Below are positions 1-64,000 of a stretch of 64,000 bases of DNA, one piece after another. Positions within the stretch are counted from its first letter, which is position 1; every line of letters begins with the position of its first letter. The notes beneath the pieces were generated by a model that worked only from the letters and a program-made list of their open reading frames with translations, made no database searches and was not told the DNA's origin. The stretch is from a bacterium (GTDB taxonomy: Bacteria; Bacillota; Bacilli; Lactobacillales; Streptococcaceae). The DNA lies in the NCBI GenBank assembly GCA_905221085.1, contig CAJNBT010000003.1:96976-160975 (forward strand), in the 5' to 3' direction. Made by a program: the position numbers and the translations under genes.

Positions 1-1099
1 GGATGGCTACTGAAGCTCCATCAGTACCATTTGTTTGAGCTGAGTAAGAATTGCGATCGACTGCAAAGTTCAAGGCTTGACGGAATTCCTTGTTTAGCAA
101 TGCTTTCTGAGTAGATGTCTTTTGGGCATCACTTGTTTTGGCAGTGTGGTTATAGGTTGTACGGCCGTAGTTCAAGCTGACAGTTGCAACACCCGCACCT
201 GGTTCATTAAAGTAAATGTTATCTTTGAAGTCAGCTGCATATTTTTCATATGTAGAACTTGTAGGGAAGATACGCGCCTTGCTATATTGACCATCGGCAA
301 AACCTTTGGCAATCACATCTTGGTCCTTACCATCCCAGAAAGTGAACTTAACGTTCTCAATTTTTACATTTTCTTTATCCCAATAAGCATCATTTTTAGC
401 CATCTCGATAGATGATTTTGGAGTTACAGATTTTAAGACAAATGGACCGTTATAAAGAATAGAGTTAGCATCTGTTGGGGCACCAAAACCTTCCCCTTTT
501 GAAGTTAAGAATTCTTCATTAACCGGCATCAAAACACCACTAGTGGTCTTGTCATTCCAGAAAGTTTCTGGCTGGTTCAAGGTATATTCTAGTGTTTGAT
601 CATCAAGTGCTTTTACTCCAACGGTTGAAAAATCGCTTGTTTCACCCTTGATATAGGCTTCTAATCCCTTAATAGAAGAGCTAACGATTGAAAGTCCTTT
701 TGATTTTCCATCTACGGCGTGTTTCAAACCAGTAACGAAGTCTTTAGCAGTGACAGGAGCGTACTCTTCTCCCTCTGCAGTTACCCATTTAGCATCCTTA
801 CGGATTTTATAGGTATAAGTCAAACCATCTTTTGAAACTGTCCATGATTCAGCAATAGAAGGAACCAGGTTACCATATTTATCATTAGCCAACAAACCAT
901 CTACTGCATTTGTTGTGACGAATGATGTTGAATCGATATTGCTGACGATATAATCCAAGGTTTCTGGATCTGTTTGATAAACATATTGGTAATCTTTTGC
1001 TAGTTTAGCATTATTTGAACTAGTGTTTGAACACGCAGCTAGAACTCCTGACGCTAATAAGGTAGCTCCCGCTACAGCAAGCACTTGACTTTTTTTCAT
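1..1099 (-). CDS. Oligopeptide ABC transporter substrate-binding lipoprotein (AmiA/AliA/AliB family), 5' part only
   Basis: The gene starts at 1099 and runs off the left edge, so about 366 of an expected 650 residues are present. Reading the minus strand gives a lipoprotein signal peptide ending in a lipobox (VLAAC), then the family's typical ETLDYI, DGLL-NDKYGN, SIAESWTVSKDGLTYTYKIR and FRQALNFAVDR segments of an SBP_bac_5 domain. Such proteins are anchored outside the membrane and hand oligopeptides to the Ami permease. A purine-rich ribosome site (GAGGAG) precedes the ATG. A paralogue lies at 22445-24409. I cannot say which of the Ami/Ali paralogues this is without the C-terminal half. Confidence 0.9.
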   Translation of the reverse strand, partial: MKKSQVLAVAGATLLASGVLAACSNTSSNNAKLAKDYQYVYQTDPETLDYIVSNIDSTSFVTTNAVDGLLANDKYGNLVPSIAESWTVSKDGLTYTYKIRKDAKWVTAEGEEYAPVTAKDFVTGLKHAVDGKSKGLSIVSSSIKGLEAYIKGETSDFSTVGVKALDDQTLEYTLNQPETFWNDKTTSGVLMPVNEEFLTSKGEGFGAPTDANSILYNGPFVLKSVTPKSSIEMAKNDAYWDKENVKIENVKFTFWDGKDQDVIAKGFADGQYSKARIFPTSSTYEKYAADFKDNIYFNEPGAGVATVSLNYGRTTYNHTAKTSDAQKTSTQKALLNKEFRQALNFAVDRNSYSAQTNGTDGASVAI

Positions 1100-1135
1100 T
1101 TATTTACTCCTCTTATAAAGTATAGGTTATTATTG

Positions 1136-1164
1136 ATTATACCATATATTTCAAGATATTTCAA
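1136..1164 (-). promoter_or_regulatory. Promoter of the oligopeptide-binding lipoprotein gene
   Basis: On the minus strand a TTGAAA -35 box (1159-1164) and a TATAAT -10 box (1136-1141) are separated by 17 bases. TGG directly before the -10 makes it an extended -10. It points at the lipoprotein gene starting at 1099. Confidence 0.7.
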
Positions 1165-1225
1165 GAAAAGTAAACGAATTTTCAGAATATTTAGGCTTAT
1201 TATCACAAAAAATCTGAAAAAGCTA

Positions 1226-1254
1226 TTGACTGAAAATCATTTTCAAGGTATAAT
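1226..1254 (+). promoter_or_regulatory. Promoter of tRNA-Cys with a palindrome in its spacer
   Basis: TTGACT (1226-1231) and TATAAT (1249-1254) are 17 bases apart, 13 bases before the tRNA. The spacer contains the 15-base 7-1-7 palindrome TGAAAATCATTTTCA (1231-1245), a plausible operator or coincidence. Confidence 0.75.
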
Positions 1255-1266
1255 AATAAACGTTAA

Positions 1267-1337
1267 GGCGGTATAGCCAAGTGGTAAGGCACGGCTCTGC
1301 AAAAGCTTGATCGTCGGTTCAAATCCGTCTACCGCCT
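1267..1337 (+). tRNA. tRNA-Cys (GCA)
   Basis: A 71-base cloverleaf can be drawn. The acceptor stem GGCGGTA pairs with TACCGCC, the anticodon loop reads CTGCAAA with anticodon GCA, and the T arm contains GGTTCAAATCC. The CCA end is not encoded. Confidence 0.95.
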
Positions 1338-1372
1338 TCTATAACTTGATTTATCAGGTTGCAAATGAACAG

Positions 1373-1398
1373 AAAGCCCCGTTTGAAGGGCTTTTTTT
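1373..1398 (+). terminator. Rho-independent terminator after tRNA-Cys
   Basis: AAAGCCC and GGGCTTT flank an eight-base loop, followed by a run of T. Confidence 0.8.
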
Positions 1399-1473
1399 GA
1401 TAAATACATATAATTTACAAACATTTTGGGGCTGAGCTTTTCGAGGGCACAATTCTCGTTTGAAATCAACTGA

Positions 1474-1504
1474 AAAAAGCTTCATCACACATGGTGACAA
1501 AAGC
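1474..1504 (-). terminator. Terminator of the CBS-domain protein gene
   Basis: On the minus strand an imperfect stem (GCTTTTGTCAC with GTGATGAAGC) is followed by TTTTTT, just past the stop codon of the gene ending at 1512. Confidence 0.6.
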
Positions 1505-1511
1505 CTCTAGT

Positions 1512-2843
1512 TTACTCTGTTTCTTCTTCTATTTCAAGTTCTGTGATCTGGACTTTTACCTTGGTAACACGTCCATTTTTCACCTTATCATTGGTTAGGA
1601 TAAGCTGTTTGTTTTGGCTGACCAATTCATAGCTAAGTTTCTCAGTCGTTGGAATACTCCCAATTCCTGTCAAATAATAACCAGCGATGGTATCAACGTC
1701 ATCACTTTCCAGCTCAACATCAAAGTAGCTATTAAAATCATTGAGATTCATAGTACCTTGAACAATATAAGTATCATCGCCAATCTGATGAACATCTATT
1801 GCTGCTTTGTCCGTTTCATCATCGATTTCCCCAACGATTTCCTCTAAGAGGTCTTCAAGGGTCACCAAACCAGCCATCCCACCGTATTCATCTAGCAGAA
1901 TTGCCATTTGTCTTTGGGTATTGCGCAATTCTTTTAGCAAGTCATCTACAAAAATGGTTTCAGGAACAAAGAGTGGATCTTGTAAAATTTTCTTCCAAAC
2001 AATATTGTCAAAACCGTCTACAAAGGCTGCCTTAAGAAGACTCTTGGTATGAATAATCCCAATCACGTTATCCTTGTCTCCATCATAGACAGGGATACGA
2101 GAATAATTTTGTTTTAAAATACTTTGGATAATGATTTGACTATCATCCTTAATATCAACCATGAAGGCATCCGTTCGAGGAACCATAACTTCTCTGGCCA
2201 TCAGTTCATCTAGTGAAAAAATCCCCTGTAACATCTCAATTTCGTCAGCATCTAGTGTTTCTTCACTATTTGTCAGCATGTAGGCAATTTCATCACGGGT
2301 CATTTTTTCATCAGCATCGTCAAAGGCCACAGGAGTCAAGCGACTCAAAAGATTAGTAGACGCAGACAAGAGCCAAACAAAGGGATTAACTAGTTTTCCC
2401 AGCCCAATAATAACTGGCGCTGTACGAATCGCCAAGGCATCTTTTAGATTAAGAGCGATTCTCTTAGGGTACAATTCCCCAAAAACAATGGAAATATAAG
2501 TCAAAAATGCTAAAGATAGAAAACTTGCAACGGCATAAGATGTTTCGCCATTTCCAAGCCAAGATGCAATTTCTCGTCCCAGAGTTTCTGCCAAACTCGC
2601 CCCTGATAAGATCGTAATCAGGGTAATCCCTACTTGAATGGTTGATAAAAAGTGGTTAGGATTTTCTAGTACCTTCAGCAGACGGATATAGCGTCTATCT
2701 CCTTCTTCTGCCTTTTGTTCAACCCGCGCACGGTTTAGTGACACCATGGCCATTTCTGTGGCTGAGAAAAAGGCATTCAACACCGTCAAGATAAACAATA
2801 AAACAAATTGTAGCAACAAATTCTGACTACTTGGGTCTTCCAT
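1512..2843 (-). CDS. Hemolysin-family membrane protein with CNNM (DUF21), CBS pair and CorC_HlyC domains
   Basis: This 443-residue protein has an N-terminal DUF21/CNNM domain with several hydrophobic helices (about residues 10-190). It is followed by a CBS pair (about 205-335, with REVMVPRTDAF and LLDEYGGMAGLVTLEDLLEEIVGEI) and a C-terminal CorC/HlyC transporter-associated domain (about 350-430). Family members are thought to move magnesium or other divalent cations, or to regulate such movement; the hemolysin name is historical. It is a single gene with its own terminator, upstream of a BOX element. The specific substrate is not visible in the sequence. Confidence 0.9.
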   Translation of the reverse strand: MEDPSSQNLLLQFVLLFILTVLNAFFSATEMAMVSLNRARVEQKAEEGDRRYIRLLKVLENPNHFLSTIQVGITLITILSGASLAETLGREIASWLGNGETSYAVASFLSLAFLTYISIVFGELYPKRIALNLKDALAIRTAPVIIGLGKLVNPFVWLLSASTNLLSRLTPVAFDDADEKMTRDEIAYMLTNSEETLDADEIEMLQGIFSLDELMAREVMVPRTDAFMVDIKDDSQIIIQSILKQNYSRIPVYDGDKDNVIGIIHTKSLLKAAFVDGFDNIVWKKILQDPLFVPETIFVDDLLKELRNTQRQMAILLDEYGGMAGLVTLEDLLEEIVGEIDDETDKAAIDVHQIGDDTYIVQGTMNLNDFNSYFDVELESDDVDTIAGYYLTGIGSIPTTEKLSYELVSQNKQLILTNDKVKNGRVTKVKVQITELEIEEETE

Positions 2844-2917
2844 AGTTCTTCTCCTAAAATAGTATCTTATCTTTTATTATATCACAAAATATAGTCCAGT
2901 ACATATTATTTTTTCTC

Positions 2918-3030
2918 ATACTCTTCGAAGGTCTCTTCAAACCACGTCAGCTTTATCTGCAACCTCAAAGCAGTGCTTTGAGCAACCTGCGGCTAGCTTC
3001 CTAGTTTGCTTTTTGATTTTCATTGAGTAT
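2918..3030 (+). repeat. BOX element, short form (boxA-boxC with part of boxB deleted)
   Basis: It begins ATACTCTTCGAAGGTCTC and ends CATTGAGTAT, the usual BOX termini, in A-to-C orientation. It is 113 bases instead of about 150. It lacks the end of boxA and the GACTTCGTCAGT part of boxB. The copies at 32097 and 37486 share this gap. Confidence 0.9.
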
Positions 3031-3039
3031 TAAATTGTC

Positions 3040-3079
3040 CAAAAAAGAACTCCTATATCCACAAGTGACATAGGAGTTT
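3040..3079 (-). terminator. Terminator of endA
   Basis: AACTCCTAT and ATAGGAGTT form a stem followed on the minus strand by CTTTTTT. Confidence 0.8.
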
Positions 3080-3089
3080 ATCTTATCTT

Positions 3090-4133
<1,044 letters not shown>

Positions 4134-4141
<8 letters not shown>

Positions 4142-5417
4142 CTTCATCACTTGCCTCAATCCGCTGAATCTTAGCACCTAGCTGCGTCAACTTCTCATGG
4201 AAACGGTAGTAACCTCTATCCAAGTGAACCAATTTACCAACTACAGTTTCTCCTTGTGCTACCAAACCTGTCAAAATCAAAGCAGCACTGGCACGAAGGT
4301 CGGTTGAAAGAACTTCTGCCCCCTGCAAAGGTTGACCACCAACAATACGAGCTGTATCACGGATAATCTCAGAGTGCAAGCCCATGCGACGCATTTCTTC
4401 CAAGTGTTGGAAACGATTTTCGAAAACTGTCTCCACCATGCTTGATTCCCCTTTTGCGACGGTCATCAAGGCTGTAAACTGAGCCTGCATATCTGTTGGA
4501 AATCCTGGGTGGGGCAGGGTTTTCACATGGACAGCTTTTAGATTTTCTAGTTGAGAACGAACACGAATTCCTTCGTCTTCTTCAATTACTTCAACACCCA
4601 TTTCAAGCAACTTGGCAATCAAGGGACGGTTGTGCTCCCAGACAGCGTCTCGAATCAAGACATCACCACCAGTCATGGCAGCAGCTACCATAAAGGTTCC
4701 TGCTTCGATACGGTCTTGGACTACATTGTGAGTCGTCCCATGAAGTTTCTCAACACCAGTAATGGTAATAGTCTCTGTACCAGCACCCTTAACCTTGGCT
4801 CCCATTTCATTAAGGAGAATGGCTAAGTCAACAATCTCAGGCTCACGCGCAGCATTTTCAATCACTGTCACACCATCAGCCAGAGTCGCTGCCATCATCA
4901 AGTTCTGCGTAGCGCCAACACTTGGGAAGTCCATGTAGATATGAGCCCCATGTAAGCGATCAGCCTTGGCTTCGATATAACCAGCTGTCTGACTAATCTT
5001 AGCCCCCATAGCTTCTAGACCTTTCAAATGAAGATCAATAGGACGGCTACCAATCGTACAACCACCTGGCATGGATACCTTAGCATGACCTACACGGGCA
5101 AGAATTGGTCCCAAGACAACGATAGATGCACGCATCTTGCTGACATACTTGTAAGGAGCTTCCTCAGTGATATCGCCAGTTGCGTCCACCTCAACAAGAT
5201 GAGCTTCTTCATTAAAATCCACCTTAGCATTCAAACCACGAACCACCTGATTCATAGTGAAAACATCTGACAAGATAGGAACATTCTGCAAGACGGTCTT
5301 TCCTTCACTTGCTAGAATAGTCGCTGCCAACAAGGGCAAGACTGCATTCTTTGCTCCTTCGATCGTAACACTTCCTACCAGACGATTATCGCCACCTTGA
5401 ACCACAATTTTTTCCAT
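4134..5417 (-). CDS. murA: UDP-N-acetylglucosamine 1-carboxyvinyltransferase MurA
   Basis: MurA adds enolpyruvate from PEP to UDP-GlcNAc, the first committed step of peptidoglycan synthesis in the cytoplasm, and is the fosfomycin target. The 427-residue protein shows the [10 protein letters not shown] substrate motif and the loop [10 protein letters not shown], with the catalytic cysteine at position 120, so nothing suggests a Cys-to-Asp resistant form. Streptococci carry two paralogues (MurA and MurZ). The epuA/endA neighbourhood matches the one called murA in pneumococcus. It is followed by overlapping epuA. Confidence 0.95.
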
Positions 5418-5440
5418 ACTGATTTCCTTTACATTTGATT

Positions 5441-5671
5441 TTATAATAATCCTCTAAGCACTTCTTGCCACAATTGATACAGGCTGATAAAGAATGAACT
5501 CATGATGTAGCCCATTACGATACTGAAAAGAGCTATCAATAAACGGACTTTTCTTGTGTTCTCAGCTGTCACTTTTAAAACCTTTTCCCATCTAACAAGA
5601 TCCTTTAAAAGGTAAAAACTCACATAAATAAATAGCATGTGACTGCTTAGAGTGAATAATAATTGAACCAT
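5441..5671 (-). CDS. DUF1146 family membrane protein
   Basis: This is a small protein of 76 residues from the ATG at 5671 ([14 protein letters not shown]). It has two hydrophobic helices and the charged middle segment [13 protein letters not shown] typical of the YwzB/DUF1146 family, whose function is unknown. A longer reading from a TTG at 5725 is possible but has no ribosome site. On the minus strand an extended -10 (TGGTATAAT) ends six bases before the ATG, so a transcript from it would be nearly leaderless. It lies between sepM and murA. Confidence 0.8.
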
Positions 5672-5728
5672 TTGACTATTATACCATCTTCTCTGTTTGT
5701 GCGCTAGTTTGGAAACTTCACTCAAAAA

Positions 5729-6766
5729 CTAGGGATTGTTTTTCAAGTAATCAATTGCATCTTGTAGGGTTTTAACTGGCACTATTTTCATAGCCGTCTT
5801 AATTGTCTTGGCTGCTTCCAAAGCTGTTTGATAGTTATTTTTCGCATCTGGATGCGCTTTTTGTTCTTCTTCGCTAACAGGATTATCAGGTGCAAAGAAA
5901 ACCGCAGCACCTTCTCTAGCTGAAGCTACAACTTTTTTATCAATACCTCCAATATCCCCCACATTACCATCACGGTCAATAGTTCCGGTACCGGCAACAA
6001 TACGGCCATTACGAAGTCCCGGGTCAGCTATTTGAGTATAGATAGCCAGACTAAACATGAGCCCAGCACTTGGTCCGCCGATACCAGCTGTTGAAAAGCG
6101 AATTGGGACATCACTGGTCACTTCCGTACGGTCAATCAAACCGATTCCAATCCCATTTTTGCCATTTTCCAAGGTGATAATCTTACCTTCTGCGGACTTA
6201 GTTTGCCCATCCTCTTCATAGGTAACCTTGACGGAGTTCCCTAATTTTTGAGAATTGACATAATCAATCAAGTCTTTAGAACTATCAAAGGTCTGATCAT
6301 TGACTGCTGTGACCGTATCAGAGATGTTGAGAATCCCTTTAAAGGTCGAATTATCTGTCACAGTCAAAACATAAACCCCAAGATATTTTAGTTCGATATC
6401 TTTACCAGCTGTTTTTAGCCCTTGATATTTGGCCATATTTTGCGATGTCTGCATGTAGAATTGATTAATCCGCATAAATTCAACATCGGAAGAGCCACCT
6501 GTAGTCTCTTGGGCACTACGAATATCTGTAAAAGGCGTCAACCACGCATAAATCATATGGGCTAAAGTAGCGTGCTGGACACCAACCGTAACGAATTGAT
6601 AGGCACCAGCTTCCTTATCTTCTGTGTCATTTACTTTAAGGACTTGGCGAATATCTTCCGAACCACCTGGAACCTCTATATAGTAGGGCAAGGGCACTAC
6701 AAATGCCAAGAAAGTCACAATTAAGGCTGCAATGACATATAAGGGCCATCTAATCTTTTTTTTCAT
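5729..6766 (-). CDS. sepM: SepM-family PDZ-Lon serine protease
   Basis: The 345-residue protein has one N-terminal membrane helix (about 8-27), an extracellular PDZ domain (about 125-200) and a C-terminal Lon-type protease domain. The Ser/Lys dyad is visible: GGPSAGL with Ser233 and GGIDKK with Lys278. In S. mutans SepM trims the competence-stimulating peptide; in other mitis-group species the substrate is unsettled. It overlaps coaD by 17 bases, so the two are probably co-translated. Confidence 0.92.
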
Positions 6767-7238
6767 TTCTTATTTCCTCCAAAATACTCTCAGGAACATA
6801 GCAGGCAACATCCTGACCAAACTTCAAAAGCTCTCTAACACCGGATGAACTGAGATAGAGATGTTCAGGTCGACTATGTAAATAAATGGTCTCTATATCA
6901 GGAGACAGCTGATGGTTGTAGTAATCAAAACTGGCTTCATATTGCAAATCCGCCGCATTTCTCAAGCCTCGCACTAGGCAAGTAGCCCCCAGTCTTTTCG
7001 CAACATCAACTACCAATTCATCATGAGAAGACACGACTTTAACATTTCCCAAATGTTTCACAGCCTTTTCTAACCCCCGTTTACGATTTTCAATAGGAAG
7101 AAATCCTTGTTTGTGGGGATTAAAAAAAATACCGACATAGAGCTTATCAAAGAGTCTGCTCGCCCGTTCAATGATATCCAGATGCCCATTTGTCATCGGA
7201 TCAAATGAGCCTGTGAATAAGCCAATCTTATCTGACAT
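6750..7238 (-). CDS. coaD: Phosphopantetheine adenylyltransferase CoaD
   Basis: CoaD catalyses the penultimate step of coenzyme A synthesis, 4'-phosphopantetheine plus ATP to dephospho-CoA. The 162-residue protein has the nucleotidyltransferase start [15 protein letters not shown], carrying the NGH active-site motif, and the [16 protein letters not shown]-terminal motif (ISSS/T type). It overlaps rsmD (11 bases) and sepM (17 bases), forming an rsmD-coaD-sepM operon as in many Firmicutes. Confidence 0.96.
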
Positions 7239-7767
7239 AGACTGTCACCTTACTAATTCCATAAATCTTTTCCTTCCAGATGCCCAGGCAGGCAATTTCT
7301 TCTGGAAGTTCTACCATTTTATCTGTCTCACAAACCACCATAACATCTTCAGAAAAAAGCTCTCTCTCAGCCATTTTTTCAATATCTGATACGATTTGTT
7401 CCTTGGCATAGGGAGGATCTAAGAAAATGAGGTCAAATTCCCCAGATAGCTGTTCCAAGGCCCTTTCTGCATCCATCTTGAGGAGTTGAAATTTTCCAAC
7501 TTCCTTGGTCATCTGGATATTTTCAGCCACGATGGTCTGAGCCTTACGGTCTCGCTCCACCAAAACAGCACTGGACATGCCACGTGAGACTGCCTCGATA
7601 GATAAACCACCACTACCTGCATAAAGGTCCAAGACTCGTCCCCCTTCAAAGTAGGGACCAATCATGTTAAAAATGGCTCCCCTAACCTTATCCGAAGTTG
7701 GTCTTGTCGTCTTGCCTTCTAGTGTCTTGAGGGGACGTCCCCCATAGATTCCTGATACGATTTTCAT
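7228..7767 (-). CDS. rsmD: 16S rRNA (guanine966-N2)-methyltransferase RsmD
   Basis: A 179-residue SAM-dependent methyltransferase. It shows [19 protein letters not shown] for SAM binding and LIFLDPPY, the catalytic (D/N)PPY motif of N2-guanine methyltransferases. The N-terminal [16 protein letters not shown] is diagnostic of RsmD. It is the first gene of the rsmD-coaD-sepM run. Confidence 0.95.
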
Positions 7768-7797
7768 ACCGTTTATTATACCAAATTATGGGCGAAA

Positions 7798-7826
7798 AGA
7801 GAAAGAAAACCGAACCTTGCGGTTCG
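7798..7826 (-). terminator. Terminator of asnA
   Basis: CGAACC and GGTTCG form a tight hairpin directly after asnA, followed by TTTTCTTT on the minus strand. Confidence 0.75.
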
Positions 7827-7831
7827 ATTCT

Positions 7832-8824
7832 CTACAAAATATTTTCGTAAGTATCGCGGACTTCTTGAGGCCAAACACTTGTTTGCACTTCTCCGATGTG
7901 TTTCTTGCGAAGTAGGAACATGGCCATACGAGATTGTCCAATTCCTCCACCGATTGTCAATGGGAATAGGCCATTCAACAAAGCCTTGTGCCATTCCAAT
8001 TCTAAGCGGTCTTCATCACCTGTAATAGCAACCTGACGGCGAAGCGTTTCTTCATCTACACGAATCCCCATAGAAGACAACTCAAAGGCTCCACCTAGAG
8101 ATTCATTCCAGACAAGAATATCACCATTTAGACCCTTGTAGCCATTTTCAGACTCACTTGTCCAGTCATCGTAGTCTGGTGCACGTCCATCGTGCGGTTT
8201 ACCGTCTGACAATTCCCCACCGATACCAATCAAGAAGACTGCTCCAAATTCTTTACAGATAGCATTTTCACGTTCTTTCGGTGTCAAGTCTGGGTAGCGT
8301 TCTACCAACTCTTCTGTATGGATGAAAGTGATTTGTTTTGGCAAGATGGACTCGATATCATAGCGGGCTTCAACAGCTAGCTCAGTAAGGCGAATGGCCT
8401 TGTAAATCTTCTCAACTGTTTCTTTTAGGTAAGCGATGTTGCGTTTACCATTTGGAATAACCTTCTCCCAATCCCACTGGTCAACATAAACAGAGTGGGT
8501 CGCATCCAACGAGTCTTCGTCTGGACGAAGAGCCTTCATGTGGACGAAAAGACCTTCACCTTCACCGAAACCAAAACGAGCCAAGGTATGGCGTTTCCAT
8601 TTAGCAAGTGAGTGCACCACTTCATAAGTAGCATCAGAGATTTGGAGAACCTTGACTGATACCGCATTCTCCACACCTGATAAGTTGTCCTGCATCCCGT
8701 CACCGACCCTACTCAAGATAGGACCTTGAACTTCGACAACTTCTAACTTATCTTTCAAATACTGGGTAAAAGTGTTTTTGACAAAGGAAATCTCTTCTTG
8801 TTGATGGATAAAACTTTTCTTCAT
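7832..8824 (-). CDS. asnA: Aspartate-ammonia ligase AsnA
   Basis: AsnA makes asparagine from aspartate, ammonia and ATP. The 330-residue length is normal for the family. The class-II-synthetase-like fold shows in [21 protein letters not shown] and in the C-terminal [17 protein letters not shown] motif. It is monocistronic with its own hairpin terminator, and an asparaginase that runs the opposite reaction is encoded at 28614. The start is supported by the conserved [14 protein letters not shown] beginning. Confidence 0.97.
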
Positions 8825-8893
8825 AAACTACTCCTCAAAAAATTAATTAAAAGCATTATACACCTATTTTCAAGAAAAGGAAAGAGCAAATAC

Positions 8894-8924
8894 GAAAAAA
8901 ATCAGTGCTCCTTCGAACACTGAT
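8894..8924 (-). terminator. Terminator of the Bax-inhibitor-like gene
   Basis: ATCAGTG and CACTGAT (8901-8907 and 8918-8924) are followed on the minus strand by TTTTTTT. Confidence 0.85.
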
Positions 8925-8936
8925 GTCTTGGACCTT

Positions 8937-9620
8937 CTAGTCATTGCGACCGAAGATACGTAGAATACTTAGGAAGAGATTGATAAAATCAAGATAGATA
9001 CTGAGAGCCATTGACACAACCCAACCTGTCGCTACACGACCTTGTGATTGTTCATAGGCACGGCGAATTTTTTGGTTATCTGAAGCAATCAGCCCAGAGA
9101 AGACCAAGACCATGGCTACGCTAATCATATAATCAAAGAAACCACTAGCCAAGAAAATATTGACTATCATAGCAATAATCAAACCGATGAGGGCTGCCAT
9201 CATCGCTCGACCAATCCCACTCAAGTCTTTCTTGGTGAACATACCAACTGCTGCCATGACAAAGAAGAGCAGGGCGCTTGATACAAAGGCAGATAAAACT
9301 GTACCTGGAGTATAGAAAGCCACCACAAAACTGAGGGTAAAGCCGTTTAATACTGAGTAAAGTAAAAATACTGGAAGAGCCGCTGGGCTATTCTTTGAAG
9401 CCATACTACTGGCAACAAAGACTAGGGCTAGCTCTGCAAAAGTAGCAATGGTCAACCAGAGACGCCCCTGCATCAAAAAGTAAACCAACTGAGACTGAAA
9501 GACCGTCAACATAAGGCCTGATACCAAAGCGGATAGTCCGATTCCCAGACCAACAAAGGCATAAACCTTAGCGTAAAATTGATTGAGACCTGCGCGGTCG
9601 TGAATAATAGTGTGATTCAT
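8937..9620 (-). CDS. Bax inhibitor-1 / YccA family membrane protein
   Basis: A 227-residue protein with about seven membrane helices and the UPF0005/BI-1 signature near the C-terminus (SIYLDFINLFLSILRIFGRND). Bacterial homologues act as a pH-dependent calcium leak (BsYetJ) or as a modulator of FtsH (YccA). Which applies here cannot be seen. It is a single gene with its own terminator. Confidence 0.9.
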   Translation of the reverse strand: MNHTIIHDRAGLNQFYAKVYAFVGLGIGLSALVSGLMLTVFQSQLVYFLMQGRLWLTIATFAELALVFVASSMASKNSPAALPVFLLYSVLNGFTLSFVVAFYTPGTVLSAFVSSALLFFVMAAVGMFTKKDLSGIGRAMMAALIGLIIAMIVNIFLASGFFDYMISVAMVLVFSGLIASDNQKIRRAYEQSQGRVATGWVVSMALSIYLDFINLFLSILRIFGRND

Positions 9621-9674
9621 CTTTTCTCCTTTTCTATGAATGGCTTTCCTTGATTATAACAAAGAAAGTTAAAA

Positions 9675-10415
9675 TTAGCTTAAATGGAAAATTAAAATAC
9701 CGGCTGCAACGGCAACATTCAAACTCTCCGCCTGCCCCTTCATGCTAATATGGACCAATTGATCTGCACTTTCAGCCATGAGGGGACTAATTCCTTGACC
9801 CTCATTTCCCATGACTAGTACAAAATTTTCTATAGGAGGCAGTTCTCTGTAATCAACAGAATCTTTAGATAGGGTTGTTGCCAGCACTGGGACAGCTGCC
9901 TCTTTGGTTTCCTTAAGAAGCGCTTGGCTCGACATCCGGTAAATAGGCAGATGAAAATGACTGCCTTGCATGGAACGTAGGGTCTTGAGACTGTAGATAT
10001 CTGCCGATTTATCTGAAACAATTACTCCAGTAAAACCTGCTGCATCCGCAGTCCGAATGATGGTTCCCACATTACCAGGATCTTGCACATCTTCCAAAAA
10101 TAAGAACTTGCCCTGACTAAAGTCAGCTTGCCCTACTTCTTCTTTTTGAACCACCGCAACAATTCCCTGTGGAGTCTGAGAATCCGCCAAATCTAGCAAA
10201 ATATCCTCTGAAACCCAGACAGTTTGCGGAAATAAGGCTAACTGTTCTCGATAATTTTCTAGGGCAAAGATTTTCTCTATCGTTACTCCAGCTTGAACAG
10301 CTTCTTCAAACAAGTGCCAGCCTTCAATCAAATAAGCAGACTTGCGGTATTTTTTTTGGTGTAATTTCTTGGCATTTTTTACCACAGAATTGGCTTTTGA
10401 GGTTATAATAGTCAT
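9675..10415 (-). CDS. TrmH/SpoU family RNA 2'-O-methyltransferase
   Basis: A SPOUT methyltransferase of about 246 residues from the ATG at 10415 (MTIITSKANSVVKNAKKLHQKKYR). It has an N-terminal substrate-binding domain and the three SpoU motifs: FLFLEDVQDPGNVGTIIRTADAAG, FVLVMGNEGQGIS and LNVAVAAGILIFHL. The target is probably rRNA or tRNA, but this family is not assignable to one site by sequence alone. The TTG-proximal extension to 10433 was rejected as it lies in the divergent promoter region shared with acyP. Confidence 0.9.
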   Translation of the reverse strand: MTIITSKANSVVKNAKKLHQKKYRKSAYLIEGWHLFEEAVQAGVTIEKIFALENYREQLALFPQTVWVSEDILLDLADSQTPQGIVAVVQKEEVGQADFSQGKFLFLEDVQDPGNVGTIIRTADAAGFTGVIVSDKSADIYSLKTLRSMQGSHFHLPIYRMSSQALLKETKEAAVPVLATTLSKDSVDYRELPPIENFVLVMGNEGQGISPLMAESADQLVHISMKGQAESLNVAVAAGILIFHLS

Positions 10416-10448
10416 AGAAATATTATAACACAATCAAAGGGGTTTGGT

Positions 10449-10727
10449 ATGCAAAAGATTAGAATGATTGCCCAAGGTAGGGTGCAGGGAGTCGGCTTTC
10501 GTTGGGGTGTTTATAGCCTGGCACTTGAAATTGGTGGCATCACAGGTCGGGTATGGAATAACGACGATGGCACAGTCGAAATCTTAGCCCAAGCAGACTC
10601 ATCTGCTATCATGGCAAAATTTATTCAAGAAATCCGCAAAGGACCCACACCTTTTTCAAAAGTCAGCTACTTAGATGTCAAACTGAGCAACTTTCCTCCC
10701 TACCCTGACTTTAAAATCGCAAATTAG
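10449..10727 (+). CDS. acyP: Acylphosphatase
   Basis: A 92-residue protein with the acylphosphatase signature GRVQGVGFRWGVYSLA (catalytic Arg and the phosphate loop) and GRVWNNDDGTVEI (catalytic Asn). It hydrolyses acyl phosphates such as acetyl phosphate or carbamoyl phosphate. It is divergent from the SpoU methyltransferase and followed by yidC with a 77-base gap. Confidence 0.95.
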   Translation: MQKIRMIAQGRVQGVGFRWGVYSLALEIGGITGRVWNNDDGTVEILAQADSSAIMAKFIQEIRKGPTPFSKVSYLDVKLSNFPPYPDFKIAN

Positions 10728-10804
10728 GTCTCTAGAACTATTGTATATTTTGTAAAAAAACAGTAGAATAGAAAGGTATAATTTTTAAAGAAGGAATAAA
10801 AACA

Positions 10805-11731
10805 GTGAAATCTATTAAACGTTTTGCACTCTCAGCTATGGGAGTGGCTATGTTGCTTGTCTTAACTGGCTGTGTCAATGTTGATAAAGCCACAGGCCAG
10901 CCAACAGGATTTATTTGGAATACTATCGGAGCTCCTATGGCTGAAGCTATCAAGTATTTCGCTACTGATAAAGGTCTAGGCTTCGGTGTCGCTATCATCA
11001 TCGTAACCATTATCGTTCGCTTGATTATCTTGCCACTTGGTATCTACCAATCATGGAAGGCAACGCTTCACTCTGAAAAGATGAACGCTCTCAAGCACGT
11101 CCTTGAGCCACATCAAACGCGTCTCAAAGAAGCAACGACTCAAGAAGAAAAACTCGAAGCTCAACAAGCTCTCTTTGCCGCTCAAAAAGAGCACGGCATC
11201 AGCATGTTTGGTGGTGTAGGATGTTTCCCTATCCTCCTTCAAATGCCATTCTTCTCAGCTATCTACTTTGCCGCCCAACATACTGAAGGGGTTGCTCAAG
11301 CAAGCTACCTAGGCATTCCTCTAGGTTCTCCAAGTATGATTTTGGTTGCCTGCGCTGGTATCCTTTACTATCTTCAATCGCTCCTTTCACTTCATGGAGT
11401 AGAAGATGAAATGCAAAGAGAACAAATCAAGAAAATGATTTACATGAGCCCACTCATGATCGTCGTCTTCTCCCTCTTCTCACCAGCTAGTGTCACACTT
11501 TACTGGGTTGTCGGTGGTTTCATGATGATCCTCCAACAGTTTATCGTCAACTATATCGTTCGTCCAAAACTTCGCAAAAAAGTCCGTGAAGAACTAGCCA
11601 AGAACCCACCAAAAGCACGTACTTTCTCTACACCAAGTGGACGAAAAGACGTTACCCCTGAACAACCAACTGCTATCACAAGCAAGAAAAAACACAAAAA
11701 TCGCAACGCTGGAAAACAACGTTCGAGATAA
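10805..11731 (+). CDS. yidC: Membrane protein insertase YidC (OxaA/SpoIIIJ type)
   Basis: The 308-residue lipoprotein has a signal peptide with lipobox (VLTGC) and a 60KD_IMP domain with about five membrane helices (residues 55-260). The hydrophilic-groove arginine region and conserved CFPILLQMPFF are present. A basic tail (KKKHKNRNAGKQRSR) binds ribosomes in the YidC2 type. It inserts membrane proteins with or without SecYEG. Streptococci have two YidC paralogues; the long basic tail is characteristic of the YidC2/OxaA2 form, though pneumococcal gene order calls this site oxaA1, so I leave the number off. Confidence 0.93.
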   Translation: MKSIKRFALSAMGVAMLLVLTGCVNVDKATGQPTGFIWNTIGAPMAEAIKYFATDKGLGFGVAIIIVTIIVRLIILPLGIYQSWKATLHSEKMNALKHVLEPHQTRLKEATTQEEKLEAQQALFAAQKEHGISMFGGVGCFPILLQMPFFSAIYFAAQHTEGVAQASYLGIPLGSPSMILVACAGILYYLQSLLSLHGVEDEMQREQIKKMIYMSPLMIVVFSLFSPASVTLYWVVGGFMMILQQFIVNYIVRPKLRKKVREELAKNPPKARTFSTPSGRKDVTPEQPTAITSKKKHKNRNAGKQRSR

Positions 11732-11740
11732 GAAGAAAAA

Positions 11741-11769
11741 GGCTTAGCTAGTTTGCTAAGTCTTTTTTG
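11741..11769 (+). terminator. Terminator of yidC
   Basis: GGCTTAGC and GCTAAGTC flank a six-base loop followed by TTTTTT. Confidence 0.85.
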
Positions 11770-11775
11770 CAAGTC

Positions 11776-11925
11776 ATACTCTTCGAAAATCTCTTCAAAC
11801 CACGTCAGCTTCGCCTTGCCGTATATATGTTACTGACTTCGTCAGTTCTATCCACAACCTCAAAACCATGTTTTGAGCAGCCTGCTGCTAGCTTCCTAGT
11901 TTTCTCTTTGATTTTCATTGAGTAT
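11776..11925 (+). repeat. BOX element, A-B-C form
   Basis: The 150-base element begins ATACTCTTCGAAAATCTC and ends CATTGAGTAT. It contains boxA (CACGTCAGCTTCGCCTTGCC), one boxB (CTGACTTCGTCAGTTC...) and boxC. It lies between the convergent yidC and pflA genes, wedged between their terminators. Confidence 0.93.
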
Positions 11926-11952
11926 CAAAAGCCCGATGTTTCCATCAGGCTT
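11926..11952 (-). terminator. Terminator of pflA
   Basis: On the minus strand AAGCCTGATG pairs with CATCGGGCTT and is followed by TTGATAC. The BOX end supplies the bases beyond the hairpin. Confidence 0.7.
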
Positions 11953-11957
11953 CTTTT

Positions 11958-12752
11958 TTATCCATGTACACGTTTCATATAATCTTGATAACTTTCGGTA
12001 TCCATGAGTTTTTTAGCGTTCTTGACGCGGTCTGCTGTTGGGGGTTTAACCCCTTCGAGCGAATAAGGGATTCCCAATTCACGCCACTTGAATTCTCCCA
12101 TGGTGTGATAAGGTAGAATTTCAAACTTATCCACATTTTTGAGAGTCTTTACGAACTTACCAAGTTCAATCAGGTCATCGTCTCTATCTGTCAATCCTGG
12201 AACTAGCACGTGGCGAATCCAGACAGGTTTTCCAATATCTGATAGATACTGGGCACAAGCCAAGATATTTTTATTGGTTTGGCTAGTGACAATTTTGTGC
12301 TGTTCTTCGTTGATTTCCTTGATATCCAAGAGAACCAAGTCAGTGACAGCCATGAGTTTGTCAAACTTTTCAAGGTAACGTGGTTTATTACGGAAAGGAA
12401 GGGCACAGGTGTCCAAGGTACAGTGGATTCCTTGTTCCTTAGCCTTGGTGAAGAGGGCAATCAGGAAATCAATCTGCAAGAGGGCTTCTCCTCCACTGAC
12501 TGTAATCCCACCCTTATTTCCCCAGAAACCGCGGTAGCGCAAAGCCTCTGTCAAGACATCATCTACCGTCCGTTCACGTGACTTATTGGACTCCATAGCC
12601 CAAGTATCCGGGTTGTGGCAATACTGGCAACGCATGTGACAGCCCTGCAAAAAGACAATAAAGCGAATACCAGGTCCATCTACCGAACCAAAGCTTTCTG
12701 TCGAATGCACCATTCCTGTCACTTGTCCATAATCAATTGTTTCTTCAGACAT
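11958..12752 (-). CDS. pflA: Pyruvate formate-lyase activating enzyme
   Basis: This radical SAM enzyme installs the glycyl radical on pyruvate formate-lyase under anaerobic conditions. The 264-residue protein has the cluster motif CHMRCQYC (CxxxCxxC) and the SAM-binding GGEALLQ segment, with the usual N-terminal VHSTESFGSVDGPGIRF. It is monocistronic; a cre-like site between promoter and start suggests CcpA control. pfl itself is not in the window. Confidence 0.95.
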   Translation of the reverse strand: MSEETIDYGQVTGMVHSTESFGSVDGPGIRFIVFLQGCHMRCQYCHNPDTWAMESNKSRERTVDDVLTEALRYRGFWGNKGGITVSGGEALLQIDFLIALFTKAKEQGIHCTLDTCALPFRNKPRYLEKFDKLMAVTDLVLLDIKEINEEQHKIVTSQTNKNILACAQYLSDIGKPVWIRHVLVPGLTDRDDDLIELGKFVKTLKNVDKFEILPYHTMGEFKWRELGIPYSLEGVKPPTADRVKNAKKLMDTESYQDYMKRVHG

Positions 12753-12766
12753 ATCGTTACCTTCCT

Positions 12767-12780
12767 TGAAAACGTTTTAT
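12767..12780. promoter_or_regulatory. Candidate cre site in the pflA leader
   Basis: TGAAAACGTTTTAT matches the catabolite-response pattern TGNAANCGNNNNCA except for its last two bases. It lies between the pflA -10 box and the ATG, a position expected for a roadblock or repression site. Control of pyruvate formate-lyase genes by CcpA is known in streptococci. Confidence 0.55.
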
Positions 12781-12786
12781 AGTTTT

Positions 12787-12814
12787 ATTATATCACGACT
12801 TGAAGGAAAAACAA
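12787..12814 (-). promoter_or_regulatory. Promoter of pflA
   Basis: On the minus strand TTGTTT (12809-12814) and TATAAT (12787-12792) are 16 bases apart. Confidence 0.6.
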
Positions 12815-12877
12815 GATTTTTGCCTATTTTTTAGAAAGCAATCTGTTTTTCAATTTCATTTTCAATTACTTATCATT

Positions 12878-14128
12878 TTATTCTTCAAAATCAAAGCCAT
12901 ACAAGGTTGCAAAGTAGTCCTCAGGGCGCTCTGCACGGCGGATTTGACGGGCTTTACCTTCTTCGGTATAGAGAATTTCCGCAGAACGAAGTTTGGCATT
13001 GTACTGATAGCCCATTGAAAATCCGTGGGCACCTGTGTCATGAATTACCAGCAAATCACCGATTTCTGTATGAGGAAGTTCGCGATTCACTGCAAATTTA
13101 TCATTGTTTTCACAGAGTGAACCAACCACATCTACCACTTCAGCTGGTCCATCTGGATGGGTCACGTTAGTAATATGGTGGTAAGCTCCGTACATAGCTG
13201 GACGCATGAGGTTGACTGCTGATGCATCCACACCGAGATAGGTACGGTAAGTTTCCTTCTTATGAGTCACTCTTGTAACCAAAGCACCGTGAGGGGCTAG
13301 CATAAAGCGACCCAATTCGGTAAAAATCTTGACCTCACCAAGATCTGCTGGCGTAAGGACCTCTTCATACACCTTACGAACTCCCTCACCAATCAAGGCG
13401 ATATCATTTGGCTCCTGGTCTGGACGATAATTGACACCAATGCCGCCAGAAAGATTGATAAAGTCTAGCGAAATACCCAACTTTTCCTTGATTTCAACAG
13501 CCAATTCAAAAAGCTGACGAGCCAACTCTGGATAATAGAGATGGGTCACGGTATTGGACGCTAGGAAGGAGTGAATCCCAAAAGTCTTAGCTCCTTTTTC
13601 CTTCAAGATGGCAAAGGCTTCAAAGAGCTGGTCCTTGGTCATGCCAAACTTGGCTTCTCCAGGATTGTCCATTATGTCTGTCCCCAGCTCAAAAACGCCT
13701 CCAGGATTATAACGACATGAGATGATTTCTGGAATACCTGCTGCACGATCTAGATGTTCAATATCTTCAAAGGCATCCAAGTTAATGGTCGCACCCAATT
13801 CACATGCATAGGCGTATTCCTTGTCTGGCGTATTATTAGAAGAGAACATAATCTCAGAACCAGGGAAATCCAGTTTATGGCTCATCAAAAGCTCCACATA
13901 ACTAGAGCAGTCCACACCGCAACCTTCCTCTTGGAGAATTTTTAAAATAGCTGGTGTTGGAGTAGCCTTAACTGCAAAATATTCCTTAAAGCCCTTGTTC
14001 CACGAAAAGACTTGGTTGACGGCTCTTGCCTTTTCACGAATTCCCTTCTCATCATACAAGTGAAAGGGAGTAGGGAACTCGGCAACAATCGCTTCTAAGT
14101 CTTCTTTATTAATAAATGGTGTTTTCAT
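12878..14128 (-). CDS. lysA: Diaminopimelate decarboxylase-type PLP enzyme (LysA family)
   Basis: A 416-residue fold-III PLP decarboxylase. The PLP lysine is in EYFAVKATPTP, the alanine-racemase-like barrel carries HSFLASNT and NLSGGIGVNY, and the C-terminal active-site motif is GSLCENNDKFA. DAP decarboxylase makes lysine from meso-DAP. Because mitis streptococci use lysine in peptidoglycan, the gene may serve both protein and wall synthesis. A carboxynorspermidine-decarboxylase-like role is a less likely alternative within the same superfamily. It is separated from purR by a weak hairpin. Confidence 0.85.
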   Translation of the reverse strand: MKTPFINKEDLEAIVAEFPTPFHLYDEKGIREKARAVNQVFSWNKGFKEYFAVKATPTPAILKILQEEGCGVDCSSYVELLMSHKLDFPGSEIMFSSNNTPDKEYAYACELGATINLDAFEDIEHLDRAAGIPEIISCRYNPGGVFELGTDIMDNPGEAKFGMTKDQLFEAFAILKEKGAKTFGIHSFLASNTVTHLYYPELARQLFELAVEIKEKLGISLDFINLSGGIGVNYRPDQEPNDIALIGEGVRKVYEEVLTPADLGEVKIFTELGRFMLAPHGALVTRVTHKKETYRTYLGVDASAVNLMRPAMYGAYHHITNVTHPDGPAEVVDVVGSLCENNDKFAVNRELPHTEIGDLLVIHDTGAHGFSMGYQYNAKLRSAEILYTEEGKARQIRRAERPEDYFATLYGFDFEE

Positions 14129-14155
14129 AAGTTTCCTTCTATTCTATTTGCAAAG

Positions 14156-14183
14156 AAAGGCTGGGACAATCGTTCCAACCTTT
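14156..14183 (-). terminator. Weak terminator or attenuator between purR and lysA
   Basis: AAAGGCTGGGAC and GTTCCAACCTTT form a good stem, but the following bases on the minus strand (CTTTCTTTG) make a poor T-tract. Confidence 0.5.
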
Positions 14184-14194
14184 AATTCTATCTC

Positions 14195-15022
14195 TTATTT
14201 ATCTTCGTCAAAGATATTACCAACCTCAACATCAATGGCTTGATTCTTGACATCAATATTGGTTACCTTCAAAAGTGACTTGTAGTCAAATTGCTTTTCA
14301 CGTTCTTCTTGGGCATTGTCCGCAAAGACTGCGACACCTGCCAATTCTGAATCAAACTCACGCAAGAGGCTGATCATCCCATTGACAGTTCCGCCACCTT
14401 TCAAGAAGTCATCCACAATCAAGACACGGCTACCTGCCTTGAGACTACGTTTTGAAAGGAACATTTTCTCAATGCGGTCACCACTTGAACCTGATACATA
14501 GTTGACGCTGACAGTTGAACCTTCGGTAATTTTCAGGTCACGGCGCACAATAACAAAGGGAACATTGAGGACATTGGCAACTGCATTTGCAAGTGGAACA
14601 CCCTTAGTCGCTACTGTCATAACCGCATCAATTTTTTGGTCCATAAAGCTCTTGGCAATAATGCGACCAATATTTTTCAAGATAGCTGGTGTGCTAAGCA
14701 AATCAGACAGGTAGATATAACCGCCTGGCAAGATACGATCGCTTTCTGACAACTTGGCACGCAAGTCTTCAACCATTTCCTTAGCATCATGGTTTGAGAT
14801 TGATGGTGTAAAGATGACACCTCCGCCAGCCCCAGTCACAGTCTGGATGTGACCGATTTCGATTTCCTCAAAGGCGCGTTTGATAATCACGATATCTTCT
14901 GAGATGGATGATTTAGCAGATTCATACTTTTCAGCAAAAGTATTGAGACTAGTTAGTTTATAAGGATTATTAATCAAATAGTTGGAAATGACAACCATCC
15001 GATCACTTCTTCTTAATTTCAT
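14195..15022 (-). CDS. purR: Purine operon regulator PurR
   Basis: The Gram-positive PurR type has an N-terminal winged-helix domain (about residues 1-70, MKLRRSDRMVVISNYLINNPYKLTSL) and a phosphoribosyltransferase-like domain. The PRPP loop RVLIVDDFLKGGGT senses PRPP. The start at 15022 is preferred over 15040 because PurR proteins begin MKLRRSxR. It controls purine synthesis and transport genes through a CGAAC-centred box; a matching sequence lies in its own promoter. Length is 275 residues. Confidence 0.92.
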   Translation of the reverse strand: MKLRRSDRMVVISNYLINNPYKLTSLNTFAEKYESAKSSISEDIVIIKRAFEEIEIGHIQTVTGAGGGVIFTPSISNHDAKEMVEDLRAKLSESDRILPGGYIYLSDLLSTPAILKNIGRIIAKSFMDQKIDAVMTVATKGVPLANAVANVLNVPFVIVRRDLKITEGSTVSVNYVSGSSGDRIEKMFLSKRSLKAGSRVLIVDDFLKGGGTVNGMISLLREFDSELAGVAVFADNAQEEREKQFDYKSLLKVTNIDVKNQAIDVEVGNIFDEDK

Positions 15023-15060
15023 TTCTATTTCCCACTTCATTTAATTTTGATATTTTATCT

Positions 15061-15093
15061 ATTATACCATATTCACATAAAAAAACGAACATT
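15061..15093 (-). promoter_or_regulatory. purR promoter region with PurBox-like sequence
   Basis: An extended -10 (TGGTATAAT on the minus strand, 15061-15066) lies just upstream of purR. At 15081-15093, in the -35 region, the plus strand reads AAAAACGAACATT, one base off the lactococcal PurBox (AWWWCCGAACWWT). The same ACGAACAWT core recurs before the purine permease (37341). Confidence 0.5.
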
Positions 15094-15127
15094 CTTATCC
15101 TAAAAAATGCTCATTTTTCTTAAATTA

Positions 15128-16069
15128 TTAATCTAAATCTGGTTTATAGAAGGAACGATTGTCCATAGCGAAGACTTTATTGGTCATCTCTCCTTTATCC
15201 ACCAAGGCCAGAGCCGTTGACATCATCATCATGCTAGCATCCAGATTGTCAATCATATGGATAATCTCTGCCTCCATAATGCGTGGACGGACTGGACTTC
15301 CATACTCAAGCAAGCCGTGGTGACTAAGGATGACGTGGCGAAGCAGAACGACTTCTTCTTTAGTATCATCAATGCCAAGTTCCATAACGGTCTTAGTAAT
15401 TTCGCTATCAATGAGAGCAATATGCCCAAGAAGATTGCCTCTGACCGTGTACTCGGTCTGATCTGGTCCCGTCAACTCGATAACTTTAGCCAAGTCATGC
15501 AACATAATCCCCGCATAGAGCAGGCTCTTATTAAGTTGAGGATAAATCTCGCTAATGGCATCGGCCAAGCGCACCATGGTCGCCGTATGATAGGCCAAGC
15601 CCGTTTCAAAGGCATGGTGGTTGGTCTTAGCTGCTGGATAAGAATAGAATTCCTTATCATACTTGGTGTAAAGTTTTCGGACAATTCGTTGCCAGACAGG
15701 ATTTTCAATTTTGAAAATCATTTGCGACATGTAGTCACGGATTTCCTTGACATCAACTGGTGACTTGACCTTGAAATCAGCTGGGTTATTGGGTTCACCA
15801 GGTTGAGGCAGGCGGAGAGTAATTTGGTTAACCTGAGGAGTGTTGTTATAAACTTCTCGGCGTCCTTTCATGTGGACAACCTTACCTGCAGTAAAGGCCT
15901 CAACGTTATGAGGTTGGGCATCCCATAGTTTCCCTTCAATCTCGCCACTATCATCTTGGAAGGTAAAGGCTAGATAATTTTTCCCAGCGCGAGTTTGTCT
16001 CAGGTCAGCTGATTTGATTAGGTAAAAGCCTTCAAACAGCTCATCTTTTTTCATGTGACTAATCTTCAT
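15128..16069 (-). CDS. yhaM: 3'-5' exoribonuclease YhaM (Cbf1)
   Basis: A protein of 313 residues from the ATG at 16069 (MKISHMKKDELFEGFYLIKSADLR). It has an N-terminal OB fold (about 10-90) and a C-terminal HD hydrolase domain (HHAFETGLAYHTATM, then LLYAGIMLHDLAK). YhaM trims the 3' ends of small RNAs and mRNAs; in pneumococcus Cbf1 affects sRNA stability and competence. The start overlaps the rmuC stop by 11 bases. The longer reading to 16132 lies inside rmuC and is rejected. Confidence 0.92.
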   Translation of the reverse strand: MKISHMKKDELFEGFYLIKSADLRQTRAGKNYLAFTFQDDSGEIEGKLWDAQPHNVEAFTAGKVVHMKGRREVYNNTPQVNQITLRLPQPGEPNNPADFKVKSPVDVKEIRDYMSQMIFKIENPVWQRIVRKLYTKYDKEFYSYPAAKTNHHAFETGLAYHTATMVRLADAISEIYPQLNKSLLYAGIMLHDLAKVIELTGPDQTEYTVRGNLLGHIALIDSEITKTVMELGIDDTKEEVVLLRHVILSHHGLLEYGSPVRPRIMEAEIIHMIDNLDASMMMMSTALALVDKGEMTNKVFAMDNRSFYKPDLD

Positions 16070-17315
16070 ATTCTTCCTCATCTTCTTGGAAATGGAGTAG
16101 ATCAAGCGCAGGCTCACCTTCTGATAACTCAATGTGACGGAGCGTTCGCTCGATAGCTGTAGTGCGACGGTTTAATAATTCCTCAATATTGCCAGAGGCA
16201 TGTTGGAGGTGTTTTTGTGCCTTAACCAAAATCCCACCAAACTTGCCAAACTCGGTCTTGACGCTAGCAAGAGTCTTGCTGATATGGTCGGCACTCTTTT
16301 GGATATTGAGAGTCTTGAAGCCAACCGATAGGGAATTGAGGAGGGCTGATAGGGTACTTGGACCTGCAACAATAATCTGCTCTTCCCGTCTCAAATCATC
16401 AAAGAAGACCGGATTGCGAACGATTTCTGAGTAGAGACCTTCGGTAGGGACAAATAAAACTCCAAAATTGGTCGTCCGAGGCGGTGCTATGTACTTGCTC
16501 TTGATATCCTTGGCAAAGCGCTTGACGCTTGCTAAGAGTGACTTGCGACAGCGTTCAATTTCGTCCTTGTCACCTGCTTCATAGGCTTCTTCTAGACGGT
16601 AATAATCTGCCAGTGGAAACTTAGAGTCAATTGGTAAGTAGACGTATTCCTGGTCTCCCTGTCCAGGCAACTTAATGGCATACTCCACTCGTTCACTGGA
16701 GTTTTCAACCGTTGCGTATTCTCGTTCATACTGGGCAGGTGTCATAATATCTTCGATGATTTGCCCCAGTTGCAATTCTCCCAGAATCCCTCGTGTCTTG
16801 GTTCCAGAGAGAACCTTGTTGAGAGCTCCAACATCACGGGCAACTGTCTGCATTTCTCCAAGGCCACGATTGACAGACTCTAGTTGTTTAGAAACCGTCT
16901 CAAAGGAAGCTTGCAAGCGTGTCTGTAAGGTCTTCTCCAGTTTTTCCTCGACCGTCTGGCGCATTTGTTCCAAACGTTGCTCATTTGATTCCTGCAGGGC
17001 TTGGAGACGTTGGTCGGTCTTGTCTCTGGTTTGCAAGAGATTATCTGTCATTTCTTGACGGACTTGAGTCAGACCTTGGTGCAATTCCATTCGAACTTCT
17101 TGCAAACGGTCGCTGACAGCTACTTCCAAGTCTTTTTGATCTAACTGACTGGCTTGTCTGGCTTGTTCAAAGCGATAATCCAACTGGTCTGACAAGTGAT
17201 CTGCCTGATCCTCCAAACTCTTACTTAGATGTTTTTCCTGCTTATCCTGCCTTTGCCAAATCAGAAAGAGTCCAGCTAGGTTGGCAAGCAATAATAGAAC
17301 AAGTAAACTTTCCAT
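16059..17315 (-). CDS. rmuC: DNA recombination protein RmuC
   Basis: The 418-residue protein starts MESLLVLLLLANLAG, a single membrane anchor. A long coiled coil (about residues 35-145, rich in Q, E, R and L) is followed by the RmuC nuclease-like domain (about 150-390, with GELQLGQIIEDI and FPLADYYRLEEA). RmuC limits inversions at short inverted repeats; the PD-(D/E)xK-like fold is inferred from the family. The start at 17315 was chosen over 17357 because it begins the anchor and overlaps the previous stop. Confidence 0.9.
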   Translation of the reverse strand: MESLLVLLLLANLAGLFLIWQRQDKQEKHLSKSLEDQADHLSDQLDYRFEQARQASQLDQKDLEVAVSDRLQEVRMELHQGLTQVRQEMTDNLLQTRDKTDQRLQALQESNEQRLEQMRQTVEEKLEKTLQTRLQASFETVSKQLESVNRGLGEMQTVARDVGALNKVLSGTKTRGILGELQLGQIIEDIMTPAQYEREYATVENSSERVEYAIKLPGQGDQEYVYLPIDSKFPLADYYRLEEAYEAGDKDEIERCRKSLLASVKRFAKDIKSKYIAPPRTTNFGVLFVPTEGLYSEIVRNPVFFDDLRREEQIIVAGPSTLSALLNSLSVGFKTLNIQKSADHISKTLASVKTEFGKFGGILVKAQKHLQHASGNIEELLNRRTTAIERTLRHIELSEGEPALDLLHFQEDEEEYED

Positions 17316-17316
17316 C

Positions 17317-17979
17317 CTACCTCCTGTCCTTGCTATGCAGCACGACCACATAGCCATCTGGGCAAGTCACCGAAACTTCCCTATCTATATATTCGTTAGA
17401 AGCGTACACTTTTTTAAAGAAAAAATTCTCCTCTGTCAACTCATACTTAGCTCCGAGAATAGTCAGCTGGCTATCCCGAACCGGCATAAAGGCTAGATAG
17501 TCATAGTCCGAGCGGGGTTCTAGCTGACTGGTCCCTTCTGGACAATAGGCAATCAAATTTTGCGCATCCTCAATTTCTATTTGACGCATATATGGTGCCA
17601 ACTTGGGATTGCTAGGCAGAAAGACATTGGCCAACATATGGTCAATACGGCCACCCAAAGCACCGAAAATAGTGACCTGAGCCTGAGGATTTTGCTCAAA
17701 GATGGTTAAGAAAGCCAATTCCAGATCTGTATCATCCTTTTCTGGTCGGGCTTGAACAAAATGCTGGGCACGTTTTTGAATCACCTGTCGCTCTTCTTCC
17801 GTCACAGAATCAAAATCTCCAACTGCTAGAGCAAGAGGCAAGTCTTCTTCCAAGACCCAGAGCGAGCCTCGATCCACACCAACAAAAGCATCAAAGTCCG
17901 TCCGATAATGACCGCGGTCTCCGCCTGCAAAAACGGCAACTCTAGTCCAGTTGTTTTCTGAGAGTTTGTACTCGCTCAT
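17317..17979 (-). CDS. Thiamine diphosphokinase
   Basis: A protein of 220 residues from ATG 17979 (MSEYKLSENNWTRVAVFAGGDRG). It carries the thiamine pyrophosphokinase motifs: FVGVDRGSLWVL, LALAVGDFDSVT with catalytic aspartates, EKDDTDLELAF, and GALGGRIDHMLANV. It transfers pyrophosphate from ATP to thiamine to give the cofactor. The start lies within the rpe end (38-base overlap), consistent with an rsgA-rpe-TPK operon found across Firmicutes. Confidence 0.93.
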   Translation of the reverse strand: MSEYKLSENNWTRVAVFAGGDRGHYRTDFDAFVGVDRGSLWVLEEDLPLALAVGDFDSVTEEERQVIQKRAQHFVQARPEKDDTDLELAFLTIFEQNPQAQVTIFGALGGRIDHMLANVFLPSNPKLAPYMRQIEIEDAQNLIAYCPEGTSQLEPRSDYDYLAFMPVRDSQLTILGAKYELTEENFFFKKVYASNEYIDREVSVTCPDGYVVVLHSKDRR

Positions 17980-18598
17980 TGACTTCTCCCTTAAAGACAT
18001 AGGAACCCGCTACAAAAACGGTCGCACCAGCTTCTTTGGCTTGGGCAATAGTTTGATCATCAATCCCGCCATCCACTTCGATTTCAAAGTTCAAACCTTT
18101 TTCATCACGAAGGGCAACCAACTCACGTACCTTATCCATGGTTTCAGGTAGAAAAGTTTGCCCACCGAAGCCAGGGTTCACTGTCATGACTAAGACTTGG
18201 TCAACTAGGTGAAGCACGTGCTTAATCGCCTCAACAGGCGTACCAGGATTGATAACAACAGATGGCTTGACACCGAGTGAACGAATTTTTTGAAGGGCAC
18301 CATGGATATGAGACGTTGCTTCCACATGGATGCTGATGATATCCGCACCTGCACGCGCAAAGTCTTCTAAATGATGCTCTGGATTAGCTACCATCAAGTG
18401 GCAGTCAAAGACCATCTTGCTATGAGGACGAAGAGCTTCAACAACATCTGCACCAAAACTGATTTGTGGCACAAAATGACCATCCATGATATCGATATGG
18501 GCATATTCTGCACCAGTTGCTTCTAGACGTTTGATTTCACGTTCAAAGTTGGCATAATCTGCTGCCAGAATTGACGGAGCAATCTTATATTGAGACAT
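17942..18598 (-). CDS. rpe: Ribulose-phosphate 3-epimerase
   Basis: A protein of 218 residues from ATG 18598 (MSQYKIAPSILAADYANF). The TIM barrel shows HIDIMDGHFVPQISFG, VMTVNPGFGGQTF and EVDGGIDDQT, the metal and phosphate sites. It converts ribulose 5-phosphate to xylulose 5-phosphate in the pentose phosphate pathway. An upstream extension to 18706 overlaps rsgA and has no ribosome site; GGAGAAACC precedes the chosen start. Confidence 0.95.
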   Translation of the reverse strand: MSQYKIAPSILAADYANFEREIKRLEATGAEYAHIDIMDGHFVPQISFGADVVEALRPHSKMVFDCHLMVANPEHHLEDFARAGADIISIHVEATSHIHGALQKIRSLGVKPSVVINPGTPVEAIKHVLHLVDQVLVMTVNPGFGGQTFLPETMDKVRELVALRDEKGLNFEIEVDGGIDDQTIAQAKEAGATVFVAGSYVFKGEVNERVQTLRKQLD

Positions 18599-18608
18599 AG
18601 GTTTCTCC

Positions 18609-19487
18609 TTATTTTGGAATTTTTTTGCTGACTTTTTTATAGGTTTCTCTACGATTTTCAATTTCACTGAGGAATTGCAGGTAGTTGTCAAAACGGAAGG
18701 ACGCAATGGTCCCTTCTTCCACTGCTGGCTTCACTGCACAGGACGGCTCATGGGTATGGGTACAAGTACGGAACTTACAATCTCGGCTAACACTAGCAAT
18801 CTCTGGGAAGGCCTGATTGAGGTCTTCAGCCGTTGATACTTCATAATCCAGTGATGAAAAGCCTGGTGTGTCTGCGATTTTACCCCCATTGAGGTTGTAA
18901 AAACTAACAGCTCGAGTGGTATGGCGCCCACGACCCAGACTGTCTGAAATTTCTCCTGTTTCAAGATTGAGGGCTGGTGCGATTTTATTGAGAAGAGTTG
19001 ATTTCCCAACACCCGTCTGCCCCATAAAGACTGTAACCTTGCCTGTTAACAAGGGCAAAAGTTCTTCTTTACTGGTCACAAAGTCATAGCCGATATCACC
19101 ATAGGTCTGTTGATAAAAATCCAGTTCTCCTCTATTTTCCAGTAGGTCCATTTTAGAAATATAAATGATAGGATGGATGCCCTTATGCTCCAAAAGAATC
19201 AAAAAACGATCCAACAAATTGCTGTTAAAATCAGGTTCCTTGACAGACATGATTACTACAGCTTGGTCAATATTGACAATGGGCGGACGGACCAGACTGT
19301 TTTTGCGTTCGTGAATCTTGAGAATATAGCCTTCTGAATTTTCCTCGGCAGAAAAATCGACCCAGTCCCCAACATAGGGTGTATGACCTTTTTTACGGAA
19401 ATTTCCACGCGCGCGTGTTTGATAGACCTGGCCCTCACTCTCTACATAATAGAACCCAGCCAAGGCTTTAATGATTTGTCCCTGCAT
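18609..19487 (-). CDS. rsgA: Ribosome small-subunit GTPase RsgA (YjeQ)
   Basis: A 292-residue circularly permuted GTPase. An N-terminal OB fold (1-70) is followed by G4 (YISKMDL), G1 ([12 protein letters not shown]), a switch region and G3 (DTPGF), and a C-terminal zinc knuckle ([16 protein letters not shown]). It releases factors from the maturing 30S subunit. The start at 19487 (MQGQIIKAL) lies two bases from the rsmA stop. Confidence 0.96.
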
Positions 19488-19488
19488 C

Positions 19489-20361
19489 TTAGAGTCCTTG
19501 CCCTTTAAGTGCATCTGCTAGGCTGGCAAATTCTGCCAAGCTGAGAGCTTCCCCACGTACACTTGGTGACAATCCTGCCTGGTCTAGAGCTTTAGTCAAT
19601 TTATCCTTAATTTCTTCAGTCTTGCCAAAGTAGCCTGTCAAGTTATTCCACAAGGTCTTGCGGCGATGGGTAAAACTAGCCTTGGAAACCTTAAAGAAGA
19701 AGTTCCCGTCTTCCACTACTACGGCTGGTTCTGGACGACGCACCATTTTTAAAATGGCTGAGTCTACATTTGGCGCTGGCACAAAGACTGTACGTGGCAC
19801 GATAAAGGCAACCTTGGCTGTCATGTAATACTGAACAGCAATTGACAAGCTACCGTAAGCCTTAGTGTTAGGTTGAGCTGAAATACGATCCGCCACTTCT
19901 TTTTGCATCATGACCACAAACTCACTAAAAGGAATGCCACTCTCAATCAAGTGCATGAGAATAGGCGTTGTGATGTAATAAGGCAAATTAGCCACTACCT
20001 TGATGGGCAGGTCAGGATTTTTGAAATTCTGGATATGTTGCGCCAAATCAACCTTAAGAATATCCTCGTTGATCACGGTCACATTATCAAAATCACGCAG
20101 GGTATCTGCCAAAATCGGTACCAAACGGTGGTCAATCTCAAAAGCCATAACTTCTGCTGCACGCTCAGCCAAAAATTCCGTCAAGGCACCAATCCCTGGT
20201 CCGATTTCAATGACATTGACCTGGTCATCAATCTCAGCCGTATCCACAATCTTTTGAAGGATATTAGTATCTGTCAGGAAATTCTGCCCAAAGGACTTTT
20301 TAAAGGTAAAACCGTGACGCTCCAGCACTGCCTTGGTCACGCTATAATCTGCAATTCTCAT
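19489..20361 (-). CDS. rsmA: 16S rRNA dimethyladenosine transferase RsmA (KsgA)
   Basis: A 290-residue methyltransferase with [18 protein letters not shown], the SAM motif [17 protein letters not shown] and the catalytic [13 protein letters not shown] motif. It dimethylates two adjacent adenines near the 3' end of 16S rRNA; loss gives kasugamycin resistance. It follows rnmV, its usual partner in Firmicutes. Confidence 0.96.
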
Positions 20362-20425
20362 CTATTCTCTTTTCTATTATCTGTTACTACTATTGTAACA
20401 CATTCCCCTTACATTTAGGGTCTGC

Positions 20426-20992
20426 TTAGCTATTCTCATAAGATTTCATAGCTTCTTCCACTTCTGCCAAGGTAACCCCAAACAACTCTAAGCGCTTGAG
20501 GAGTTGCTTGCCGTTAGAATAGCCGATTCGGAGAGCCTCTCCCAGATATTCTCTGCGCTTACGGCTATCTGCCCCTGCTAGAAAACCAAGGCGAATCAGG
20601 TCGCTACGACTGATGTCAAACTGACTCTCATGTTCAGATTGTTCTGTCACCTGAGCTAGAGCCGTTTTCAAATCTTCATAACTGGCATGCTCAATTCCCA
20701 GAGAACGCCCCTTGGTTTTGGACTTAGGAACAGCTTCATCTCGCTTGAGGAAGGCATGCTGAACTGTTGGAATAGCCGTCATAATCATGCGACGAATCCG
20801 CTCCCCATTAAAATCTGGGTCTGTAAAGACAATGACTCCATGGCGTTGGTGCAGGCGCTGAATCCGCTCTATATCACGTTCATTGATGGCAGAACCTCGT
20901 GTCTCATAGGTTTCTACATCGAAATAACGTTTGAGATTGGCCGTATCATCGCGCCCTTCGACCACGATAACTTGAGAAATTTTTTCTTTCAT
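20426..20992 (-). CDS. rnmV: Ribonuclease M5
   Basis: A 188-residue Toprim nuclease (VIVVEGRDDTANLKRYF with the catalytic Glu, and GVIVFTDPDFNGERIRR with the Asp pair) that matures 5S rRNA. Its start overlaps the tatD stop by one base, so tatD-rnmV is one unit. Confidence 0.96.
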   Translation of the reverse strand: MKEKISQVIVVEGRDDTANLKRYFDVETYETRGSAINERDIERIQRLHQRHGVIVFTDPDFNGERIRRMIMTAIPTVQHAFLKRDEAVPKSKTKGRSLGIEHASYEDLKTALAQVTEQSEHESQFDISRSDLIRLGFLAGADSRKRREYLGEALRIGYSNGKQLLKRLELFGVTLAEVEEAMKSYENS

Positions 20993-21765
20993 TACTTGCT
21001 GTCCAATCCAAAAATGCGCTCTGCATTTGCAGTCGTTGCCACTGCTAGCTCTTCTGCCGTCATCCCACGCAAGTCAGCGATAAAGTCCACTACATAGCGA
21101 GTATAGGCCGTTTTGTTTTCGCGACCACGCTTGGGTACAGGTGCTAAGTAAGGCGCATCCGTCTCCACCAAAATCTTGTCCAAAGGTAACTCTTTAGCTA
21201 CTTCTTGGATATCAGTTGCCTTCTTGAAAGTCACCACTCCTGAGAAGGAAATGGTCATACCAAGCTCGACAAACTTCTCTGCCCATTCAAGAGTTCCTGA
21301 GAAAGAATGCATGATCCCACCTCTAGGACCAACGCCCTCGCTCTTAATAATCTCATAGGTGTCTTCCAGCGCATCACGGGTATGGACAACAAAAGGTAAA
21401 TTCAAGTCCTTAGATAGCTGGATCTGACGGCGAAAAACCTGCTCCTGCACTTCTTTTGGAGCTGTCATCCAATGGTAGTCTAAACCAATCTCACCTAAAG
21501 CCACAACCTTGGGGTGTTTTAACTTATCCAACAAGTAAGCCTCGACTTCCTCCGTATAAGTCCCTGCTTCTGTCGGATGCCAACCGATTGTAGCATAGAG
21601 CTGGTCATACTCATCTACCAACTCCAAGGCACGCTCAATCGTTGGTTGATCAAAACCAACAATATTCATCTGTGTCACACCCATCTCAGCAGCCAAGGTA
21701 ATTTCTTCTGCCTCACGACCTGCAAATTCTTCTACATTCAAGTGTGTATGTGTATCAAAAATCAT
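20992..21765 (-). CDS. tatD: TatD family metal-dependent DNase
   Basis: A 257-residue TIM-barrel hydrolase with FDTHTHLN, ALGEIGLDYHW, VVHTRDA and VETDAPYLAP, the metal ligands of the TatD family. Members have 3'-5' exonuclease activity. It is the first gene of the run down to yhaM. Confidence 0.94.
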   Translation of the reverse strand: MIFDTHTHLNVEEFAGREAEEITLAAEMGVTQMNIVGFDQPTIERALELVDEYDQLYATIGWHPTEAGTYTEEVEAYLLDKLKHPKVVALGEIGLDYHWMTAPKEVQEQVFRRQIQLSKDLNLPFVVHTRDALEDTYEIIKSEGVGPRGGIMHSFSGTLEWAEKFVELGMTISFSGVVTFKKATDIQEVAKELPLDKILVETDAPYLAPVPKRGRENKTAYTRYVVDFIADLRGMTAEELAVATTANAERIFGLDSK

Positions 21766-21919
21766 CTCTTCTAACCTCGTTTTCTATCTTCTATTATAGC
21801 AAAAAAACTGACCTGTCTCCTCATCTGTAAAAAATATTCTAGAACCCATCATCTCTTGATGCTCTTTTTTCAAAGCAGTATAATAACACTTATTGAATTT
21901 TTCAACAAAGGAAATGACC

Positions 21920-22202
21920 ATGTTTACAAAATTAAAACAGACCTTCATCGGTCGTCCTCTTAAGTCCTCGACCGAAGGCGAGGGGAGACTGGTGGAAAAA
22001 CTCCGATACTGGACATCTTGTCAAGCGACGCTCTGTCCACCATCGCCTATGGGCCTTAGCAAGTAGTCCTAGTATCCCAGTTTATCCCTAATAAACCTTG
22101 GCAAAATATCTGCACAAACAGATGAGGCTCCAGCTCAAATACGCCCGTCGTTGGCACCAAGACGTCGTTGTCGCTAGCTACTCCTATCACTTAAAAGAAT
22201 AA
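21920..22202 (+). pseudogene. Remnant of an APC-family amino acid permease, internally deleted and frameshifted
   Basis: The ATG at 21920, preceded by AAAGGAAATG, opens MFTKLKQTFIGRPLKSS, the N-terminus of a streptococcal APC permease. After about 26 codons the frame shifts; the neighbouring frame reads ILDILSSDALSTIAYGP then QVVLV, the expected first helix. Nearly all of the roughly 600-residue protein is then missing. The C-terminal tail RLQLKYARRWHQDVVVASYSYHLKE survives in another frame up to a stop at 22202 and a strong terminator. It is non-functional. Confidence 0.85.
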
Positions 22203-22205
22203 AGA

Positions 22206-22248
22206 AAAGGCCCTACCAGAACCAATAAGCGTCTGGTAAGGCCTTTTT
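22206..22248. terminator. Bidirectional terminator after the permease remnant
   Basis: AAAAGGCCCTACCAGA and TCTGGTAAGGCCTTTTT flank a short loop; both strands end in T-rich sequence. Confidence 0.85.
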
Positions 22249-22269
22249 CTGAATTCCGCCACTATGCTT

Positions 22270-22419
22270 ATACTCAATGAAAATCAAAGAGCAAACTAGA
22301 AGCTAGCCACAGGCTGCTCAAAGCACTGCTTTGAGGTTGTAGATGAAACTGACGAAGTCAGTAACCATATATACGGTAAGGCAACGCTGACGTGGTTTGA
22401 AGAGATTTTCGAGGAGTAT
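22270..22419 (-). repeat. BOX element, A-B-C form
   Basis: The 150-base element in reverse orientation starts ATACTCAATGAAAATCAAAG and ends GAGGAGTAT. boxA is represented by GGTAAGGCAACGCTGACGTG, and the boxB hairpin ACTGACGAAGTCAGT is intact. Confidence 0.93.
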
Positions 22420-22444
22420 TAACTGAAAAGCATGACTAGGAATA

Positions 22445-24409
22445 TTATTGAATATGGTTAGCTAAATCTTCCTGAGCTTTTTTATTTGACTCAGCTTTTT
22501 CTTTTAGCCATTTTTCATAGAGTTCTTGGTACTGTTTAGCAGTTACTGGCTCTTTTTGCAATTCAACATATTTGTAGTTGTCCGCATTTCCCTTATGACC
22601 AACAAATGAGAATGGACCTGTAAACGGTACAGTCTTACGGAAGATTGGGTTGGCTCCGCCACTTTGAACTGGTAGGAAGAGGGCGCTATCTGTCAACCAA
22701 GCCTGGGCTTCAGCGTATTTTTCATAACGAGCTTGAGTATCTGTGATTTCAGCATCTGCCTGATCCAAGAGTTTCTTGTAGTCAGCAAGACCAATCTTAT
22801 CCTTAACTTCCTTGTCTTTTCCTTCAGACAAGCCCATGTTTTTCAACTGAGAACCAGTCTCTGGATCTAGAATCGCTAGGTAAGTCTTCGGATCCGAGTA
22901 GTCTCCACCCCATCCTGAGACGTCAATATCGTAGTCTTTTTGTTCTGCTGTATCTGCAAAGTAGGTTGCCTGATCTTTTTCATCTGGAGAAAGTTGGATA
23001 ACATCGATGACAACATTATCCTTACCAAGAGTGGCTTCTACTGTTTGCTTGAGAGAACCAGCCTGTTGCACATCTAGCTTAGCGGTCTGGTCAACTGGCA
23101 TATCCAAATGAATTGGGAAGGTTACTCCCTGAGCTTGCAGACTTTCTTTAGCCTTAGCAAACTTCTCCTTAGCCTTGTCAGGGTTCAAGAAGGCTTGCTT
23201 ACCATCGTTTAGGTTGATATTTGCCCAATCTTTACCGTAGTTAACAATTTTTTCATTGACAATATCACCGAAGTTCTTATCGCCAACTTGGACAAAGTTA
23301 CTTGGTGTAATCGTGTTACGCAAGATACGGTCTGCTCCATCTTCACCATTTGTCTGCGCTGCATAGGCATGACGGTCAAAGGCAAAGTTGATAGCTTGAC
23401 GGAAATCTTTATTCTGCATAGCTACGCGTGAATCTGTCTTTTCCTTATCAGACTGTTTCATAGTCTGCTTGTAGCTTTGACGATTCACATTGAAAAGATA
23501 ATAGAAAGTAACTGAATTTTGCGGTGTATAGGTAATCTTGTCCTCATTTCCCTTCTTAAGCTCAGAAAAGACTGAACTTGTTGGGAAGATACGGCCATCA
23601 GTATAGTTACCATCCAAGAAACCTCTTGCAATGCTGTCTTGGTCAGAACCGTCAAAGAAAGAAAGTTTCACTTTCTCGATTTTAACATTGTCCTTATCCC
23701 AGTAATTAGGGTTTTTATCAAGTTCAATCAAAGATTTTGATGTGAATGATTTAAATAAGTAAGGACCATTTGACAAGATACTAGATGGTGTCACACTTCC
23801 AAAGTCATCTCCCTTAGACTTCAAGAAAGCTTCGTTTACCGGACTAAGAATACTTGCTGTTGTTTTAGAGTTCCAATAAGTCTCAGGCTGGTTGAGAGTG
23901 TATTGTAGCGTGTAATCATCCACCGCCTTAACACCAACAGTTCCAAAATCAGATGATTGTCCTTCAACATAGTCTGCTAGCCCTTTGATAGAGTCTTGTA
24001 CCAAGTACAAGTTTTCAGCCTTTTTATCCGCTGCATACTTAAGGCCAGTCACAAAGTCATGAGCTGTTACATCCGCATACTCTTCTCCTTCAGAAGTGTA
24101 CCATTTTGCCCCCTGACGGATCTTATAAGTGTAGGTCAAACCATCTTTTGACACAGTCCATGACTCAGCCATAGATGGGATGAGGTTGCCGTACTGGTCA
24201 TTTTCCAATAAACCATCAATCAAGTTGGTTGTGATACTAGATGTAGAATCTCGGGTAGAAGTAATATAATCCAAGGTATCTGGGTTATTAACAAAGATAT
24301 AGGAGTAAGTCTTGTCTGTATTACTTGATTGGGAAGCCCCACATGCCGCTAGAGCTAGACCTGCTGTCAAAGCCATAGCTCCAAAAAGCATAACTTTTGA
24401 TTTCTTCAT
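22445..24409 (-). CDS. Oligopeptide ABC transporter substrate-binding lipoprotein (AliB-like)
   Basis: This is a complete 654-residue SBP_bac_5 protein with a lipobox (LALAAC). The family core includes SMAESWTVSKDGLTYTYKIR, DFRQAINFAFDR, GWGGDYSDPKTYL and the tail EKWLKEKAESNKKAQEDLANH, shared by AmiA, AliA and AliB. These lipoproteins deliver peptides to the shared AmiCDEF permease, which is not in this window. It is monocistronic; its terminator region holds a BOX. Which paralogue it is needs a phylogeny. Confidence 0.92.
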   Translation of the reverse strand: MKKSKVMLFGAMALTAGLALAACGASQSSNTDKTYSYIFVNNPDTLDYITSTRDSTSSITTNLIDGLLENDQYGNLIPSMAESWTVSKDGLTYTYKIRQGAKWYTSEGEEYADVTAHDFVTGLKYAADKKAENLYLVQDSIKGLADYVEGQSSDFGTVGVKAVDDYTLQYTLNQPETYWNSKTTASILSPVNEAFLKSKGDDFGSVTPSSILSNGPYLFKSFTSKSLIELDKNPNYWDKDNVKIEKVKLSFFDGSDQDSIARGFLDGNYTDGRIFPTSSVFSELKKGNEDKITYTPQNSVTFYYLFNVNRQSYKQTMKQSDKEKTDSRVAMQNKDFRQAINFAFDRHAYAAQTNGEDGADRILRNTITPSNFVQVGDKNFGDIVNEKIVNYGKDWANINLNDGKQAFLNPDKAKEKFAKAKESLQAQGVTFPIHLDMPVDQTAKLDVQQAGSLKQTVEATLGKDNVVIDVIQLSPDEKDQATYFADTAEQKDYDIDVSGWGGDYSDPKTYLAILDPETGSQLKNMGLSEGKDKEVKDKIGLADYKKLLDQADAEITDTQARYEKYAEAQAWLTDSALFLPVQSGGANPIFRKTVPFTGPFSFVGHKGNADNYKYVELQKEPVTAKQYQELYEKWLKEKAESNKKAQEDLANHIQ

Positions 24410-24493
24410 GATTATTCTCCATTTTTTACAGTATGTGAAATATTATACACCATTTGAGCAAAAATATAAAGTATTTTGAGCTTTTTTTACAAA

Positions 24494-24530
24494 AATAAAA
24501 ATCAGTAGACTCGAGTTCCTACTGATTTTT
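24494..24530. terminator. Terminator of rpmH
   Basis: AAAAATCAGTAG and CTACTGATTTTT form a long stem with T-tracts on both sides, after rpmH on the minus strand. Confidence 0.88.
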
Positions 24531-24547
24531 GATATGGTTCGTTTGGA

Positions 24548-24682
24548 TTATGCAGCCAAAACTTTGCGTCCTTTACGACGACGAGCTGCCAATACGCGAC
24601 GACCGTTTTTAGTTGACATACGGTTACGGAATCCGTGTTTGCGCGCACGACGAAGTTTACTTGGTTGATAAGTACGTTTCAC
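24548..24682 (-). CDS. rpmH: 50S ribosomal protein L34
   Basis: A 44-residue protein: it begins [20 protein letters not shown] (initiator codon GTG) and ends GRKVLAA. L34 is very basic and conserved. A perfect AGGAGG lies seven to nine bases before the GTG, which fixes the start. It is short and stands alone here, rather than next to rnpA and dnaA as in many bacteria. Confidence 0.97.
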
Positions 24683-24756
24683 GATGAATACCTCCTCATA
24701 GATTTTGTATTCGTTTAGCCGGCTATAAAGTGATCAGTTACTAAACATACTTTACT

Positions 24757-24785
24757 ATTCTATCTGATTCTTTTACTTTTGTCAA
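24757..24785 (-). promoter_or_regulatory. Promoter of rpmH
   Basis: On the minus strand TTGACA (24780-24785) and TAGAAT (24757-24762) are exactly 17 bases apart, 75 bases upstream of the start codon. Confidence 0.75.
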
Positions 24786-24836
24786 TAGCTCTAGGCAAAT
24801 GTTTCCAGCTTTTTAACGCTTTTTCTGATGTAAGCC

Positions 24837-26051
24837 CTATCTGCGATACTGTTTCAAGAAACGAGTCATCTTTTCTTGGATTTGGGCTAACTCATCAACA
24901 CGAGGAAGGTAAACGATACGGAAATGGTCTGGTTCCTTCCAGTTGAAGCCTCGACCATGAACCAAGAGAACCTTTTCCTGCTTCAAGAAATCAAGGACAA
25001 ACTGCTCATCATCATCGATACGGTACATATTTCGGTCGATTTTAGGGAAGATATAGAGTCCGGCTTTGGGTTTAACAGCAGACAAACCTGGGATTTCTTG
25101 AATGGCATTGTAGATGAAGTTTCTTTGCTCATAAATCCGTCCACCTGGAAGAAGCAATTCATCGACTGATTGGTGGCCACCCAAGGAAGTTTGTACGACT
25201 TGCTGGGCCAAAACGTTAGAGCAAAGGCGCATATTGGACAACATATTGAGCCCTTCGATATAGCCTTTAACGTGTGTCTTAGGACCAGACAAGACCATCC
25301 AACCCACACGAAAACCAGCGATACGGTGCGATTTTGACAGACCATTCATGCTGACACAGAAGACATCTGGTGCCAAGCTCGCCACAGGCGTATGCACATG
25401 TCCATCCATGACCATGCGGTCATAGATTTCATCCGCAAAGATAATCAAATCGTTTTGACGGGCAATCTCAATAATCTCCAACAAGAGTTCCTTAGGATAG
25501 AGGGCTCCAGTTGGATTGTTTGGATTGATAAGGACGATTGCCTTGGTATTGGAAGTGATTTTTGACTTGATATCGTCAATATCTGGGTACCATTCTGCAG
25601 CTTCATCACAGATATAGTGAACGGCATTTCCTCCAGCTAGGCTGACAGCTGCTGTCCAGAGAGGATAGTCTGGCATTGGCACTAAGACTTCATCCCCGTT
25701 GTCCAAAAGCCCCTGCATGGACATGACAATCAGTTCACTAACACCATTTCCAAGGTAGATATCATCAATATCTACGTTTGGGAATTTCTTCAATTGGCAA
25801 TACTGCATGATAGCCTTACGGGCTGAGAAAATCCCTTTGGAGTCAGAATATCCTTCACTATCACGCGCATTCATAATCAAGTCATGAATGACTTCGTCTG
25901 GCGCTGTAAAACCAAATTCTGCTGGATTTCCTGTATTCAGACGTAAAATCTTTTCTCCATTTGCTCGCATTCGCATGGCTTCTTCCAAAACAGGACCACG
26001 GATATCATAAGCAACATGCTCTAACTTACTAGACTTGTTATATTCTTTCAT
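24837..26051 (-). CDS. Pyridoxal-phosphate aminotransferase, AlaT type
   Basis: A 404-residue class I/II aminotransferase. It shows INPNNPTGALYPKE, FADEIYDRMV and the PLP lysine in SMNGLSKSHRIAGFRVGW. The sequence is closest to AlaA/AlaT alanine aminotransferases (pyruvate and glutamate to alanine and 2-oxoglutarate). It is monocistronic. Substrate preference is inferred from the family. Confidence 0.9.
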   Translation of the reverse strand: MKEYNKSSKLEHVAYDIRGPVLEEAMRMRANGEKILRLNTGNPAEFGFTAPDEVIHDLIMNARDSEGYSDSKGIFSARKAIMQYCQLKKFPNVDIDDIYLGNGVSELIVMSMQGLLDNGDEVLVPMPDYPLWTAAVSLAGGNAVHYICDEAAEWYPDIDDIKSKITSNTKAIVLINPNNPTGALYPKELLLEIIEIARQNDLIIFADEIYDRMVMDGHVHTPVASLAPDVFCVSMNGLSKSHRIAGFRVGWMVLSGPKTHVKGYIEGLNMLSNMRLCSNVLAQQVVQTSLGGHQSVDELLLPGGRIYEQRNFIYNAIQEIPGLSAVKPKAGLYIFPKIDRNMYRIDDDEQFVLDFLKQEKVLLVHGRGFNWKEPDHFRIVYLPRVDELAQIQEKMTRFLKQYRR

Positions 26052-26143
26052 CTTGTTTCCTCAATTCATCGAGATAGTAACATTATACCACTAGAAAGAG
26101 AATGCGACAAGTTTACTGAAATGTGTTACTAAAATCCTACAGA

Positions 26144-26167
26144 AGAAAAACCTCACTAAAAGTGAGG
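26144..26167 (-). terminator. Terminator of the small membrane protein gene
   Basis: CCTCAC and GTGAGG flank a five-base loop, with TTTTTC following on the minus strand. Confidence 0.8.
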
Positions 26168-26206
26168 CCAAGACAGGGGAGATAGCAGGTATTTGCGAAA
26201 GACACA

Positions 26207-26500
26207 TCACATACCAAAAGATAAACCTAGAAAAAGCAAGCCTAAAAAAGAGTCATAGAGAAGATTAAACATGAGGAAAAGCCCCCATATCATCAAGTAA
26301 TCCCAGCGCCCACTTAGTTTTGCAACTAGGAATAAGATTAGATGGTAGAGTAGGTGAAAGACTAAAAATCCGATAAACCCTGGATAAATAAGGGGAATCA
26401 GTCTCTCTAATTGCCAGATTATGACAACTTCTACCAAGACTGAAACTAGGATAATTCCATAATAAAGGAAATTTAATTTTTGAAAAGCGTTTTTCATCAT
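26207..26500 (-). CDS. Small membrane protein of unknown function
   Basis: About 97 residues with three hydrophobic helices (roughly 13-33, 40-62 and 70-95 with few charges) and no recognisable domain. GGGAGGGAGA just before ATGATG shows that translation starts at 26500 or 26497, not at the upstream ATG at 26515. It is monocistronic with its own terminator. I do not recognise the family. Confidence 0.7.
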   Translation of the reverse strand: MMKNAFQKLNFLYYGIILVSVLVEVVIIWQLERLIPLIYPGFIGFLVFHLLYHLILFLVAKLSGRWDYLMIWGLFLMFNLLYDSFLGLLFLGLSFGM

Positions 26501-26661
26501 TCTCCCTCCCTTCACTTCTTTCCTGCTATTCTTTCTTTTATTTTATCATATATTTATATAGATTTTAAGCGCTAAGATTCTTTTGAAAAATACTTTTTTT
26601 GCTTTACTTCTATAGTGAAAAGGTTTACAATTATAGTAAGAAAATTTCAGGAGGTTTCATT

Positions 26662-27114
26662 ATGGCACAACGTTACCAAAATATCATGGTCGCAATCGAT
26701 GGTTCTAAAGAAGCGGACTTGGCTTTTGTCAAGGGAGTTCATTCTGCTCTACGAAACGACGCTAAACTCACCATCGCTCATGTCATTGACACACGCGCTC
26801 TTCAAAGCGTATCCACCTTTGATGCTGAAGTTTACGAAGAACTCCAAGTCGATGCTGAAAGTCTGATGAAAGAGTACGAAAAACGTGCTAAAGATGCTGG
26901 TGTGACAGATGTTCATATCGTCATTGAAATGGGAAATCCAAAGACCCTCTTGGCACGTACTATTCCCGATGCTGAGGAAGTGGACCTCATCCTCGTTGGC
27001 GCAACTGGTCTCAACGCCTTTGAACGCCTCTTGGTCGGTTCTTCATCTGAATACATCCTCCGCCATGCTAAGATTGATTTGCTGGTGGTGAGAGAACAAG
27101 AAAAAACCTTATAA
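26662..27114 (+). CDS. Universal stress protein (UspA family)
   Basis: A protein of 150 residues from the ATG at 26662 (MAQRYQNIMVAIDGS), preceded by CAGGAGG. The ATP-binding Usp signature is clear: VAIDGSKEADLAF, then LVGATGLNAFERLLVGSSSEYILRHAKIDLLVV. Family members bind ATP or AMP and act in stress survival. It is the only gene between divergent neighbours; the upstream extension to 26599 is an artefact. Confidence 0.93.
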   Translation: MAQRYQNIMVAIDGSKEADLAFVKGVHSALRNDAKLTIAHVIDTRALQSVSTFDAEVYEELQVDAESLMKEYEKRAKDAGVTDVHIVIEMGNPKTLLARTIPDAEEVDLILVGATGLNAFERLLVGSSSEYILRHAKIDLLVVREQEKTL

Positions 27115-27121
27115 TCACCAA

Positions 27122-27150
27122 GAAAAGGAGCCCCTAGCTCCTTTTTATTT
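27122..27150. terminator. Terminator of the universal stress protein gene
   Basis: AAAGGAGC and GCTCCTTTTT flank a short loop right after the stop; it can also serve the convergent HAD gene. Confidence 0.8.
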
Positions 27151-27159
27151 ACTTTTTAT

Positions 27160-28548
27160 TTACTGTTTATTTCTCTCTTTATGGCGTTCGTAAGCCTTGA
27201 GCTGGCGCTGCAGTTCCTTTTTAATCGCGGGTTCTGGAGCATATTTTTCTTCCCAATCATCTGGTTTTAAGATTTTATGGGTCACTGGATCAAAATGAGC
27301 CTTGCCATCTGGAAAAATTTTCCCCATATTGGCCTGATGGACAATATCAAAAATACGTTCTGGGTCCACCCCCATCAAGACAAAACTACCATAGGTAAAA
27401 TAAAGCGTGTCAATCAGGGCATCTACCTGACCTATCAAATCTTGCTGGGCAGGCGTCTTCGTAGCTACTTTATCTGCCGCCTTATCAAGAGCTTGATGAA
27501 GTTGCGATAGAGCTTGACCAAAGTCCTCTTCAGAAGGGCTGGCAGCTCGAACAAACTCCACCAATTCTTCTATTTTAAAGCCAGCCCTATGGATAGCACC
27601 TTCTAAATCCCAAGCTCGAGGTTCTTCTTGGGTCCGTTCATCCATCATGTGGTGGAAGGTCTTGACCTTATTGAAATGATAATCACGGCTGACAAAGACC
27701 TTTTCTGAAGCCAGAACACCAAAATGTTCCAGAGCCTTGTGGATTCCGTCTTGTTGATTGCTAGTGGTAATGTGCTTAGCAACTTCCTTGACACTGCTAC
27801 TACCATTTCCCATAGCGACCGACATACCGACACCCGCCAGCATTTCTAGGTCGTTATCTGAGTCACCAAAGGCCATGACTTGGTTGAGATCAAAACCATA
27901 TTCTTTCCCAACTCGTCGAATGCCTTCCAATTTAGAGTTTCCTTGATTGATGACATCCGCAGCAAAAGGATTGCTACGTGTCAATTTCAAGTCTTCAAAA
28001 TCAGCTGCCGCCTTCTCAGATTCTTCTGGCGTCATCAGCATCAAAACTTGGTAGATAGGCTGATTCATCAGATGAAGCAGGTCTTCTTCCTTTTGGGGAA
28101 CAACCTTGCTGACCATACGATTAAAGGAATGACTCACCGTCCGAGTTAAAACAGAGGGAACGAAACGACTGATTCGTTGAGAAAAAGAACCCAGACCAAA
28201 GGACATGATTTTAGAACCCAACATGGCATCCTTGGTCCCTAGGGCAATCTCCTTGCCCTCTTTTTTAGCATAAGTAATTAGATGACGCAAATGTAACTTG
28301 GAAATTGGGCTCGTGAACAAGACTCTTTCTTTATTAAAGATATACTGGCCATTGTAGGTTACCGCAAAGTCCAAATCCAAATCGTCCATCAATTCCTTAA
28401 CAAAAAAAGGTCCTCGACCTGTCGCTACTCCGACAAGCACCCCTTGTTCTTTGACAATTTTAATCGCGTCCTTAGTGGATTTCAAAACACTCTTACGATC
28501 GTTGACCAAGGTTCCATCGATATCAAAAAAAACAGCTTTGACTTCCAT
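27160..28548 (-). CDS. HAD-IIB (Cof) phosphatase fused to a MazG/PRA-PH-like domain
   Basis: A protein of 462 residues from ATG 28548 (MEVKAVFFDIDGTLVND). Residues about 1-270 are a Cof-type HAD phosphatase: FFDIDGT, GVATGRG, and the C-terminal VMAFGDSDNDLEMLAGVG. Residues about 285-430 form an all-alpha phosphoribosyl-ATP pyrophosphohydrolase-like domain (DALIDTLYFTYGSFVLMGVDP, then VHQANMGKIFPDG). The pairing suggests a nucleotide pyrophosphohydrolase plus phosphatase, perhaps sanitation of unusual nucleotides. The substrate is unknown; the family is widespread in lactobacilli and streptococci. Confidence 0.85.
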   Translation of the reverse strand: MEVKAVFFDIDGTLVNDRKSVLKSTKDAIKIVKEQGVLVGVATGRGPFFVKELMDDLDLDFAVTYNGQYIFNKERVLFTSPISKLHLRHLITYAKKEGKEIALGTKDAMLGSKIMSFGLGSFSQRISRFVPSVLTRTVSHSFNRMVSKVVPQKEEDLLHLMNQPIYQVLMLMTPEESEKAAADFEDLKLTRSNPFAADVINQGNSKLEGIRRVGKEYGFDLNQVMAFGDSDNDLEMLAGVGMSVAMGNGSSSVKEVAKHITTSNQQDGIHKALEHFGVLASEKVFVSRDYHFNKVKTFHHMMDERTQEEPRAWDLEGAIHRAGFKIEELVEFVRAASPSEEDFGQALSQLHQALDKAADKVATKTPAQQDLIGQVDALIDTLYFTYGSFVLMGVDPERIFDIVHQANMGKIFPDGKAHFDPVTHKILKPDDWEEKYAPEPAIKKELQRQLKAYERHKERNKQ

Positions 28549-28613
28549 CCTATCCCAATCTCCCCTTTTGTGATACAATGATTATACCACATTTCAGAAA
28601 GAGTGAGTAAATC

Positions 28614-29576
28614 ATGCCTAAGAAAATCCTTGTTTTACATACGGGTGGGACTATTTCCATGCAAGCCGATGCTTCTGGCGCTGTTGTGACTAGTTCAGAT
28701 AATCCCATGAACCATGTGTCCAACCCACTTGAAGGAATCCAAGTCCACGCCTTGGACTTGTTTAACCTGCCAAGTCCCCACATCAAACCCAAACATATGC
28801 TGGCCCTCTACCAGAAAATTAAAGAGGAAGCAGATAACTACGATGGAGTGGTGATTACACACGGAACCGATACTTTAGAGGAAACAGCCTATTTCCTTGA
28901 TACCATGGAAGTTCCCCATATGCCTATCGTTCTAACAGGAGCCATGCGCAGCTCCAATGAACTCGGTAGTGACGGTGTTTATAATTATCTGAGTGCTTTG
29001 CGGGTAGCTAGCGATGACAAGGCTGCTGACAAAGGAGTTTTGGTCGTTATGAACGATGAAATCCACGCTGCCAAGTATGTCACCAAAACACATACGACCA
29101 ACGTCAGCACCTTCCAGACTCCAACACACGGGCCACTCGGCCTCATCATGAAACAGGAAATACTCTACTTCAAAACAGCGGAGCCTCGTGTCCGTTTTGA
29201 CCTTGATCACATACAAGGATTAGTCCCTATCATCTCTGCTTATGCTGGTATGACAGATGAGCTGATTGATATGCTTGATTTGGAACAATTGGACGGTTTG
29301 ATTATCCAAGCCTTCGGAGCTGGTAATATTCCCAAAGAAACGGCTCAAAAATTAGAAAGCCTTCTGCAAAGAGGAATCCCAGTCGCTCTGGTTTCACGAT
29401 GCTTTAACGGTATTGCGGAACCTGTTTATGCCTACCAAGGTGGAGGCGTGCAGTTGCAAAAAGCAGGTGTCTTTTTTGTTAAAGAACTTAACGCCCAAAA
29501 AGCTCGCTTGAAACTCCTCATCGCCCTCAATGCTGGACTAACAGGACAGAATTTGAAAGACTATATGGAAGGCTAA
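28614..29576 (+). CDS. L-asparaginase (type I)
   Basis: A 320-residue asparaginase. The first catalytic threonine is in HTGGTISM and the second in GVVITHGTDTLEETAYF, with VLTGAMRSSNELGSDG following. No signal peptide is seen, so it is cytoplasmic. It is divergent from the HAD fusion gene and convergent with ccpA. Confidence 0.94.
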   Translation: MPKKILVLHTGGTISMQADASGAVVTSSDNPMNHVSNPLEGIQVHALDLFNLPSPHIKPKHMLALYQKIKEEADNYDGVVITHGTDTLEETAYFLDTMEVPHMPIVLTGAMRSSNELGSDGVYNYLSALRVASDDKAADKGVLVVMNDEIHAAKYVTKTHTTNVSTFQTPTHGPLGLIMKQEILYFKTAEPRVRFDLDHIQGLVPIISAYAGMTDELIDMLDLEQLDGLIIQAFGAGNIPKETAQKLESLLQRGIPVALVSRCFNGIAEPVYAYQGGGVQLQKAGVFFVKELNAQKARLKLLIALNAGLTGQNLKDYMEG

Positions 29577-29595
29577 GTCTCTTCTCCAGAAAGCA

Positions 29596-29632
29596 AAATC
29601 AGGAAATCTTCACGATTCCCTGATTTTTCTAT
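29596..29632. terminator. Bidirectional terminator between asparaginase and ccpA
   Basis: AAAATCAGGAAATC and GATTCCCTGATTTTT form a strong stem; it lies between convergent genes. Confidence 0.85.
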
Positions 29633-30639
29633 TTACGTTTTCGTGTTGAACGACGTTCTGTTAATCCATGAGGTAGTAGAACTTCACGTTCTTCCAACTC
29701 TTCCTTGTGCATAATTTTAGTCAACATACGCATACTAATGGCACCAAGGTCATAAAGAGGTTGGGCAATAGTTGTCAAGTTTGGACGGGTAAAGCGAGAT
29801 ACTTGTGAATCATCACTGGTAATGATTTCAAACTCTTCTGGTACTGACACACCCTTATCAGAAAGGCCGTTCAAGACACCTGCTGCCAACTCATCACCTG
29901 TTACAACTGCTGCAGTTGCATTTGATGAAATCAAGCGTTCTGCCAAGGCATAGCCATCTTCATAAGTGTATTTGGATTCGAATACCAAGCCTTCGCTATA
30001 AGAAATCCCTGCTTTTTTCAAGGCTTCCTTGTAGCCAACCAAGCGAACCTTACCATTGATATCATCCACTAGTGGACCGCTAACGAAAGCAATACGCTCA
30101 TTTTCTTTAGCAAGGTGGGTCACCGCATCAATCGTAGCTTGTTTGTAGTCAATATTGACACTTGGAAGTTGGTGTTCTACATCCACTGTCCCTGCAAGAA
30201 CAACTGGTGTCCGTGAACGAGAAAACTCTGAACGAATTTTTTCAGTCAAGTGATACCCCATAAAGATGATACCATCCACTTGCTTAGAAAACAGTGTATT
30301 AACCACTGAAACTTCCTTGTCATCATCCTCATCACTATTGGCAAGGACGATGTTATACTTGTACATTTCAGCGATATCATCAATCCCTTTAGCAAGCGTT
30401 GAGAAATAGCCATTGGTAATATTTGGAATCACGACACCGACAGTGGTTGTCTTTTTACTTGCAAGACCACGTGCCACTGCATTTGGACGATAATCCAAAC
30501 GGTCAATCACCTCAAGCACTTTTTTTCTAGTATTCTCTTTTACATTCTTATTGCCATTGACTACACGGCTAACTGTCGCCATTGAAACTCCTGCTTCACG
30601 GGCGACATCATAAATCGTTACTGTATCGTCTGTATTCAT
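29629..30639 (-). CDS. ccpA: Catabolite control protein A
   Basis: A 336-residue LacI-family regulator. The helix-turn-helix is TIYDVAREAGVSMATVSRVVNGN and the hinge helix region is YRPNAVARGLA, followed by a periplasmic-binding-like core. Its match to CcpA is in GVVIPNITNGYFSTLAKGIDDIA and the Ser46-HPr contact surface. CcpA with HPr-Ser-P binds cre sites to control carbon metabolism. Candidate cre sites lie upstream of ccpA, pflA and manL in this window. It is followed by a terminator shared with asparaginase. Confidence 0.97.
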   Translation of the reverse strand: MNTDDTVTIYDVAREAGVSMATVSRVVNGNKNVKENTRKKVLEVIDRLDYRPNAVARGLASKKTTTVGVVIPNITNGYFSTLAKGIDDIAEMYKYNIVLANSDEDDDKEVSVVNTLFSKQVDGIIFMGYHLTEKIRSEFSRSRTPVVLAGTVDVEHQLPSVNIDYKQATIDAVTHLAKENERIAFVSGPLVDDINGKVRLVGYKEALKKAGISYSEGLVFESKYTYEDGYALAERLISSNATAAVVTGDELAAGVLNGLSDKGVSVPEEFEIITSDDSQVSRFTRPNLTTIAQPLYDLGAISMRMLTKIMHKEELEEREVLLPHGLTERRSTRKRK

Positions 30640-30737
30640 TCCATTTCCTTTCTATATCATACCTCACGAGACTCCAAAAAAGAGACGGTATGAAAATTTC
30701 GTTTTCATGATTCTACTTATTCCATTTTATCACTATT

Positions 30738-30751
30738 TGTAAACACTTTCA
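30738..30751. promoter_or_regulatory. Candidate cre site upstream of ccpA
   Basis: TGTAAACACTTTCA agrees with TGNAANCGNNNNCA except for one base (CA instead of CG). It lies 99 bases upstream of the ccpA start and could mediate autoregulation. The second palindrome nearby, TGAAAATTTCGTTTTCA (about 30690), is off-length. Confidence 0.4.
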
Positions 30752-30876
30752 AGCATTTTTTGAAGATTGTTTGAAAAAAATTTCATAGAAAACTATGTTT
30801 ATGAAGAAAAAATCACCTTTTCTTGATTTTTAATCCTATTTGCTGTATGATAAGGGAAAAGAAAGGAGGCAAAGAT

Positions 30877-31194
30877 ATGGCTTTTACCAATACCCACATG
30901 CGGTCGGCTAGTTTTGGCATTGTTACCAGCTTGCCTGATGATGTCATTGACTCTTTTTGGTATATCATCGACCATTTCTTAAAAAATGTCTTTGAATTGG
31001 AAGAAGAACTCGAGTTTCAATTGCTCAATAATCAAGGAAAAATTACCTTCCACTTTTCAAGTCAACACCTCCCTACAGCTATTGATTTTGACTTTAACCA
31101 TCCTTTTGACCCTCTTTATCCGCCAAGAGTACTAGTTTTAGACATGGATGGTAGAGAGACTATCCTCCTCCCAGAAGAAAATGACCTATTTTAA
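30877..31194 (+). CDS. DUF960 family protein
   Basis: A protein of 105 residues from ATG 30877 (MAFTNTHMRSASFGIVTSLP), preceded by AAAGGAGG. It matches DUF960 by the TSLPDDVIDSFWYIID start, the EFQLLNNQGKITFHFS middle and the VLVLDMDGRETILLPEEND end. No membrane segment or catalytic motif is visible; function is unknown. It is convergent with the folate genes and shares their terminator. Confidence 0.85.
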   Translation: MAFTNTHMRSASFGIVTSLPDDVIDSFWYIIDHFLKNVFELEEELEFQLLNNQGKITFHFSSQHLPTAIDFDFNHPFDPLYPPRVLVLDMDGRETILLPEENDLF

Positions 31195-31196
31195 AA

Positions 31197-31241
31197 ACTC
31201 TAGCCTTCAGTTGCAAGCGACTGAAAACTAGAGTTTTTTCT
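31197..31241. terminator. Bidirectional terminator between DUF960 and folB-K
   Basis: AACTCTAG with CTAGAGTT, and an inner TTCAGTTGC with GCGACTGAA, form a long interrupted hairpin followed by TTTTTT. Confidence 0.85.
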
Positions 31242-32052
31242 ATTTTTTCAAAGCATCATACAAGTTGCGGATAGGTTGCTTTAAGGTAGGATGGATAAAA
31301 TGAGGCGCAATTTCCTGTAAGGACTCAAGGACAAAAAGGCGTTCTGCTATATAAGGATGAGGCAAGATGAGGTCGTCTGTATAAAGGATCTGGTCTTCTA
31401 CAAAGAGCAAGTCCAAATCAATCAAACGAGGTCCCCAATGCACTTCTCTCACCCGTCCCATCTCTGACTCAATGGCTAACAAGGTCTCTAATAGCACTGG
31501 GGCAGGCAACCAGGTTTCCACCTCAACCACTTGATTTGCAAAGCTATCCTGCTCCACACCACCCCAAGGCTCCGTCGCCAAGACACTGGACTCTTTGAGA
31601 ATATGGATACCACGAGATTGCATTTTCTCAATGGCTTGTTTCAAGTTTGCTTGTTTATCTCCCATATTGCTTCCTAGGGCGATAAAGGCTCGTTGCTTAC
31701 GGCGATGAATGGTTACTGAGCAAGTATCTAGCGGCAAATGCACTGGCGCCCAAGGTTTTTTCAGTTCCAGCTGAATTTCTTGGACAAGAGGATAAGCCTC
31801 AAAAGTACGTTCTACCAGTTTGTGGGCTACCGTTTCAATCAAGTCCTCAGTTGTTTCCTGAAACCATGTCGTCCACTGCTGACACAGTTCTCCGTAATGG
31901 ACAGAGGCTGTTAAATCCAAGTCTATAGCCGCCTTAGTCATATCATAGGATAGGATGGCTGAAACGACAAACTTCTGCCCCAATTCTTTCTCACTGGGAA
32001 AAAGACCATGATAGGCAAAAATTTCCAAATCCTTAATCTGCAGTTGATCCAT
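31240..32052 (-). CDS. sulD: Bifunctional dihydroneopterin aldolase / HPPK (SulD type)
   Basis: The 270-residue fusion has dihydroneopterin aldolase at residues 1-115 ([23 protein letters not shown]) and hydroxymethyldihydropterin pyrophosphokinase at about 120-268 ([45 protein letters not shown]). It makes the pterin substrate for dihydropteroate synthase. This fused form is the pneumococcal SulD. It is last in the folP-folC-folE-sulD cluster but separated from folE by a BOX and a hairpin. Confidence 0.95.
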
Positions 32053-32070
32053 AATGATTCCTTTCTAGAA

Positions 32071-32096
32071 AAATCCGCTTCAAGCGGATTCTTTTT
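32071..32096. terminator. Hairpin between folE and sulD
   Basis: AATCCGCTT and AAGCGGATT form a tight palindromic stem, followed by T-tracts on both strands. It would reduce read-through from folE into sulD. Confidence 0.65.
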
Positions 32097-32211
32097 ATAC
32101 TCAATGAAAATCAAAGTGCAAACTAGGAAGCTAGCCGCAGTCTGCTCAAAACACTATTTTGAGGTTGCAGATGGAAGCTGACGTGGTTTGAATTTGATTT
32201 TCGAAGAGTAT
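32097..32211 (-). repeat. BOX element, short form, abutting the folE stop codon
   Basis: The 115-base BOX in reverse orientation starts ATACTCAATGAAAATCAAAG and ends AGAGTAT. The last base is the first base of the folE stop codon on the plus strand. It has the same partial boxB deletion as the 2918 and 37486 copies. Confidence 0.9.
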
Positions 32212-32765
32212 TATAGTCCCATTAAACGATAAGCCTGATCACGGAGGTCCTTATCTGTTTCAAATAGACCACGAGCTACTGTCGTCAAGGTGGCAGTGCC
32301 CGGTTTTCTGACACCACGCATGCTCATACACATATGTTCTGCTTCAATGACAACAAAGGCTCCTTTAGCACCTAGATACTCCATCAAGGCATCGGCCACT
32401 TCGATATTCAACCGTTCTTGAATTTGCGGCTTTTTAGAATAAACTTCAACCGTACGGGCTAGCTTAGACAAACCTGCTACACGGCCATCTGGAATATAGG
32501 CAATATGCGCTCTACCATAAAATGGCAAGAAATGGTGCTCACACATGGTATGGAAAAAGATATCCTTTTCTACCACCATGTTATCATCGATAATCTCAAA
32601 GGATTTTGACAAATGTTCCTCCGCTGTTTGACCAAGACCTGAAAAAATCTCTTGGTACATACGGGCTACACGAGCAGGTGTTTCCTGCAAGCCCTCGCGG
32701 TTAGTGTCCTCTCCTACAGCCTCGATAATCATTTTTACAGCTACTTCAATCTTTTGTGTATCCAT
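32211..32765 (-). CDS. folE: GTP cyclohydrolase I
   Basis: A 184-residue FolE that converts GTP to dihydroneopterin triphosphate, the first folate step. Zinc ligands lie in [16 protein letters not shown] and the C-terminal [15 protein letters not shown]. It overlaps the folC end by 20 bases, so the two are coupled. The stop codon is fused to a BOX repeat. Confidence 0.97.
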
Positions 32766-34068
32766 TCTCGTTCTTCCTCTCCATCAGATAGGCTCTCACT
32801 TGGGCTAAAAAGTATAATGAGCCCGTGATAATCCTAACTGTTTTTTTCTCTTCATTTTTATCTGTCAATTTCTGCTCTAGAAAATCCTGCCAACCTTGGT
32901 AGTTGAGATTTCTAGATTTGGCTGCCTCTTTCAGCACGCTTTCATCAGTCGCCCGACTATCGTCAAAATGTGTTAGAGTAAGCTCGGTATCTGGCATGGC
33001 CCCCAGTAAGTCCAACATATCCTCCAAGGCCTTGGTTTTGATACAAGTAAAGAGGATTTCCTTACGATAATCCGCAAAGCGTTCTTGCAAGGTTGCTACT
33101 AAAGCCTTGATAGCATGGGGATTGTGGGCCCCATCCAAGATCATCAAGGGGTTCCTTGACACGACCTCCAGACGTCCCGGCCAACTTGTTTCTTCCAAAG
33201 CTTGAGCAAGCAAGTCATTGCCTGCTAGTTCTCGACCATCTTCTTTACAAAAAGTATCAAGTAAAGCTAGAGCCATTCCAGCATTCTCTATCTGGTGCAA
33301 ACCAAGCAGACCAGTCTGGAAGCGACCTTGTCTGACATCACTTGTATAGTCAAAGACTTCCCCTGTCACCACACTTTCTTGATGGCTGACCTGATAATCT
33401 GCCCCGTAGGCAAGTCTCGACGCATCTTTCTCTTCCGCAATGCGGTCAATCATAGCCAAAGCTTCTGGAGCGATACGACCTGTCACCAAGGGAATACCTT
33501 GTTTGATAATACCAGCTTTCTGCTCTGCTATAGCTTCCAAGGTATCACCAAGTAGAGCCACATGATCCAATCCAATGGTCGTGATGCCTGTTAGAATAGG
33601 TTGGCAGACATTGGTACTATCCAAGAGTCCCCCCATACCCACTTCCATGAGGGCCACATCTACTTGCTCTGCGGCAAAGTAATCATAGGCTATGGCTGTG
33701 ATAATCTCAAACTCGGTTGTCCCCTGCAAATTGGCAGCCGATTCCCCTTCCAGCAAAGACTGATAGTCTACCATGAGGGCTTCGAGTCTAGCCTCGGGAA
33801 TAGATTCCCCATTGATACTAATCTGGTCTGTGTAGTGAATGAGATAGGGCGAGCTGAACACACCAACTCTCAGGCCTAGATTTTCCAGCATATTTTTCAA
33901 AAAAGCAATGGTCGAACCCTTGCCATTGGTTCCTCCGACATGGATGACCTTGAGTTTGAGATGGGGATTTCCACGCAAAGCTAACAGTTCCACCATTCGT
34001 TCCAAGCCAAAATGCGGTTGATCCGTCCGATAGTGGGCAATCCACTGATTATTTTCAAATTCTTTCAT
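32746..34068 (-). CDS. folC: Folylpolyglutamate / dihydrofolate synthase (SulB type)
   Basis: A 440-residue Mur-ligase-fold enzyme. The ATP site is [14 protein letters not shown], with [22 protein letters not shown] and the C-terminal [16 protein letters not shown] motif ([12 protein letters not shown]). It joins dihydropteroate to glutamate and extends the tail. Its start lies one base after the folP stop, so translation is coupled. It corresponds to sulB of the pneumococcal folate cluster. Confidence 0.96.
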
Positions 34069-34069
34069 C

Positions 34070-35059
<990 letters not shown>

Positions 35060-35077
35060 CTATTTTACCATAAAAAG

Positions 35078-35109
35078 AAAAAGATGGACACGATTGCATT
35101 CATCTTTTT
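35078..35109 (-). terminator. Terminator of the CPBP protease gene
   Basis: AAAAAGATG and CATCTTTTT flank a loop, with further T on the minus strand. It lies between the CPBP gene and folP and helps make folP the first gene of its own operon. Confidence 0.7.
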
Positions 35110-35139
35110 CCCAATAGAAACAAGCAATTGTCAAAAACC

Positions 35140-35847
35140 TTAAATAGAAATCCCTAATGTCCGACTCATGATCACCACAAGAGCCAACAAACAGAAAGCA
35201 ACCCCATTAACAATCATGTGAAGCAAGATAGACATTTCCAAACGTTGGGTCTTGTAGGCTGTCCAAGATAGAACGATTGACATACCTCCATAAATCAATA
35301 AAGAAGGTAAATTACTTGGTTGATGCAATAAAGCAAACACAATCGTACCAACCACAAATCCCAAGTTCTCCTTGCCTCGGAAAATCTTTTTAGGAACAAT
35401 CCCACGGCACAAGATTTCCTCACAAATCGGGGCAAGCAAGGCCAGCAAGAAGAAACTGGAAATCAGAGAACTATTCTGAACCATATCATTAATCTGAGAC
35501 TGGTTAGCTGTTGTCGTCTCATTCGACAGTTGCAATAAGATGGAACCAAGTATATTTGACCCGATAATGACTAAATAACTTAATCCCAATCGTGCTAGAT
35601 CCTTAGCTCTAAAAAAAGAAAAATTAAAACTTGCTAATTGCGTTTTACGAGCTCCAATAATAAATAGCGCTAAAACCACAATTGAAATACCAGCGACTAT
35701 CAGTCCTGACTGTAACAGTGGTACTGCATTTAAAGTTAAAATAGCAGTAACCCCTAAAGGAATCTGATATAAAATTGTCGCTAGCAAGAAGACCAAAAGC
35801 CATCCTGCACGATTCAACAATTCTTTCCACATACTTTTCTCTTCCAT
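35140..35847 (-). CDS. CPBP (Abi) family intramembrane glutamic endopeptidase
   Basis: About 235 residues with six to eight membrane helices. The three CPBP motifs are visible: EEILCRG (Glu-Glu...Arg), FALLHQPSN (Phe...His) and HMIVNGVAF (His...Asn). Such proteases process prenylated or small membrane peptides; in streptococci many protect against bacteriocins, but this one has no bacteriocin genes nearby. AGGAG precedes ATGATG; I prefer the second ATG (35847), with seven-base spacing. Confidence 0.88.
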   Translation of the reverse strand: MEEKSMWKELLNRAGWLLVFLLATILYQIPLGVTAILTLNAVPLLQSGLIVAGISIVVLALFIIGARKTQLASFNFSFFRAKDLARLGLSYLVIIGSNILGSILLQLSNETTTANQSQINDMVQNSSLISSFFLLALLAPICEEILCRGIVPKKIFRGKENLGFVVGTIVFALLHQPSNLPSLLIYGGMSIVLSWTAYKTQRLEMSILLHMIVNGVAFCLLALVVIMSRTLGISI

Positions 35848-35870
35848 CATTCATCTCCTAAACTTTGTAT

Positions 35871-35893
35871 TAAAAAAAGGGGGAAATCCCCCT
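35871..35893 (-). terminator. Terminator of the purine permease gene or intergenic hairpin
   Basis: AGGGGG and CCCCCT flank a four-base loop; on the minus strand TTTTTTT follows. It ends transcription of the upstream permease before the CPBP gene. Confidence 0.85.
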
Positions 35894-35904
35894 AGGTAAT
35901 TCTA

Positions 35905-37323
35905 TTATAGGGCCATGCTGATATAGTTAAGGATAAACAAGGCATCCAAAATCCAAATCATGACATGAACATCTTTAGTTTGACCTTTAACAATTTTAGT
36001 CAAAGTGTAAGTCAAGAAACCAACTGCAATCCCTTGAGTGATAGAGTAGCTGAATCCCATAAAGATAGATGTGAAGAAAGCAGGAACCGCTTCAGACATA
36101 TCATCCCAATGAATATTTTTCAAGCTACCAAGCATCATAATCCCAACAATAATCAAGATTGGAGCTGTGGCAGATGAAGGTACGATAGCGAGAAGTGGGC
36201 TAAAGAAACTTGAAATCGCGAAACAGATAGCCACAACCAATGCTGTCAAACCAGTACGTCCACCTGCACCGATACCAGCTGCAGATTCAATATAAGTCGT
36301 TACGTTTGAAGTACCTGCGATGGCACCAATTGAAGTACCAATCAAGTCGGAATAAAGAGCCTTGTCTAACTTATCTGATTGGTGATTTTCACCATTTGTC
36401 GCTACGATACCAACCTTTTCACCGGTACCAATCAAAGTACCAATTGTGTCAAAAATATCTGTCAATGAGAAGGCAAGAATAGCCATAAGGGTTTCAGGCA
36501 AGCGAGCTGTATCTGAAATCAAAGCTCCTAAACCTTCTGAACCAAGAGCTGCACCAAAGATTGTCTTCAAATCTTCAAAAGCTGCACCAACATGATTATT
36601 AGCAAAATCGATACTAGACAAATCTACCAAACCAACCGCAATAGCAAGAACAGTTGTTGTCAAGATTGAAAGGATAATTCCCGCTTTAATTCCTTTGATG
36701 ACAAAGAAGATAGTAATGGCAAGTCCTGCAAGAGCCACCAAAACAGCCGGGTTATTAAAGTCAACCAATCCTGGAACTGCTGAAGAATTTGCTGCAATTG
36801 TTGCTTGAGCTTTGTCAGCCCCTTCTCCTACAACAGTATAGTTGCCTGGATCAATCGTAAATTTCAAAAGTCCAGCATTCTTAATTCCAACGTAAGCAAG
36901 GAAGACACCGATACCAGCTGAAATAGCTGAGCGAAGGCCATTTGGAATCGATTCAATGATCATTTTACGAACATTTGTCAAGGTAATAATCAATGAGATA
37001 ATTCCACAGATGAAGACCATAGCTAGGGCTTCTTGCCAAGAATAACCGAGTCCAAATACAACTGTAAAGGTGAAGAAGGCATTGAGTCCCATACCTGGCG
37101 CTTGAGCATATGGCAAGTTGGCATAGAAGGCCATCATCAGGGTACCAGCAACTGCACCAATAATCGTTGCGAGGAATACACCCTGAGCAGGCATTCCTGT
37201 TTGTGAAAGCATTTGTGGGTTTACAAAGAGAATATAGCTCATTGCAAAGAAAGTTGTTAAACCAGCGAGAACCTCTGTACGAACGTCTGTACCGTTCTCT
37301 TTTAGTTTAAATAATTTGTCCAT
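35905..37323 (-). CDS. NCS2 (AzgA type) xanthine/adenine/guanine permease
   Basis: A protein of 472 residues from ATG 37323 (MDKLFKLKENGTDVRTEVLAG). It is a 12-14 helix transporter of the AzgA branch: FFAMSYILFVNPQ, APGMGLNAFFTFTVVFGLG, LTDIFDTIGTLIG and TSNVTTYIESAAGI are typical. It imports purine bases by proton symport. A PurR-like box lies just upstream. The N-terminal extension to 37377 has no ribosome site; AAGGAG precedes the chosen start. Confidence 0.92.
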   Translation of the reverse strand: MDKLFKLKENGTDVRTEVLAGLTTFFAMSYILFVNPQMLSQTGMPAQGVFLATIIGAVAGTLMMAFYANLPYAQAPGMGLNAFFTFTVVFGLGYSWQEALAMVFICGIISLIITLTNVRKMIIESIPNGLRSAISAGIGVFLAYVGIKNAGLLKFTIDPGNYTVVGEGADKAQATIAANSSAVPGLVDFNNPAVLVALAGLAITIFFVIKGIKAGIILSILTTTVLAIAVGLVDLSSIDFANNHVGAAFEDLKTIFGAALGSEGLGALISDTARLPETLMAILAFSLTDIFDTIGTLIGTGEKVGIVATNGENHQSDKLDKALYSDLIGTSIGAIAGTSNVTTYIESAAGIGAGGRTGLTALVVAICFAISSFFSPLLAIVPSSATAPILIIVGIMMLGSLKNIHWDDMSEAVPAFFTSIFMGFSYSITQGIAVGFLTYTLTKIVKGQTKDVHVMIWILDALFILNYISMAL

Positions 37324-37340
37324 TGTCAATCTCCTTTTAA

Positions 37341-37354
37341 TTTTTACGAACAAT
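37341..37354. promoter_or_regulatory. PurBox-like sequence upstream of the purine permease
   Basis: TTTTTACGAACAAT carries the same ACGAACAWT core as the box before purR (15081-15093). It lies downstream of the likely -10 (TATAAT on the minus strand, about 37360), so it would suit repression rather than activation. Assignment is by motif resemblance only. Confidence 0.4.
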
Positions 37355-37485
37355 AATAGAATTATATCATTTATCATTCACTTTTTCAATATCTTTATTT
37401 GATTTATTTAAGAAATTGATGGAATTCCAATTTTTGTTTGGAATCTGCTTTTCTTCTTGCTTTTTGTTATAATAGAAGACATCTT

Positions 37486-37599
37486 ATACTCAATGAAAAT
37501 CAAAGAGCAAACTAGGAAACTAGCTGCAGGCTTTTCAAAACAGTGTTTTGAGGTTGCAAATGGAAACCGACTTGGTTTGAAGAGATGTTCGAAGAGTAT
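37486..37599 (-). repeat. BOX element, short form, upstream of the HAD gene
   Basis: The 114-base BOX in reverse orientation starts ATACTCAATGAAAATCAAAG and ends GAAGAGTAT. It shares the short-form deletion with the copies at 2918 and 32097. It lies 28 bases before the start codon of the HAD gene, so it is inside that gene's leader or promoter. Confidence 0.9.
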
Positions 37600-37627
37600 T
37601 ATCTGGAAAGACACTAGAAAGGTCCAT

Positions 37628-38440
37628 ATGACGAAGAAAATTATTGCAGTTGACCTGGATGGAACCCTGCTCAACTCAGACAGTCAGATTTCTGACTTTA
37701 CCAAAGAAACCATTAAAAAAGTTTCTGAAAAAGGGCATCAGGTTATTATTACGACGGGTCGCCCTTACCGCATGTCAAAAGATTTCTACCGTGAACTAGG
37801 CTTAGACACTCCTATGATTAATTTCAACGGCTCCCTCACTCATTTACCAGACCAAGTTTGGAACTTTGAAAAGTGTTTGACGGTAGACAAAAAATATCTG
37901 CTAGATATGGTTCAACGTTCAGAGGACATTCAAGCCGATTTTATCGCTGGAGAATATCGTAAAAAATTCTACATTACAAATACTAATGAAGAAATTGCCA
38001 ATCCCAAACTATTTGGTGTAGAAGCTTTCCAGCCTGAAGATCGATTTCAGCCTGAGTTGGTAACCAAGGATCCTAACTGTATCCTGTTGCAGACTAGAGC
38101 CAGTGACAAATATGCCTTGGCAAAAGAAATGAACGCCTTCTACCAGCATCAACTTTCTATTAATACTTGGGGAGGTCCGCTCAATATCCTTGAGTGTACA
38201 CCCAAAGGAGTCAATAAGGCCTTTGCTTTGGACTACTTGCTCAAAGTACTGAATCGCGACAAAAAGGATTTGATTGCCTTTGGAGATGAACACAATGATA
38301 CCGAAATGCTAGCTTTTGCAGGGAAGGGCTATGCCATGAAAAATGCCAATCCAGACCTACTCCCTTATGCAGATGAGCAAATTTCCCTGACAAATGACCA
38401 AGATGGGGTTGCTAAAACCCTGCAAGACTTATTCTTATAA
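37628..38440 (+). CDS. Cof-type HAD-IIB phosphatase
   Basis: A protein of 270 residues from ATG 37628 (MTKKIIAVDLDGTLLNSDS), preceded by GAAAGG. It has VDLDGTLL, VIITTGRPY, the cap domain, and LIAFGDEHNDTEMLAFAG. The family hydrolyses sugar phosphates, FMN or PLP; the specific substrate is unknown. The open frame extends upstream through the BOX to 37457, but that part is repeat, not protein. Confidence 0.92.
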   Translation: MTKKIIAVDLDGTLLNSDSQISDFTKETIKKVSEKGHQVIITTGRPYRMSKDFYRELGLDTPMINFNGSLTHLPDQVWNFEKCLTVDKKYLLDMVQRSEDIQADFIAGEYRKKFYITNTNEEIANPKLFGVEAFQPEDRFQPELVTKDPNCILLQTRASDKYALAKEMNAFYQHQLSINTWGGPLNILECTPKGVNKAFALDYLLKVLNRDKKDLIAFGDEHNDTEMLAFAGKGYAMKNANPDLLPYADEQISLTNDQDGVAKTLQDLFL

Positions 38441-38449
38441 CCTATACTG

Positions 38450-38600
38450 ATACTCAATGAAAATCAAAGAGCAAACTAGGAAGCTAGCCGTAGGTTGCTC
38501 AAAGCACTGCTTTGAGGTTGTAGATGAAACTGACGAAGTCAGTAACCATACATACGGCAAGGCGAAGCTGACGTAGTTTGAAGAGATTTTCGAAGAGTAT
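38450..38600 (-). repeat. BOX element, A-B-C form
   Basis: The 151-base BOX in reverse orientation starts ATACTCAATGAAAATCAAAG and ends GAAGAGTAT. It contains GGCAAGGCGAAGCTGACGTA (boxA) and the boxB hairpin ACTGACGAAGTCAGT. It sits between the HAD gene and its terminator. Confidence 0.93.
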
Positions 38601-38630
38601 GACCAGCTTGCAAGCTGGTCTTTGTGTTCT
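38601..38630 (+). terminator. Terminator after the HAD gene and BOX
   Basis: The 20-base perfect palindrome GACCAGCTTGCAAGCTGGTC is followed by TTTGTGTTCTTTT. Confidence 0.75.
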
Positions 38631-38813
38631 TTTCACAGTCTCATCAACCGCTTAATCGATTGTTCTACTTATTGCCTCCAAAACCTTGGAAAAGGGTTTT
38701 TACGATATATTTCACATATAAATACAAGAGAGCTCGTCATACTCGACTCTGTTGACACGAAATCAATCCAGTCCTGTTGTCCCTGTTCTCAGTTAATATC
38801 AAGGAGGATAGCT
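38631..38813 (+). other. Intact 5' leader of the lost adhP gene
   Basis: About 180 bases without an open reading frame. It ends in a strong ribosome site (AAGGAGG) eight bases before the ATG of the truncated adhP. AT-rich hexamers are present, but I cannot fix one promoter with confidence. Confidence 0.5.
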
Positions 38814-38993
38814 ATGAAAGCTGTTGTTGTAAATCCAGAAAGCACTGGTGTTGCTATTGAAGAAAAAGTACTCCGTCCACTTGAAACTGGAGAAGCACTT
38901 GTAGAAATTGAATACTGTTGTGTTTGCCACACTGATAATTTAATAGAAACCTATTTTAAAAGTTGGAATGCGCTTCCAACTTTTTTATATTAA
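38814..38993 (+). pseudogene. adhP: Truncated alcohol dehydrogenase adhP remnant
   Basis: The first 42 codons (MKAVVVNPESTGVAIEEKVL and following, ending CCVCHTD) match the N-terminus of pneumococcal AdhP, including the first zinc-site Cys-x-x-Cys-His region. The reading then runs directly into 17 unrelated codons (NLIETYFKSWNALPTFLY) that are the translated terminator. About 300 residues are missing: a clean internal deletion that kept the ribosome site, start and terminator. In pneumococcus adhP lies between this HAD gene and manL, as here. A 59-residue peptide could still be made. Confidence 0.88.
38958..38986 (+). terminator. Terminator of the adhP remnant
   Basis: AAAAGTTGG and CCAACTTTTTT flank a short loop inside the last codons of the remnant frame. 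Confidence 0.82.
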
Positions 38994-39083
38994 ATTTTTA
39001 AATAGGGATTCAAAAAAATCCCTCAAAAACTTAATATATCAACATTTGCAAATAAAACCTTTTTAATTTTTTATGATAAATAG

Positions 39084-39112
39084 TTGCTTTTTATATGAAA
39101 ACGGTTTATACT
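39084..39112 (+). promoter_or_regulatory. Promoter of manLMN
   Basis: TTGCTT (39084-39089) and TATACT (39107-39112) are 17 bases apart, 60 bases before the manL ATG. Confidence 0.7.
39096..39109 (+). promoter_or_regulatory. Candidate cre site inside the manLMN promoter
   Basis: TGAAAACGGTTTAT follows the catabolite-response pattern except for its last two bases and lies between the -35 and -10 boxes. Binding there would block RNA polymerase. Confidence 0.5.
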
Positions 39113-39137
39113 TAAAAAGTCTTAAAGTTTTCTTAAA
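39111..39137 (-). promoter_or_regulatory. CiaR-type binding site at the manLMN transcription start
   Basis: Read on the minus strand, 39121-39137 is TTTAAG, AAAAC, TTTAAG, an exact fit to the CiaR direct repeat TTTAAG-N5-TTTAAG. A third copy (CTTAAA on the plus strand, 39111-39116) lies four bases further upstream. The site overlaps the expected transcription start, as for a repressor. manLMN is a reported CiaR-repressed operon in pneumococcus. Confidence 0.75.
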
Positions 39138-39171
39138 CGAAAACTAAAACAAAAAAGGAGGAATGACAATA

Positions 39172-40161
39172 ATGAGTATCGGAATCATTATTGCGAGCCA
39201 CGGCGAGTTTGCTGCGGGTATTCATCAGTCAGGATCTATGATCTTTGGTGAACAAGAAAAGGTTCAGGTTGTAACCTTTATGCCAAACGAAGGTCCTGAT
39301 GATCTATACGCTAAGTTTAATAACGCTGTTGCTGCATTTGACGCAGAAGATGAGGTTCTAGTTTTGGCTGACCTTTGGAGTGGATCTCCATTCAACCAAG
39401 CTAGTCGCGTGATGGGAGAAAATCCTGATCGTAAGTTTGCCATCATCACAGGACTTAACTTACCGATGTTAATTCAAGCCTACACAGAGCGCCTGATGGA
39501 CGCTGCTGCAGGTGTAGAAAAAGTCGCTGCGAATATTATTAAAGAAGCCAAAGATGGCATCAAAGCTCTTCCAGAAGAGCTAAACCCAGTTGAGGAAGTA
39601 GCAAGCGCTGCAGCTGCTCCAGTTGCCCAAGCTGCTATTCCAGAAGGAACTGTCATCGGAGACGGTAAACTCAAAATCAACCTTGCCCGTCTAGACACTC
39701 GTTTACTTCACGGTCAGGTTGCAACTGCTTGGACTCCAGATTCAAAAGCAGACCGTATCATCGTTGCTTCAGATAACGTAGCTAAAGACGAATTACGTAA
39801 AGAATTGATTAAACAAGCAGCTCCAGGTAAAGTGAAAGCAAACGTTGTTCCTATCCAAAAACTAATCGACGTTGCAAAAGATCCTCGCTTCGGAGAAACA
39901 CATGCCCTTATCTTGTTTGAAACACCTCAAGATGCCCTCCGTGCTATCGAAGGCGGTGTACCAATCAAAACTCTTAATGTTGGATCAATGGCTCACTCAA
40001 CTGGTAAAACAATGGTTAACAACGTTTTGTCTATGGACAAAGAAGACGTTGCTACATTTGAAAAAATGCGTGACCTTGGTGTTGAATTTGATGTACGTAA
40101 AGTACCAAACGACACGAAAAAAGATTTGTTTGACTTGATCAACAAAGCAAACGTGCAATAA
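39172..40161 (+). CDS. manL: PTS mannose/glucose transporter EIIAB (ManL)
   Basis: A protein of 329 residues from ATG 39172 ([16 protein letters not shown]). It carries the EIIA domain with phosphorylated His10, an alanine/proline linker at about 140-158, and the EIIB domain with [11 protein letters not shown] (phosphorylated His180). It passes phosphate from HPr to incoming sugar, mainly mannose, glucose and amino sugars. The start at 39172 gives ten-base spacing from AAGGAGG; the ATG at 39163 is too close. First gene of manLMN. Confidence 0.97.
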
Positions 40162-40186
40162 TCGATTTTATGAAAGGATTTTAAAG

Positions 40187-40990
40187 ATGTCTATTATTTC
40201 TATGGTTTTAGTAGTCGTTGTAGCCTTCCTAGCAGGTCTTGAAGGTATCCTCGACCAGTTCCAATTCCATCAACCAATCGTAGCTTGTACCCTTATCGGT
40301 CTTGTTACTGGTCACCTTGAAGCAGGTATTATCCTTGGTGGTTCTCTTCAAATGATCGCCCTTGGTTGGGCTAACATCGGAGCTGCCGTAGCTCCTGACG
40401 CTGCTCTTGCTTCTGTTGCTGCTGCCATTATCATGGTTCTTGGTGGCGACTTTACTAAGACAGGTATCGGTGTTGCCCAAGCGGTTGCTATCCCTCTTGC
40501 AGTTGCTGGTCTATTCTTGACTATGATTGTCCGTACACTCTCTGTCGGATTGGTTCACACTGCTGATGCTTCTGCTAAAAAAGGTGACTTCAAAGCAGTT
40601 GAACGTGCTCACTTTGTCGCACTTCTTCTTCAAGGTCTTCGTATTGCAGTCCCTGCAGCACTCCTTCTAATGGTACCAACTGAAACAGTACAAAGCATTC
40701 TAAATGCTATGCCTGATTGGCTCAAAGATGGTATGGCTATCGGTGGTGGTATGGTTGTTGCCGTTGGTTACGCTATGGTTATCAACATGATGGCAACTCG
40801 TGAAGTATGGCCATTCTTCGCTATCGGTTTCGTGCTTGCTGCCGTGTCAGATATTACTCTAATCGGATTTGGTGCTATCGGTGTTGCTATCGCTCTTATC
40901 TACCTTCACCTTTCTAAAACTGGTGGAAATGGTGGCGGAGGAGCCGCAACTTCTAACGACCCAATCGGCGATATCCTAGAAGACTACTAA
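40187..40990 (+). CDS. manM: PTS mannose transporter EIIC (ManM)
   Basis: A 267-residue membrane protein of the mannose-family EIIC type: LEGILDQFQFHQPIVACTLIGLVTGHLEAGIILGGSLQMIALGW is diagnostic. It forms the sugar channel with ManN. A glycine-rich cytoplasmic tail (GGNGGGGAATSNDPIGDIL) follows the last helix. GAAAGG precedes the ATG. Confidence 0.97.
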   Translation: MSIISMVLVVVVAFLAGLEGILDQFQFHQPIVACTLIGLVTGHLEAGIILGGSLQMIALGWANIGAAVAPDAALASVAAAIIMVLGGDFTKTGIGVAQAVAIPLAVAGLFLTMIVRTLSVGLVHTADASAKKGDFKAVERAHFVALLLQGLRIAVPAALLLMVPTETVQSILNAMPDWLKDGMAIGGGMVVAVGYAMVINMMATREVWPFFAIGFVLAAVSDITLIGFGAIGVAIALIYLHLSKTGGNGGGGAATSNDPIGDILEDY

Positions 40991-41013
40991 GATAAGAAAG
41001 GACTGAAAACATC

Positions 41014-41925
41014 ATGACTGAAAAACTTCAATTAACTAAATCAGATCGTAAAAAAGTTTGGTGGCGTTCAACTTTCTTACAAGGTTCTTGGAACTATGAA
41101 CGTATGCAAAACTTGGGTTGGGCTTACTCATTAATTCCAGCTCTTAAAAAACTCTACACTAAAAAAGAAGATCAAATCGCTGCTCTTGAACGCCATCTTG
41201 AGTTCTTCAACACTCACCCATACGTAGCCGCTCCAATCATGGGGGTTACTCTTGCACTTGAAGAAGAACGTGCTAACGGTGTTGAGATCGATGATGCTGC
41301 TATCCAAGGGGTTAAAATCGGTATGATGGGACCTCTTGCTGGTATCGGTGACCCAGTATTCTGGTTTACAGTACGCCCAATCCTTGGATCACTCGGTGCT
41401 TCACTTGCCCTTACTGGTAATATCTTAGGTCCAATCCTCTTCTTCGTTCTTTGGAACTTGATTCGTATGTCATTCTTGTGGTATACACAAGAGATTGGAT
41501 ACAAGGCTGGATCAGAAATCACTAAAGACATGTCTGGCGGTATCCTTCAAGACATCACTAAAGGAGCTTCTATCCTTGGTATGTTCATTCTTGCTGTCCT
41601 TGTTCAACGTTGGGTAAATATTAAATTTGCTTTCGATGTTGCCAAAGTTCAACTAGATGAAAAAGCTTATATCCATTGGGATAAATTGCCAGAAGGATCT
41701 AAAGGTATCCAAGAAGCATTCGCACAAGTAGGACAAGGATTGTCTCAAACACCTGAAAAAGTTACTACTTTCCAACAAAACTTGGATATGTTGATCCCTG
41801 GACTATCAGGACTACTCCTTACTTTCCTTTGCATGTACTTGCTTAAGAAAAAAGTATCTCCAATCACTATTATCCTTGCACTCTTCGCAGTGGGTATTGT
41901 GGCACATGTTCTTCACATCATGTAA
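41014..41925 (+). CDS. manN: PTS mannose transporter EIID (ManN)
   Basis: A 303-residue EIID protein: the long amphipathic N-terminus (LTKSDRKKVWWRSTFLQGSWNYERMQNLGWAYSLIPAL) is followed by GIGDPVFWFTVRPILG and C-terminal helices. The complex is also the receptor for several class IIa bacteriocins in related genera. Last gene of the operon. Confidence 0.97.
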   Translation: MTEKLQLTKSDRKKVWWRSTFLQGSWNYERMQNLGWAYSLIPALKKLYTKKEDQIAALERHLEFFNTHPYVAAPIMGVTLALEEERANGVEIDDAAIQGVKIGMMGPLAGIGDPVFWFTVRPILGSLGASLALTGNILGPILFFVLWNLIRMSFLWYTQEIGYKAGSEITKDMSGGILQDITKGASILGMFILAVLVQRWVNIKFAFDVAKVQLDEKAYIHWDKLPEGSKGIQEAFAQVGQGLSQTPEKVTTFQQNLDMLIPGLSGLLLTFLCMYLLKKKVSPITIILALFAVGIVAHVLHIM

Positions 41926-41936
41926 TCAAGCAACTT

Positions 41937-41974
41937 AAAAGGAATCAGGTTCTAAAATCTGATTCCTTTTTTCT
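41937..41974. terminator. Bidirectional terminator between manN and pepC
   Basis: AAAAGGAATCAG and CTGATTCCTTTTTT form a strong stem between convergent genes. Confidence 0.88.
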
Positions 41975-41980
41975 ATACTT

Positions 41981-43315
41981 TTATTCGGCCAAGGCACCCA
42001 TTGGATCCCATGGTGCGAGTACAATTGGTTCTGCTTCATAGGCAACTTGTTCTTCTGCTGTCAGCAATTCCTTGCGGACAACGATTTGATAGGTGTATTC
42101 GTCCATCCAAGCGTCTGAGGCAACAAAGTAACCATCTGTACCTACCTTGTCTCCCCATGAGTTTTCAACCTTCCACTTGGTTGATTTGCCATTTTCGTCC
42201 AAATCCACACCTGTCAAGACCATGGCGTGGGTCATCAAGCTTTCGCTGTAGTCCAAACGTCCAGCCTTGTCTTGAGTGAGTTTAATGTCCATGCTTGATT
42301 CAAAGTCATAAACATCTGTCGCAAGGATTCCAGCTTTGCGGTTGCTAAGCTGGCCGACATCAGAACCAAACCAAACAGTCTCACCTGCTTGCATTTGAGC
42401 AATCGCCAATTCTTTCAAACGCTCCATAGGAACGTTGATATAACGAACCGCACGGCTACCAACCACATTTCCTAACATCTCAACTGTGTAAGATTTACCG
42501 TAAGGCTTGTCAGCAGTTGGAGCATTGATAACAGAAACGTAATCTTCTAGAGGAAGATTGACATATTTCTTATAAAATTCCTGTGGTGTGATACCTTTTT
42601 CGCTTTGGTAGTTGTTATCCTTATCGCGATAAGCAAAGTCAAATTTACGTGGCGGAAGACCCAATGACATAGCAAGGAAGTTAAAAATTTCTTGCAAGAG
42701 AGCTTCTTTCTTAGCTTGAACAGTCGCTTGATCCGCACCAGAAGTAAGCAAGTCACGCAAGATTTGAGCATCTTGACGAAGCAATTTGTTGAGGATGGCA
42801 TTTAGCTCACGACTGCTACTAGATGAAACAGACTCAGGGTAAACTGTCTTAGGCACGACACCGTATTTCTCAAAGAGAGAAACGACCATATCCCATTGAC
42901 CGCCATCTTGTTGTGGAGTTTGAAGTAGGAATTTAACCTTACGACTCGTCAAGTCTTGGTCTGCAGTCGCAATGACTTGCTCGAAGAACCAGTTGGATTT
43001 CTCATACTTGTCCCAGAAGAATGTATGAGCCTGTGATAACTCAAAATTTTCCAATTTGTATTGCGAGATGAGTTTGTGGCGGAAGGTGTTGAGGGCCGCA
43101 AACATCCAGCAACGACCAGACGCTTTCTGGTTGGTTACCTTGTCCTTGGTCAAGTCCAATGAGAAAACAGGTGCATTGTCTACATGGCTTTGGCGGCGTT
43201 CTAGAGCTGCAAAAATCCCGTTGTGGCTAGCAGCATTTTCAATCGCTTGGTATTTTACATTTGCTTCATAATTGGCAAATAGTTTATCAGTAAATGATTC
43301 TTGAATCGCGTTCAT
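41981..43315 (-). CDS. pepC: Aminopeptidase C (bleomycin hydrolase family)
   Basis: A 444-residue C1B cysteine peptidase. The active-site cysteine is in QKASGRCWMFAALNTFR, the histidine in LMTHAMVLTGV and the asparagine in KVENSWGDKVGTDGYF. The C-terminal arm that limits it to aminopeptidase action is present (ends APWDPMGALAE). It acts in the cytoplasm on peptides from the Ami system or protein turnover. Confidence 0.96.
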   Translation of the reverse strand: MNAIQESFTDKLFANYEANVKYQAIENAASHNGIFAALERRQSHVDNAPVFSLDLTKDKVTNQKASGRCWMFAALNTFRHKLISQYKLENFELSQAHTFFWDKYEKSNWFFEQVIATADQDLTSRKVKFLLQTPQQDGGQWDMVVSLFEKYGVVPKTVYPESVSSSSSRELNAILNKLLRQDAQILRDLLTSGADQATVQAKKEALLQEIFNFLAMSLGLPPRKFDFAYRDKDNNYQSEKGITPQEFYKKYVNLPLEDYVSVINAPTADKPYGKSYTVEMLGNVVGSRAVRYINVPMERLKELAIAQMQAGETVWFGSDVGQLSNRKAGILATDVYDFESSMDIKLTQDKAGRLDYSESLMTHAMVLTGVDLDENGKSTKWKVENSWGDKVGTDGYFVASDAWMDEYTYQIVVRKELLTAEEQVAYEAEPIVLAPWDPMGALAE

Positions 43316-43377
43316 AGATTCCTCCTTTTATTCTACAGTCTATTATAACGCTTTTCACAAAGGAAGCAACTGAAAAA

Positions 43378-43411
43378 CATAAAAGGCAAGGACATTGTCT
43401 CTCACCTTTTT
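43378..43411 (-). terminator. Hairpin between rsuA-type gene and pepC
   Basis: AAAAGG and CCTTTT, with inner AGGACA and TGTCTCT, form an imperfect stem after the pseudouridine synthase gene. Confidence 0.5.
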
Positions 43412-43426
43412 CGAATATAAATCAAA

Positions 43427-44149
43427 TTAAGCAATACTCGCAAGGAGAACTTCTAACTCTTCCTTGGTCAAGCGACGCCATTCCCCTCTTTGTAAATTCT
43501 CATCCAATACTAGAGTTCCCATAGTCAAACGTTGTAAGTCCACCACTTCCTTGCCACAGTATGCCACCATACGCTTGACCTGATGAAACTTCCCTTCTGC
43601 AATAGTCACACGAATTTGGCTTTGATTCTTTTCTGAATCTATGGACACAAGCTCCAGTCTAGCAGGCTGACAAGTAAAGTCTTTGAGAGGAATTCCCTTG
43701 GCAAATGTCTCCACATCTTCTTGGGTCATAATTCCCTTGACCTGAGCCAGATAGGTCTTGTCCACATGACGCTTGGGTGAAAGAAGAGCATGGGCAAGCT
43801 TGCCGTCATTAGTTAAGAGCAAAAGACCATGCGTATCAATATCCAAGCGCCCTACTGGGAAAACTTCCTTGCTCCGAGCAATATCATCCAGCAAGTCCAG
43901 AACCGTTCTGTGCTTGGGATCATCAGTCGCTGAAATAACACCTTGGGGCTTGTTCATCATGTAGTAGACAAACTCTTCATACTCCAACACTTGCCCATCA
44001 AAGCGAATCTCATCTCTTTCTTCATCAATCTGCAATTTAGCTGACTTTTCTTTTTTACCATTTACCGTCACGCGCCCAGCCTTGAGCAAGTTTTTGACCT
44101 CTGTCCGACTCCCTACAGCGCAGGCAACTAAAAATTTATCTAATCTCAT
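43427..44149 (-). CDS. rsuA: 16S rRNA pseudouridine516 synthase RsuA family
   Basis: A 240-residue protein with an S4 RNA-binding domain (MRLDKFLVACAVGSRTEVKNLLKAGRVTVNG) and the catalytic motif PVGRLDIDTHGLLLLTND (Asp) followed by GKFHQVKRMV. RsuA modifies U516 of 16S rRNA; RluF/RluB relatives are alternatives, but the short S4 spacing fits RsuA. Confidence 0.92.
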   Translation of the reverse strand: MRLDKFLVACAVGSRTEVKNLLKAGRVTVNGKKEKSAKLQIDEERDEIRFDGQVLEYEEFVYYMMNKPQGVISATDDPKHRTVLDLLDDIARSKEVFPVGRLDIDTHGLLLLTNDGKLAHALLSPKRHVDKTYLAQVKGIMTQEDVETFAKGIPLKDFTCQPARLELVSIDSEKNQSQIRVTIAEGKFHQVKRMVAYCGKEVVDLQRLTMGTLVLDENLQRGEWRRLTKEELEVLLASIA

Positions 44150-44169
44150 AGAACTATTATATCATACTC

Positions 44170-44204
44170 AAAAGGAGGCTGGTACAATGACCAACCTCCT
44201 TTTC
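44170..44204. terminator. Bidirectional hairpin upstream of the rsuA-type gene
   Basis: AAAAGGAGG and CCTCCTTTT with an inner TGG/CCA form a stem. It ends transcription from the pepS/GlsB side before the pseudouridine synthase promoter. Confidence 0.7.
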
Positions 44205-44209
44205 GTTTC

Positions 44210-44404
44210 ATACTCTTCAAAAATCTCTTCAAACCGCGTCAACGTCGCCTTGCCGTATACATGTTACTGACTTCGTCAGTTCTATCTGCAACCTCAAAAC
44301 AGTGTTTTGAGCTGACTTCGTCAGTTCTATCTACAACCTCAAAACAGTGCTTTGAGCAACCTGCGGCTAGTTTCCTAGTTTGCTCTTTGATTTTCATTGA
44401 GTAT
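44210..44404 (+). repeat. BOX element with two tandem boxB units (A-B-B-C)
   Basis: The 195-base element begins ATACTCTTCAAAAATCTC and ends CATTGAGTAT. A 45-base boxB unit (starting CTGACTTCGTCAGTTC and ending GTGTTTTGAG or GTGCTTTGAG) is repeated twice in tandem with three differences. It is the only multi-boxB copy in the window. Confidence 0.92.
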
Positions 44405-44417
44405 CAGATTTAAGAAA

Positions 44418-44648
44418 TTAACTTCCTCGTCTCCAGAAAATCGCTAAGACAATCATGGAACCTAGTACTGCCGGAATAATGGCAGTTCCTGCTATTATCG
44501 GTCCCCAAGTCCCAAAAAGCAAGTGGCCTATAAAGGCACCAATCCAGCCTAGAAACATTTTTCCAAAACATCCCATTCGCTCTCCACGATTGGTCAGAGT
44601 ACCTGCTAAAAATCCCACTAGGAGACCAACGAACATACTTCCTAACAT
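44418..44648 (-). CDS. GlsB/YeaQ/YmgE family stress-response membrane protein
   Basis: A 76-residue protein with two or three hydrophobic helices and glycine-rich turns (MLGSMFVGLLVGFLAGTLTNRGERMGCFGKMFLGWIGAFIG). This transglycosylase-associated family is often induced by stress; the function is unclear. It starts nine bases after pepS and is probably co-transcribed. Confidence 0.88.
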   Translation of the reverse strand: MLGSMFVGLLVGFLAGTLTNRGERMGCFGKMFLGWIGAFIGHLLFGTWGPIIAGTAIIPAVLGSMIVLAIFWRRGS

Positions 44649-44657
44649 ATTATCTCC

Positions 44658-45899
44658 TTAATTTGCCCAATCTCCGTTACGGAAGAGTGGTACACGTGTC
44701 CCATCCTCACGGATACCATCGATATCCATTTGGTTAGAACCAATCATAAAGTCTACGTGAACATCTGAACGGTTAAGCCCCGCAGCTTCAAGCTCCTCTT
44801 CACTCATCTCTGCTCCACCAACGACGCTAGTTGCATAGGCTGCACCGATAGCCAAGTGGTTTGAAGCATTCTCATCGAAAAGGGTGTTAAAGAAGGTAAT
44901 GCCTGACTGAGAAATTGGGCTTGGATCTGGTACCAAGGCACATTCACCCAAGGCACGCGCACCCGCATTTTCAAAGACAAGGTCTTTCATGACCTGATCA
45001 CCCTTCTCAGCAGTGATATCTACGATTTGTCCATCCTTAAAGGTCACCTTAATACCTTCAATGATATTTCCGTTATAGCTAAGCGGTTTTGTAGAAGTGA
45101 CATAACCATCTGCGCGACGGAAGTCAGGCGCTGTGAAGACTTCCTCTGTCGGCATATTTGGCAAGAATCCTTCGCCCTGTGCATTGATAGCATCAGCTGA
45201 TTCCCAAACGTGGTTCTTTGGCAAACCAAGTGTCAAATCTGTCCCTGGCGCTGTGTAGTGAAGAGCTGAAAATTGCTCTTTATTAAGCATATCGGCCTTG
45301 CTCTTGAGGATAGCTGCATGCTCTTCCCAAGCCTTAACAGGATCTTCTTCATAGACACGGCAAGTTTTAAAAATTTGGTCCCAAAGGAGATCGACTGCTT
45401 CTTCGTCGCTCGCAGCATTTGGAAAAACTTTCTTAGCCCACTCGAGTCCAGCAGCGGCTGCTACAGTCCAACTAACCTTGTTGGATTGCGTTGCAATGCG
45501 CATTGGCTTCATAGCGAGTCCCATAGCTTTAGCAGAAGCTGATAGCTTGTCAGCGTCCACTCCGTTCAAGGCACCTGGGTCAGAAGAACGAACTCCAAGA
45601 CGGCTAGCCTTGTTCTCCAAGAGATAGTTCATCTCAGCAATCTTGTATTCTGGCACATTGTCCAGACGATCCATCGGCGCATAGAGGAATTTCTCACGGT
45701 TAATGACATCATCTGTCCACTGAACGATCACCTCATGTGCACCCAAAGCATAAGCTTCTTTGACGATTAAGTGAGCCAACTCACGTTGCTCCACATCGAT
45801 AGAGAGAGCCAAAGTGTGACCAGGTTGCACATTAATTCCGTTCGCAACCAACAATTTCGCATATTTTTCTAGATTTTCTTTAAAATTTGGTAAAACCAT
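44658..45899 (-). CDS. pepS: Aminopeptidase PepS (M29 family)
   Basis: A 413-residue thermophilic-type metalloaminopeptidase. It shows LPNMPTEEVFTAPD, EGIKVTFKDGQIVDI, ALGECALVPDPSPIS and HLAIGAAYATSV, the co-catalytic metal ligands of M29. It removes N-terminal residues from peptides in the cytoplasm. It sits at the right side of the GlsB gene and downstream of the accessory cassette. Confidence 0.95.
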   Translation of the reverse strand: MVLPNFKENLEKYAKLLVANGINVQPGHTLALSIDVEQRELAHLIVKEAYALGAHEVIVQWTDDVINREKFLYAPMDRLDNVPEYKIAEMNYLLENKASRLGVRSSDPGALNGVDADKLSASAKAMGLAMKPMRIATQSNKVSWTVAAAAGLEWAKKVFPNAASDEEAVDLLWDQIFKTCRVYEEDPVKAWEEHAAILKSKADMLNKEQFSALHYTAPGTDLTLGLPKNHVWESADAINAQGEGFLPNMPTEEVFTAPDFRRADGYVTSTKPLSYNGNIIEGIKVTFKDGQIVDITAEKGDQVMKDLVFENAGARALGECALVPDPSPISQSGITFFNTLFDENASNHLAIGAAYATSVVGGAEMSEEELEAAGLNRSDVHVDFMIGSNQMDIDGIREDGTRVPLFRNGDWAN

Positions 45900-45919
45900 G
45901 TTGTTTCTCTTTTCTATTT

Positions 45920-46066
45920 TTATTTTTCTTTCAAAGTAGAAAGTAGCCCTGCTAGTGCAATAGTACCTAACAAGAGTGCTGTTGATAGAAAGATTGTTTC
46001 ATCTGCCAGCTCTAGCTGATAGTCAAAAACTTTTTGAACTGGTTTGTCTTTTACAAAATCCTTCCC
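45920..46066 (-). pseudogene. Possible C-terminal remnant of a surface or membrane-anchored protein
   Basis: The minus strand has a 48-codon open stretch with no start codon, opening directly after a stop: GKDFVKDKPVQKVFDYQ, then LELADETIFLSTALLLG, TIALAGLLSTLKEK. A hydrophobic helix followed by a short basic tail looks like a sortase sorting signal that has lost its LPxTG motif. It lies immediately upstream of pepS. It may instead be chance; I rate it as a candidate ruin. Confidence 0.45.
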
Positions 46067-46096
46067 TTACTAGTATATCACATATATTGGTATTTT

Positions 46097-46122
46097 AAAA
46101 AACAAGCTTACTGAAGCTTGTT
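46097..46122 (-). terminator. Terminator of the DUF262 cassette
   Basis: AACAAGCTT and AAGCTTGTT flank a four-base loop directly after the last cassette gene, followed by TTTTTTAAAA on the minus strand. Confidence 0.82.
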
Positions 46123-46126
46123 TTAA

Positions 46127-47989
46127 TTAGCTATTACAAAAATTTTGTACATACCTTTCCACTTCTTTTTCCATAGATTGAATCTCACCAATATCCCATC
46201 TATTTTTTTTAGAAGTTATCTTTGCCATCATCTGTAATTTTAAACTCTGACGATGGAATATCCCTTCTCTTTCCCATTGTTCTAATTTAGCCTCTGGATA
46301 GGAGTTGCCAAATCTGGAGTTCTGACTATCGGTAATAATACAAAGGTTGCCAAAGGAATGTAAAAACTCATCAGGTAATTGGCTCTCTCCATCATGTCCA
46401 TTTGGATTCTGAGGATACCAATGCTCTATGGAGCGACGATAAGCAAATTTAAAATCTCCAAACTCAATATCGTAATCTTTCTTCAATTCTTCACGATTTT
46501 TCCATAAAACATAATCTACAAAGTTAAAAGCGTAAACAGGAATTGCACCATATTTTTTGATACTTTTATCTTCGATAAACAATCTTTCCTCAGCATATCT
46601 CACTGCCATTTTTTCCAGAAAATCCTTAAAGAGACTAGCAAATTCTGTTTGATTTAACTCTTCAATATGGTTAAACAAGAATTGCAAGATTTCATATAAC
46701 CAACGACTATCACGATTGGCAGTAAAGGTCACAGCAAACATGGATTGGAGGAGGATAATGTTTTTGTTTAAATTGTCAAAAGTATTGTTTTGATAATTAA
46801 TTCGAACATATTTACATCCTCTATTTTCATTTCGTTTATATGTCTCATACTGACCTCGTTTGATTTGCCATTCGGTTTCATTTTCTAATTGGACATTTTT
46901 TACGATAAACGTATCAAATATATGCTTCATAGTCAGAAGTAGTTGCCCAAATTGTTGGACCCATTCTCTATCTCGTCGTTCAATTTCAAAAATTTTCAAT
47001 AATTTTTTATCATCAAATGTAGTTTCATCATTTCCTTCCATGATGAAAAAAACTTGAAGTAAAAATGTTGGAAAATCAATTACAGTCGTATAATTTGAAA
47101 TATCTGCTCCATTATTTACTAAGCTACTACTTTCATATTTTGTCTGAGTAATTGCATCTAGTAAACTTCGTTGCTCAATTTTTTTTACTCTTATTTTCTC
47201 AAATACACTTTCCAATTTGAAGTTAGTAGATTCTTTACCAAAAATTTTCTCCCCCTCTTCATCAGTATTGTCTGGTCTACTTCGGATTTGAAAAGTTTTT
47301 ATTACCGGCTTATCAAACTCTGCACAGGCATCCCAAATTCTTGCAAACTTTTGCGCCATTTCTTGATCTGTACCGAACTTAGCCATCATTTTCGCCTTAA
47401 GAATCTCATGAGCCTCTAGTTGTTCTCCTCGAGAATTGAAACGTTCGAAATAAAGATTCAAATCTAAATCTTCAGGAAGTATACTCCGAAAAATGATGAC
47501 ATTATCAAAAAGATAATCAACAAAAGACTGAGGATCAAGACGGCGCTCCTCTAGCACTTTTTTCAATGCATCTTTAGCATGTCCGTAACCTCTAGTCAGC
47601 TCATTTTCATCGCCCTCTACAATTTTTTTCTTGGCAAATAAATCTTGAATATTCTTATTTGATTTCTTCCGAGCTGGGAAGGTAAGATTGACAGCTTTCA
47701 ATCTATCAAAACCAAACTCATGCTTCAAAGCTAAGGCAATCAAATTAAGGGCTGTTGTTCGTTGTTGCCCATCTATGATTTTGAAAATATCATTCTCTTT
47801 ATTAACGACTAATGTTCCAATATAATAATTGTCTCTATCTCTATTTTCTTGAAAAGCATCTGCTACGTCGTTCAATAACTGTTCAATTTCATTATAAGTC
47901 CAAGCAAAATTTCTCTGATAAAGAGGAATAGCATAGGTATCTTCATTTAACAAACGATTAACTGATAAGCTTATATGTGTTTCTACCAT
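46127..47989 (-). CDS. DUF262-DUF1524 protein (GmrSD-like nuclease/NTPase)
   Basis: A 620-residue protein. The DUF262 (ParB-like NTPase) domain is at about residues 8-240, with IPLYQRNFAW (21-30), IIDGQQRTTAL (71-81) and FNSRGEQLEAHEILKAKM. A long helical middle follows. The DUF1524 His-Me-finger nuclease domain is at about 515-590, with SIEHWYPQNPNG (His523) and FGNLCIITDSQNSRFGNSYPEAK. This architecture is that of GmrSD and SspE, which cut modified phage DNA. It overlaps its upstream partner by seven bases and has no methylase neighbour. DNA around it looks more AT-rich than pepS or polC. Confidence 0.85.
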   Translation of the reverse strand: MVETHISLSVNRLLNEDTYAIPLYQRNFAWTYNEIEQLLNDVADAFQENRDRDNYYIGTLVVNKENDIFKIIDGQQRTTALNLIALALKHEFGFDRLKAVNLTFPARKKSNKNIQDLFAKKKIVEGDENELTRGYGHAKDALKKVLEERRLDPQSFVDYLFDNVIIFRSILPEDLDLNLYFERFNSRGEQLEAHEILKAKMMAKFGTDQEMAQKFARIWDACAEFDKPVIKTFQIRSRPDNTDEEGEKIFGKESTNFKLESVFEKIRVKKIEQRSLLDAITQTKYESSSLVNNGADISNYTTVIDFPTFLLQVFFIMEGNDETTFDDKKLLKIFEIERRDREWVQQFGQLLLTMKHIFDTFIVKNVQLENETEWQIKRGQYETYKRNENRGCKYVRINYQNNTFDNLNKNIILLQSMFAVTFTANRDSRWLYEILQFLFNHIEELNQTEFASLFKDFLEKMAVRYAEERLFIEDKSIKKYGAIPVYAFNFVDYVLWKNREELKKDYDIEFGDFKFAYRRSIEHWYPQNPNGHDGESQLPDEFLHSFGNLCIITDSQNSRFGNSYPEAKLEQWEREGIFHRQSLKLQMMAKITSKKNRWDIGEIQSMEKEVERYVQNFCNS

Positions 47990-49305
47990 TTATCTTTTTC
48001 CTCTTCTATAATCTTGTCCACAGTATAATTTTCAAATAACTCTCTATCTATCTTGATCATAAAATCATTCGGAGTGACAGCATGGGATAAAAGTTGAAAT
48101 AGCTTTTGAACCTCTTTTTGTCTAAACCTTCCACCAGCAGCATAGTTCCCAACCGTCGCATCATATATGGCTTTAGATTTAACTCGAGGGTAGTAAGACC
48201 AAATAAACAAGGTCTCTACTATCTCCTTTGATAGCTCATCTTTTCCAAATCTATCTGCGAAAAGCGAGCAAATATTTAGGAATATATTGTGACATTTGAG
48301 ATAGCGTCCTTTTGAGCTATTGTAAATGTTCAACATACCTTTTGGGTAAGCGACATTTTTTTCTTCCCCTTCAGGTTCATCAGAAAATCCTAACTCTGCA
48401 TTTAAAAAATCTTTATGTTCTTTAATAGTTTCATGAGCAGATTCAATATACTCAAAAAATTTACTTCCATCAATGATTGGCATAGTAATGGACATGGGGA
48501 GATTTTCAATATGACGATACAATTCTAGATATGGAAAATTCTGATTCAAATCAACGCCTTTAAAATCGTCAATAAAATCCTCTGTAAAACGGAGATAAGA
48601 ACCATAACGCTTGTTTGTCAATCCTGTCTCTCCTCGCGACCAACGTCTCATACGAAAAAGATGTTTATCAAATAACTCTTTGAGACTTAAATCTTTATAC
48701 TCTACAAATTGCTCCCACTTTTCCACAATTCTTTCATCTTCGGAATCTTGCTTGCGAAGATGATAGGCTTTGAGCAAATCATGAGGTTCTAAAGATTTTC
48801 CACGATTATTCTGAGAATCAAATAGCTGAAAGGCCTCTGATAATCGTTCCTGTGGCATAGTAATCACGGAGACAGAACAGTTTTCCAATAAAAAGTTGCA
48901 AATATCTTTTGCCTCATTTTCGCCAACCAATTGAGTCAAATTTTCCCACTCATTATAATTTTCACTCGCATGATAGCAAGATAGCTCTCCAAATACAGCA
49001 CTACTCAGCAGTTGCTTAGCACCCTTATAATTCTCTAAATCATCTAATAAATGAAGAAACAAGGAAATAGAAATTAGCCGTTGCTGTCCATCGACAATAT
49101 CTAAGTATCTATCATTTCCATCATTTTCATGCAAGATAACGGAACCAAACTGATATTCCTTTTTCCCCATAGCATCTCGTAAATCATAAAAAAGATTACG
49201 AATATGTTTTCTGTTCCATTTATATGGTCTTTGATAAGAAGGAATTCGCAAATTCCCTTCTTTCAATAGTTCTCCAACCTTTTTAGAAGTAAATTGAATA
49301 GTCAT
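47983..49305 (-). CDS. DUF262-only partner protein
   Basis: A 440-residue protein with a complete DUF262 domain (IPSYQRPYKW at 21-30, DIVDGQQRLISI at 69-80, FDSQNNRGKSLEPHDLLKAY) but no DUF1524 motif. The C-terminal half is helical and unfamiliar. The IPxYQR motif lies at the same residue numbers as in the downstream protein, so the two look like diverged paralogues. It may be a regulatory or sensor subunit. It starts seven bases after the WYL gene and overlaps the nuclease gene. Confidence 0.82.
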   Translation of the reverse strand: MTIQFTSKKVGELLKEGNLRIPSYQRPYKWNRKHIRNLFYDLRDAMGKKEYQFGSVILHENDGNDRYLDIVDGQQRLISISLFLHLLDDLENYKGAKQLLSSAVFGELSCYHASENYNEWENLTQLVGENEAKDICNFLLENCSVSVITMPQERLSEAFQLFDSQNNRGKSLEPHDLLKAYHLRKQDSEDERIVEKWEQFVEYKDLSLKELFDKHLFRMRRWSRGETGLTNKRYGSYLRFTEDFIDDFKGVDLNQNFPYLELYRHIENLPMSITMPIIDGSKFFEYIESAHETIKEHKDFLNAELGFSDEPEGEEKNVAYPKGMLNIYNSSKGRYLKCHNIFLNICSLFADRFGKDELSKEIVETLFIWSYYPRVKSKAIYDATVGNYAAGGRFRQKEVQKLFQLLSHAVTPNDFMIKIDRELFENYTVDKIIEEEKDKW

Positions 49306-49312
49306 TTTATCC

Positions 49313-50263
49313 TCATCTATATTTATCTATCATTTCTTGAACTGTTTGCTTCATATCCTCTACTAAAATCCGAGGAGACAAAACAGTAACTGCTTCCCCT
49401 TGTCCCAGCAACCAGCGTTTAAGCCCTGGTGTATGCTGACTTTCAAACTGAAAATGAGTCCAGTCACCATTTTTCCCAACTATTTTTGCACTTGGGAATT
49501 GATCCATCACAAGCGTCGGATCGTACAAATACTCGATTTCAATACTGATTTTCTTCCCGATAAAAGCATCCACTCTCTCGTTACGAATGTCGCCATCTCT
49601 AAATTTATCTCGATAAGAAATAGAGGGTTTCTCTATACCACTAAAAGACCATGACTGGATACGGTCTACTCTTAAAGTAATATAAGTAGCATGTTTCAAC
49701 TGGTAAACAACCAGATAGAAATAATGACTATCATAGTAAAGAGAGACTGGCAAAACAGTCTGCCTCTTAGAAGATTCAGAATAAGGTTTTTGATAGATAA
49801 TGTCTAGAACCTGTTCATGTAAAATAGCTTCTGATAAATTCCAAATTTTCTCTATTCTATTTTGTTGATCCGTTAAGGGAGCATAGTTCAGCTTTTCGCT
49901 GCCAATGATCTGCTCAATTTCTTTCTGGTCAGCACGGGGAACTAAGACCAGTAAATTATTTAGTAAGCTAGCAATTTCTGGTCTGTTCAGTGCTCGATTT
50001 TCCAATAAAATCTTTGAAATAACGAGAATATCCTTTTTATTAAAAACTGACTTACTTGCTAAACAATACTTATTCGTCTTACGATTATAAAGCAAATCTC
50101 CACTATAACTGGTGTTACTAGATAAAATATCACGGAGTAGCGAAAAATCTCTCTGTATCGTCTTTTCGCTAACCTCAAATTCCTGAGCCAGTTGCTTTTT
50201 TCCTAGTGAAGTACCTAACTGTAATCGTAAAAAGATTGTTAGTAGTCTTTCTTGATCATTCAT
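49313..50263 (-). CDS. HTH-WYL transcriptional regulator of the DUF262 cassette
   Basis: A protein of 316 residues from ATG 50263 (MNDQERLLTIFLRLQLG). A winged helix (about 1-70, with LGKKQLAQEFEVSEKTIQRDFSLLRDIL) is followed by a WYL domain (about 140-220, with QTVLPVSLYYDSHYFYLVVYQ and ITLRVDRIQ) and a WCX dimerisation end. WYL regulators of the CapW/BrxR type control phage-defence operons and respond to nucleotides. TTG two codons earlier is a possible but weaker start. Confidence 0.87.
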   Translation of the reverse strand: MNDQERLLTIFLRLQLGTSLGKKQLAQEFEVSEKTIQRDFSLLRDILSSNTSYSGDLLYNRKTNKYCLASKSVFNKKDILVISKILLENRALNRPEIASLLNNLLVLVPRADQKEIEQIIGSEKLNYAPLTDQQNRIEKIWNLSEAILHEQVLDIIYQKPYSESSKRQTVLPVSLYYDSHYFYLVVYQLKHATYITLRVDRIQSWSFSGIEKPSISYRDKFRDGDIRNERVDAFIGKKISIEIEYLYDPTLVMDQFPSAKIVGKNGDWTHFQFESQHTPGLKRWLLGQGEAVTVLSPRILVEDMKQTVQEMIDKYR

Positions 50264-50280
50264 TTGCAATTTCCTTCTAC

Positions 50281-50298
50281 ATATTATTCAAACAATAT
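50281..50298. promoter_or_regulatory. Promoter region and possible operator of the WYL cassette
   Basis: The inverted repeat ATATT-N8-AATAT lies 18 bases before the WYL start. Upstream on the minus strand TTGAAT and TATAGA are 18 bases apart and could be the promoter. A WYL dimer often binds such repeats in its own promoter. Confidence 0.35.
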
Positions 50299-50372
50299 TA
50301 TTTCTAGTACATTATTATCACTTCTATAGTCTAACTAGCACTTTATATTCAAAACGATTAAAGCAAAATAAA

Positions 50373-50894
50373 CTAGCCCTTAGGTGATTTCAACTGTACC
50401 ACTATGCCAGATTCGAAGAACTCAACTACGGATTCATCCATATTTTTTAAGTCTTCGGGTAAGCAGTCTGAATATACAATGAAGAGTCTGCCTCTTTTCT
50501 TATTCTCTTTGAATTGCTGCATCCAGTATTCCTGTACCCTTTGATCAGCCTCTCCCAAAAGTTGAACTCCCTCCAGAAAAATCAAGTCATACTCTGTATA
50601 CTCCATTTGCAGCTTTATCCATTGACTATGTTTAGAAAAAATCAAATTATCGCTCACTCGATAATATCCAAGTGATGCTATTGGAGTCGCAGGTTTTATT
50701 TTAGTTAACGTATAAAACAAATGCCATCTGTCAGTCTCTGAAATACCGCAAATGTAAATACATTGAGAATCTTCTTTTAAGTCTATTTGTGGGAATCCGA
50801 TCCAATCACTCCCATCATCTTTCAAGCCTTTTTCAAAATTGTAAATTTGCTCTTCAATTGACACGTTAGAATTTAAAATTCCTTGATCCGCCAT
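50373..50894 (-). CDS. DnaA-like degenerate AAA+ protein next to polC
   Basis: A 173-residue protein that I match by eye to the AAA+ core of DnaA. YICGISETDRWHLFYTL sits where DnaA has GGTGLGKTHLL (P-loop residues lost). YDLIFLEGVQLLGEADQRVQEYW corresponds to VDLLLIDDIQFLA (Walker B DD replaced by EG). LFIVYSDCLPEDL corresponds to the sensor-1 LTSDRPPKEL, and the end VVQLKSP to GLVVDIEPP. DnaA's N-terminal and DNA-binding domains are absent. It has an extended -10 promoter (TGTTATAAT) and sits downstream of polC on the same strand. A regulatory, Hda-like role is a guess. Confidence 0.6.
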   Translation of the reverse strand: MADQGILNSNVSIEEQIYNFEKGLKDDGSDWIGFPQIDLKEDSQCIYICGISETDRWHLFYTLTKIKPATPIASLGYYRVSDNLIFSKHSQWIKLQMEYTEYDLIFLEGVQLLGEADQRVQEYWMQQFKENKKRGRLFIVYSDCLPEDLKNMDESVVEFFESGIVVQLKSPKG

Positions 50895-50938
50895 ATTATA
50901 CTCTCTTTTCTATTATTTTTAAGAGAATTATAACAAAT

Positions 50939-50963
50939 CAAGTGGACATATTTTGTCCACTTG
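50939..50963. terminator. Palindrome between polC and the DnaA-like gene
   Basis: CAAGTGGACA, five bases, TGTCCACTTG form a perfect stem of ten pairs, 19 bases after the polC stop. The T-tract is poor, and the -10 box of the DnaA-like gene starts nine bases beyond it, so it could be an operator as well as a terminator. Confidence 0.6.
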
Positions 50964-50981
50964 TTCAAAATAAGCAATTTT

Positions 50982-53900
50982 TTAAAACAACTCATCAAAC
51001 AAACTCAACTGGTTATCCTCTGGCATATTGCCGAGAATGCCCATTTCATCCATCTTTTCAACCAAGGTTGATGAGAGTCCACCACGCTTGCGTAGTTCTG
51101 TTTTAGAGAGAAATTCTCCCTCTTCTCGCGCTCGCACCAATTGCTTGGCAACGTTCTCTCCCAGACCATCCATTGCTACAAATGGCGGAATGAGGGTATT
51201 CCCATCGATGAGGAACTCTGTCGCCTGACTACGGTAGAGATCGAGTTTTCCAAACTTGAAACCACGCTCCCACATCTCATTAACAATCTCAAGAGTTGTA
51301 TAGAGATCAATTTCCACATTAGAGGCTTCATTGTTCTTCCGTTTTTCAGAGATTTCTTCCAATCTGCGCTTGATAGCATCCAAGCCTGCACCCATAGTCT
51401 TGATATCAAAAGCCTTAGCGCGGATTGAGAAGTAAGCACAGTAATAATAAATAGGATGGTGAACCTTGAAGTAAGCTACACGCAAGGCCATCATAACGTA
51501 GGCTGCCGCATGGGCTTTGGGGAACATATACTTAATTTTCCCACAGGACTCGATATACCACTCTGGTACCTTATTGGCCTTCATGGCTTCGATGTAGCCA
51601 TTTCGCTCCTCTTCGGAAATCTTGAGCCACAAGCCCTTACGCACCCGTTCCATGATGGTAAAGGCCATCTTAGGTTCGAGACCAGCATGCATGAGATAAA
51701 CCATGATGTCGTCCCGACAACCGATAACAGTTGATAGGTCCGCAATTCCTTGCTTGATCAAATCTTGGGCATTTCCCAACCAGACATCGGTACCATGGGA
51801 TAGACCTGAGAGCTGAAGCAACTCCGCAAAAGTCGTCGGATGAGTTTCATCAACCATTCCTCGAACAAAGTTGGTTCCAAATTCTGGAATCCCCAGCATG
51901 CCCGTCGGAGTTCCGATTTGCTCAGGCTTCACTCCTAAGATATCTGTGCCTGAGAAGAGGGCCATGACACCAGGATCGTCCATCGGGATATCATTTGGAT
52001 CAATGCCTGACAAGTCTTGGAGCTTGCGAATCATGGTCGGATCATCATGTCCTAGAACATCGAGCTTGAGGACATTCTCATCGATATCGTGGAAGTTAAA
52101 GTGAGTGGTCTGCCATTCAGCCGTCACGTCATCTGCTGGATACTGGACAGGCGTAAAGTCGTAAACATCCATGTAGTTAGGAATAACAACGATCCCCCCG
52201 GGGTGTTGTCCTGTCGTTCGTTTGACACCAGCAGCTCCCTGGGCTAGACGTTCCACCTCTGCATCACGATAAAACTTGCCATAATCTCGCTCGTAGCCCT
52301 TTACAAATCCATAGGCAGTCTTGGCAGCCACCGTACCAACCGTTCCCGCACGGAAGGCATATTCTTCACCAAAGATATCACGCACATCCAAATGGGCGCT
52401 AGGTTGATCTTCTCCCGAGAAGTTCAAGTCAATATCGGGAACCTTATCTCCATCAAAACCAAGGAAGGTCTCAAACGGAATATCCTGTCCGTTTTTGCTG
52501 AGTTTGTGACCACACTTTGGGCAGTCCTTATTAGGCATATCAAAACCTGAACCGTAAGAACCATCGGTGATAAATTCGCTGTACTGACACTGACCACAGA
52601 CATAGTGAGGAGAGAGAGGATTGACCTCTGTAATCCCAATCATGGTCGCAACGAAACTAGATCCGACAGACCCACGAGAACCAACCAAATAACCCCGTTC
52701 ATTAGAACGTTGTACCAGCATCTGCGATGCCAGATAAATCACAGCAAATCCATTCCCCAAAATGGAAGTCAATTCTTTTTCAATCCGCAAATCAACAATA
52801 TCTGGCAACGGATTTCCATAAATCTCAAAAGCTTTCTTATAGGTCAGCTCAGCAACTGTTTCTTCAGCCTTGTCGATGAAAGGAGTGTACAAGTCACCCT
52901 TAACAACCTCAACGGGTTCAAAGATTTCTGCCAAGGCATTGGTGTTATCAATAACTAGTTTCCGAGCTAATTCCTCGCCCAAGAAGGCAAATTCATCCAA
53001 CATCTCATTAGTTGTTCTAAAATGAGCTTTTGGAAGAGGAGCAGGTTGAGCATGTTCCCCATGACCGATAGTTCGGTTAATCATAGTCCCCTGTCCCAAA
53101 CTACGGACGATAATTTCACGGTAAATCTCTTCTTCAGGTTCGATATAGTGAACATTTCCGGTAGCCAGAACTGGCTTACCAAGACGGTCTCCAACTTCTA
53201 TCAAACTCTTGATAATGGTCTGGAGTTCTTCCATATCCTTGACCTGCTCCTTGGCAATCAAGGGAGCATAAATAGCTGGGGGCATGACCTCGATAAAGTC
53301 ATAATACTTGGCCACCTCAACCGCCGCATCCACGCCCTGGGAAACGACTGCATCAAAAACTTCACCTTCTGAACAGGCTGAACCTAAAACCAAGCCCTCC
53401 CGATGGGCATCTAGAACCGTTCTCGGAATCCGTGGCACCCCTTCAAAATACTTGGTATTAGACAAGGAAACCAGCTTAAAGATATTTTTTAGCCCTACTT
53501 GATTCTTGACATAAATGGTCGCATGCTTAATCCGAGCTTTTTTATAAGAATCTGGGCTAATCAAATCAATGTTGAGTCTAGCTAGATCGGTCACACCATG
53601 TTTTTCTGCTACTTCTTTGATAAAAATAAAGAGCAGACGACCAGTAGCTTCCGCATCGTAGTTGGCCATGTGGTGATGTTCCAAAGCCACACCAAAACGC
53701 TTAGTTAAAGGCCCCAAACCATGACGTTTATACTCAGGATAGAGATTTCTAGCAAACTCCAGCGTATCAATAACTGGCTGGCTAATCTTAGGCAGACCAT
53801 GACGCTCATAGTTGGCATTCATAAAGCCAACGTCAAAGGTCGCATTGTGGGCGACTAGGACAGTATCCTGGCAAAATTCTTGGAATTCTTGCAAAACTTG

Positions 53901-55373
53901 TTCCAGTGGTTTGGCATTTTTGACATGATCATCTGTAATTCCAGTCAACTCAGTAGTAAAAGCTGACAAGGGATGCCCAGGATTGATAAATTCATCAAAT
54001 TCAGCAATAACATTCCCCTTGTACATCTTAGAGGCAGCAACCTGAATCAAGTCATTATAGATGGCTGATAGACCCGTCGTTTCCACATCAAAGACCACGT
54101 AGGTCGCTTCCGACAAGTCCATCTCCACTTCGTTATAGACGATAGGGACACGGTCCTCCACGATATTGGCTTCCATACCATAGATCAGCTGGATTCCCGC
54201 TTTCTTAGCCGCCTTATAGCCATGTGGGAAAGACTGGACATTCCCATGGTCCGTGATGGCAACCGCCTTGTGTCCCCACTTAGCAGCTGTCGCAACGATT
54301 TCTTCTACCTCGGGTAGGGCATCCATGGTCGACATATTAGTATGAGCATGAAACTCAACCCGACGCTCACCTTCTGGCATCAAATCCTTCCGCTCATAGT
54401 GAACAACTTCCTGCACATCTTGCACGTTCATAGTCAAATCTCGTGTGAAGTTATTCATCTCCACATTCCCACGCACTCGGAGCCAAGAATTTTTCTTGAT
54501 GAGATCAAATTTCTGAGCCTCTTCCTCGTTCTTAACCCACTTTTGCATAGAAAAACTGGAAGTGTAGTCCGTCATTTTAAAGTTGATCAAAACACGCCCT
54601 GTTCTGGTCACTTTTTGCTCCACATCAAACACAACCCCTTCAAAGACCAGACGATTTTCCTCAGTCGTCACTTCGATCATAGGAGTAATCTCCACCTTGT
54701 CCAGCTTTGGTTTAGCTACAGCTTTTTTCGCTTGAAAATCAAAGGCTGGTTTCTCTTCCGCTGGAGGAGGTGCCATCTGTTCCAGTTGCTCCATAGCACG
54801 AAGCGCTTCCTCATTGGCAGCTTGAACAATCTGCTCATTTTCAGCATGAAAGGCCTCTTCCTGCTCTTGGGTCAGGACATCATTCTTCTCCACTTGACAG
54901 TTAAAAGTTGGAAAGCCAAATTTTTCAAGTTGTTTCGCTAAATTAGGAAGGTGATTTTTCTTAAAGTGTTCCTTATCAATCGCCTCAGAGCCTTCAATAA
55001 AGAGCTGATTGCCCTCCGCACGAACTTTCAAATTTTGATAAAGGGACTTAAAACCTTGACTAGTACATGGCCCTTCAGAGAAAGCCTCCCTATAGTAGGA
55101 CTGTAAGAGCTGATTTGAAAATTCTTGAGACAGAGTCTTGATTTCGAAAACAGCTTTATTGCCTGTCTTAGAAAATTCTTCTCTCAAACCTTTCTTTAAT
55201 TCTAAAAAGATTTCAATAGGTAAAATATTAGAAAATACAAAGTGAAACTCCCATAACTTACTGATTTTATGAACCACAACACCTTCAATATCAGCCTGAG
55301 CTAAAGCAGAATGCTGCCTTATCTCTGACGGTATTCCTAATTGATTCATCAAAATTTCAAAACTATTTGACAT
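50982..55373 (-). CDS. polC: DNA polymerase III alpha subunit, PolC type
   Basis: The 1463-residue replicative polymerase of low-GC Gram-positives. In order: N-terminal domain, OB fold (about 250-330), split PHP domain ([19 protein letters not shown]), inserted DnaQ-like 3'-5' exonuclease ([21 protein letters not shown], then [11 protein letters not shown]), a four-cysteine zinc module (CGQCQYSEF and CPKCGHK), the palm with [11 protein letters not shown], and the C-terminal helix-hairpin-helix plus clamp-binding end (QLSLFDELF). It is intact. Confidence 0.98.
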
Positions 55374-55435
55374 TCATTTTCCTCACATTATTCTCCTACT
55401 ATTTTACCATATTTAGAGGTATTTTCTAAAGACAA

Positions 55436-55463
55436 AAGGAAGCCACTAAGTGACTTCCTTCTA
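55436..55463. terminator. Terminator between fusA and polC
   Basis: AAGGAAGCCACT and AGTGACTTCCTT form a stem after the fusA stop, with TTTTGTCTTT on the minus strand. Confidence 0.8.
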
Positions 55464-55476
55464 GAGTGAGGACGGA

Positions 55477-57558
55477 TTAGTCTTCACCTTTATTTTTCTT
55501 AATGATTTCTTCTTGTACTGACTTAGGTACATCTTCGTAGTGGTCAAATACCATCATGAATGTACCACGTCCTTGAGATGCAGAACGAAGAACTGTTGCA
55601 TAACCGAACATTTCAGCAAGTGGAACATAAGCACGAACGATTTGGCTGTTACCGTGTGCTTCCATACCATCAACACGTCCACGACGAGCAGTTACGTGAC
55701 CCATAACATCACCAAGGTTTTCTTCTGGAACAGTGATTGTTACAAGCATCATTGGCTCAAGGATAGCTGGTTGTGCTGATTTAGCAGCTTCTTTAAGGGC
55801 AAGTGAAGCCGCAATCTTGAAGGCAGTTTCAGATGAGTCGACATCGTGGTATGAACCATCGTAAAGCTTAGCTTTAACGTCAACCATTGGGTAACCTGCA
55901 AGAACACCGTTAGCCATAGATTCTACCAAACCTTTTTCAACCGCTGGGATAAATTCACGAGGAACCACACCACCGACGATTGCGTTTTCGAATTCGAATC
56001 CTTTACCTTCTTCGTTTGGAGTAAATTCAATCCATACATCACCGAATTGACCTTTACCACCAGACTGACGTTTGAAGAATCCACGTGCTTGAGTAGAAGC
56101 GCGGAATGTTTCACGGTAAGATACTTGAGGAGCACCTACGTTCGCTTCAACTTTGAACTCACGACGCATACGGTCAACAAGGACGTCAAGGTGAAGCTCA
56201 CCCATACCTGAGATAACTGTTTCACCAGTTTCAACGTTTGTTTCAACGCGGAATGTTGGATCTTCTTCAGCCAATTTTTGAAGGGCGATACCCATCTTGT
56301 CTTGGTCAGCTTTAGATTTTGGCTCAACCATCAATTGGATAACTGGTTCTGGAACGTTGATTGACTCAAGGATGATTTTAGCTTTTTCATCTGTCAATGA
56401 GTCACCAGTTGTAGTATCCTTCAAACCAACTGCAGCAGCGATATCACCTGAGTAAACAGTGTCGATTTCTTGACGGCTGTTGGCGTGCATTTGAAGGATA
56501 CGTCCGATACGTTCACGTTTACCTTTAGAAGTGTTCAATACGTATGAACCTGATTGAAGCACACCTGAGTAAACACGGAAGAATGTCAAACGACCTACGA
56601 ATGGGTCAGTCATGATCTTGAAGGCAAGAGCTGCAAATGGCTCTTCGTCAGAGGCTGGACGAGTTTCTTCAGCGTCTGTGTCTGGGTTAATACCCTTGAT
56701 TGCTGGGATGTCAAGTGGGCTTGGAAGGTAGTCGATAACCGCATCAAGCATCAATTGAACACCTTTGTTCTTGAAGGCAGAACCACACAATACTGGGAAG
56801 AATTCAACGTTGATAGTCGCTTTACGGATACCAGCTTTCAATTCTTCGTTAGTGATTTCTTCACCTTCAAGATATTTCATCATCAATTCTTCGTCAGTTT
56901 CAGCAACTGCTTCGATCAATTTTTCACGGTATTCTTGAGCTTGGTCAAGGTATTCAGCTGGAATATCTTCTTCAAGGATATCTGTACCAAGGTCGTTAGT
57001 ATAGATTTCAGCTTTCATCTTAATCAAGTCGATGATACCACGGAAGTCATCTTCAGAACCGATTGGCAATTGGATTGGGTGTGCATTTGCTTGAAGACGA
57101 TCGTGAAGTGTGCTTACAGAGTAAAGGAAGTCAGCACCGATTTTGTCCATCTTGTTGGCAAATACGATACGTGGAACTCCGTACTCAGTTGCTTGACGCC
57201 AAACTGTTTCAGTTTGAGGCTCAACACCTGATTGTGAGTCAAGAACGGTAACCGCACCATCCAATACACGAAGAGAGCGTTGTACTTCGATTGTGAAGTC
57301 CACGTGTCCTGGTGTGTCGATGATGTTTACGCGGTGGTTGTTCCATTGAGCTGTTGTCGCAGCAGATGTGATAGTGATACCACGCTCTTGCTCTTGCTCC
57401 ATCCAGTCCATTTGTGACGCACCTTCGTGAGTTTCACCGATTTTGTGGATTTTACCAGTGTAGTAAAGAATACGCTCAGTAGTTGTTGTTTTACCAGCAT
57501 CGACGTGAGCCATGATACCGATATTACGAGTTTTTTCAAGTGAAAATTCGCGTGCCAT
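55477..57558 (-). CDS. fusA: Elongation factor G
   Basis: A 693-residue translational GTPase. G1 is [16 protein letters not shown]3 is DTPGHVDF and G4 is NKMDK. Domains II to V follow, with the typical [15 protein letters not shown] end. It drives tRNA-mRNA translocation and ribosome recycling with RRF. It follows rpsL and rpsG, as in the str operon; tufA is not adjacent. Confidence 0.98.
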
Positions 57559-57836
57559 GAGGTTTATTTCTCCTATTTATTTTTGATTTCTATTCTATTA
57601 TAACACGATTTTAATAAAAACGGATAGGCAGGACCTACCCGTTCTCAATGTTTTCATGCTATTATTGGTTTCAACTTACAGGATGGTAAGTTGAGTTATA
57701 GCTAATAATAATCGATTTAGCTAATTTGAACCCGGGCTAAAAGCTCGGAAAATAGATAAGCTCTCCTAGAATCTTCGATTCTTCGTCAAACTTCCTAATT
57801 TCCAGTCGCTTTTTTAACGCCCTTAGTATCTTAATC
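57559..57836 (-). other. rpsG-fusA intergenic region with a hairpin
   Basis: These 278 bases have no open frame. CAACTTAC, AGGATG, GTAAGTTG (57672-57693) is a perfect stem within a longer imperfect one (CTATTATTGG with CTAATAATAA). No T-tract follows, so it may be a processing site or a leader structure for fusA. AGAATCTTCGATTCT (about 57770) is a second small hairpin. Confidence 0.5.
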
Positions 57837-58307
57837 TTACCAACGGAAGTGTGCGAATGCACGGTTAGCTTCAGCCATACGGTGAGTGTCTTCACGTTTC
57901 TTAACAGCTGCACCAGTGTTGTTAGCAGCGTCCAAGATTTCTTTTGCAAGACGGTCTTGCATTGTGTGTTCACCACGAAGACGAGCGATTGTTACCAACC
58001 AACGAAGTCCAAGTGTTGTACGACGTTCTGGACGAACTTCAACTGGGACTTGGTAGTTAGAACCACCAACACGACGTGCACGTACTTCAAGTACAGGCAT
58101 GATGTTTTCCATAGCTGTTTCAAATACTTCAAGTGCATCGTTTCCAGTAGCTTCTTTGATTTGCTCAAAGGCACCGTAAACGATTGAAGCAGCTGTACCA
58201 CGTTTACCATCAAGCATAACGCGGTTGATAAGACGAGTAACTAGTTGTGAATTGTAAAGCGGATCTGGCAATACGTCACGTTTTGGAGCTCTATTTTTAC
58301 GACTCAT
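57837..58307 (-). CDS. rpsG: 30S ribosomal protein S7
   Basis: A 156-residue S7 ([37 protein letters not shown], ending [10 protein letters not shown]). It binds the 3' domain of 16S rRNA and regulates the str operon in E. coli. It starts 19 bases after rpsL. Confidence 0.98.
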
Positions 58308-58326
58308 TTCTCTTTATCCCCTTTCC

Positions 58327-58740
58327 TTATGCTTTTGGACGTTTAGTACCGTATTTAGAACGGCCTTGTTTACGATCGTTAACACCTGCAGTATCAAGTG
58401 CACCACGGACGATATGGTAACGTACCCCTGGAAGGTCTTTTACACGTCCACCACGAAGAAGAACCACGCTGTGCTCTTGCAAGTTGTGTCCGATACCTGG
58501 GATGTAGGCAGTAACTTCGATAAGGTTGCTCAAACGTACACGAGCGAATTTACGAAGGGCTGAGTTAGGTTTTTTAGGTGTCATTGTTCCAACACGAGTT
58601 GCAACACCACGTTTTTGTGGTGAAGAAACGTTTGTTTGAACTTTTTTATGACTGTTGTAACCAACGTTCAAAGCTGGTGATTTAGATTTTTCTACTTTTG
58701 ATTTACGCGGTTTGCGAACCAATTGGTTAATTGTAGGCAT
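58327..58740 (-). CDS. rpsL: 30S ribosomal protein S12
   Basis: A 137-residue S12 ([29 protein letters not shown]...). The decoding loop [17 protein letters not shown] keeps both lysines where streptomycin-resistance substitutions arise, so the wild-type form is present. First gene of the str operon. Confidence 0.98.
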
Positions 58741-58876
58741 CTACATTCTCCTGTGTTTTTTTATTTTTGGTGATGATACACTTGGTGACAGCTATCATCT
58801 GTGTGTACTTTTGCAACATTTGTCAGCACGTCCCTGTACACTCTTGAGAGACCAAAAGTAAAAAGTACCGTCTATT
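58741..58876 (-). other. 5' leader of the str operon
   Basis: About 130 untranslated bases between promoter and rpsL. TTTTGGTGATGATACACTTGGTGACAGC on the plus strand is split here by description only: GATGATAC and the nearby GGTGACAGCTATCATC pair imperfectly, giving a possible leader hairpin. No open reading frame is seen. Confidence 0.45.
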
Positions 58877-58906
58877 ATTGTAACAAAATTTCCCCTTGCT
58901 TGTCAA
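58877..58906 (-). promoter_or_regulatory. Promoter of the str operon (rpsL-rpsG)
   Basis: On the minus strand TTGACA (58901-58906) and TACAAT (58877-58882) are 18 bases apart, a strong vegetative promoter. Confidence 0.8.
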
Positions 58907-58960
58907 GATATTTTTCTTTTTTATTGTTAATTTTAGCTCCTTGCTAGCACCTTAGAGTAA

Positions 58961-58991
58961 ACAAAAAGGAGGAAACTAAACCCTCCTCTAG
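58961..58991 (-). terminator. Terminator of the two-component/ABC operon
   Basis: AGGAGG and CCTCCT (58967-58972 and 58982-58987) form a stem, followed by TTTTTGTTT on the minus strand. Confidence 0.75.
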
Positions 58992-59060
58992 TTACAAAAT
59001 TGTTTGTTTGATTGAATAATTTCAATTTTAGCACATAATGGTTTTCGAGATATGATAGTA

Positions 59061-59660
<600 letters not shown>

Positions 59661-60758
59661 CTATTTTCTCTCCTTATAAGGTAGTCGAACCTGAACTTCT
59701 GTCGGTTGTTTCCAACTAATTACCTTTACTTCTCCCAAAAATGGAAGAACACGATCTCGAACTGTATGGAGCTCATCCCCGCTTATAGAGGCAAAGCCAC
59801 AGCCATCATCTCTCACTGTTAGAATGAGTTCTTTCTCTGTCCGTTCTAATTTTAAGTAGACTTTAGACGCTTTAGCATGTTTGATGATGTTGGTCACTAA
59901 TTCAAGCAAAATCATAGAAGCCGTTGACTCCAATTCCTGAGTTAAGCTAGCTGTATCTAGTTGATTAGCTATTTCCACCTCAATTCCAGCAATTTCTAAC
60001 ATCTTTTTCACAGTCTCTAGTTCGGATGTCAAAGTTCTAGACTTAAGATTTTCCACAATGGTTCGCACTTCACGCATTGATTCTTTGCTAATTTGCTGTA
60101 TTTCTCTTAATTCCTTTTCCACCTGTGGATAAGCCTGTATTTGAAATAACTGCAAGGCTAGATCAGTTTTAACACTAATCATAGCAAAGGTATGCCCCAG
60201 ACTATCATGCAAATCTTGACCGATACGACTGCGTTCATTTTCAGCAAGCAATAGATTTATCTGGGCATTTTGCTTAGCCTGAGCTTCTTTCAAATCCTCC
60301 ACAATACGAATCCGAACCAAGCCAAAAGTCATTAAATCGATAAAAGTGATAATTCCAAGCAGATAGACTAGAAACTCAACTTCAACTTCCTGAAAAATCA
60401 AAAGTTGCCCCACAACAAGGAATTGAGCAAGGAGAAAAGTCCGGACATGTAAAGAATTAAAACTACGTACGCCGAAATGATAACTTAAGAGATTGGATAG
60501 GAAAAAGAAGAACCAGATATAATTTACAGCAACAAAGGCAGTGTTCCCAGCTACATAGACCAGCATGATGCCCCAGAAAAGCCAAGACAGGCGCTGGCTC
60601 TTAGTTGTTAAAACACCCAAATATGCCACTACAAATAGAATATCAATCAATAAATGCCAGACAGGAAGCCACCCAGTCACTACAGGTAGGATGGGGAAAA
60701 TCATAAAAATTAAACTGACCCAGAACATATAATGTATGCTTTTCAGTCTTTCAAGCAT
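59661..60758 (-). CDS. HisKA_3 sensor histidine kinase (DesK/YvfT-like)
   Basis: A 365-residue kinase. Residues 10-150 hold five or six membrane helices with almost no extracellular loops, as in intramembrane-sensing kinases. The H-box is RSRIGQDLHDSLGHTFAMI (His184), and the ATP-binding motifs are SMILLELVTNIIKHAKAS and VRDDGCGF. It overlaps the upstream permease stop by one base. It probably senses membrane stress or the exporter's substrate. Confidence 0.93.
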   Translation of the reverse strand: MLERLKSIHYMFWVSLIFMIFPILPVVTGWLPVWHLLIDILFVVAYLGVLTTKSQRLSWLFWGIMLVYVAGNTAFVAVNYIWFFFFLSNLLSYHFGVRSFNSLHVRTFLLAQFLVVGQLLIFQEVEVEFLVYLLGIITFIDLMTFGLVRIRIVEDLKEAQAKQNAQINLLLAENERSRIGQDLHDSLGHTFAMISVKTDLALQLFQIQAYPQVEKELREIQQISKESMREVRTIVENLKSRTLTSELETVKKMLEIAGIEVEIANQLDTASLTQELESTASMILLELVTNIIKHAKASKVYLKLERTEKELILTVRDDGCGFASISGDELHTVRDRVLPFLGEVKVISWKQPTEVQVRLPYKERK

Positions 60759-61495
60759 TAAGCATTCTCCTTATGACCTTGAAGGTAAATGGTCAAACCA
60801 AACAAAACTGCTGAAAAAACAAGTAGATAAACTGTGGCTGATAAATTGATGCCACCCTCGTTTAAGAAGGTCTTGAGCAACTCCATCAACTGATAGCTTG
60901 GTAGACGCTTCCCGATTGCTTGCATCCAGTCTGGAAATAAAGAGACAGGCATCCAGAGTCCGCCTAGAACAGCCAAGCCAAAGTAAAGAAGATTGCCCAC
61001 GACAGACATCAGCTGACTGGACGGCAAGAGAGTCAGGGTTAAGCCAAGTGCTACAAAGGCAACACTTCCTACTATCAGCAAGAACGCAGCCCCAATCCAG
61101 TTTCCAAGAGACATATCCACACCTCTTACAAAATGCCCAACTGAGAAAACAACCAGAATTGAGACCAAATAATCAACCATCATACTTGTTATCTTTGATA
61201 GATAATATTCTACCATATTTACAGGGGTATGACGCAATGTTTTCTGCCAGTTGTTGATTTTATCGGTATGTAAAACAGCTGGGAATGAAAACATAGCTGT
61301 CGACATCATGGAAAAAGCCGTCATGGAGATGAGGTAGTCGCGCATAAAATTAGCCGGTCCACCTGGTGTGTCCTGGTACATGCCAGAAAAGAATAGATAG
61401 AAGGCTGTCGGCATCCCTACGGATAATAGATAATAGACTAATTGTCGTTTGGTCAATAGAAATTCTATCTTGTTTAGTGCGATCCATCGTTTCAT
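60758..61495 (-). CDS. ABC-2 type transporter permease
   Basis: A protein of 245 residues from ATG 61495 (MKRWIALNKIEFLLTKRQLVYYLLS). It has six helices and the ABC2 shape. GGGGG lies nine bases before this ATG; upstream starts at 61504 or 61525 are less well placed. It couples with the ATPase at 61497. Substrate is unknown; such DesKR-linked exporters often act in lipid or antimicrobial-peptide tolerance. Confidence 0.9.
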   Translation of the reverse strand: MKRWIALNKIEFLLTKRQLVYYLLSVGMPTAFYLFFSGMYQDTPGGPANFMRDYLISMTAFSMMSTAMFSFPAVLHTDKINNWQKTLRHTPVNMVEYYLSKITSMMVDYLVSILVVFSVGHFVRGVDMSLGNWIGAAFLLIVGSVAFVALGLTLTLLPSSQLMSVVGNLLYFGLAVLGGLWMPVSLFPDWMQAIGKRLPSYQLMELLKTFLNEGGINLSATVYLLVFSAVLFGLTIYLQGHKENA

Positions 61496-61496
61496 C

Positions 61497-62381
61497 TTAG
61501 TCATCCCCCTTCTGAGTTTCTTCAAATATTGTATCTAGCAAGCTACGGTTATTGACTTCAATTTCTTGTATGCTACATCCTGCTTGAACTAACAGTTGCC
61601 AAAAAGCATCCGCTTCACGTGTGACTACTTGCAGAGCATCTTGTTTTATGGTCCAATTTTCAACCACGTTTGACTGCTCTACGACTTCCTTGTAAGCTAC
61701 AGGAAGGGTAAAGTGCTTTTCTATTTCCTCGCTACGCATGGCTAGAGGTGTTGTATCGCGAATCAACTCTCCCTTATTCAAGACCAAGATTCGGTCCGCT
61801 GTATGCTCTACCTCTTCGATATAATGGGAGGAATAGAGAATGGTGACTCCCTGAGCTTTTAGGTCCTGAACAATTTCCCAAAAACGTTGACGAGTAGAGG
61901 TATCCATAGCAGCAGTTGGTTCATCTAAAAAGACAAGCTTTGGTCGCCCAATCAAGGTCAAGACGAAAGAAAAGAGACGCTTTTGTCCACCTGACAATTT
62001 TTCTGCAAATTGGTCTTTTTGTTGCTTGTCAAACTGCAATAGTTTATCGATTTCCTGGTTGCTCAAGGGATTTGGGTAAATGCTTTGAAAGAAAGCAATC
62101 AACTCTTTGACCTTTAATTTCTGAACGATGACATTTTCTTGAGGCAGGTAGCCTCTAATATAGTCTAACTGAGAACTCGTCACTGGCAAGCCTTGGATGG
62201 ATACTTTACCGCTGGTGACTAGTTTGTCTCCAAGCAAACAGTCCAAAAGCGTTGTCTTTCCAGCACCATTGGGCCCAATTAAGGCGACACATTCACCTTC
62301 AGCTACCTCAAAGGAAATATCCTTCAAAATAGCCTTGCTCTTGATGTTTTTATTTAGGCTTTCTACCTTAATCATGTTCAT
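61497..62381 (-). CDS. ABC transporter ATP-binding protein
   Basis: A 294-residue ATPase. Walker A is GPNGAGKTTLLD, the signature is KLSGGQKRLFSF, and Walker B is LVFLDEPTAAMD with the H-loop SSHYIEEVE. A C-terminal extension of about 90 residues (from 205) is typical of ABC-2 exporter ATPases. AAAGGAG lies six bases before the ATG at 62381. It is one base from the permease start. Confidence 0.95.
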   Translation of the reverse strand: MNMIKVESLNKNIKSKAILKDISFEVAEGECVALIGPNGAGKTTLLDCLLGDKLVTSGKVSIQGLPVTSSQLDYIRGYLPQENVIVQKLKVKELIAFFQSIYPNPLSNQEIDKLLQFDKQQKDQFAEKLSGGQKRLFSFVLTLIGRPKLVFLDEPTAAMDTSTRQRFWEIVQDLKAQGVTILYSSHYIEEVEHTADRILVLNKGELIRDTTPLAMRSEEIEKHFTLPVAYKEVVEQSNVVENWTIKQDALQVVTREADAFWQLLVQAGCSIQEIEVNNRSLLDTIFEETQKGDD

Positions 62382-62562
62382 GATATTCTCCTTTCAGCCA
62401 TTCCATCCCCATCGGAAAGACGATAAAAATCATAAATCCTAATCCCCATGCACCACGGATGAATTGGTGAAGGATAGCTTGATCAAACCAATCTGTAAAC
62501 ATTTCTACCAACCATACCACTAGTGATAGTCCAATAAAAAGATAGAGAAACGCTTTTTTCAT
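62368..62562 (-). CDS. Small membrane protein in the two-component/ABC operon
   Basis: A 64-residue protein with two hydrophobic helices (about 4-22 and 35-55). It overlaps the ATPase start by 14 bases and its own upstream gene by four, so it is translationally coupled. No known domain. Confidence 0.8.
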   Translation of the reverse strand: MKKAFLYLFIGLSLVVWLVEMFTDWFDQAILHQFIRGAWGLGFMIFIVFPMGMEWLKGEYHEHD

Positions 62563-62750
62563 TTTTCAAACTCCTTTTTCACATCTGAGATCAATTTCAA
62601 GCCTTCTCGGATCATCCAAGACATCATGCCAAATCCTGCAAACAACTCCCAAGGAAAATGATAGAATCCTTCATCCAATCCTGAAAACATGAGATAAGTC
62701 ATGACTCCTGCTGTTACTAAACTCATTGCGACAATTACTTTATCTTTCAT
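62559..62750 (-). CDS. Small membrane protein, first gene of the two-component/ABC operon
   Basis: A protein of 63 residues from ATG 62750 (MKDKVIVAMSLVTAGVMTYLMFSG) with two hydrophobic segments. GGAGG lies eight bases before this ATG, favouring it over 62774. Its stop overlaps the next start (ATGA). Function unknown; it might be an accessory to the exporter or to the kinase. Confidence 0.78.
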   Translation of the reverse strand: MKDKVIVAMSLVTAGVMTYLMFSGLDEGFYHFPWELFAGFGMMSWMIREGLKLISDVKKEFEK

Positions 62751-62813
62751 TTTTTCTTCCTCCATTTGATACATCTAGTATAATTCTTTGAAGGTAGAAT
62801 CACTAGAAGCTTC

Positions 62814-62842
62814 TGTCATGAGGAGATATGACAAATGTCATA
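62814..62842. promoter_or_regulatory. Candidate response-regulator operator (ATGACA half-sites)
   Basis: The perfect 16-base palindrome TATGACAAATGTCATA (62827-62842) has a third half-site, TGTCAT, at 62814-62819, which forms a second, wider inverted repeat with the ATGACA at 62828. It lies 64-92 bases before the first gene of the operon. ATGACA/TGTCAT palindromes are typical sites of Firmicute LuxR-type regulators such as DesR. Confidence 0.6.
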
Positions 62843-62960
62843 AAGGATTCTGTTCAAAGCAAGCAAAATACACTATACAATAAAATATGAGGTGGAAAAG
62901 AATCTATAGTTATTTCCTTCAAAGTGATAGCAAATTTAAACTATAACATAAACTAATACT

Positions 62961-63834
62961 CATTTATAGTTTCTTAGTTTTAAATAAGCATGTTACAATA
63001 AAACTCTGCATATAGTACAGATTTTAAACAAGGAGCATTCGATTATATCAAAGAGGGACACAGCCGTATTGAAGCAACTAAAGTTTTTGATGTAGGCGTC
63101 AGAACTCTCTTCACGTGGAAAAAGAAATTACGTGAACAAGGATACTTAGAGCGGAAAAAGCGAGCCGTCAAAAAGCGGAAAATTCCTTTAGAGGAATTGA
63201 AAGCCTTTGTAGAGGCTCATCCAGACACTTTTTTACGGGAAATTGTGGCACATTTTGATTATGTTGTTCCTTCAGTATGGGTAGCTTTAAAGCAGATTCA
63301 TGTCACTTTAAAAAAAGACGACTAGCTTTAAGGAACAAAATCCAGAGAAAGTCGCTGAGTTTCTTTATATTTTGAATATCCTAAAAGATTTACCAGTCGT
63401 ATATATTGATGAAACAGGAGTCGACCGCTACCTCTATCGTCCTTATGCACGGGCTCCTAGTCTATGAAAAGATTAGCGGACTTCAATTGTTGCAGGACAA
63501 GTAGACGGAGAGTTTATAGCTTCTATGATTTACAAGGAAAGTATGACGAGTAATTTCTTTGTGGAGTGGTTCAAAACGCAACTTCTACCTGTTTTGAAGA
63601 GCCCTCATGTCATTGTCATGGACAATGCTAGTTTTCATCCTAAGAACATTTTGGATGAGCTTTGCATTCAAGATAAGAACTTTTTCTTACCTCTACCACC
63701 TTATTCACCAGATTTGAATCCTATTGAGCAAGCTTGAGGTTTCTTGAAAAAGAAAGTGACGGATTTATCAAGGGAAGTACCGAATCTTTTTGAATGTTTG
63801 AAACGCTTTTTTAAAACTAAATGACTATAGAATG
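62961..63834 (+). mobile_element. Decayed IS630-Spn1-like insertion sequence
   Basis: About 874 bases with imperfect terminal inverted repeats of about 29 bases (62961-62989 and 63805-63834, each with a TTAGTTTTAAA core). Inside, the two-part transposase can be read: a helix-turn-helix part (YIKEGHSRIEATKVFDVGVR from about 63034) and the DDE part (VVYIDETGVDRYLYRP, VIVMDNASFHPKNILDEL, YSPDLNPIEQA). The start ATG is lost. There is one frameshift near 63330 and at least three in-frame stops, two of them TGA where Trp would be expected. It cannot make a full transposase. Confidence 0.88.
63525..63737 (+). pseudogene. Transposase DDE-domain fragment of the IS630 remnant
   Basis: The longest surviving open stretch (70 codons) covers the second Asp (VIVMDNASFHP) and the Glu of the DDE triad (PDLNPIEQA), ending at a TGA that replaces the expected Trp codon before GFLKKKV. 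Confidence 0.85.
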
Positions 63835-63849
63835 AATTACTGAAATTCA

Positions 63850-63875
63850 AAAAAGAGAGAACCAAAATGATTCTC
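63850..63875. terminator. Hairpin between the IS remnant and tRNA-Pro
   Basis: AAGAGAGAA and TTCTCTCTT flank a short loop, with T-rich sequence following on both strands. Confidence 0.65.
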
Positions 63876-63895
63876 TCTTAATTTTAAAAATAAAA

Positions 63896-63918
63896 AAGAT
63901 ACACATAGGTATCTCTTT
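63896..63918 (-). terminator. Terminator of tRNA-Pro
   Basis: AAAGATAC and GTATCTCTTT form a stem right after the tRNA, followed by TTTTTA on the minus strand. Confidence 0.72.
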
Positions 63919-63924
63919 AATGAA

Positions 63925-63998
63925 TCGGGAAGACAGGATTCGAACCTGCGACACCTTGGTCCCAAACCAAGTACTCTACCAAGCTGAGCTACTTCCCG
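63925..63998 (-). tRNA. tRNA-Pro (UGG)
   Basis: A 74-base cloverleaf on the minus strand: CGGGAAG pairs with CTTCCCG, the anticodon loop is TTTGGGA with anticodon TGG, and the T arm is GGTTCGAATCC. The discriminator base is A, and CCA is not encoded. Confidence 0.95.
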
Positions 63999-64000
63999 AG

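Follow-up and report, generated by a model that had tools for sequence, protein, structure and literature searches.

Inserted between polC and pepS in the streptococcal DNA analysed here (a stretch of 64,000 nucleotides, referred to below as the window) is a locus that, judged by its domains, motifs and gene order, is built on the TgvAB-type two-protein plan and is thus of an already known kind. The reading that we favour, and consider moderately probable, is that of a TgvAB-like restriction operon, modification-dependent (type IV) and repressed by the WYL protein, in which a cassette within the nuclease would set specificity for a target or for an inhibitor. This reading starts from the domains, motifs, gene linkage, accessory status, operator conservation and cassette mosaicism observed here.

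Organization of the locus

The three ORFs described by the first-pass annotation were confirmed by the ORF listing of the window and by profile searches (PF03235, PF07510 and PF13280 all matched). All lie on the minus strand and have the domains claimed: a TgvB-type nuclease of 620 aa (46127..47989), a TgvA-type protein of 440 aa (47983..49305) and a WYL regulator (49313..50263, the start being taken as the ATG of MNDQERLL at 50263, where the ORF listing has a TTG at 50269). tgvA and tgvB overlap by 7 nt and the distance between the WYL gene and tgvA is also 7 nt. The GC content is about 0.33 in the island and about 0.45 in the flanks, and the low-GC insert comprises four genes, the fourth (50373..50894, minus strand) lying between the WYL gene and polC. 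Because the likely promoter precedes this fourth gene, the WYL gene is not the head of the operon as had been supposed. A pattern scan identified a candidate R-BOX-like operator (CAAGTGGACA-AAATA-TGTCCACTTG, a 10-bp perfect inverted repeat with a 5-bp spacer; 50939..50963, minus strand), and directly after it an extended −10 element can be read from the sequence (TGTTATAAT, 50927..50935, minus strand), giving the probable promoter of the four-gene operon. At the other end a probable intrinsic terminator (AAACAAGCTT-CAGT-AAGCTTGTTT then TTTAAAAT; 46094..46123, minus strand) was read by eye; the computational scan that found the operator palindrome did not report it. No modification gene is present among the four genes of the insert (ORFs and Pfam), as had been noted, and no hsd gene lies between polC and pepS, so that the TgvAB-like pair here has no type I RM embedding.

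The nuclease and its partner

The 620-aa protein consists of an N-terminal DUF262 domain (PF03235, 7.8e-28), a helical middle and a C-terminal DUF1524 His-Me finger (PF07510, 1.3e-11), and the 440-aa protein of an N-terminal DUF262 domain (PF03235, 1.4e-30) followed by a helical DUF7834 domain (PF25202, 1.6e-39), all of these matches being above the Pfam cut-offs. The EHWYPQ and FGN motifs attributed to the nuclease are in place, and in an alignment of 25 TgvB sequences the catalytic region of DUF1524 (residues 522–557, EHWYPQ ... FGN ... QN; 46319..46426, minus strand) is invariant at E522-H523-W524, G547-N548 and N557, with the DUF1524 part itself occurring in two variants. The DUF262 motif sets of both proteins (QR, DGQQR and FxxxN) are likewise invariant (25 TgvB and 21 TgvA sequences). 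The features of the GmrSD family, a DUF262 domain with QR, DGQQR and FxxxN and a DUF1524 domain with a catalytic His and Asn, are all present. The account of the second protein as a DUF262-only paralogue held for the domain and its motifs but not for their supposedly shared residue numbers (DGQQR at 73–77 in one protein and 72–76 in the other). The structures that AlphaFold predicts for TgvB and TgvA are poor outside the N-domains (mean pLDDT 55 and 64 respectively); the well-modelled N-domains match the folds of SspE, DndI and BrxU, SspE/DndI (PDB 7drr/7drs/6jiv, 9jfl) being nearest for both proteins. The best PADLOC model for both TgvA and TgvB is HEC-06.

Relationship to known systems

Exactly this pair was described in 2024 in Vibrio cholerae as TgvAB, a type IV system of the GmrSD family in which a DUF262-only protein is followed by a DUF262-DUF1524 nuclease; according to the accessible text of that report the system acts against T-even-type phages, neither gene is dispensable, and mutation of DGQQR or of the His/Asn residues abolishes activity (PMC11411939). 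GrwAB of West African–South American V. cholerae is a second two-protein GmrSD-like case, again with one partner fused to DUF1524 (PMC12409362, accessible text). The idea that the pair forms an undescribed two-protein system has therefore to be abandoned; that it is a two-protein GmrSD-family system is upheld by its domains, motifs and linkage. The likeness to the TgvAB proteins as described (VC1767, VC1766) is one of architecture, gene order and motifs (QR/DGQQR/FxxxN in both proteins and the His...Asn nuclease motif). Unlike the VPI-2 pair, the streptococcal one lies outside a type I RM operon and is preceded by WYL and DnaA-type genes with a shared operator-like palindrome. As the same report places many tgvAB homologues outside the five-gene type I RM cluster (PMC11411939), such embedding is context rather than a defining feature of TgvAB. 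GrwB is said to have multiple unknown domains in an extended C-terminus (PMC12409362, accessible text), whereas the partner here has 440 aa with DUF262 and DUF7834 only. In its DUF262-helical linker-DUF1524 layout TgvB resembles the single-chain GmrSD enzymes BrxU, Eco94GmrSD and HEC-06, but these are described as acting alone (PMC11411939, accessible text) whereas here TgvB follows the extra DUF262 protein, TgvA, at 37 of 37 streptococcal places (197 genomes). In the open-licence literature no paper was found that links TgvAB with Streptococcus.

Distribution and the polC-pepS slot

Without an insert the polC-pepS gap measures about 195 bp. In 40 relatives without TgvAB (40 of the 63 available pepS sites, the first on the list apart from G078 and G104, which were skipped) the slot was empty in 24 and held other cargo in 16, including ABC-3C, NACHT or RelB-YafQ genes (one of the 16, L095, is mostly masked sequence). 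A TgvA orthologue was found in only 10 of 73 genomes whose pepS is at least 95% identical, which disposes of the idea of a core housekeeping trio common to all genomes and agrees with the accessory status first proposed. The insert is accessory, and its acquisition as a unit would seem the best explanation of this comparative pattern. A need for both proteins in phage restriction would fit the constant linkage of the pair; at one of the 37 TgvAB places (G006) the TgvA gene has an in-frame TAG, and TgvB stretches without TgvA (G161 and G150) are truncated remnants. A WYL gene upstream on the same strand is absent at 13 of the 37 loci, which shows that the pair can do without control by WYL. Loci L115–L145 largely repeat the genomes of L031–L067 (21 TgvB sequences in common) and the two series were not summed. 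The HMMs by which genes of related loci were labelled derive from these streptococcal sequences themselves. On viral contigs no close relatives were found by a single-sequence scan, the reach of which is limited to close relatives.

The WYL regulator and its candidate operator

The WYL protein matches PF13280 (2.6e-12) and WCX (1e-7) above cut-off and HTH_11 (2.1e-4) below the Pfam cut-off, an HTH-WYL-WCX type of layout like that of the BrxR-family regulators. Unlike these it has no sequence match to any solved structure (phmmer against the PDB at E 0.01), so that the case for kinship to BrxR is made by its domain layout and by the geometry of the operator. The repeats bound by BrxR measure 11 bp with a 5-bp spacer between them, and there is a second box (PMC9122601, accessible text). 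In the present case an inverted repeat with two 10-bp arms and a 5-bp spacer overlaps the promoter before the fourth gene, its core has the candidate operator sequence TGGACA-N5-TGTCCA, unlike that of BrxR, and many of the WYL loci have a second palindrome box. The exact core occurs once in the 64-kb window (0.01 expected), and across 197 genomes 60 exact sites were counted, 27 of them no more than 4 kb from one of 43 WYL places, compared with 0.06 expected if the TGGACA-N5-TGTCCA sites were placed uniformly; a reversed control pattern gave 14 sites in the same genomes. The exact 10-base core was present within 3.5 kb in 29 of 44 WYL loci, with the palindrome at fixed offsets, and in four (L031, L035, L040 and L050) the box is followed by TTTTGTTATA(A/C)T or TTTGTTATAAT. 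As to the remainder, no WYL gene is near 33 of the 60 exact 12-base sites, the exact site is present in 25 WYL-negative genomes and absent in 16 of 41 WYL-positive ones, and in six of the 44 WYL loci the box is absent or its sole copy lies at an unusual offset and has one mismatch (L059, L201, L203, L208 and L211, with L207 doubtful). The proposed association of the two-protein pair with a WYL regulator was borne out, and the WYL protein probably represses the four-gene operon.

The DnaA-type gene

The first gene of the operon (50373..50894) encodes a degenerate stand-alone DnaA-type AAA+ core of 173 aa (PF00308, 1.2e-5), reduced to the ATPase core, in which both the Walker A motif (no GKT) and the DNA-binding domain IV of the DnaA replication initiator are absent. 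Sister loci carry at the same position homologous intact cores (PF00308, 4.5e-42) that match the DnaA ATPase core over their whole length, with Walker A and B. Compared with the AAA+ domain of DnaA and with Hda, these mini-DnaA proteins have about 170 aa and lack the lid and domain IV. AAA+ proteins of 620–648 aa were assigned by Pfam in L043 and elsewhere by size, place and similar starts.

That this gene stands outside the system, whether as an unrelated passenger or as the fragment of a degraded gene, has in our estimation a little less than an even chance. The window copy has lost Walker A and looks less constrained, dN/dS being 0.56 for the window-type mini-DnaA (n = 8) and 0.13–0.14 for WYL and TgvA (n = 11), but an open frame is kept in 14 of 14 named mitis-type loci (the mini-DnaA genes in the dN/dS sets were collected as open frames, so their stop-free state is not a test). 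TgvAB of V. cholerae works without such a gene, many streptococci have TgvAB without mini-DnaA, and three mini-DnaA genes (G122, G159 and G042), one of them broken, stand beside WYL without TgvAB. Participation in the system is favoured by the position of the gene as the first behind the operator and by the absence of the window type from all 40 TgvAB-less sites, whether empty or with other cargo; the model of the intact type gave one match per genome in those 40 genomes, which was taken as DnaA itself. Among the matches listed, 16 of the 18 copies that were placed directly adjoin the WYL family; one of the match lists was followed up in 11 genomes, mostly chosen for a second match, so that copies may be missing, and one copy (L056, in G021) was recognized by eye rather than by the model.

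Apparent cassette exchange in TgvB

Residues about 222–407 of TgvB (46769..47326, minus strand; the window has a class A allele) make up a cassette with sharp boundaries that corresponds to the helical linker and falls, on sequence comparison, into two main allele classes about 37% identical. In the pair L041/L046 TgvA is 94% identical and the N and C parts of TgvB 94% and 93%, yet the cassette is only 37% identical, and in L037/L041 the cassette is 96% identical compared with 84% for TgvA; pairs with 92–94% identity in flanks and TgvA can differ in cassette class. The classes share conserved patches (60–80% identity near residues 297–305 and 343–351), indicating diverged homologues rather than unrelated domains. 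TgvA does not track the cassette class, its mean identity being 87% in same-class and 84% in different-class pairs (351 pairs from 27 sequences). In AU tests all four operon partitions reject each other's trees, so that every part recombines and incongruence alone says nothing special about the cassette; since DUF1524 also has two variants, it is only the size of the divergence jump that marks the cassette out. The relatives appear to swap the middle of TgvB between strains and across species by recombination, and the position of the cassette may show where target recognition sits.

It is possible, though on the whole unlikely, that the cassette is exchanged to escape phage inhibitors (IPI*-like anti-restriction proteins) and not to alter the DNA target. 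Against such escape, no streptococcal GmrSD enzyme is known to us to have an inhibitor, and two main classes about 37% identical are no less to be expected of replaceable modules than of gradual change. The swapped linker does lie outside the NTPase and nuclease domains, as inhibitor escape might have it, and GmrSD homologues differ in whether IPI* inhibits them (PMC12409352, accessible text).

Proposed working of the operon

In the favoured reading a WYL dimer on TGGACA-N5-TGTCCA would cover the promoter and hold the four-gene operon low until infection or DNA damage, signalled by nucleic acid, freed it from the palindrome. TgvA and TgvB would cooperate via their DUF262 NTPase domains to detect, on the DNA of an incoming phage, a modification foreign to the host, and detection would allow the His-Me nuclease (DUF1524) of TgvB to cleave that DNA; chemically modified phage DNA is the likely substrate of the pair. 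The central helical cassette would determine either the modified DNA that is accepted or the phage inhibitor that is withstood, and for that reason recombination would exchange it among strains. Repression, NTP-driven activation, cleavage of modified DNA and the roles of the cassette and the DnaA-type gene are what we infer from the observations above.

An alternative is a signal-activated abortive system in which a signal of infection is sensed by the extra DUF262 protein and the nuclease is turned on host DNA. DUF262 is an NTPase-type fold and the operon appears regulated, with a stand-alone DnaA-type core in front, but none of its four genes has a nucleotide-signal synthase domain (Pfam) and cultures with V. 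cholerae TgvAB grew on at an MOI of up to 5 with one phage, indicating direct action (PMC11411939, accessible text), so that we regard abortive action as improbable. A phosphorothioate-sensing enzyme like SspE or DndI, despite the fold match, is very improbable, since those work with phosphorothioation operons and dndC, the one gene searched for (model TIGR03183), had no match in 36 of 36 TgvAB-carrying genomes, which weakens the case for a phosphorothioation partner.

Beyond the favoured reading of a WYL-repressed restriction operon, two linked readings are put forward jointly and tentatively, with the balance leaning against the two together. In one, the GmrSD helical linker would confer specificity as an exchangeable module and would pass between species in the manner of the target-recognition domains of type I enzymes. 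In the other, the locus would be a WYL-commanded modular defence locus in which a BrxR-like WYL repressor acts at a defined operator, an AAA+ or DnaA core as first gene serves as infection sensor, and the interchangeable cargo is TgvAB, Nmad2/Nmad3 and others.

According to PMC12409362 (accessible text), it is not known how GmrSD-type enzymes recognize modified DNA. Alleles that differ mainly in one bounded segment and have near-identical partners make this question directly testable, and the exchangeable-linker reading would, if true, locate recognition within the GmrSD family. The palindrome provides a simple handle on the timing of switch-on and predicts co-regulated cargo in other streptococci, and the stand-alone DnaA core, by its place next to a WYL regulator, connects replication proteins with the control of defence in a so far unexplained way.

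A four-gene island between polC and pepS

The minus-strand island is bounded by the polC stop (50982) and the pepS start (45899) and holds four genes, which in reading order encode a DnaA-type protein (173 aa, 50373–50894), a WYL regulator (49313–50263), a TgvA-type DUF262 protein (here TgvA; 440 aa, 47983–49305) and a TgvB-type DUF262–DUF1524 protein (here TgvB; 620 aa, 46127–47989). The first-pass annotation had described the last three as an operon; this trio is indeed present, and the genes and domains named are confirmed by Pfam matches exceeding the curated cut-offs, but the number of genes is four rather than three. In the WYL protein the HTH falls below its Pfam cut-off, and TgvA additionally has the unassigned domain DUF7834 (Pfam, E = 1.6e-39). 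HEC-06 is the best PADLOC model for both DUF262 proteins, and in NCBIfam none of the four island proteins reaches a model's cut-off. GC content is about 0.33 in the island versus about 0.45 in its flanks. A defence function for the operon is likely. It had been put forward as an undescribed system, whereas the core is a variant within an already known kind. In the parts of the related literature consulted we found no description of the candidate operator sequence or of the DnaA-type companion, nor, most notably, of an exchangeable linker cassette as in TgvB. A gene at 44418–44648, downstream of pepS, encodes a 76-aa Transgly_assoc-like membrane protein, scoring 25.1 bits, just below the 25.3 cut-off.

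Distribution and insertion site

In 197 Streptococcus genomes full-length TgvA was found at 37 places in 36 genomes (one of these, in genome G006, has an in-frame TAG). The co-occurrence survey that the first-pass annotation had proposed for the trio shows tgvB next after tgvA at all 37 places. Upstream of 24 of these pairs, in the same orientation, lies a member of the window's WYL family, and one further place (L059) has its WYL gene on the opposite strand. Beyond the genus DUF7834 is rarer, with matches in 16 of 295 genomes of the order (15 above cut-off) and in six of 74 genera; at the five other-genus loci above cut-off with a labelled neighbourhood (L182–L186) TgvB again comes next, and no WYL is labelled among the neighbouring genes listed. 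Among 73 genomes with pepS at least 95% identical, 10 have a TgvA orthologue.

Of 63 pepS sites without TgvA 40 (L072–L111) were examined. The polC–pepS gap is shorter than 250 bp in 24 of the 40 and filled by another insert in the remaining 16 (one of which, L095, consists mostly of masked sequence). Among these inserts are an ABC-3C set of three genes, a RelB–YafQ toxin–antitoxin pair and a NACHT protein, as well as genes without a Pfam match. As the gap is empty at some sites and holds varied cargo at others, it is an insertion hotspot, often with defence-type cargo. The alignment of pepS–polC regions suggested earlier gives insert edges near 46060 and 50975 when the window is compared with natural empty sites. 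By eye, the polC–pepS interval of empty sites such as L075 contains a short, conserved ORF of some 50 codons; in the window its place is 45900–46064, where the insert has seemingly taken away its start. In a distant species (G151; L207, 102–11100) a WYL gene (45% identical), accompanied by Nmad-type genes, is found immediately upstream of polC, beyond it as seen from pepS, so WYL cassettes may use the polC neighbourhood more widely.

The DnaA-type gene and other cargo of WYL loci

The fourth gene encodes a DnaA ATPase core that is degenerate: PF00308 matches at 1.2e-5 and Walker A is absent. Sister loci encode at the same position an intact DnaA core, about 170 aa long, that has both Walker motifs (A and B) and lacks lid and domain IV (for L034, PF00308 4.5e-42 and a PDB DnaA match of 1.3e-29). 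A mini-DnaA of one or the other type is present in all 14 named mitis-type loci (L115–L128), degenerate in seven and intact in seven, and the window type is found at none of the 40 polC–pepS sites lacking TgvAB. The intact type matches 1153 proteins of 94–299 aa, of which the best 120 were inspected. Sixteen of the 18 placed copies adjoin the window-type WYL family, the other two being at a contig edge (G021, by eye) and a remnant (G161). In G122, G159 and, as a broken copy, G042 it adjoins WYL in the absence of TgvAB, and where TgvA is much diverged (L066 and L067) it sits between WYL and tgvA. The association of mini-DnaA is thus with this WYL family rather than with TgvAB. We would guess at a sensor or co-regulator; the main rival is that the gene is a passenger. 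The dN/dS ratio is 0.56 for degenerate copies (n = 8), 0.33 for the intact type (n = 7), 0.13 for WYL and 0.14 for TgvA, so that selection on the degenerate copy looks weaker than on the other three.

Some WYL loci have an AAA+ protein of 620–648 aa in place of mini-DnaA. The WYL locus L194 (5524–11646) has, next to one another, a mini-DnaA, an RNase_T exonuclease and a C-terminal helicase domain of DnaB that stands alone (PF03796, 2.3e-87), together a set of truncated replication-type proteins. At L195 (7644–9140), a WYL locus of the same family, a family search showed the cargo to be the nucleotide-modification-associated proteins Nmad2 and Nmad3, and similar cargo at L200 and L207 was recognised by similar protein starts. 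G161 (L191, L192) has TgvB and mini-DnaA remnants and still an exact candidate operator site, with transposase-like fragments seen nearby by eye; this island has apparently been broken up by insertion sequences. L210 (G189) has, upstream of its AAA+–WYL pair, two adjacent long genes (2455–6071) whose products of 511 and 695 aa show DUF262-like QR motifs on inspection by eye; they may form a further two-protein DUF262 system.

A candidate operator

At 50939–50963 a sequence scan located a perfect inverted repeat of 10 bp, its spacer being 5 bp, followed by an extended −10. The palindrome TGGACA-N5-TGTCCA occurs once in the window (0.01 expected) and at 60 sites in the 197 genomes, compared with 14 for the pattern read backwards. 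Twenty-seven of the 60 have one of the 43 WYL-family places within 4 kb (0.06 expected under uniform placement), and 24 of these places have an exact palindrome within that distance. With the window included, 29 of 44 WYL loci have the exact 10-base core GGACA-N5-TGTCC within 3.5 kb; in a further nine a core with one mismatch precedes the AAA+ gene. The sites recur at fixed positions: before the mini-DnaA gene or the 620–648-aa AAA+ gene (at L066, before a DnaB-type gene), and also 12–44 bp past the WYL gene, preceding the next gene, often tgvA. Within L031–L067, none of the 12 TgvAB loci that lack WYL has a box before tgvA; the two matches at L041 and L042 fall inside polC, and L056 stops at a contig edge. 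According to PMC9122601, the defence-island repressor BrxR, itself a WYL protein, binds an 11-bp repeat whose spacer is 5 bp, and a second box precedes its effector; a related protein binds repeats of 10 bp, again spaced by 5 bp. The streptococcal candidate matches this geometry, so the best reading is that the window WYL protein is a predicted BrxR-like repressor acting on the palindrome. Against this, 33 of the 60 sites are away from WYL genes and a convincing box is missing in six of the 44 WYL loci.

An exchangeable cassette in TgvB

In 15-residue windows TgvB of the window is 80–100% identical to its class B relatives up to residue ~217, mostly below 50% between ~225 and ~394, and 93–100% identical again from ~408. 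Two patches within this cassette (near 297–305 and 343–351) hold 47–80% identity, so the alleles are diverged homologues. Grouped at 60% identity, 27 distinct close sequences fall into class A (12), class B (14) and an outlier (L050), the alleles of the window and L038 being of class A and that of L037 of class B; cassettes of the two classes are 34–41% identical (set of 21 sequences) and the classes cross species boundaries. L041 and L046 share 94% identity in TgvA, 94% and 93% in the N and C parts of TgvB and just 37% in the cassette, whereas the cassettes of L037 and L041 are 96% identical yet their TgvA proteins only 84%. Between L045 and L046 nucleotide identity falls from 89–99% to 43–57% over about 600 nt before returning to 83–99%. 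For pairwise identities, the correlation between the N and C parts is r = 0.61, whereas the cassette correlates with these two parts only at 0.26 and 0.31. Relaxed constraint alone would not yield near-identical cassettes in divergent backgrounds, for which recombination accounts. The DUF1524 part likewise has two variants and in AU tests each partition rejects the trees of all others, so recombination is general in the locus and the cassette is special by the size of its divergence jump. A contact surface for TgvA is one role that the cassette might have; mean TgvA identity, however, is 87% for pairs of the same class and 84% for pairs of different class, and TgvA does not track class. From this we infer that the exchangeable cassette would more probably act in recognition of a target or an inhibitor than in contact with TgvA.
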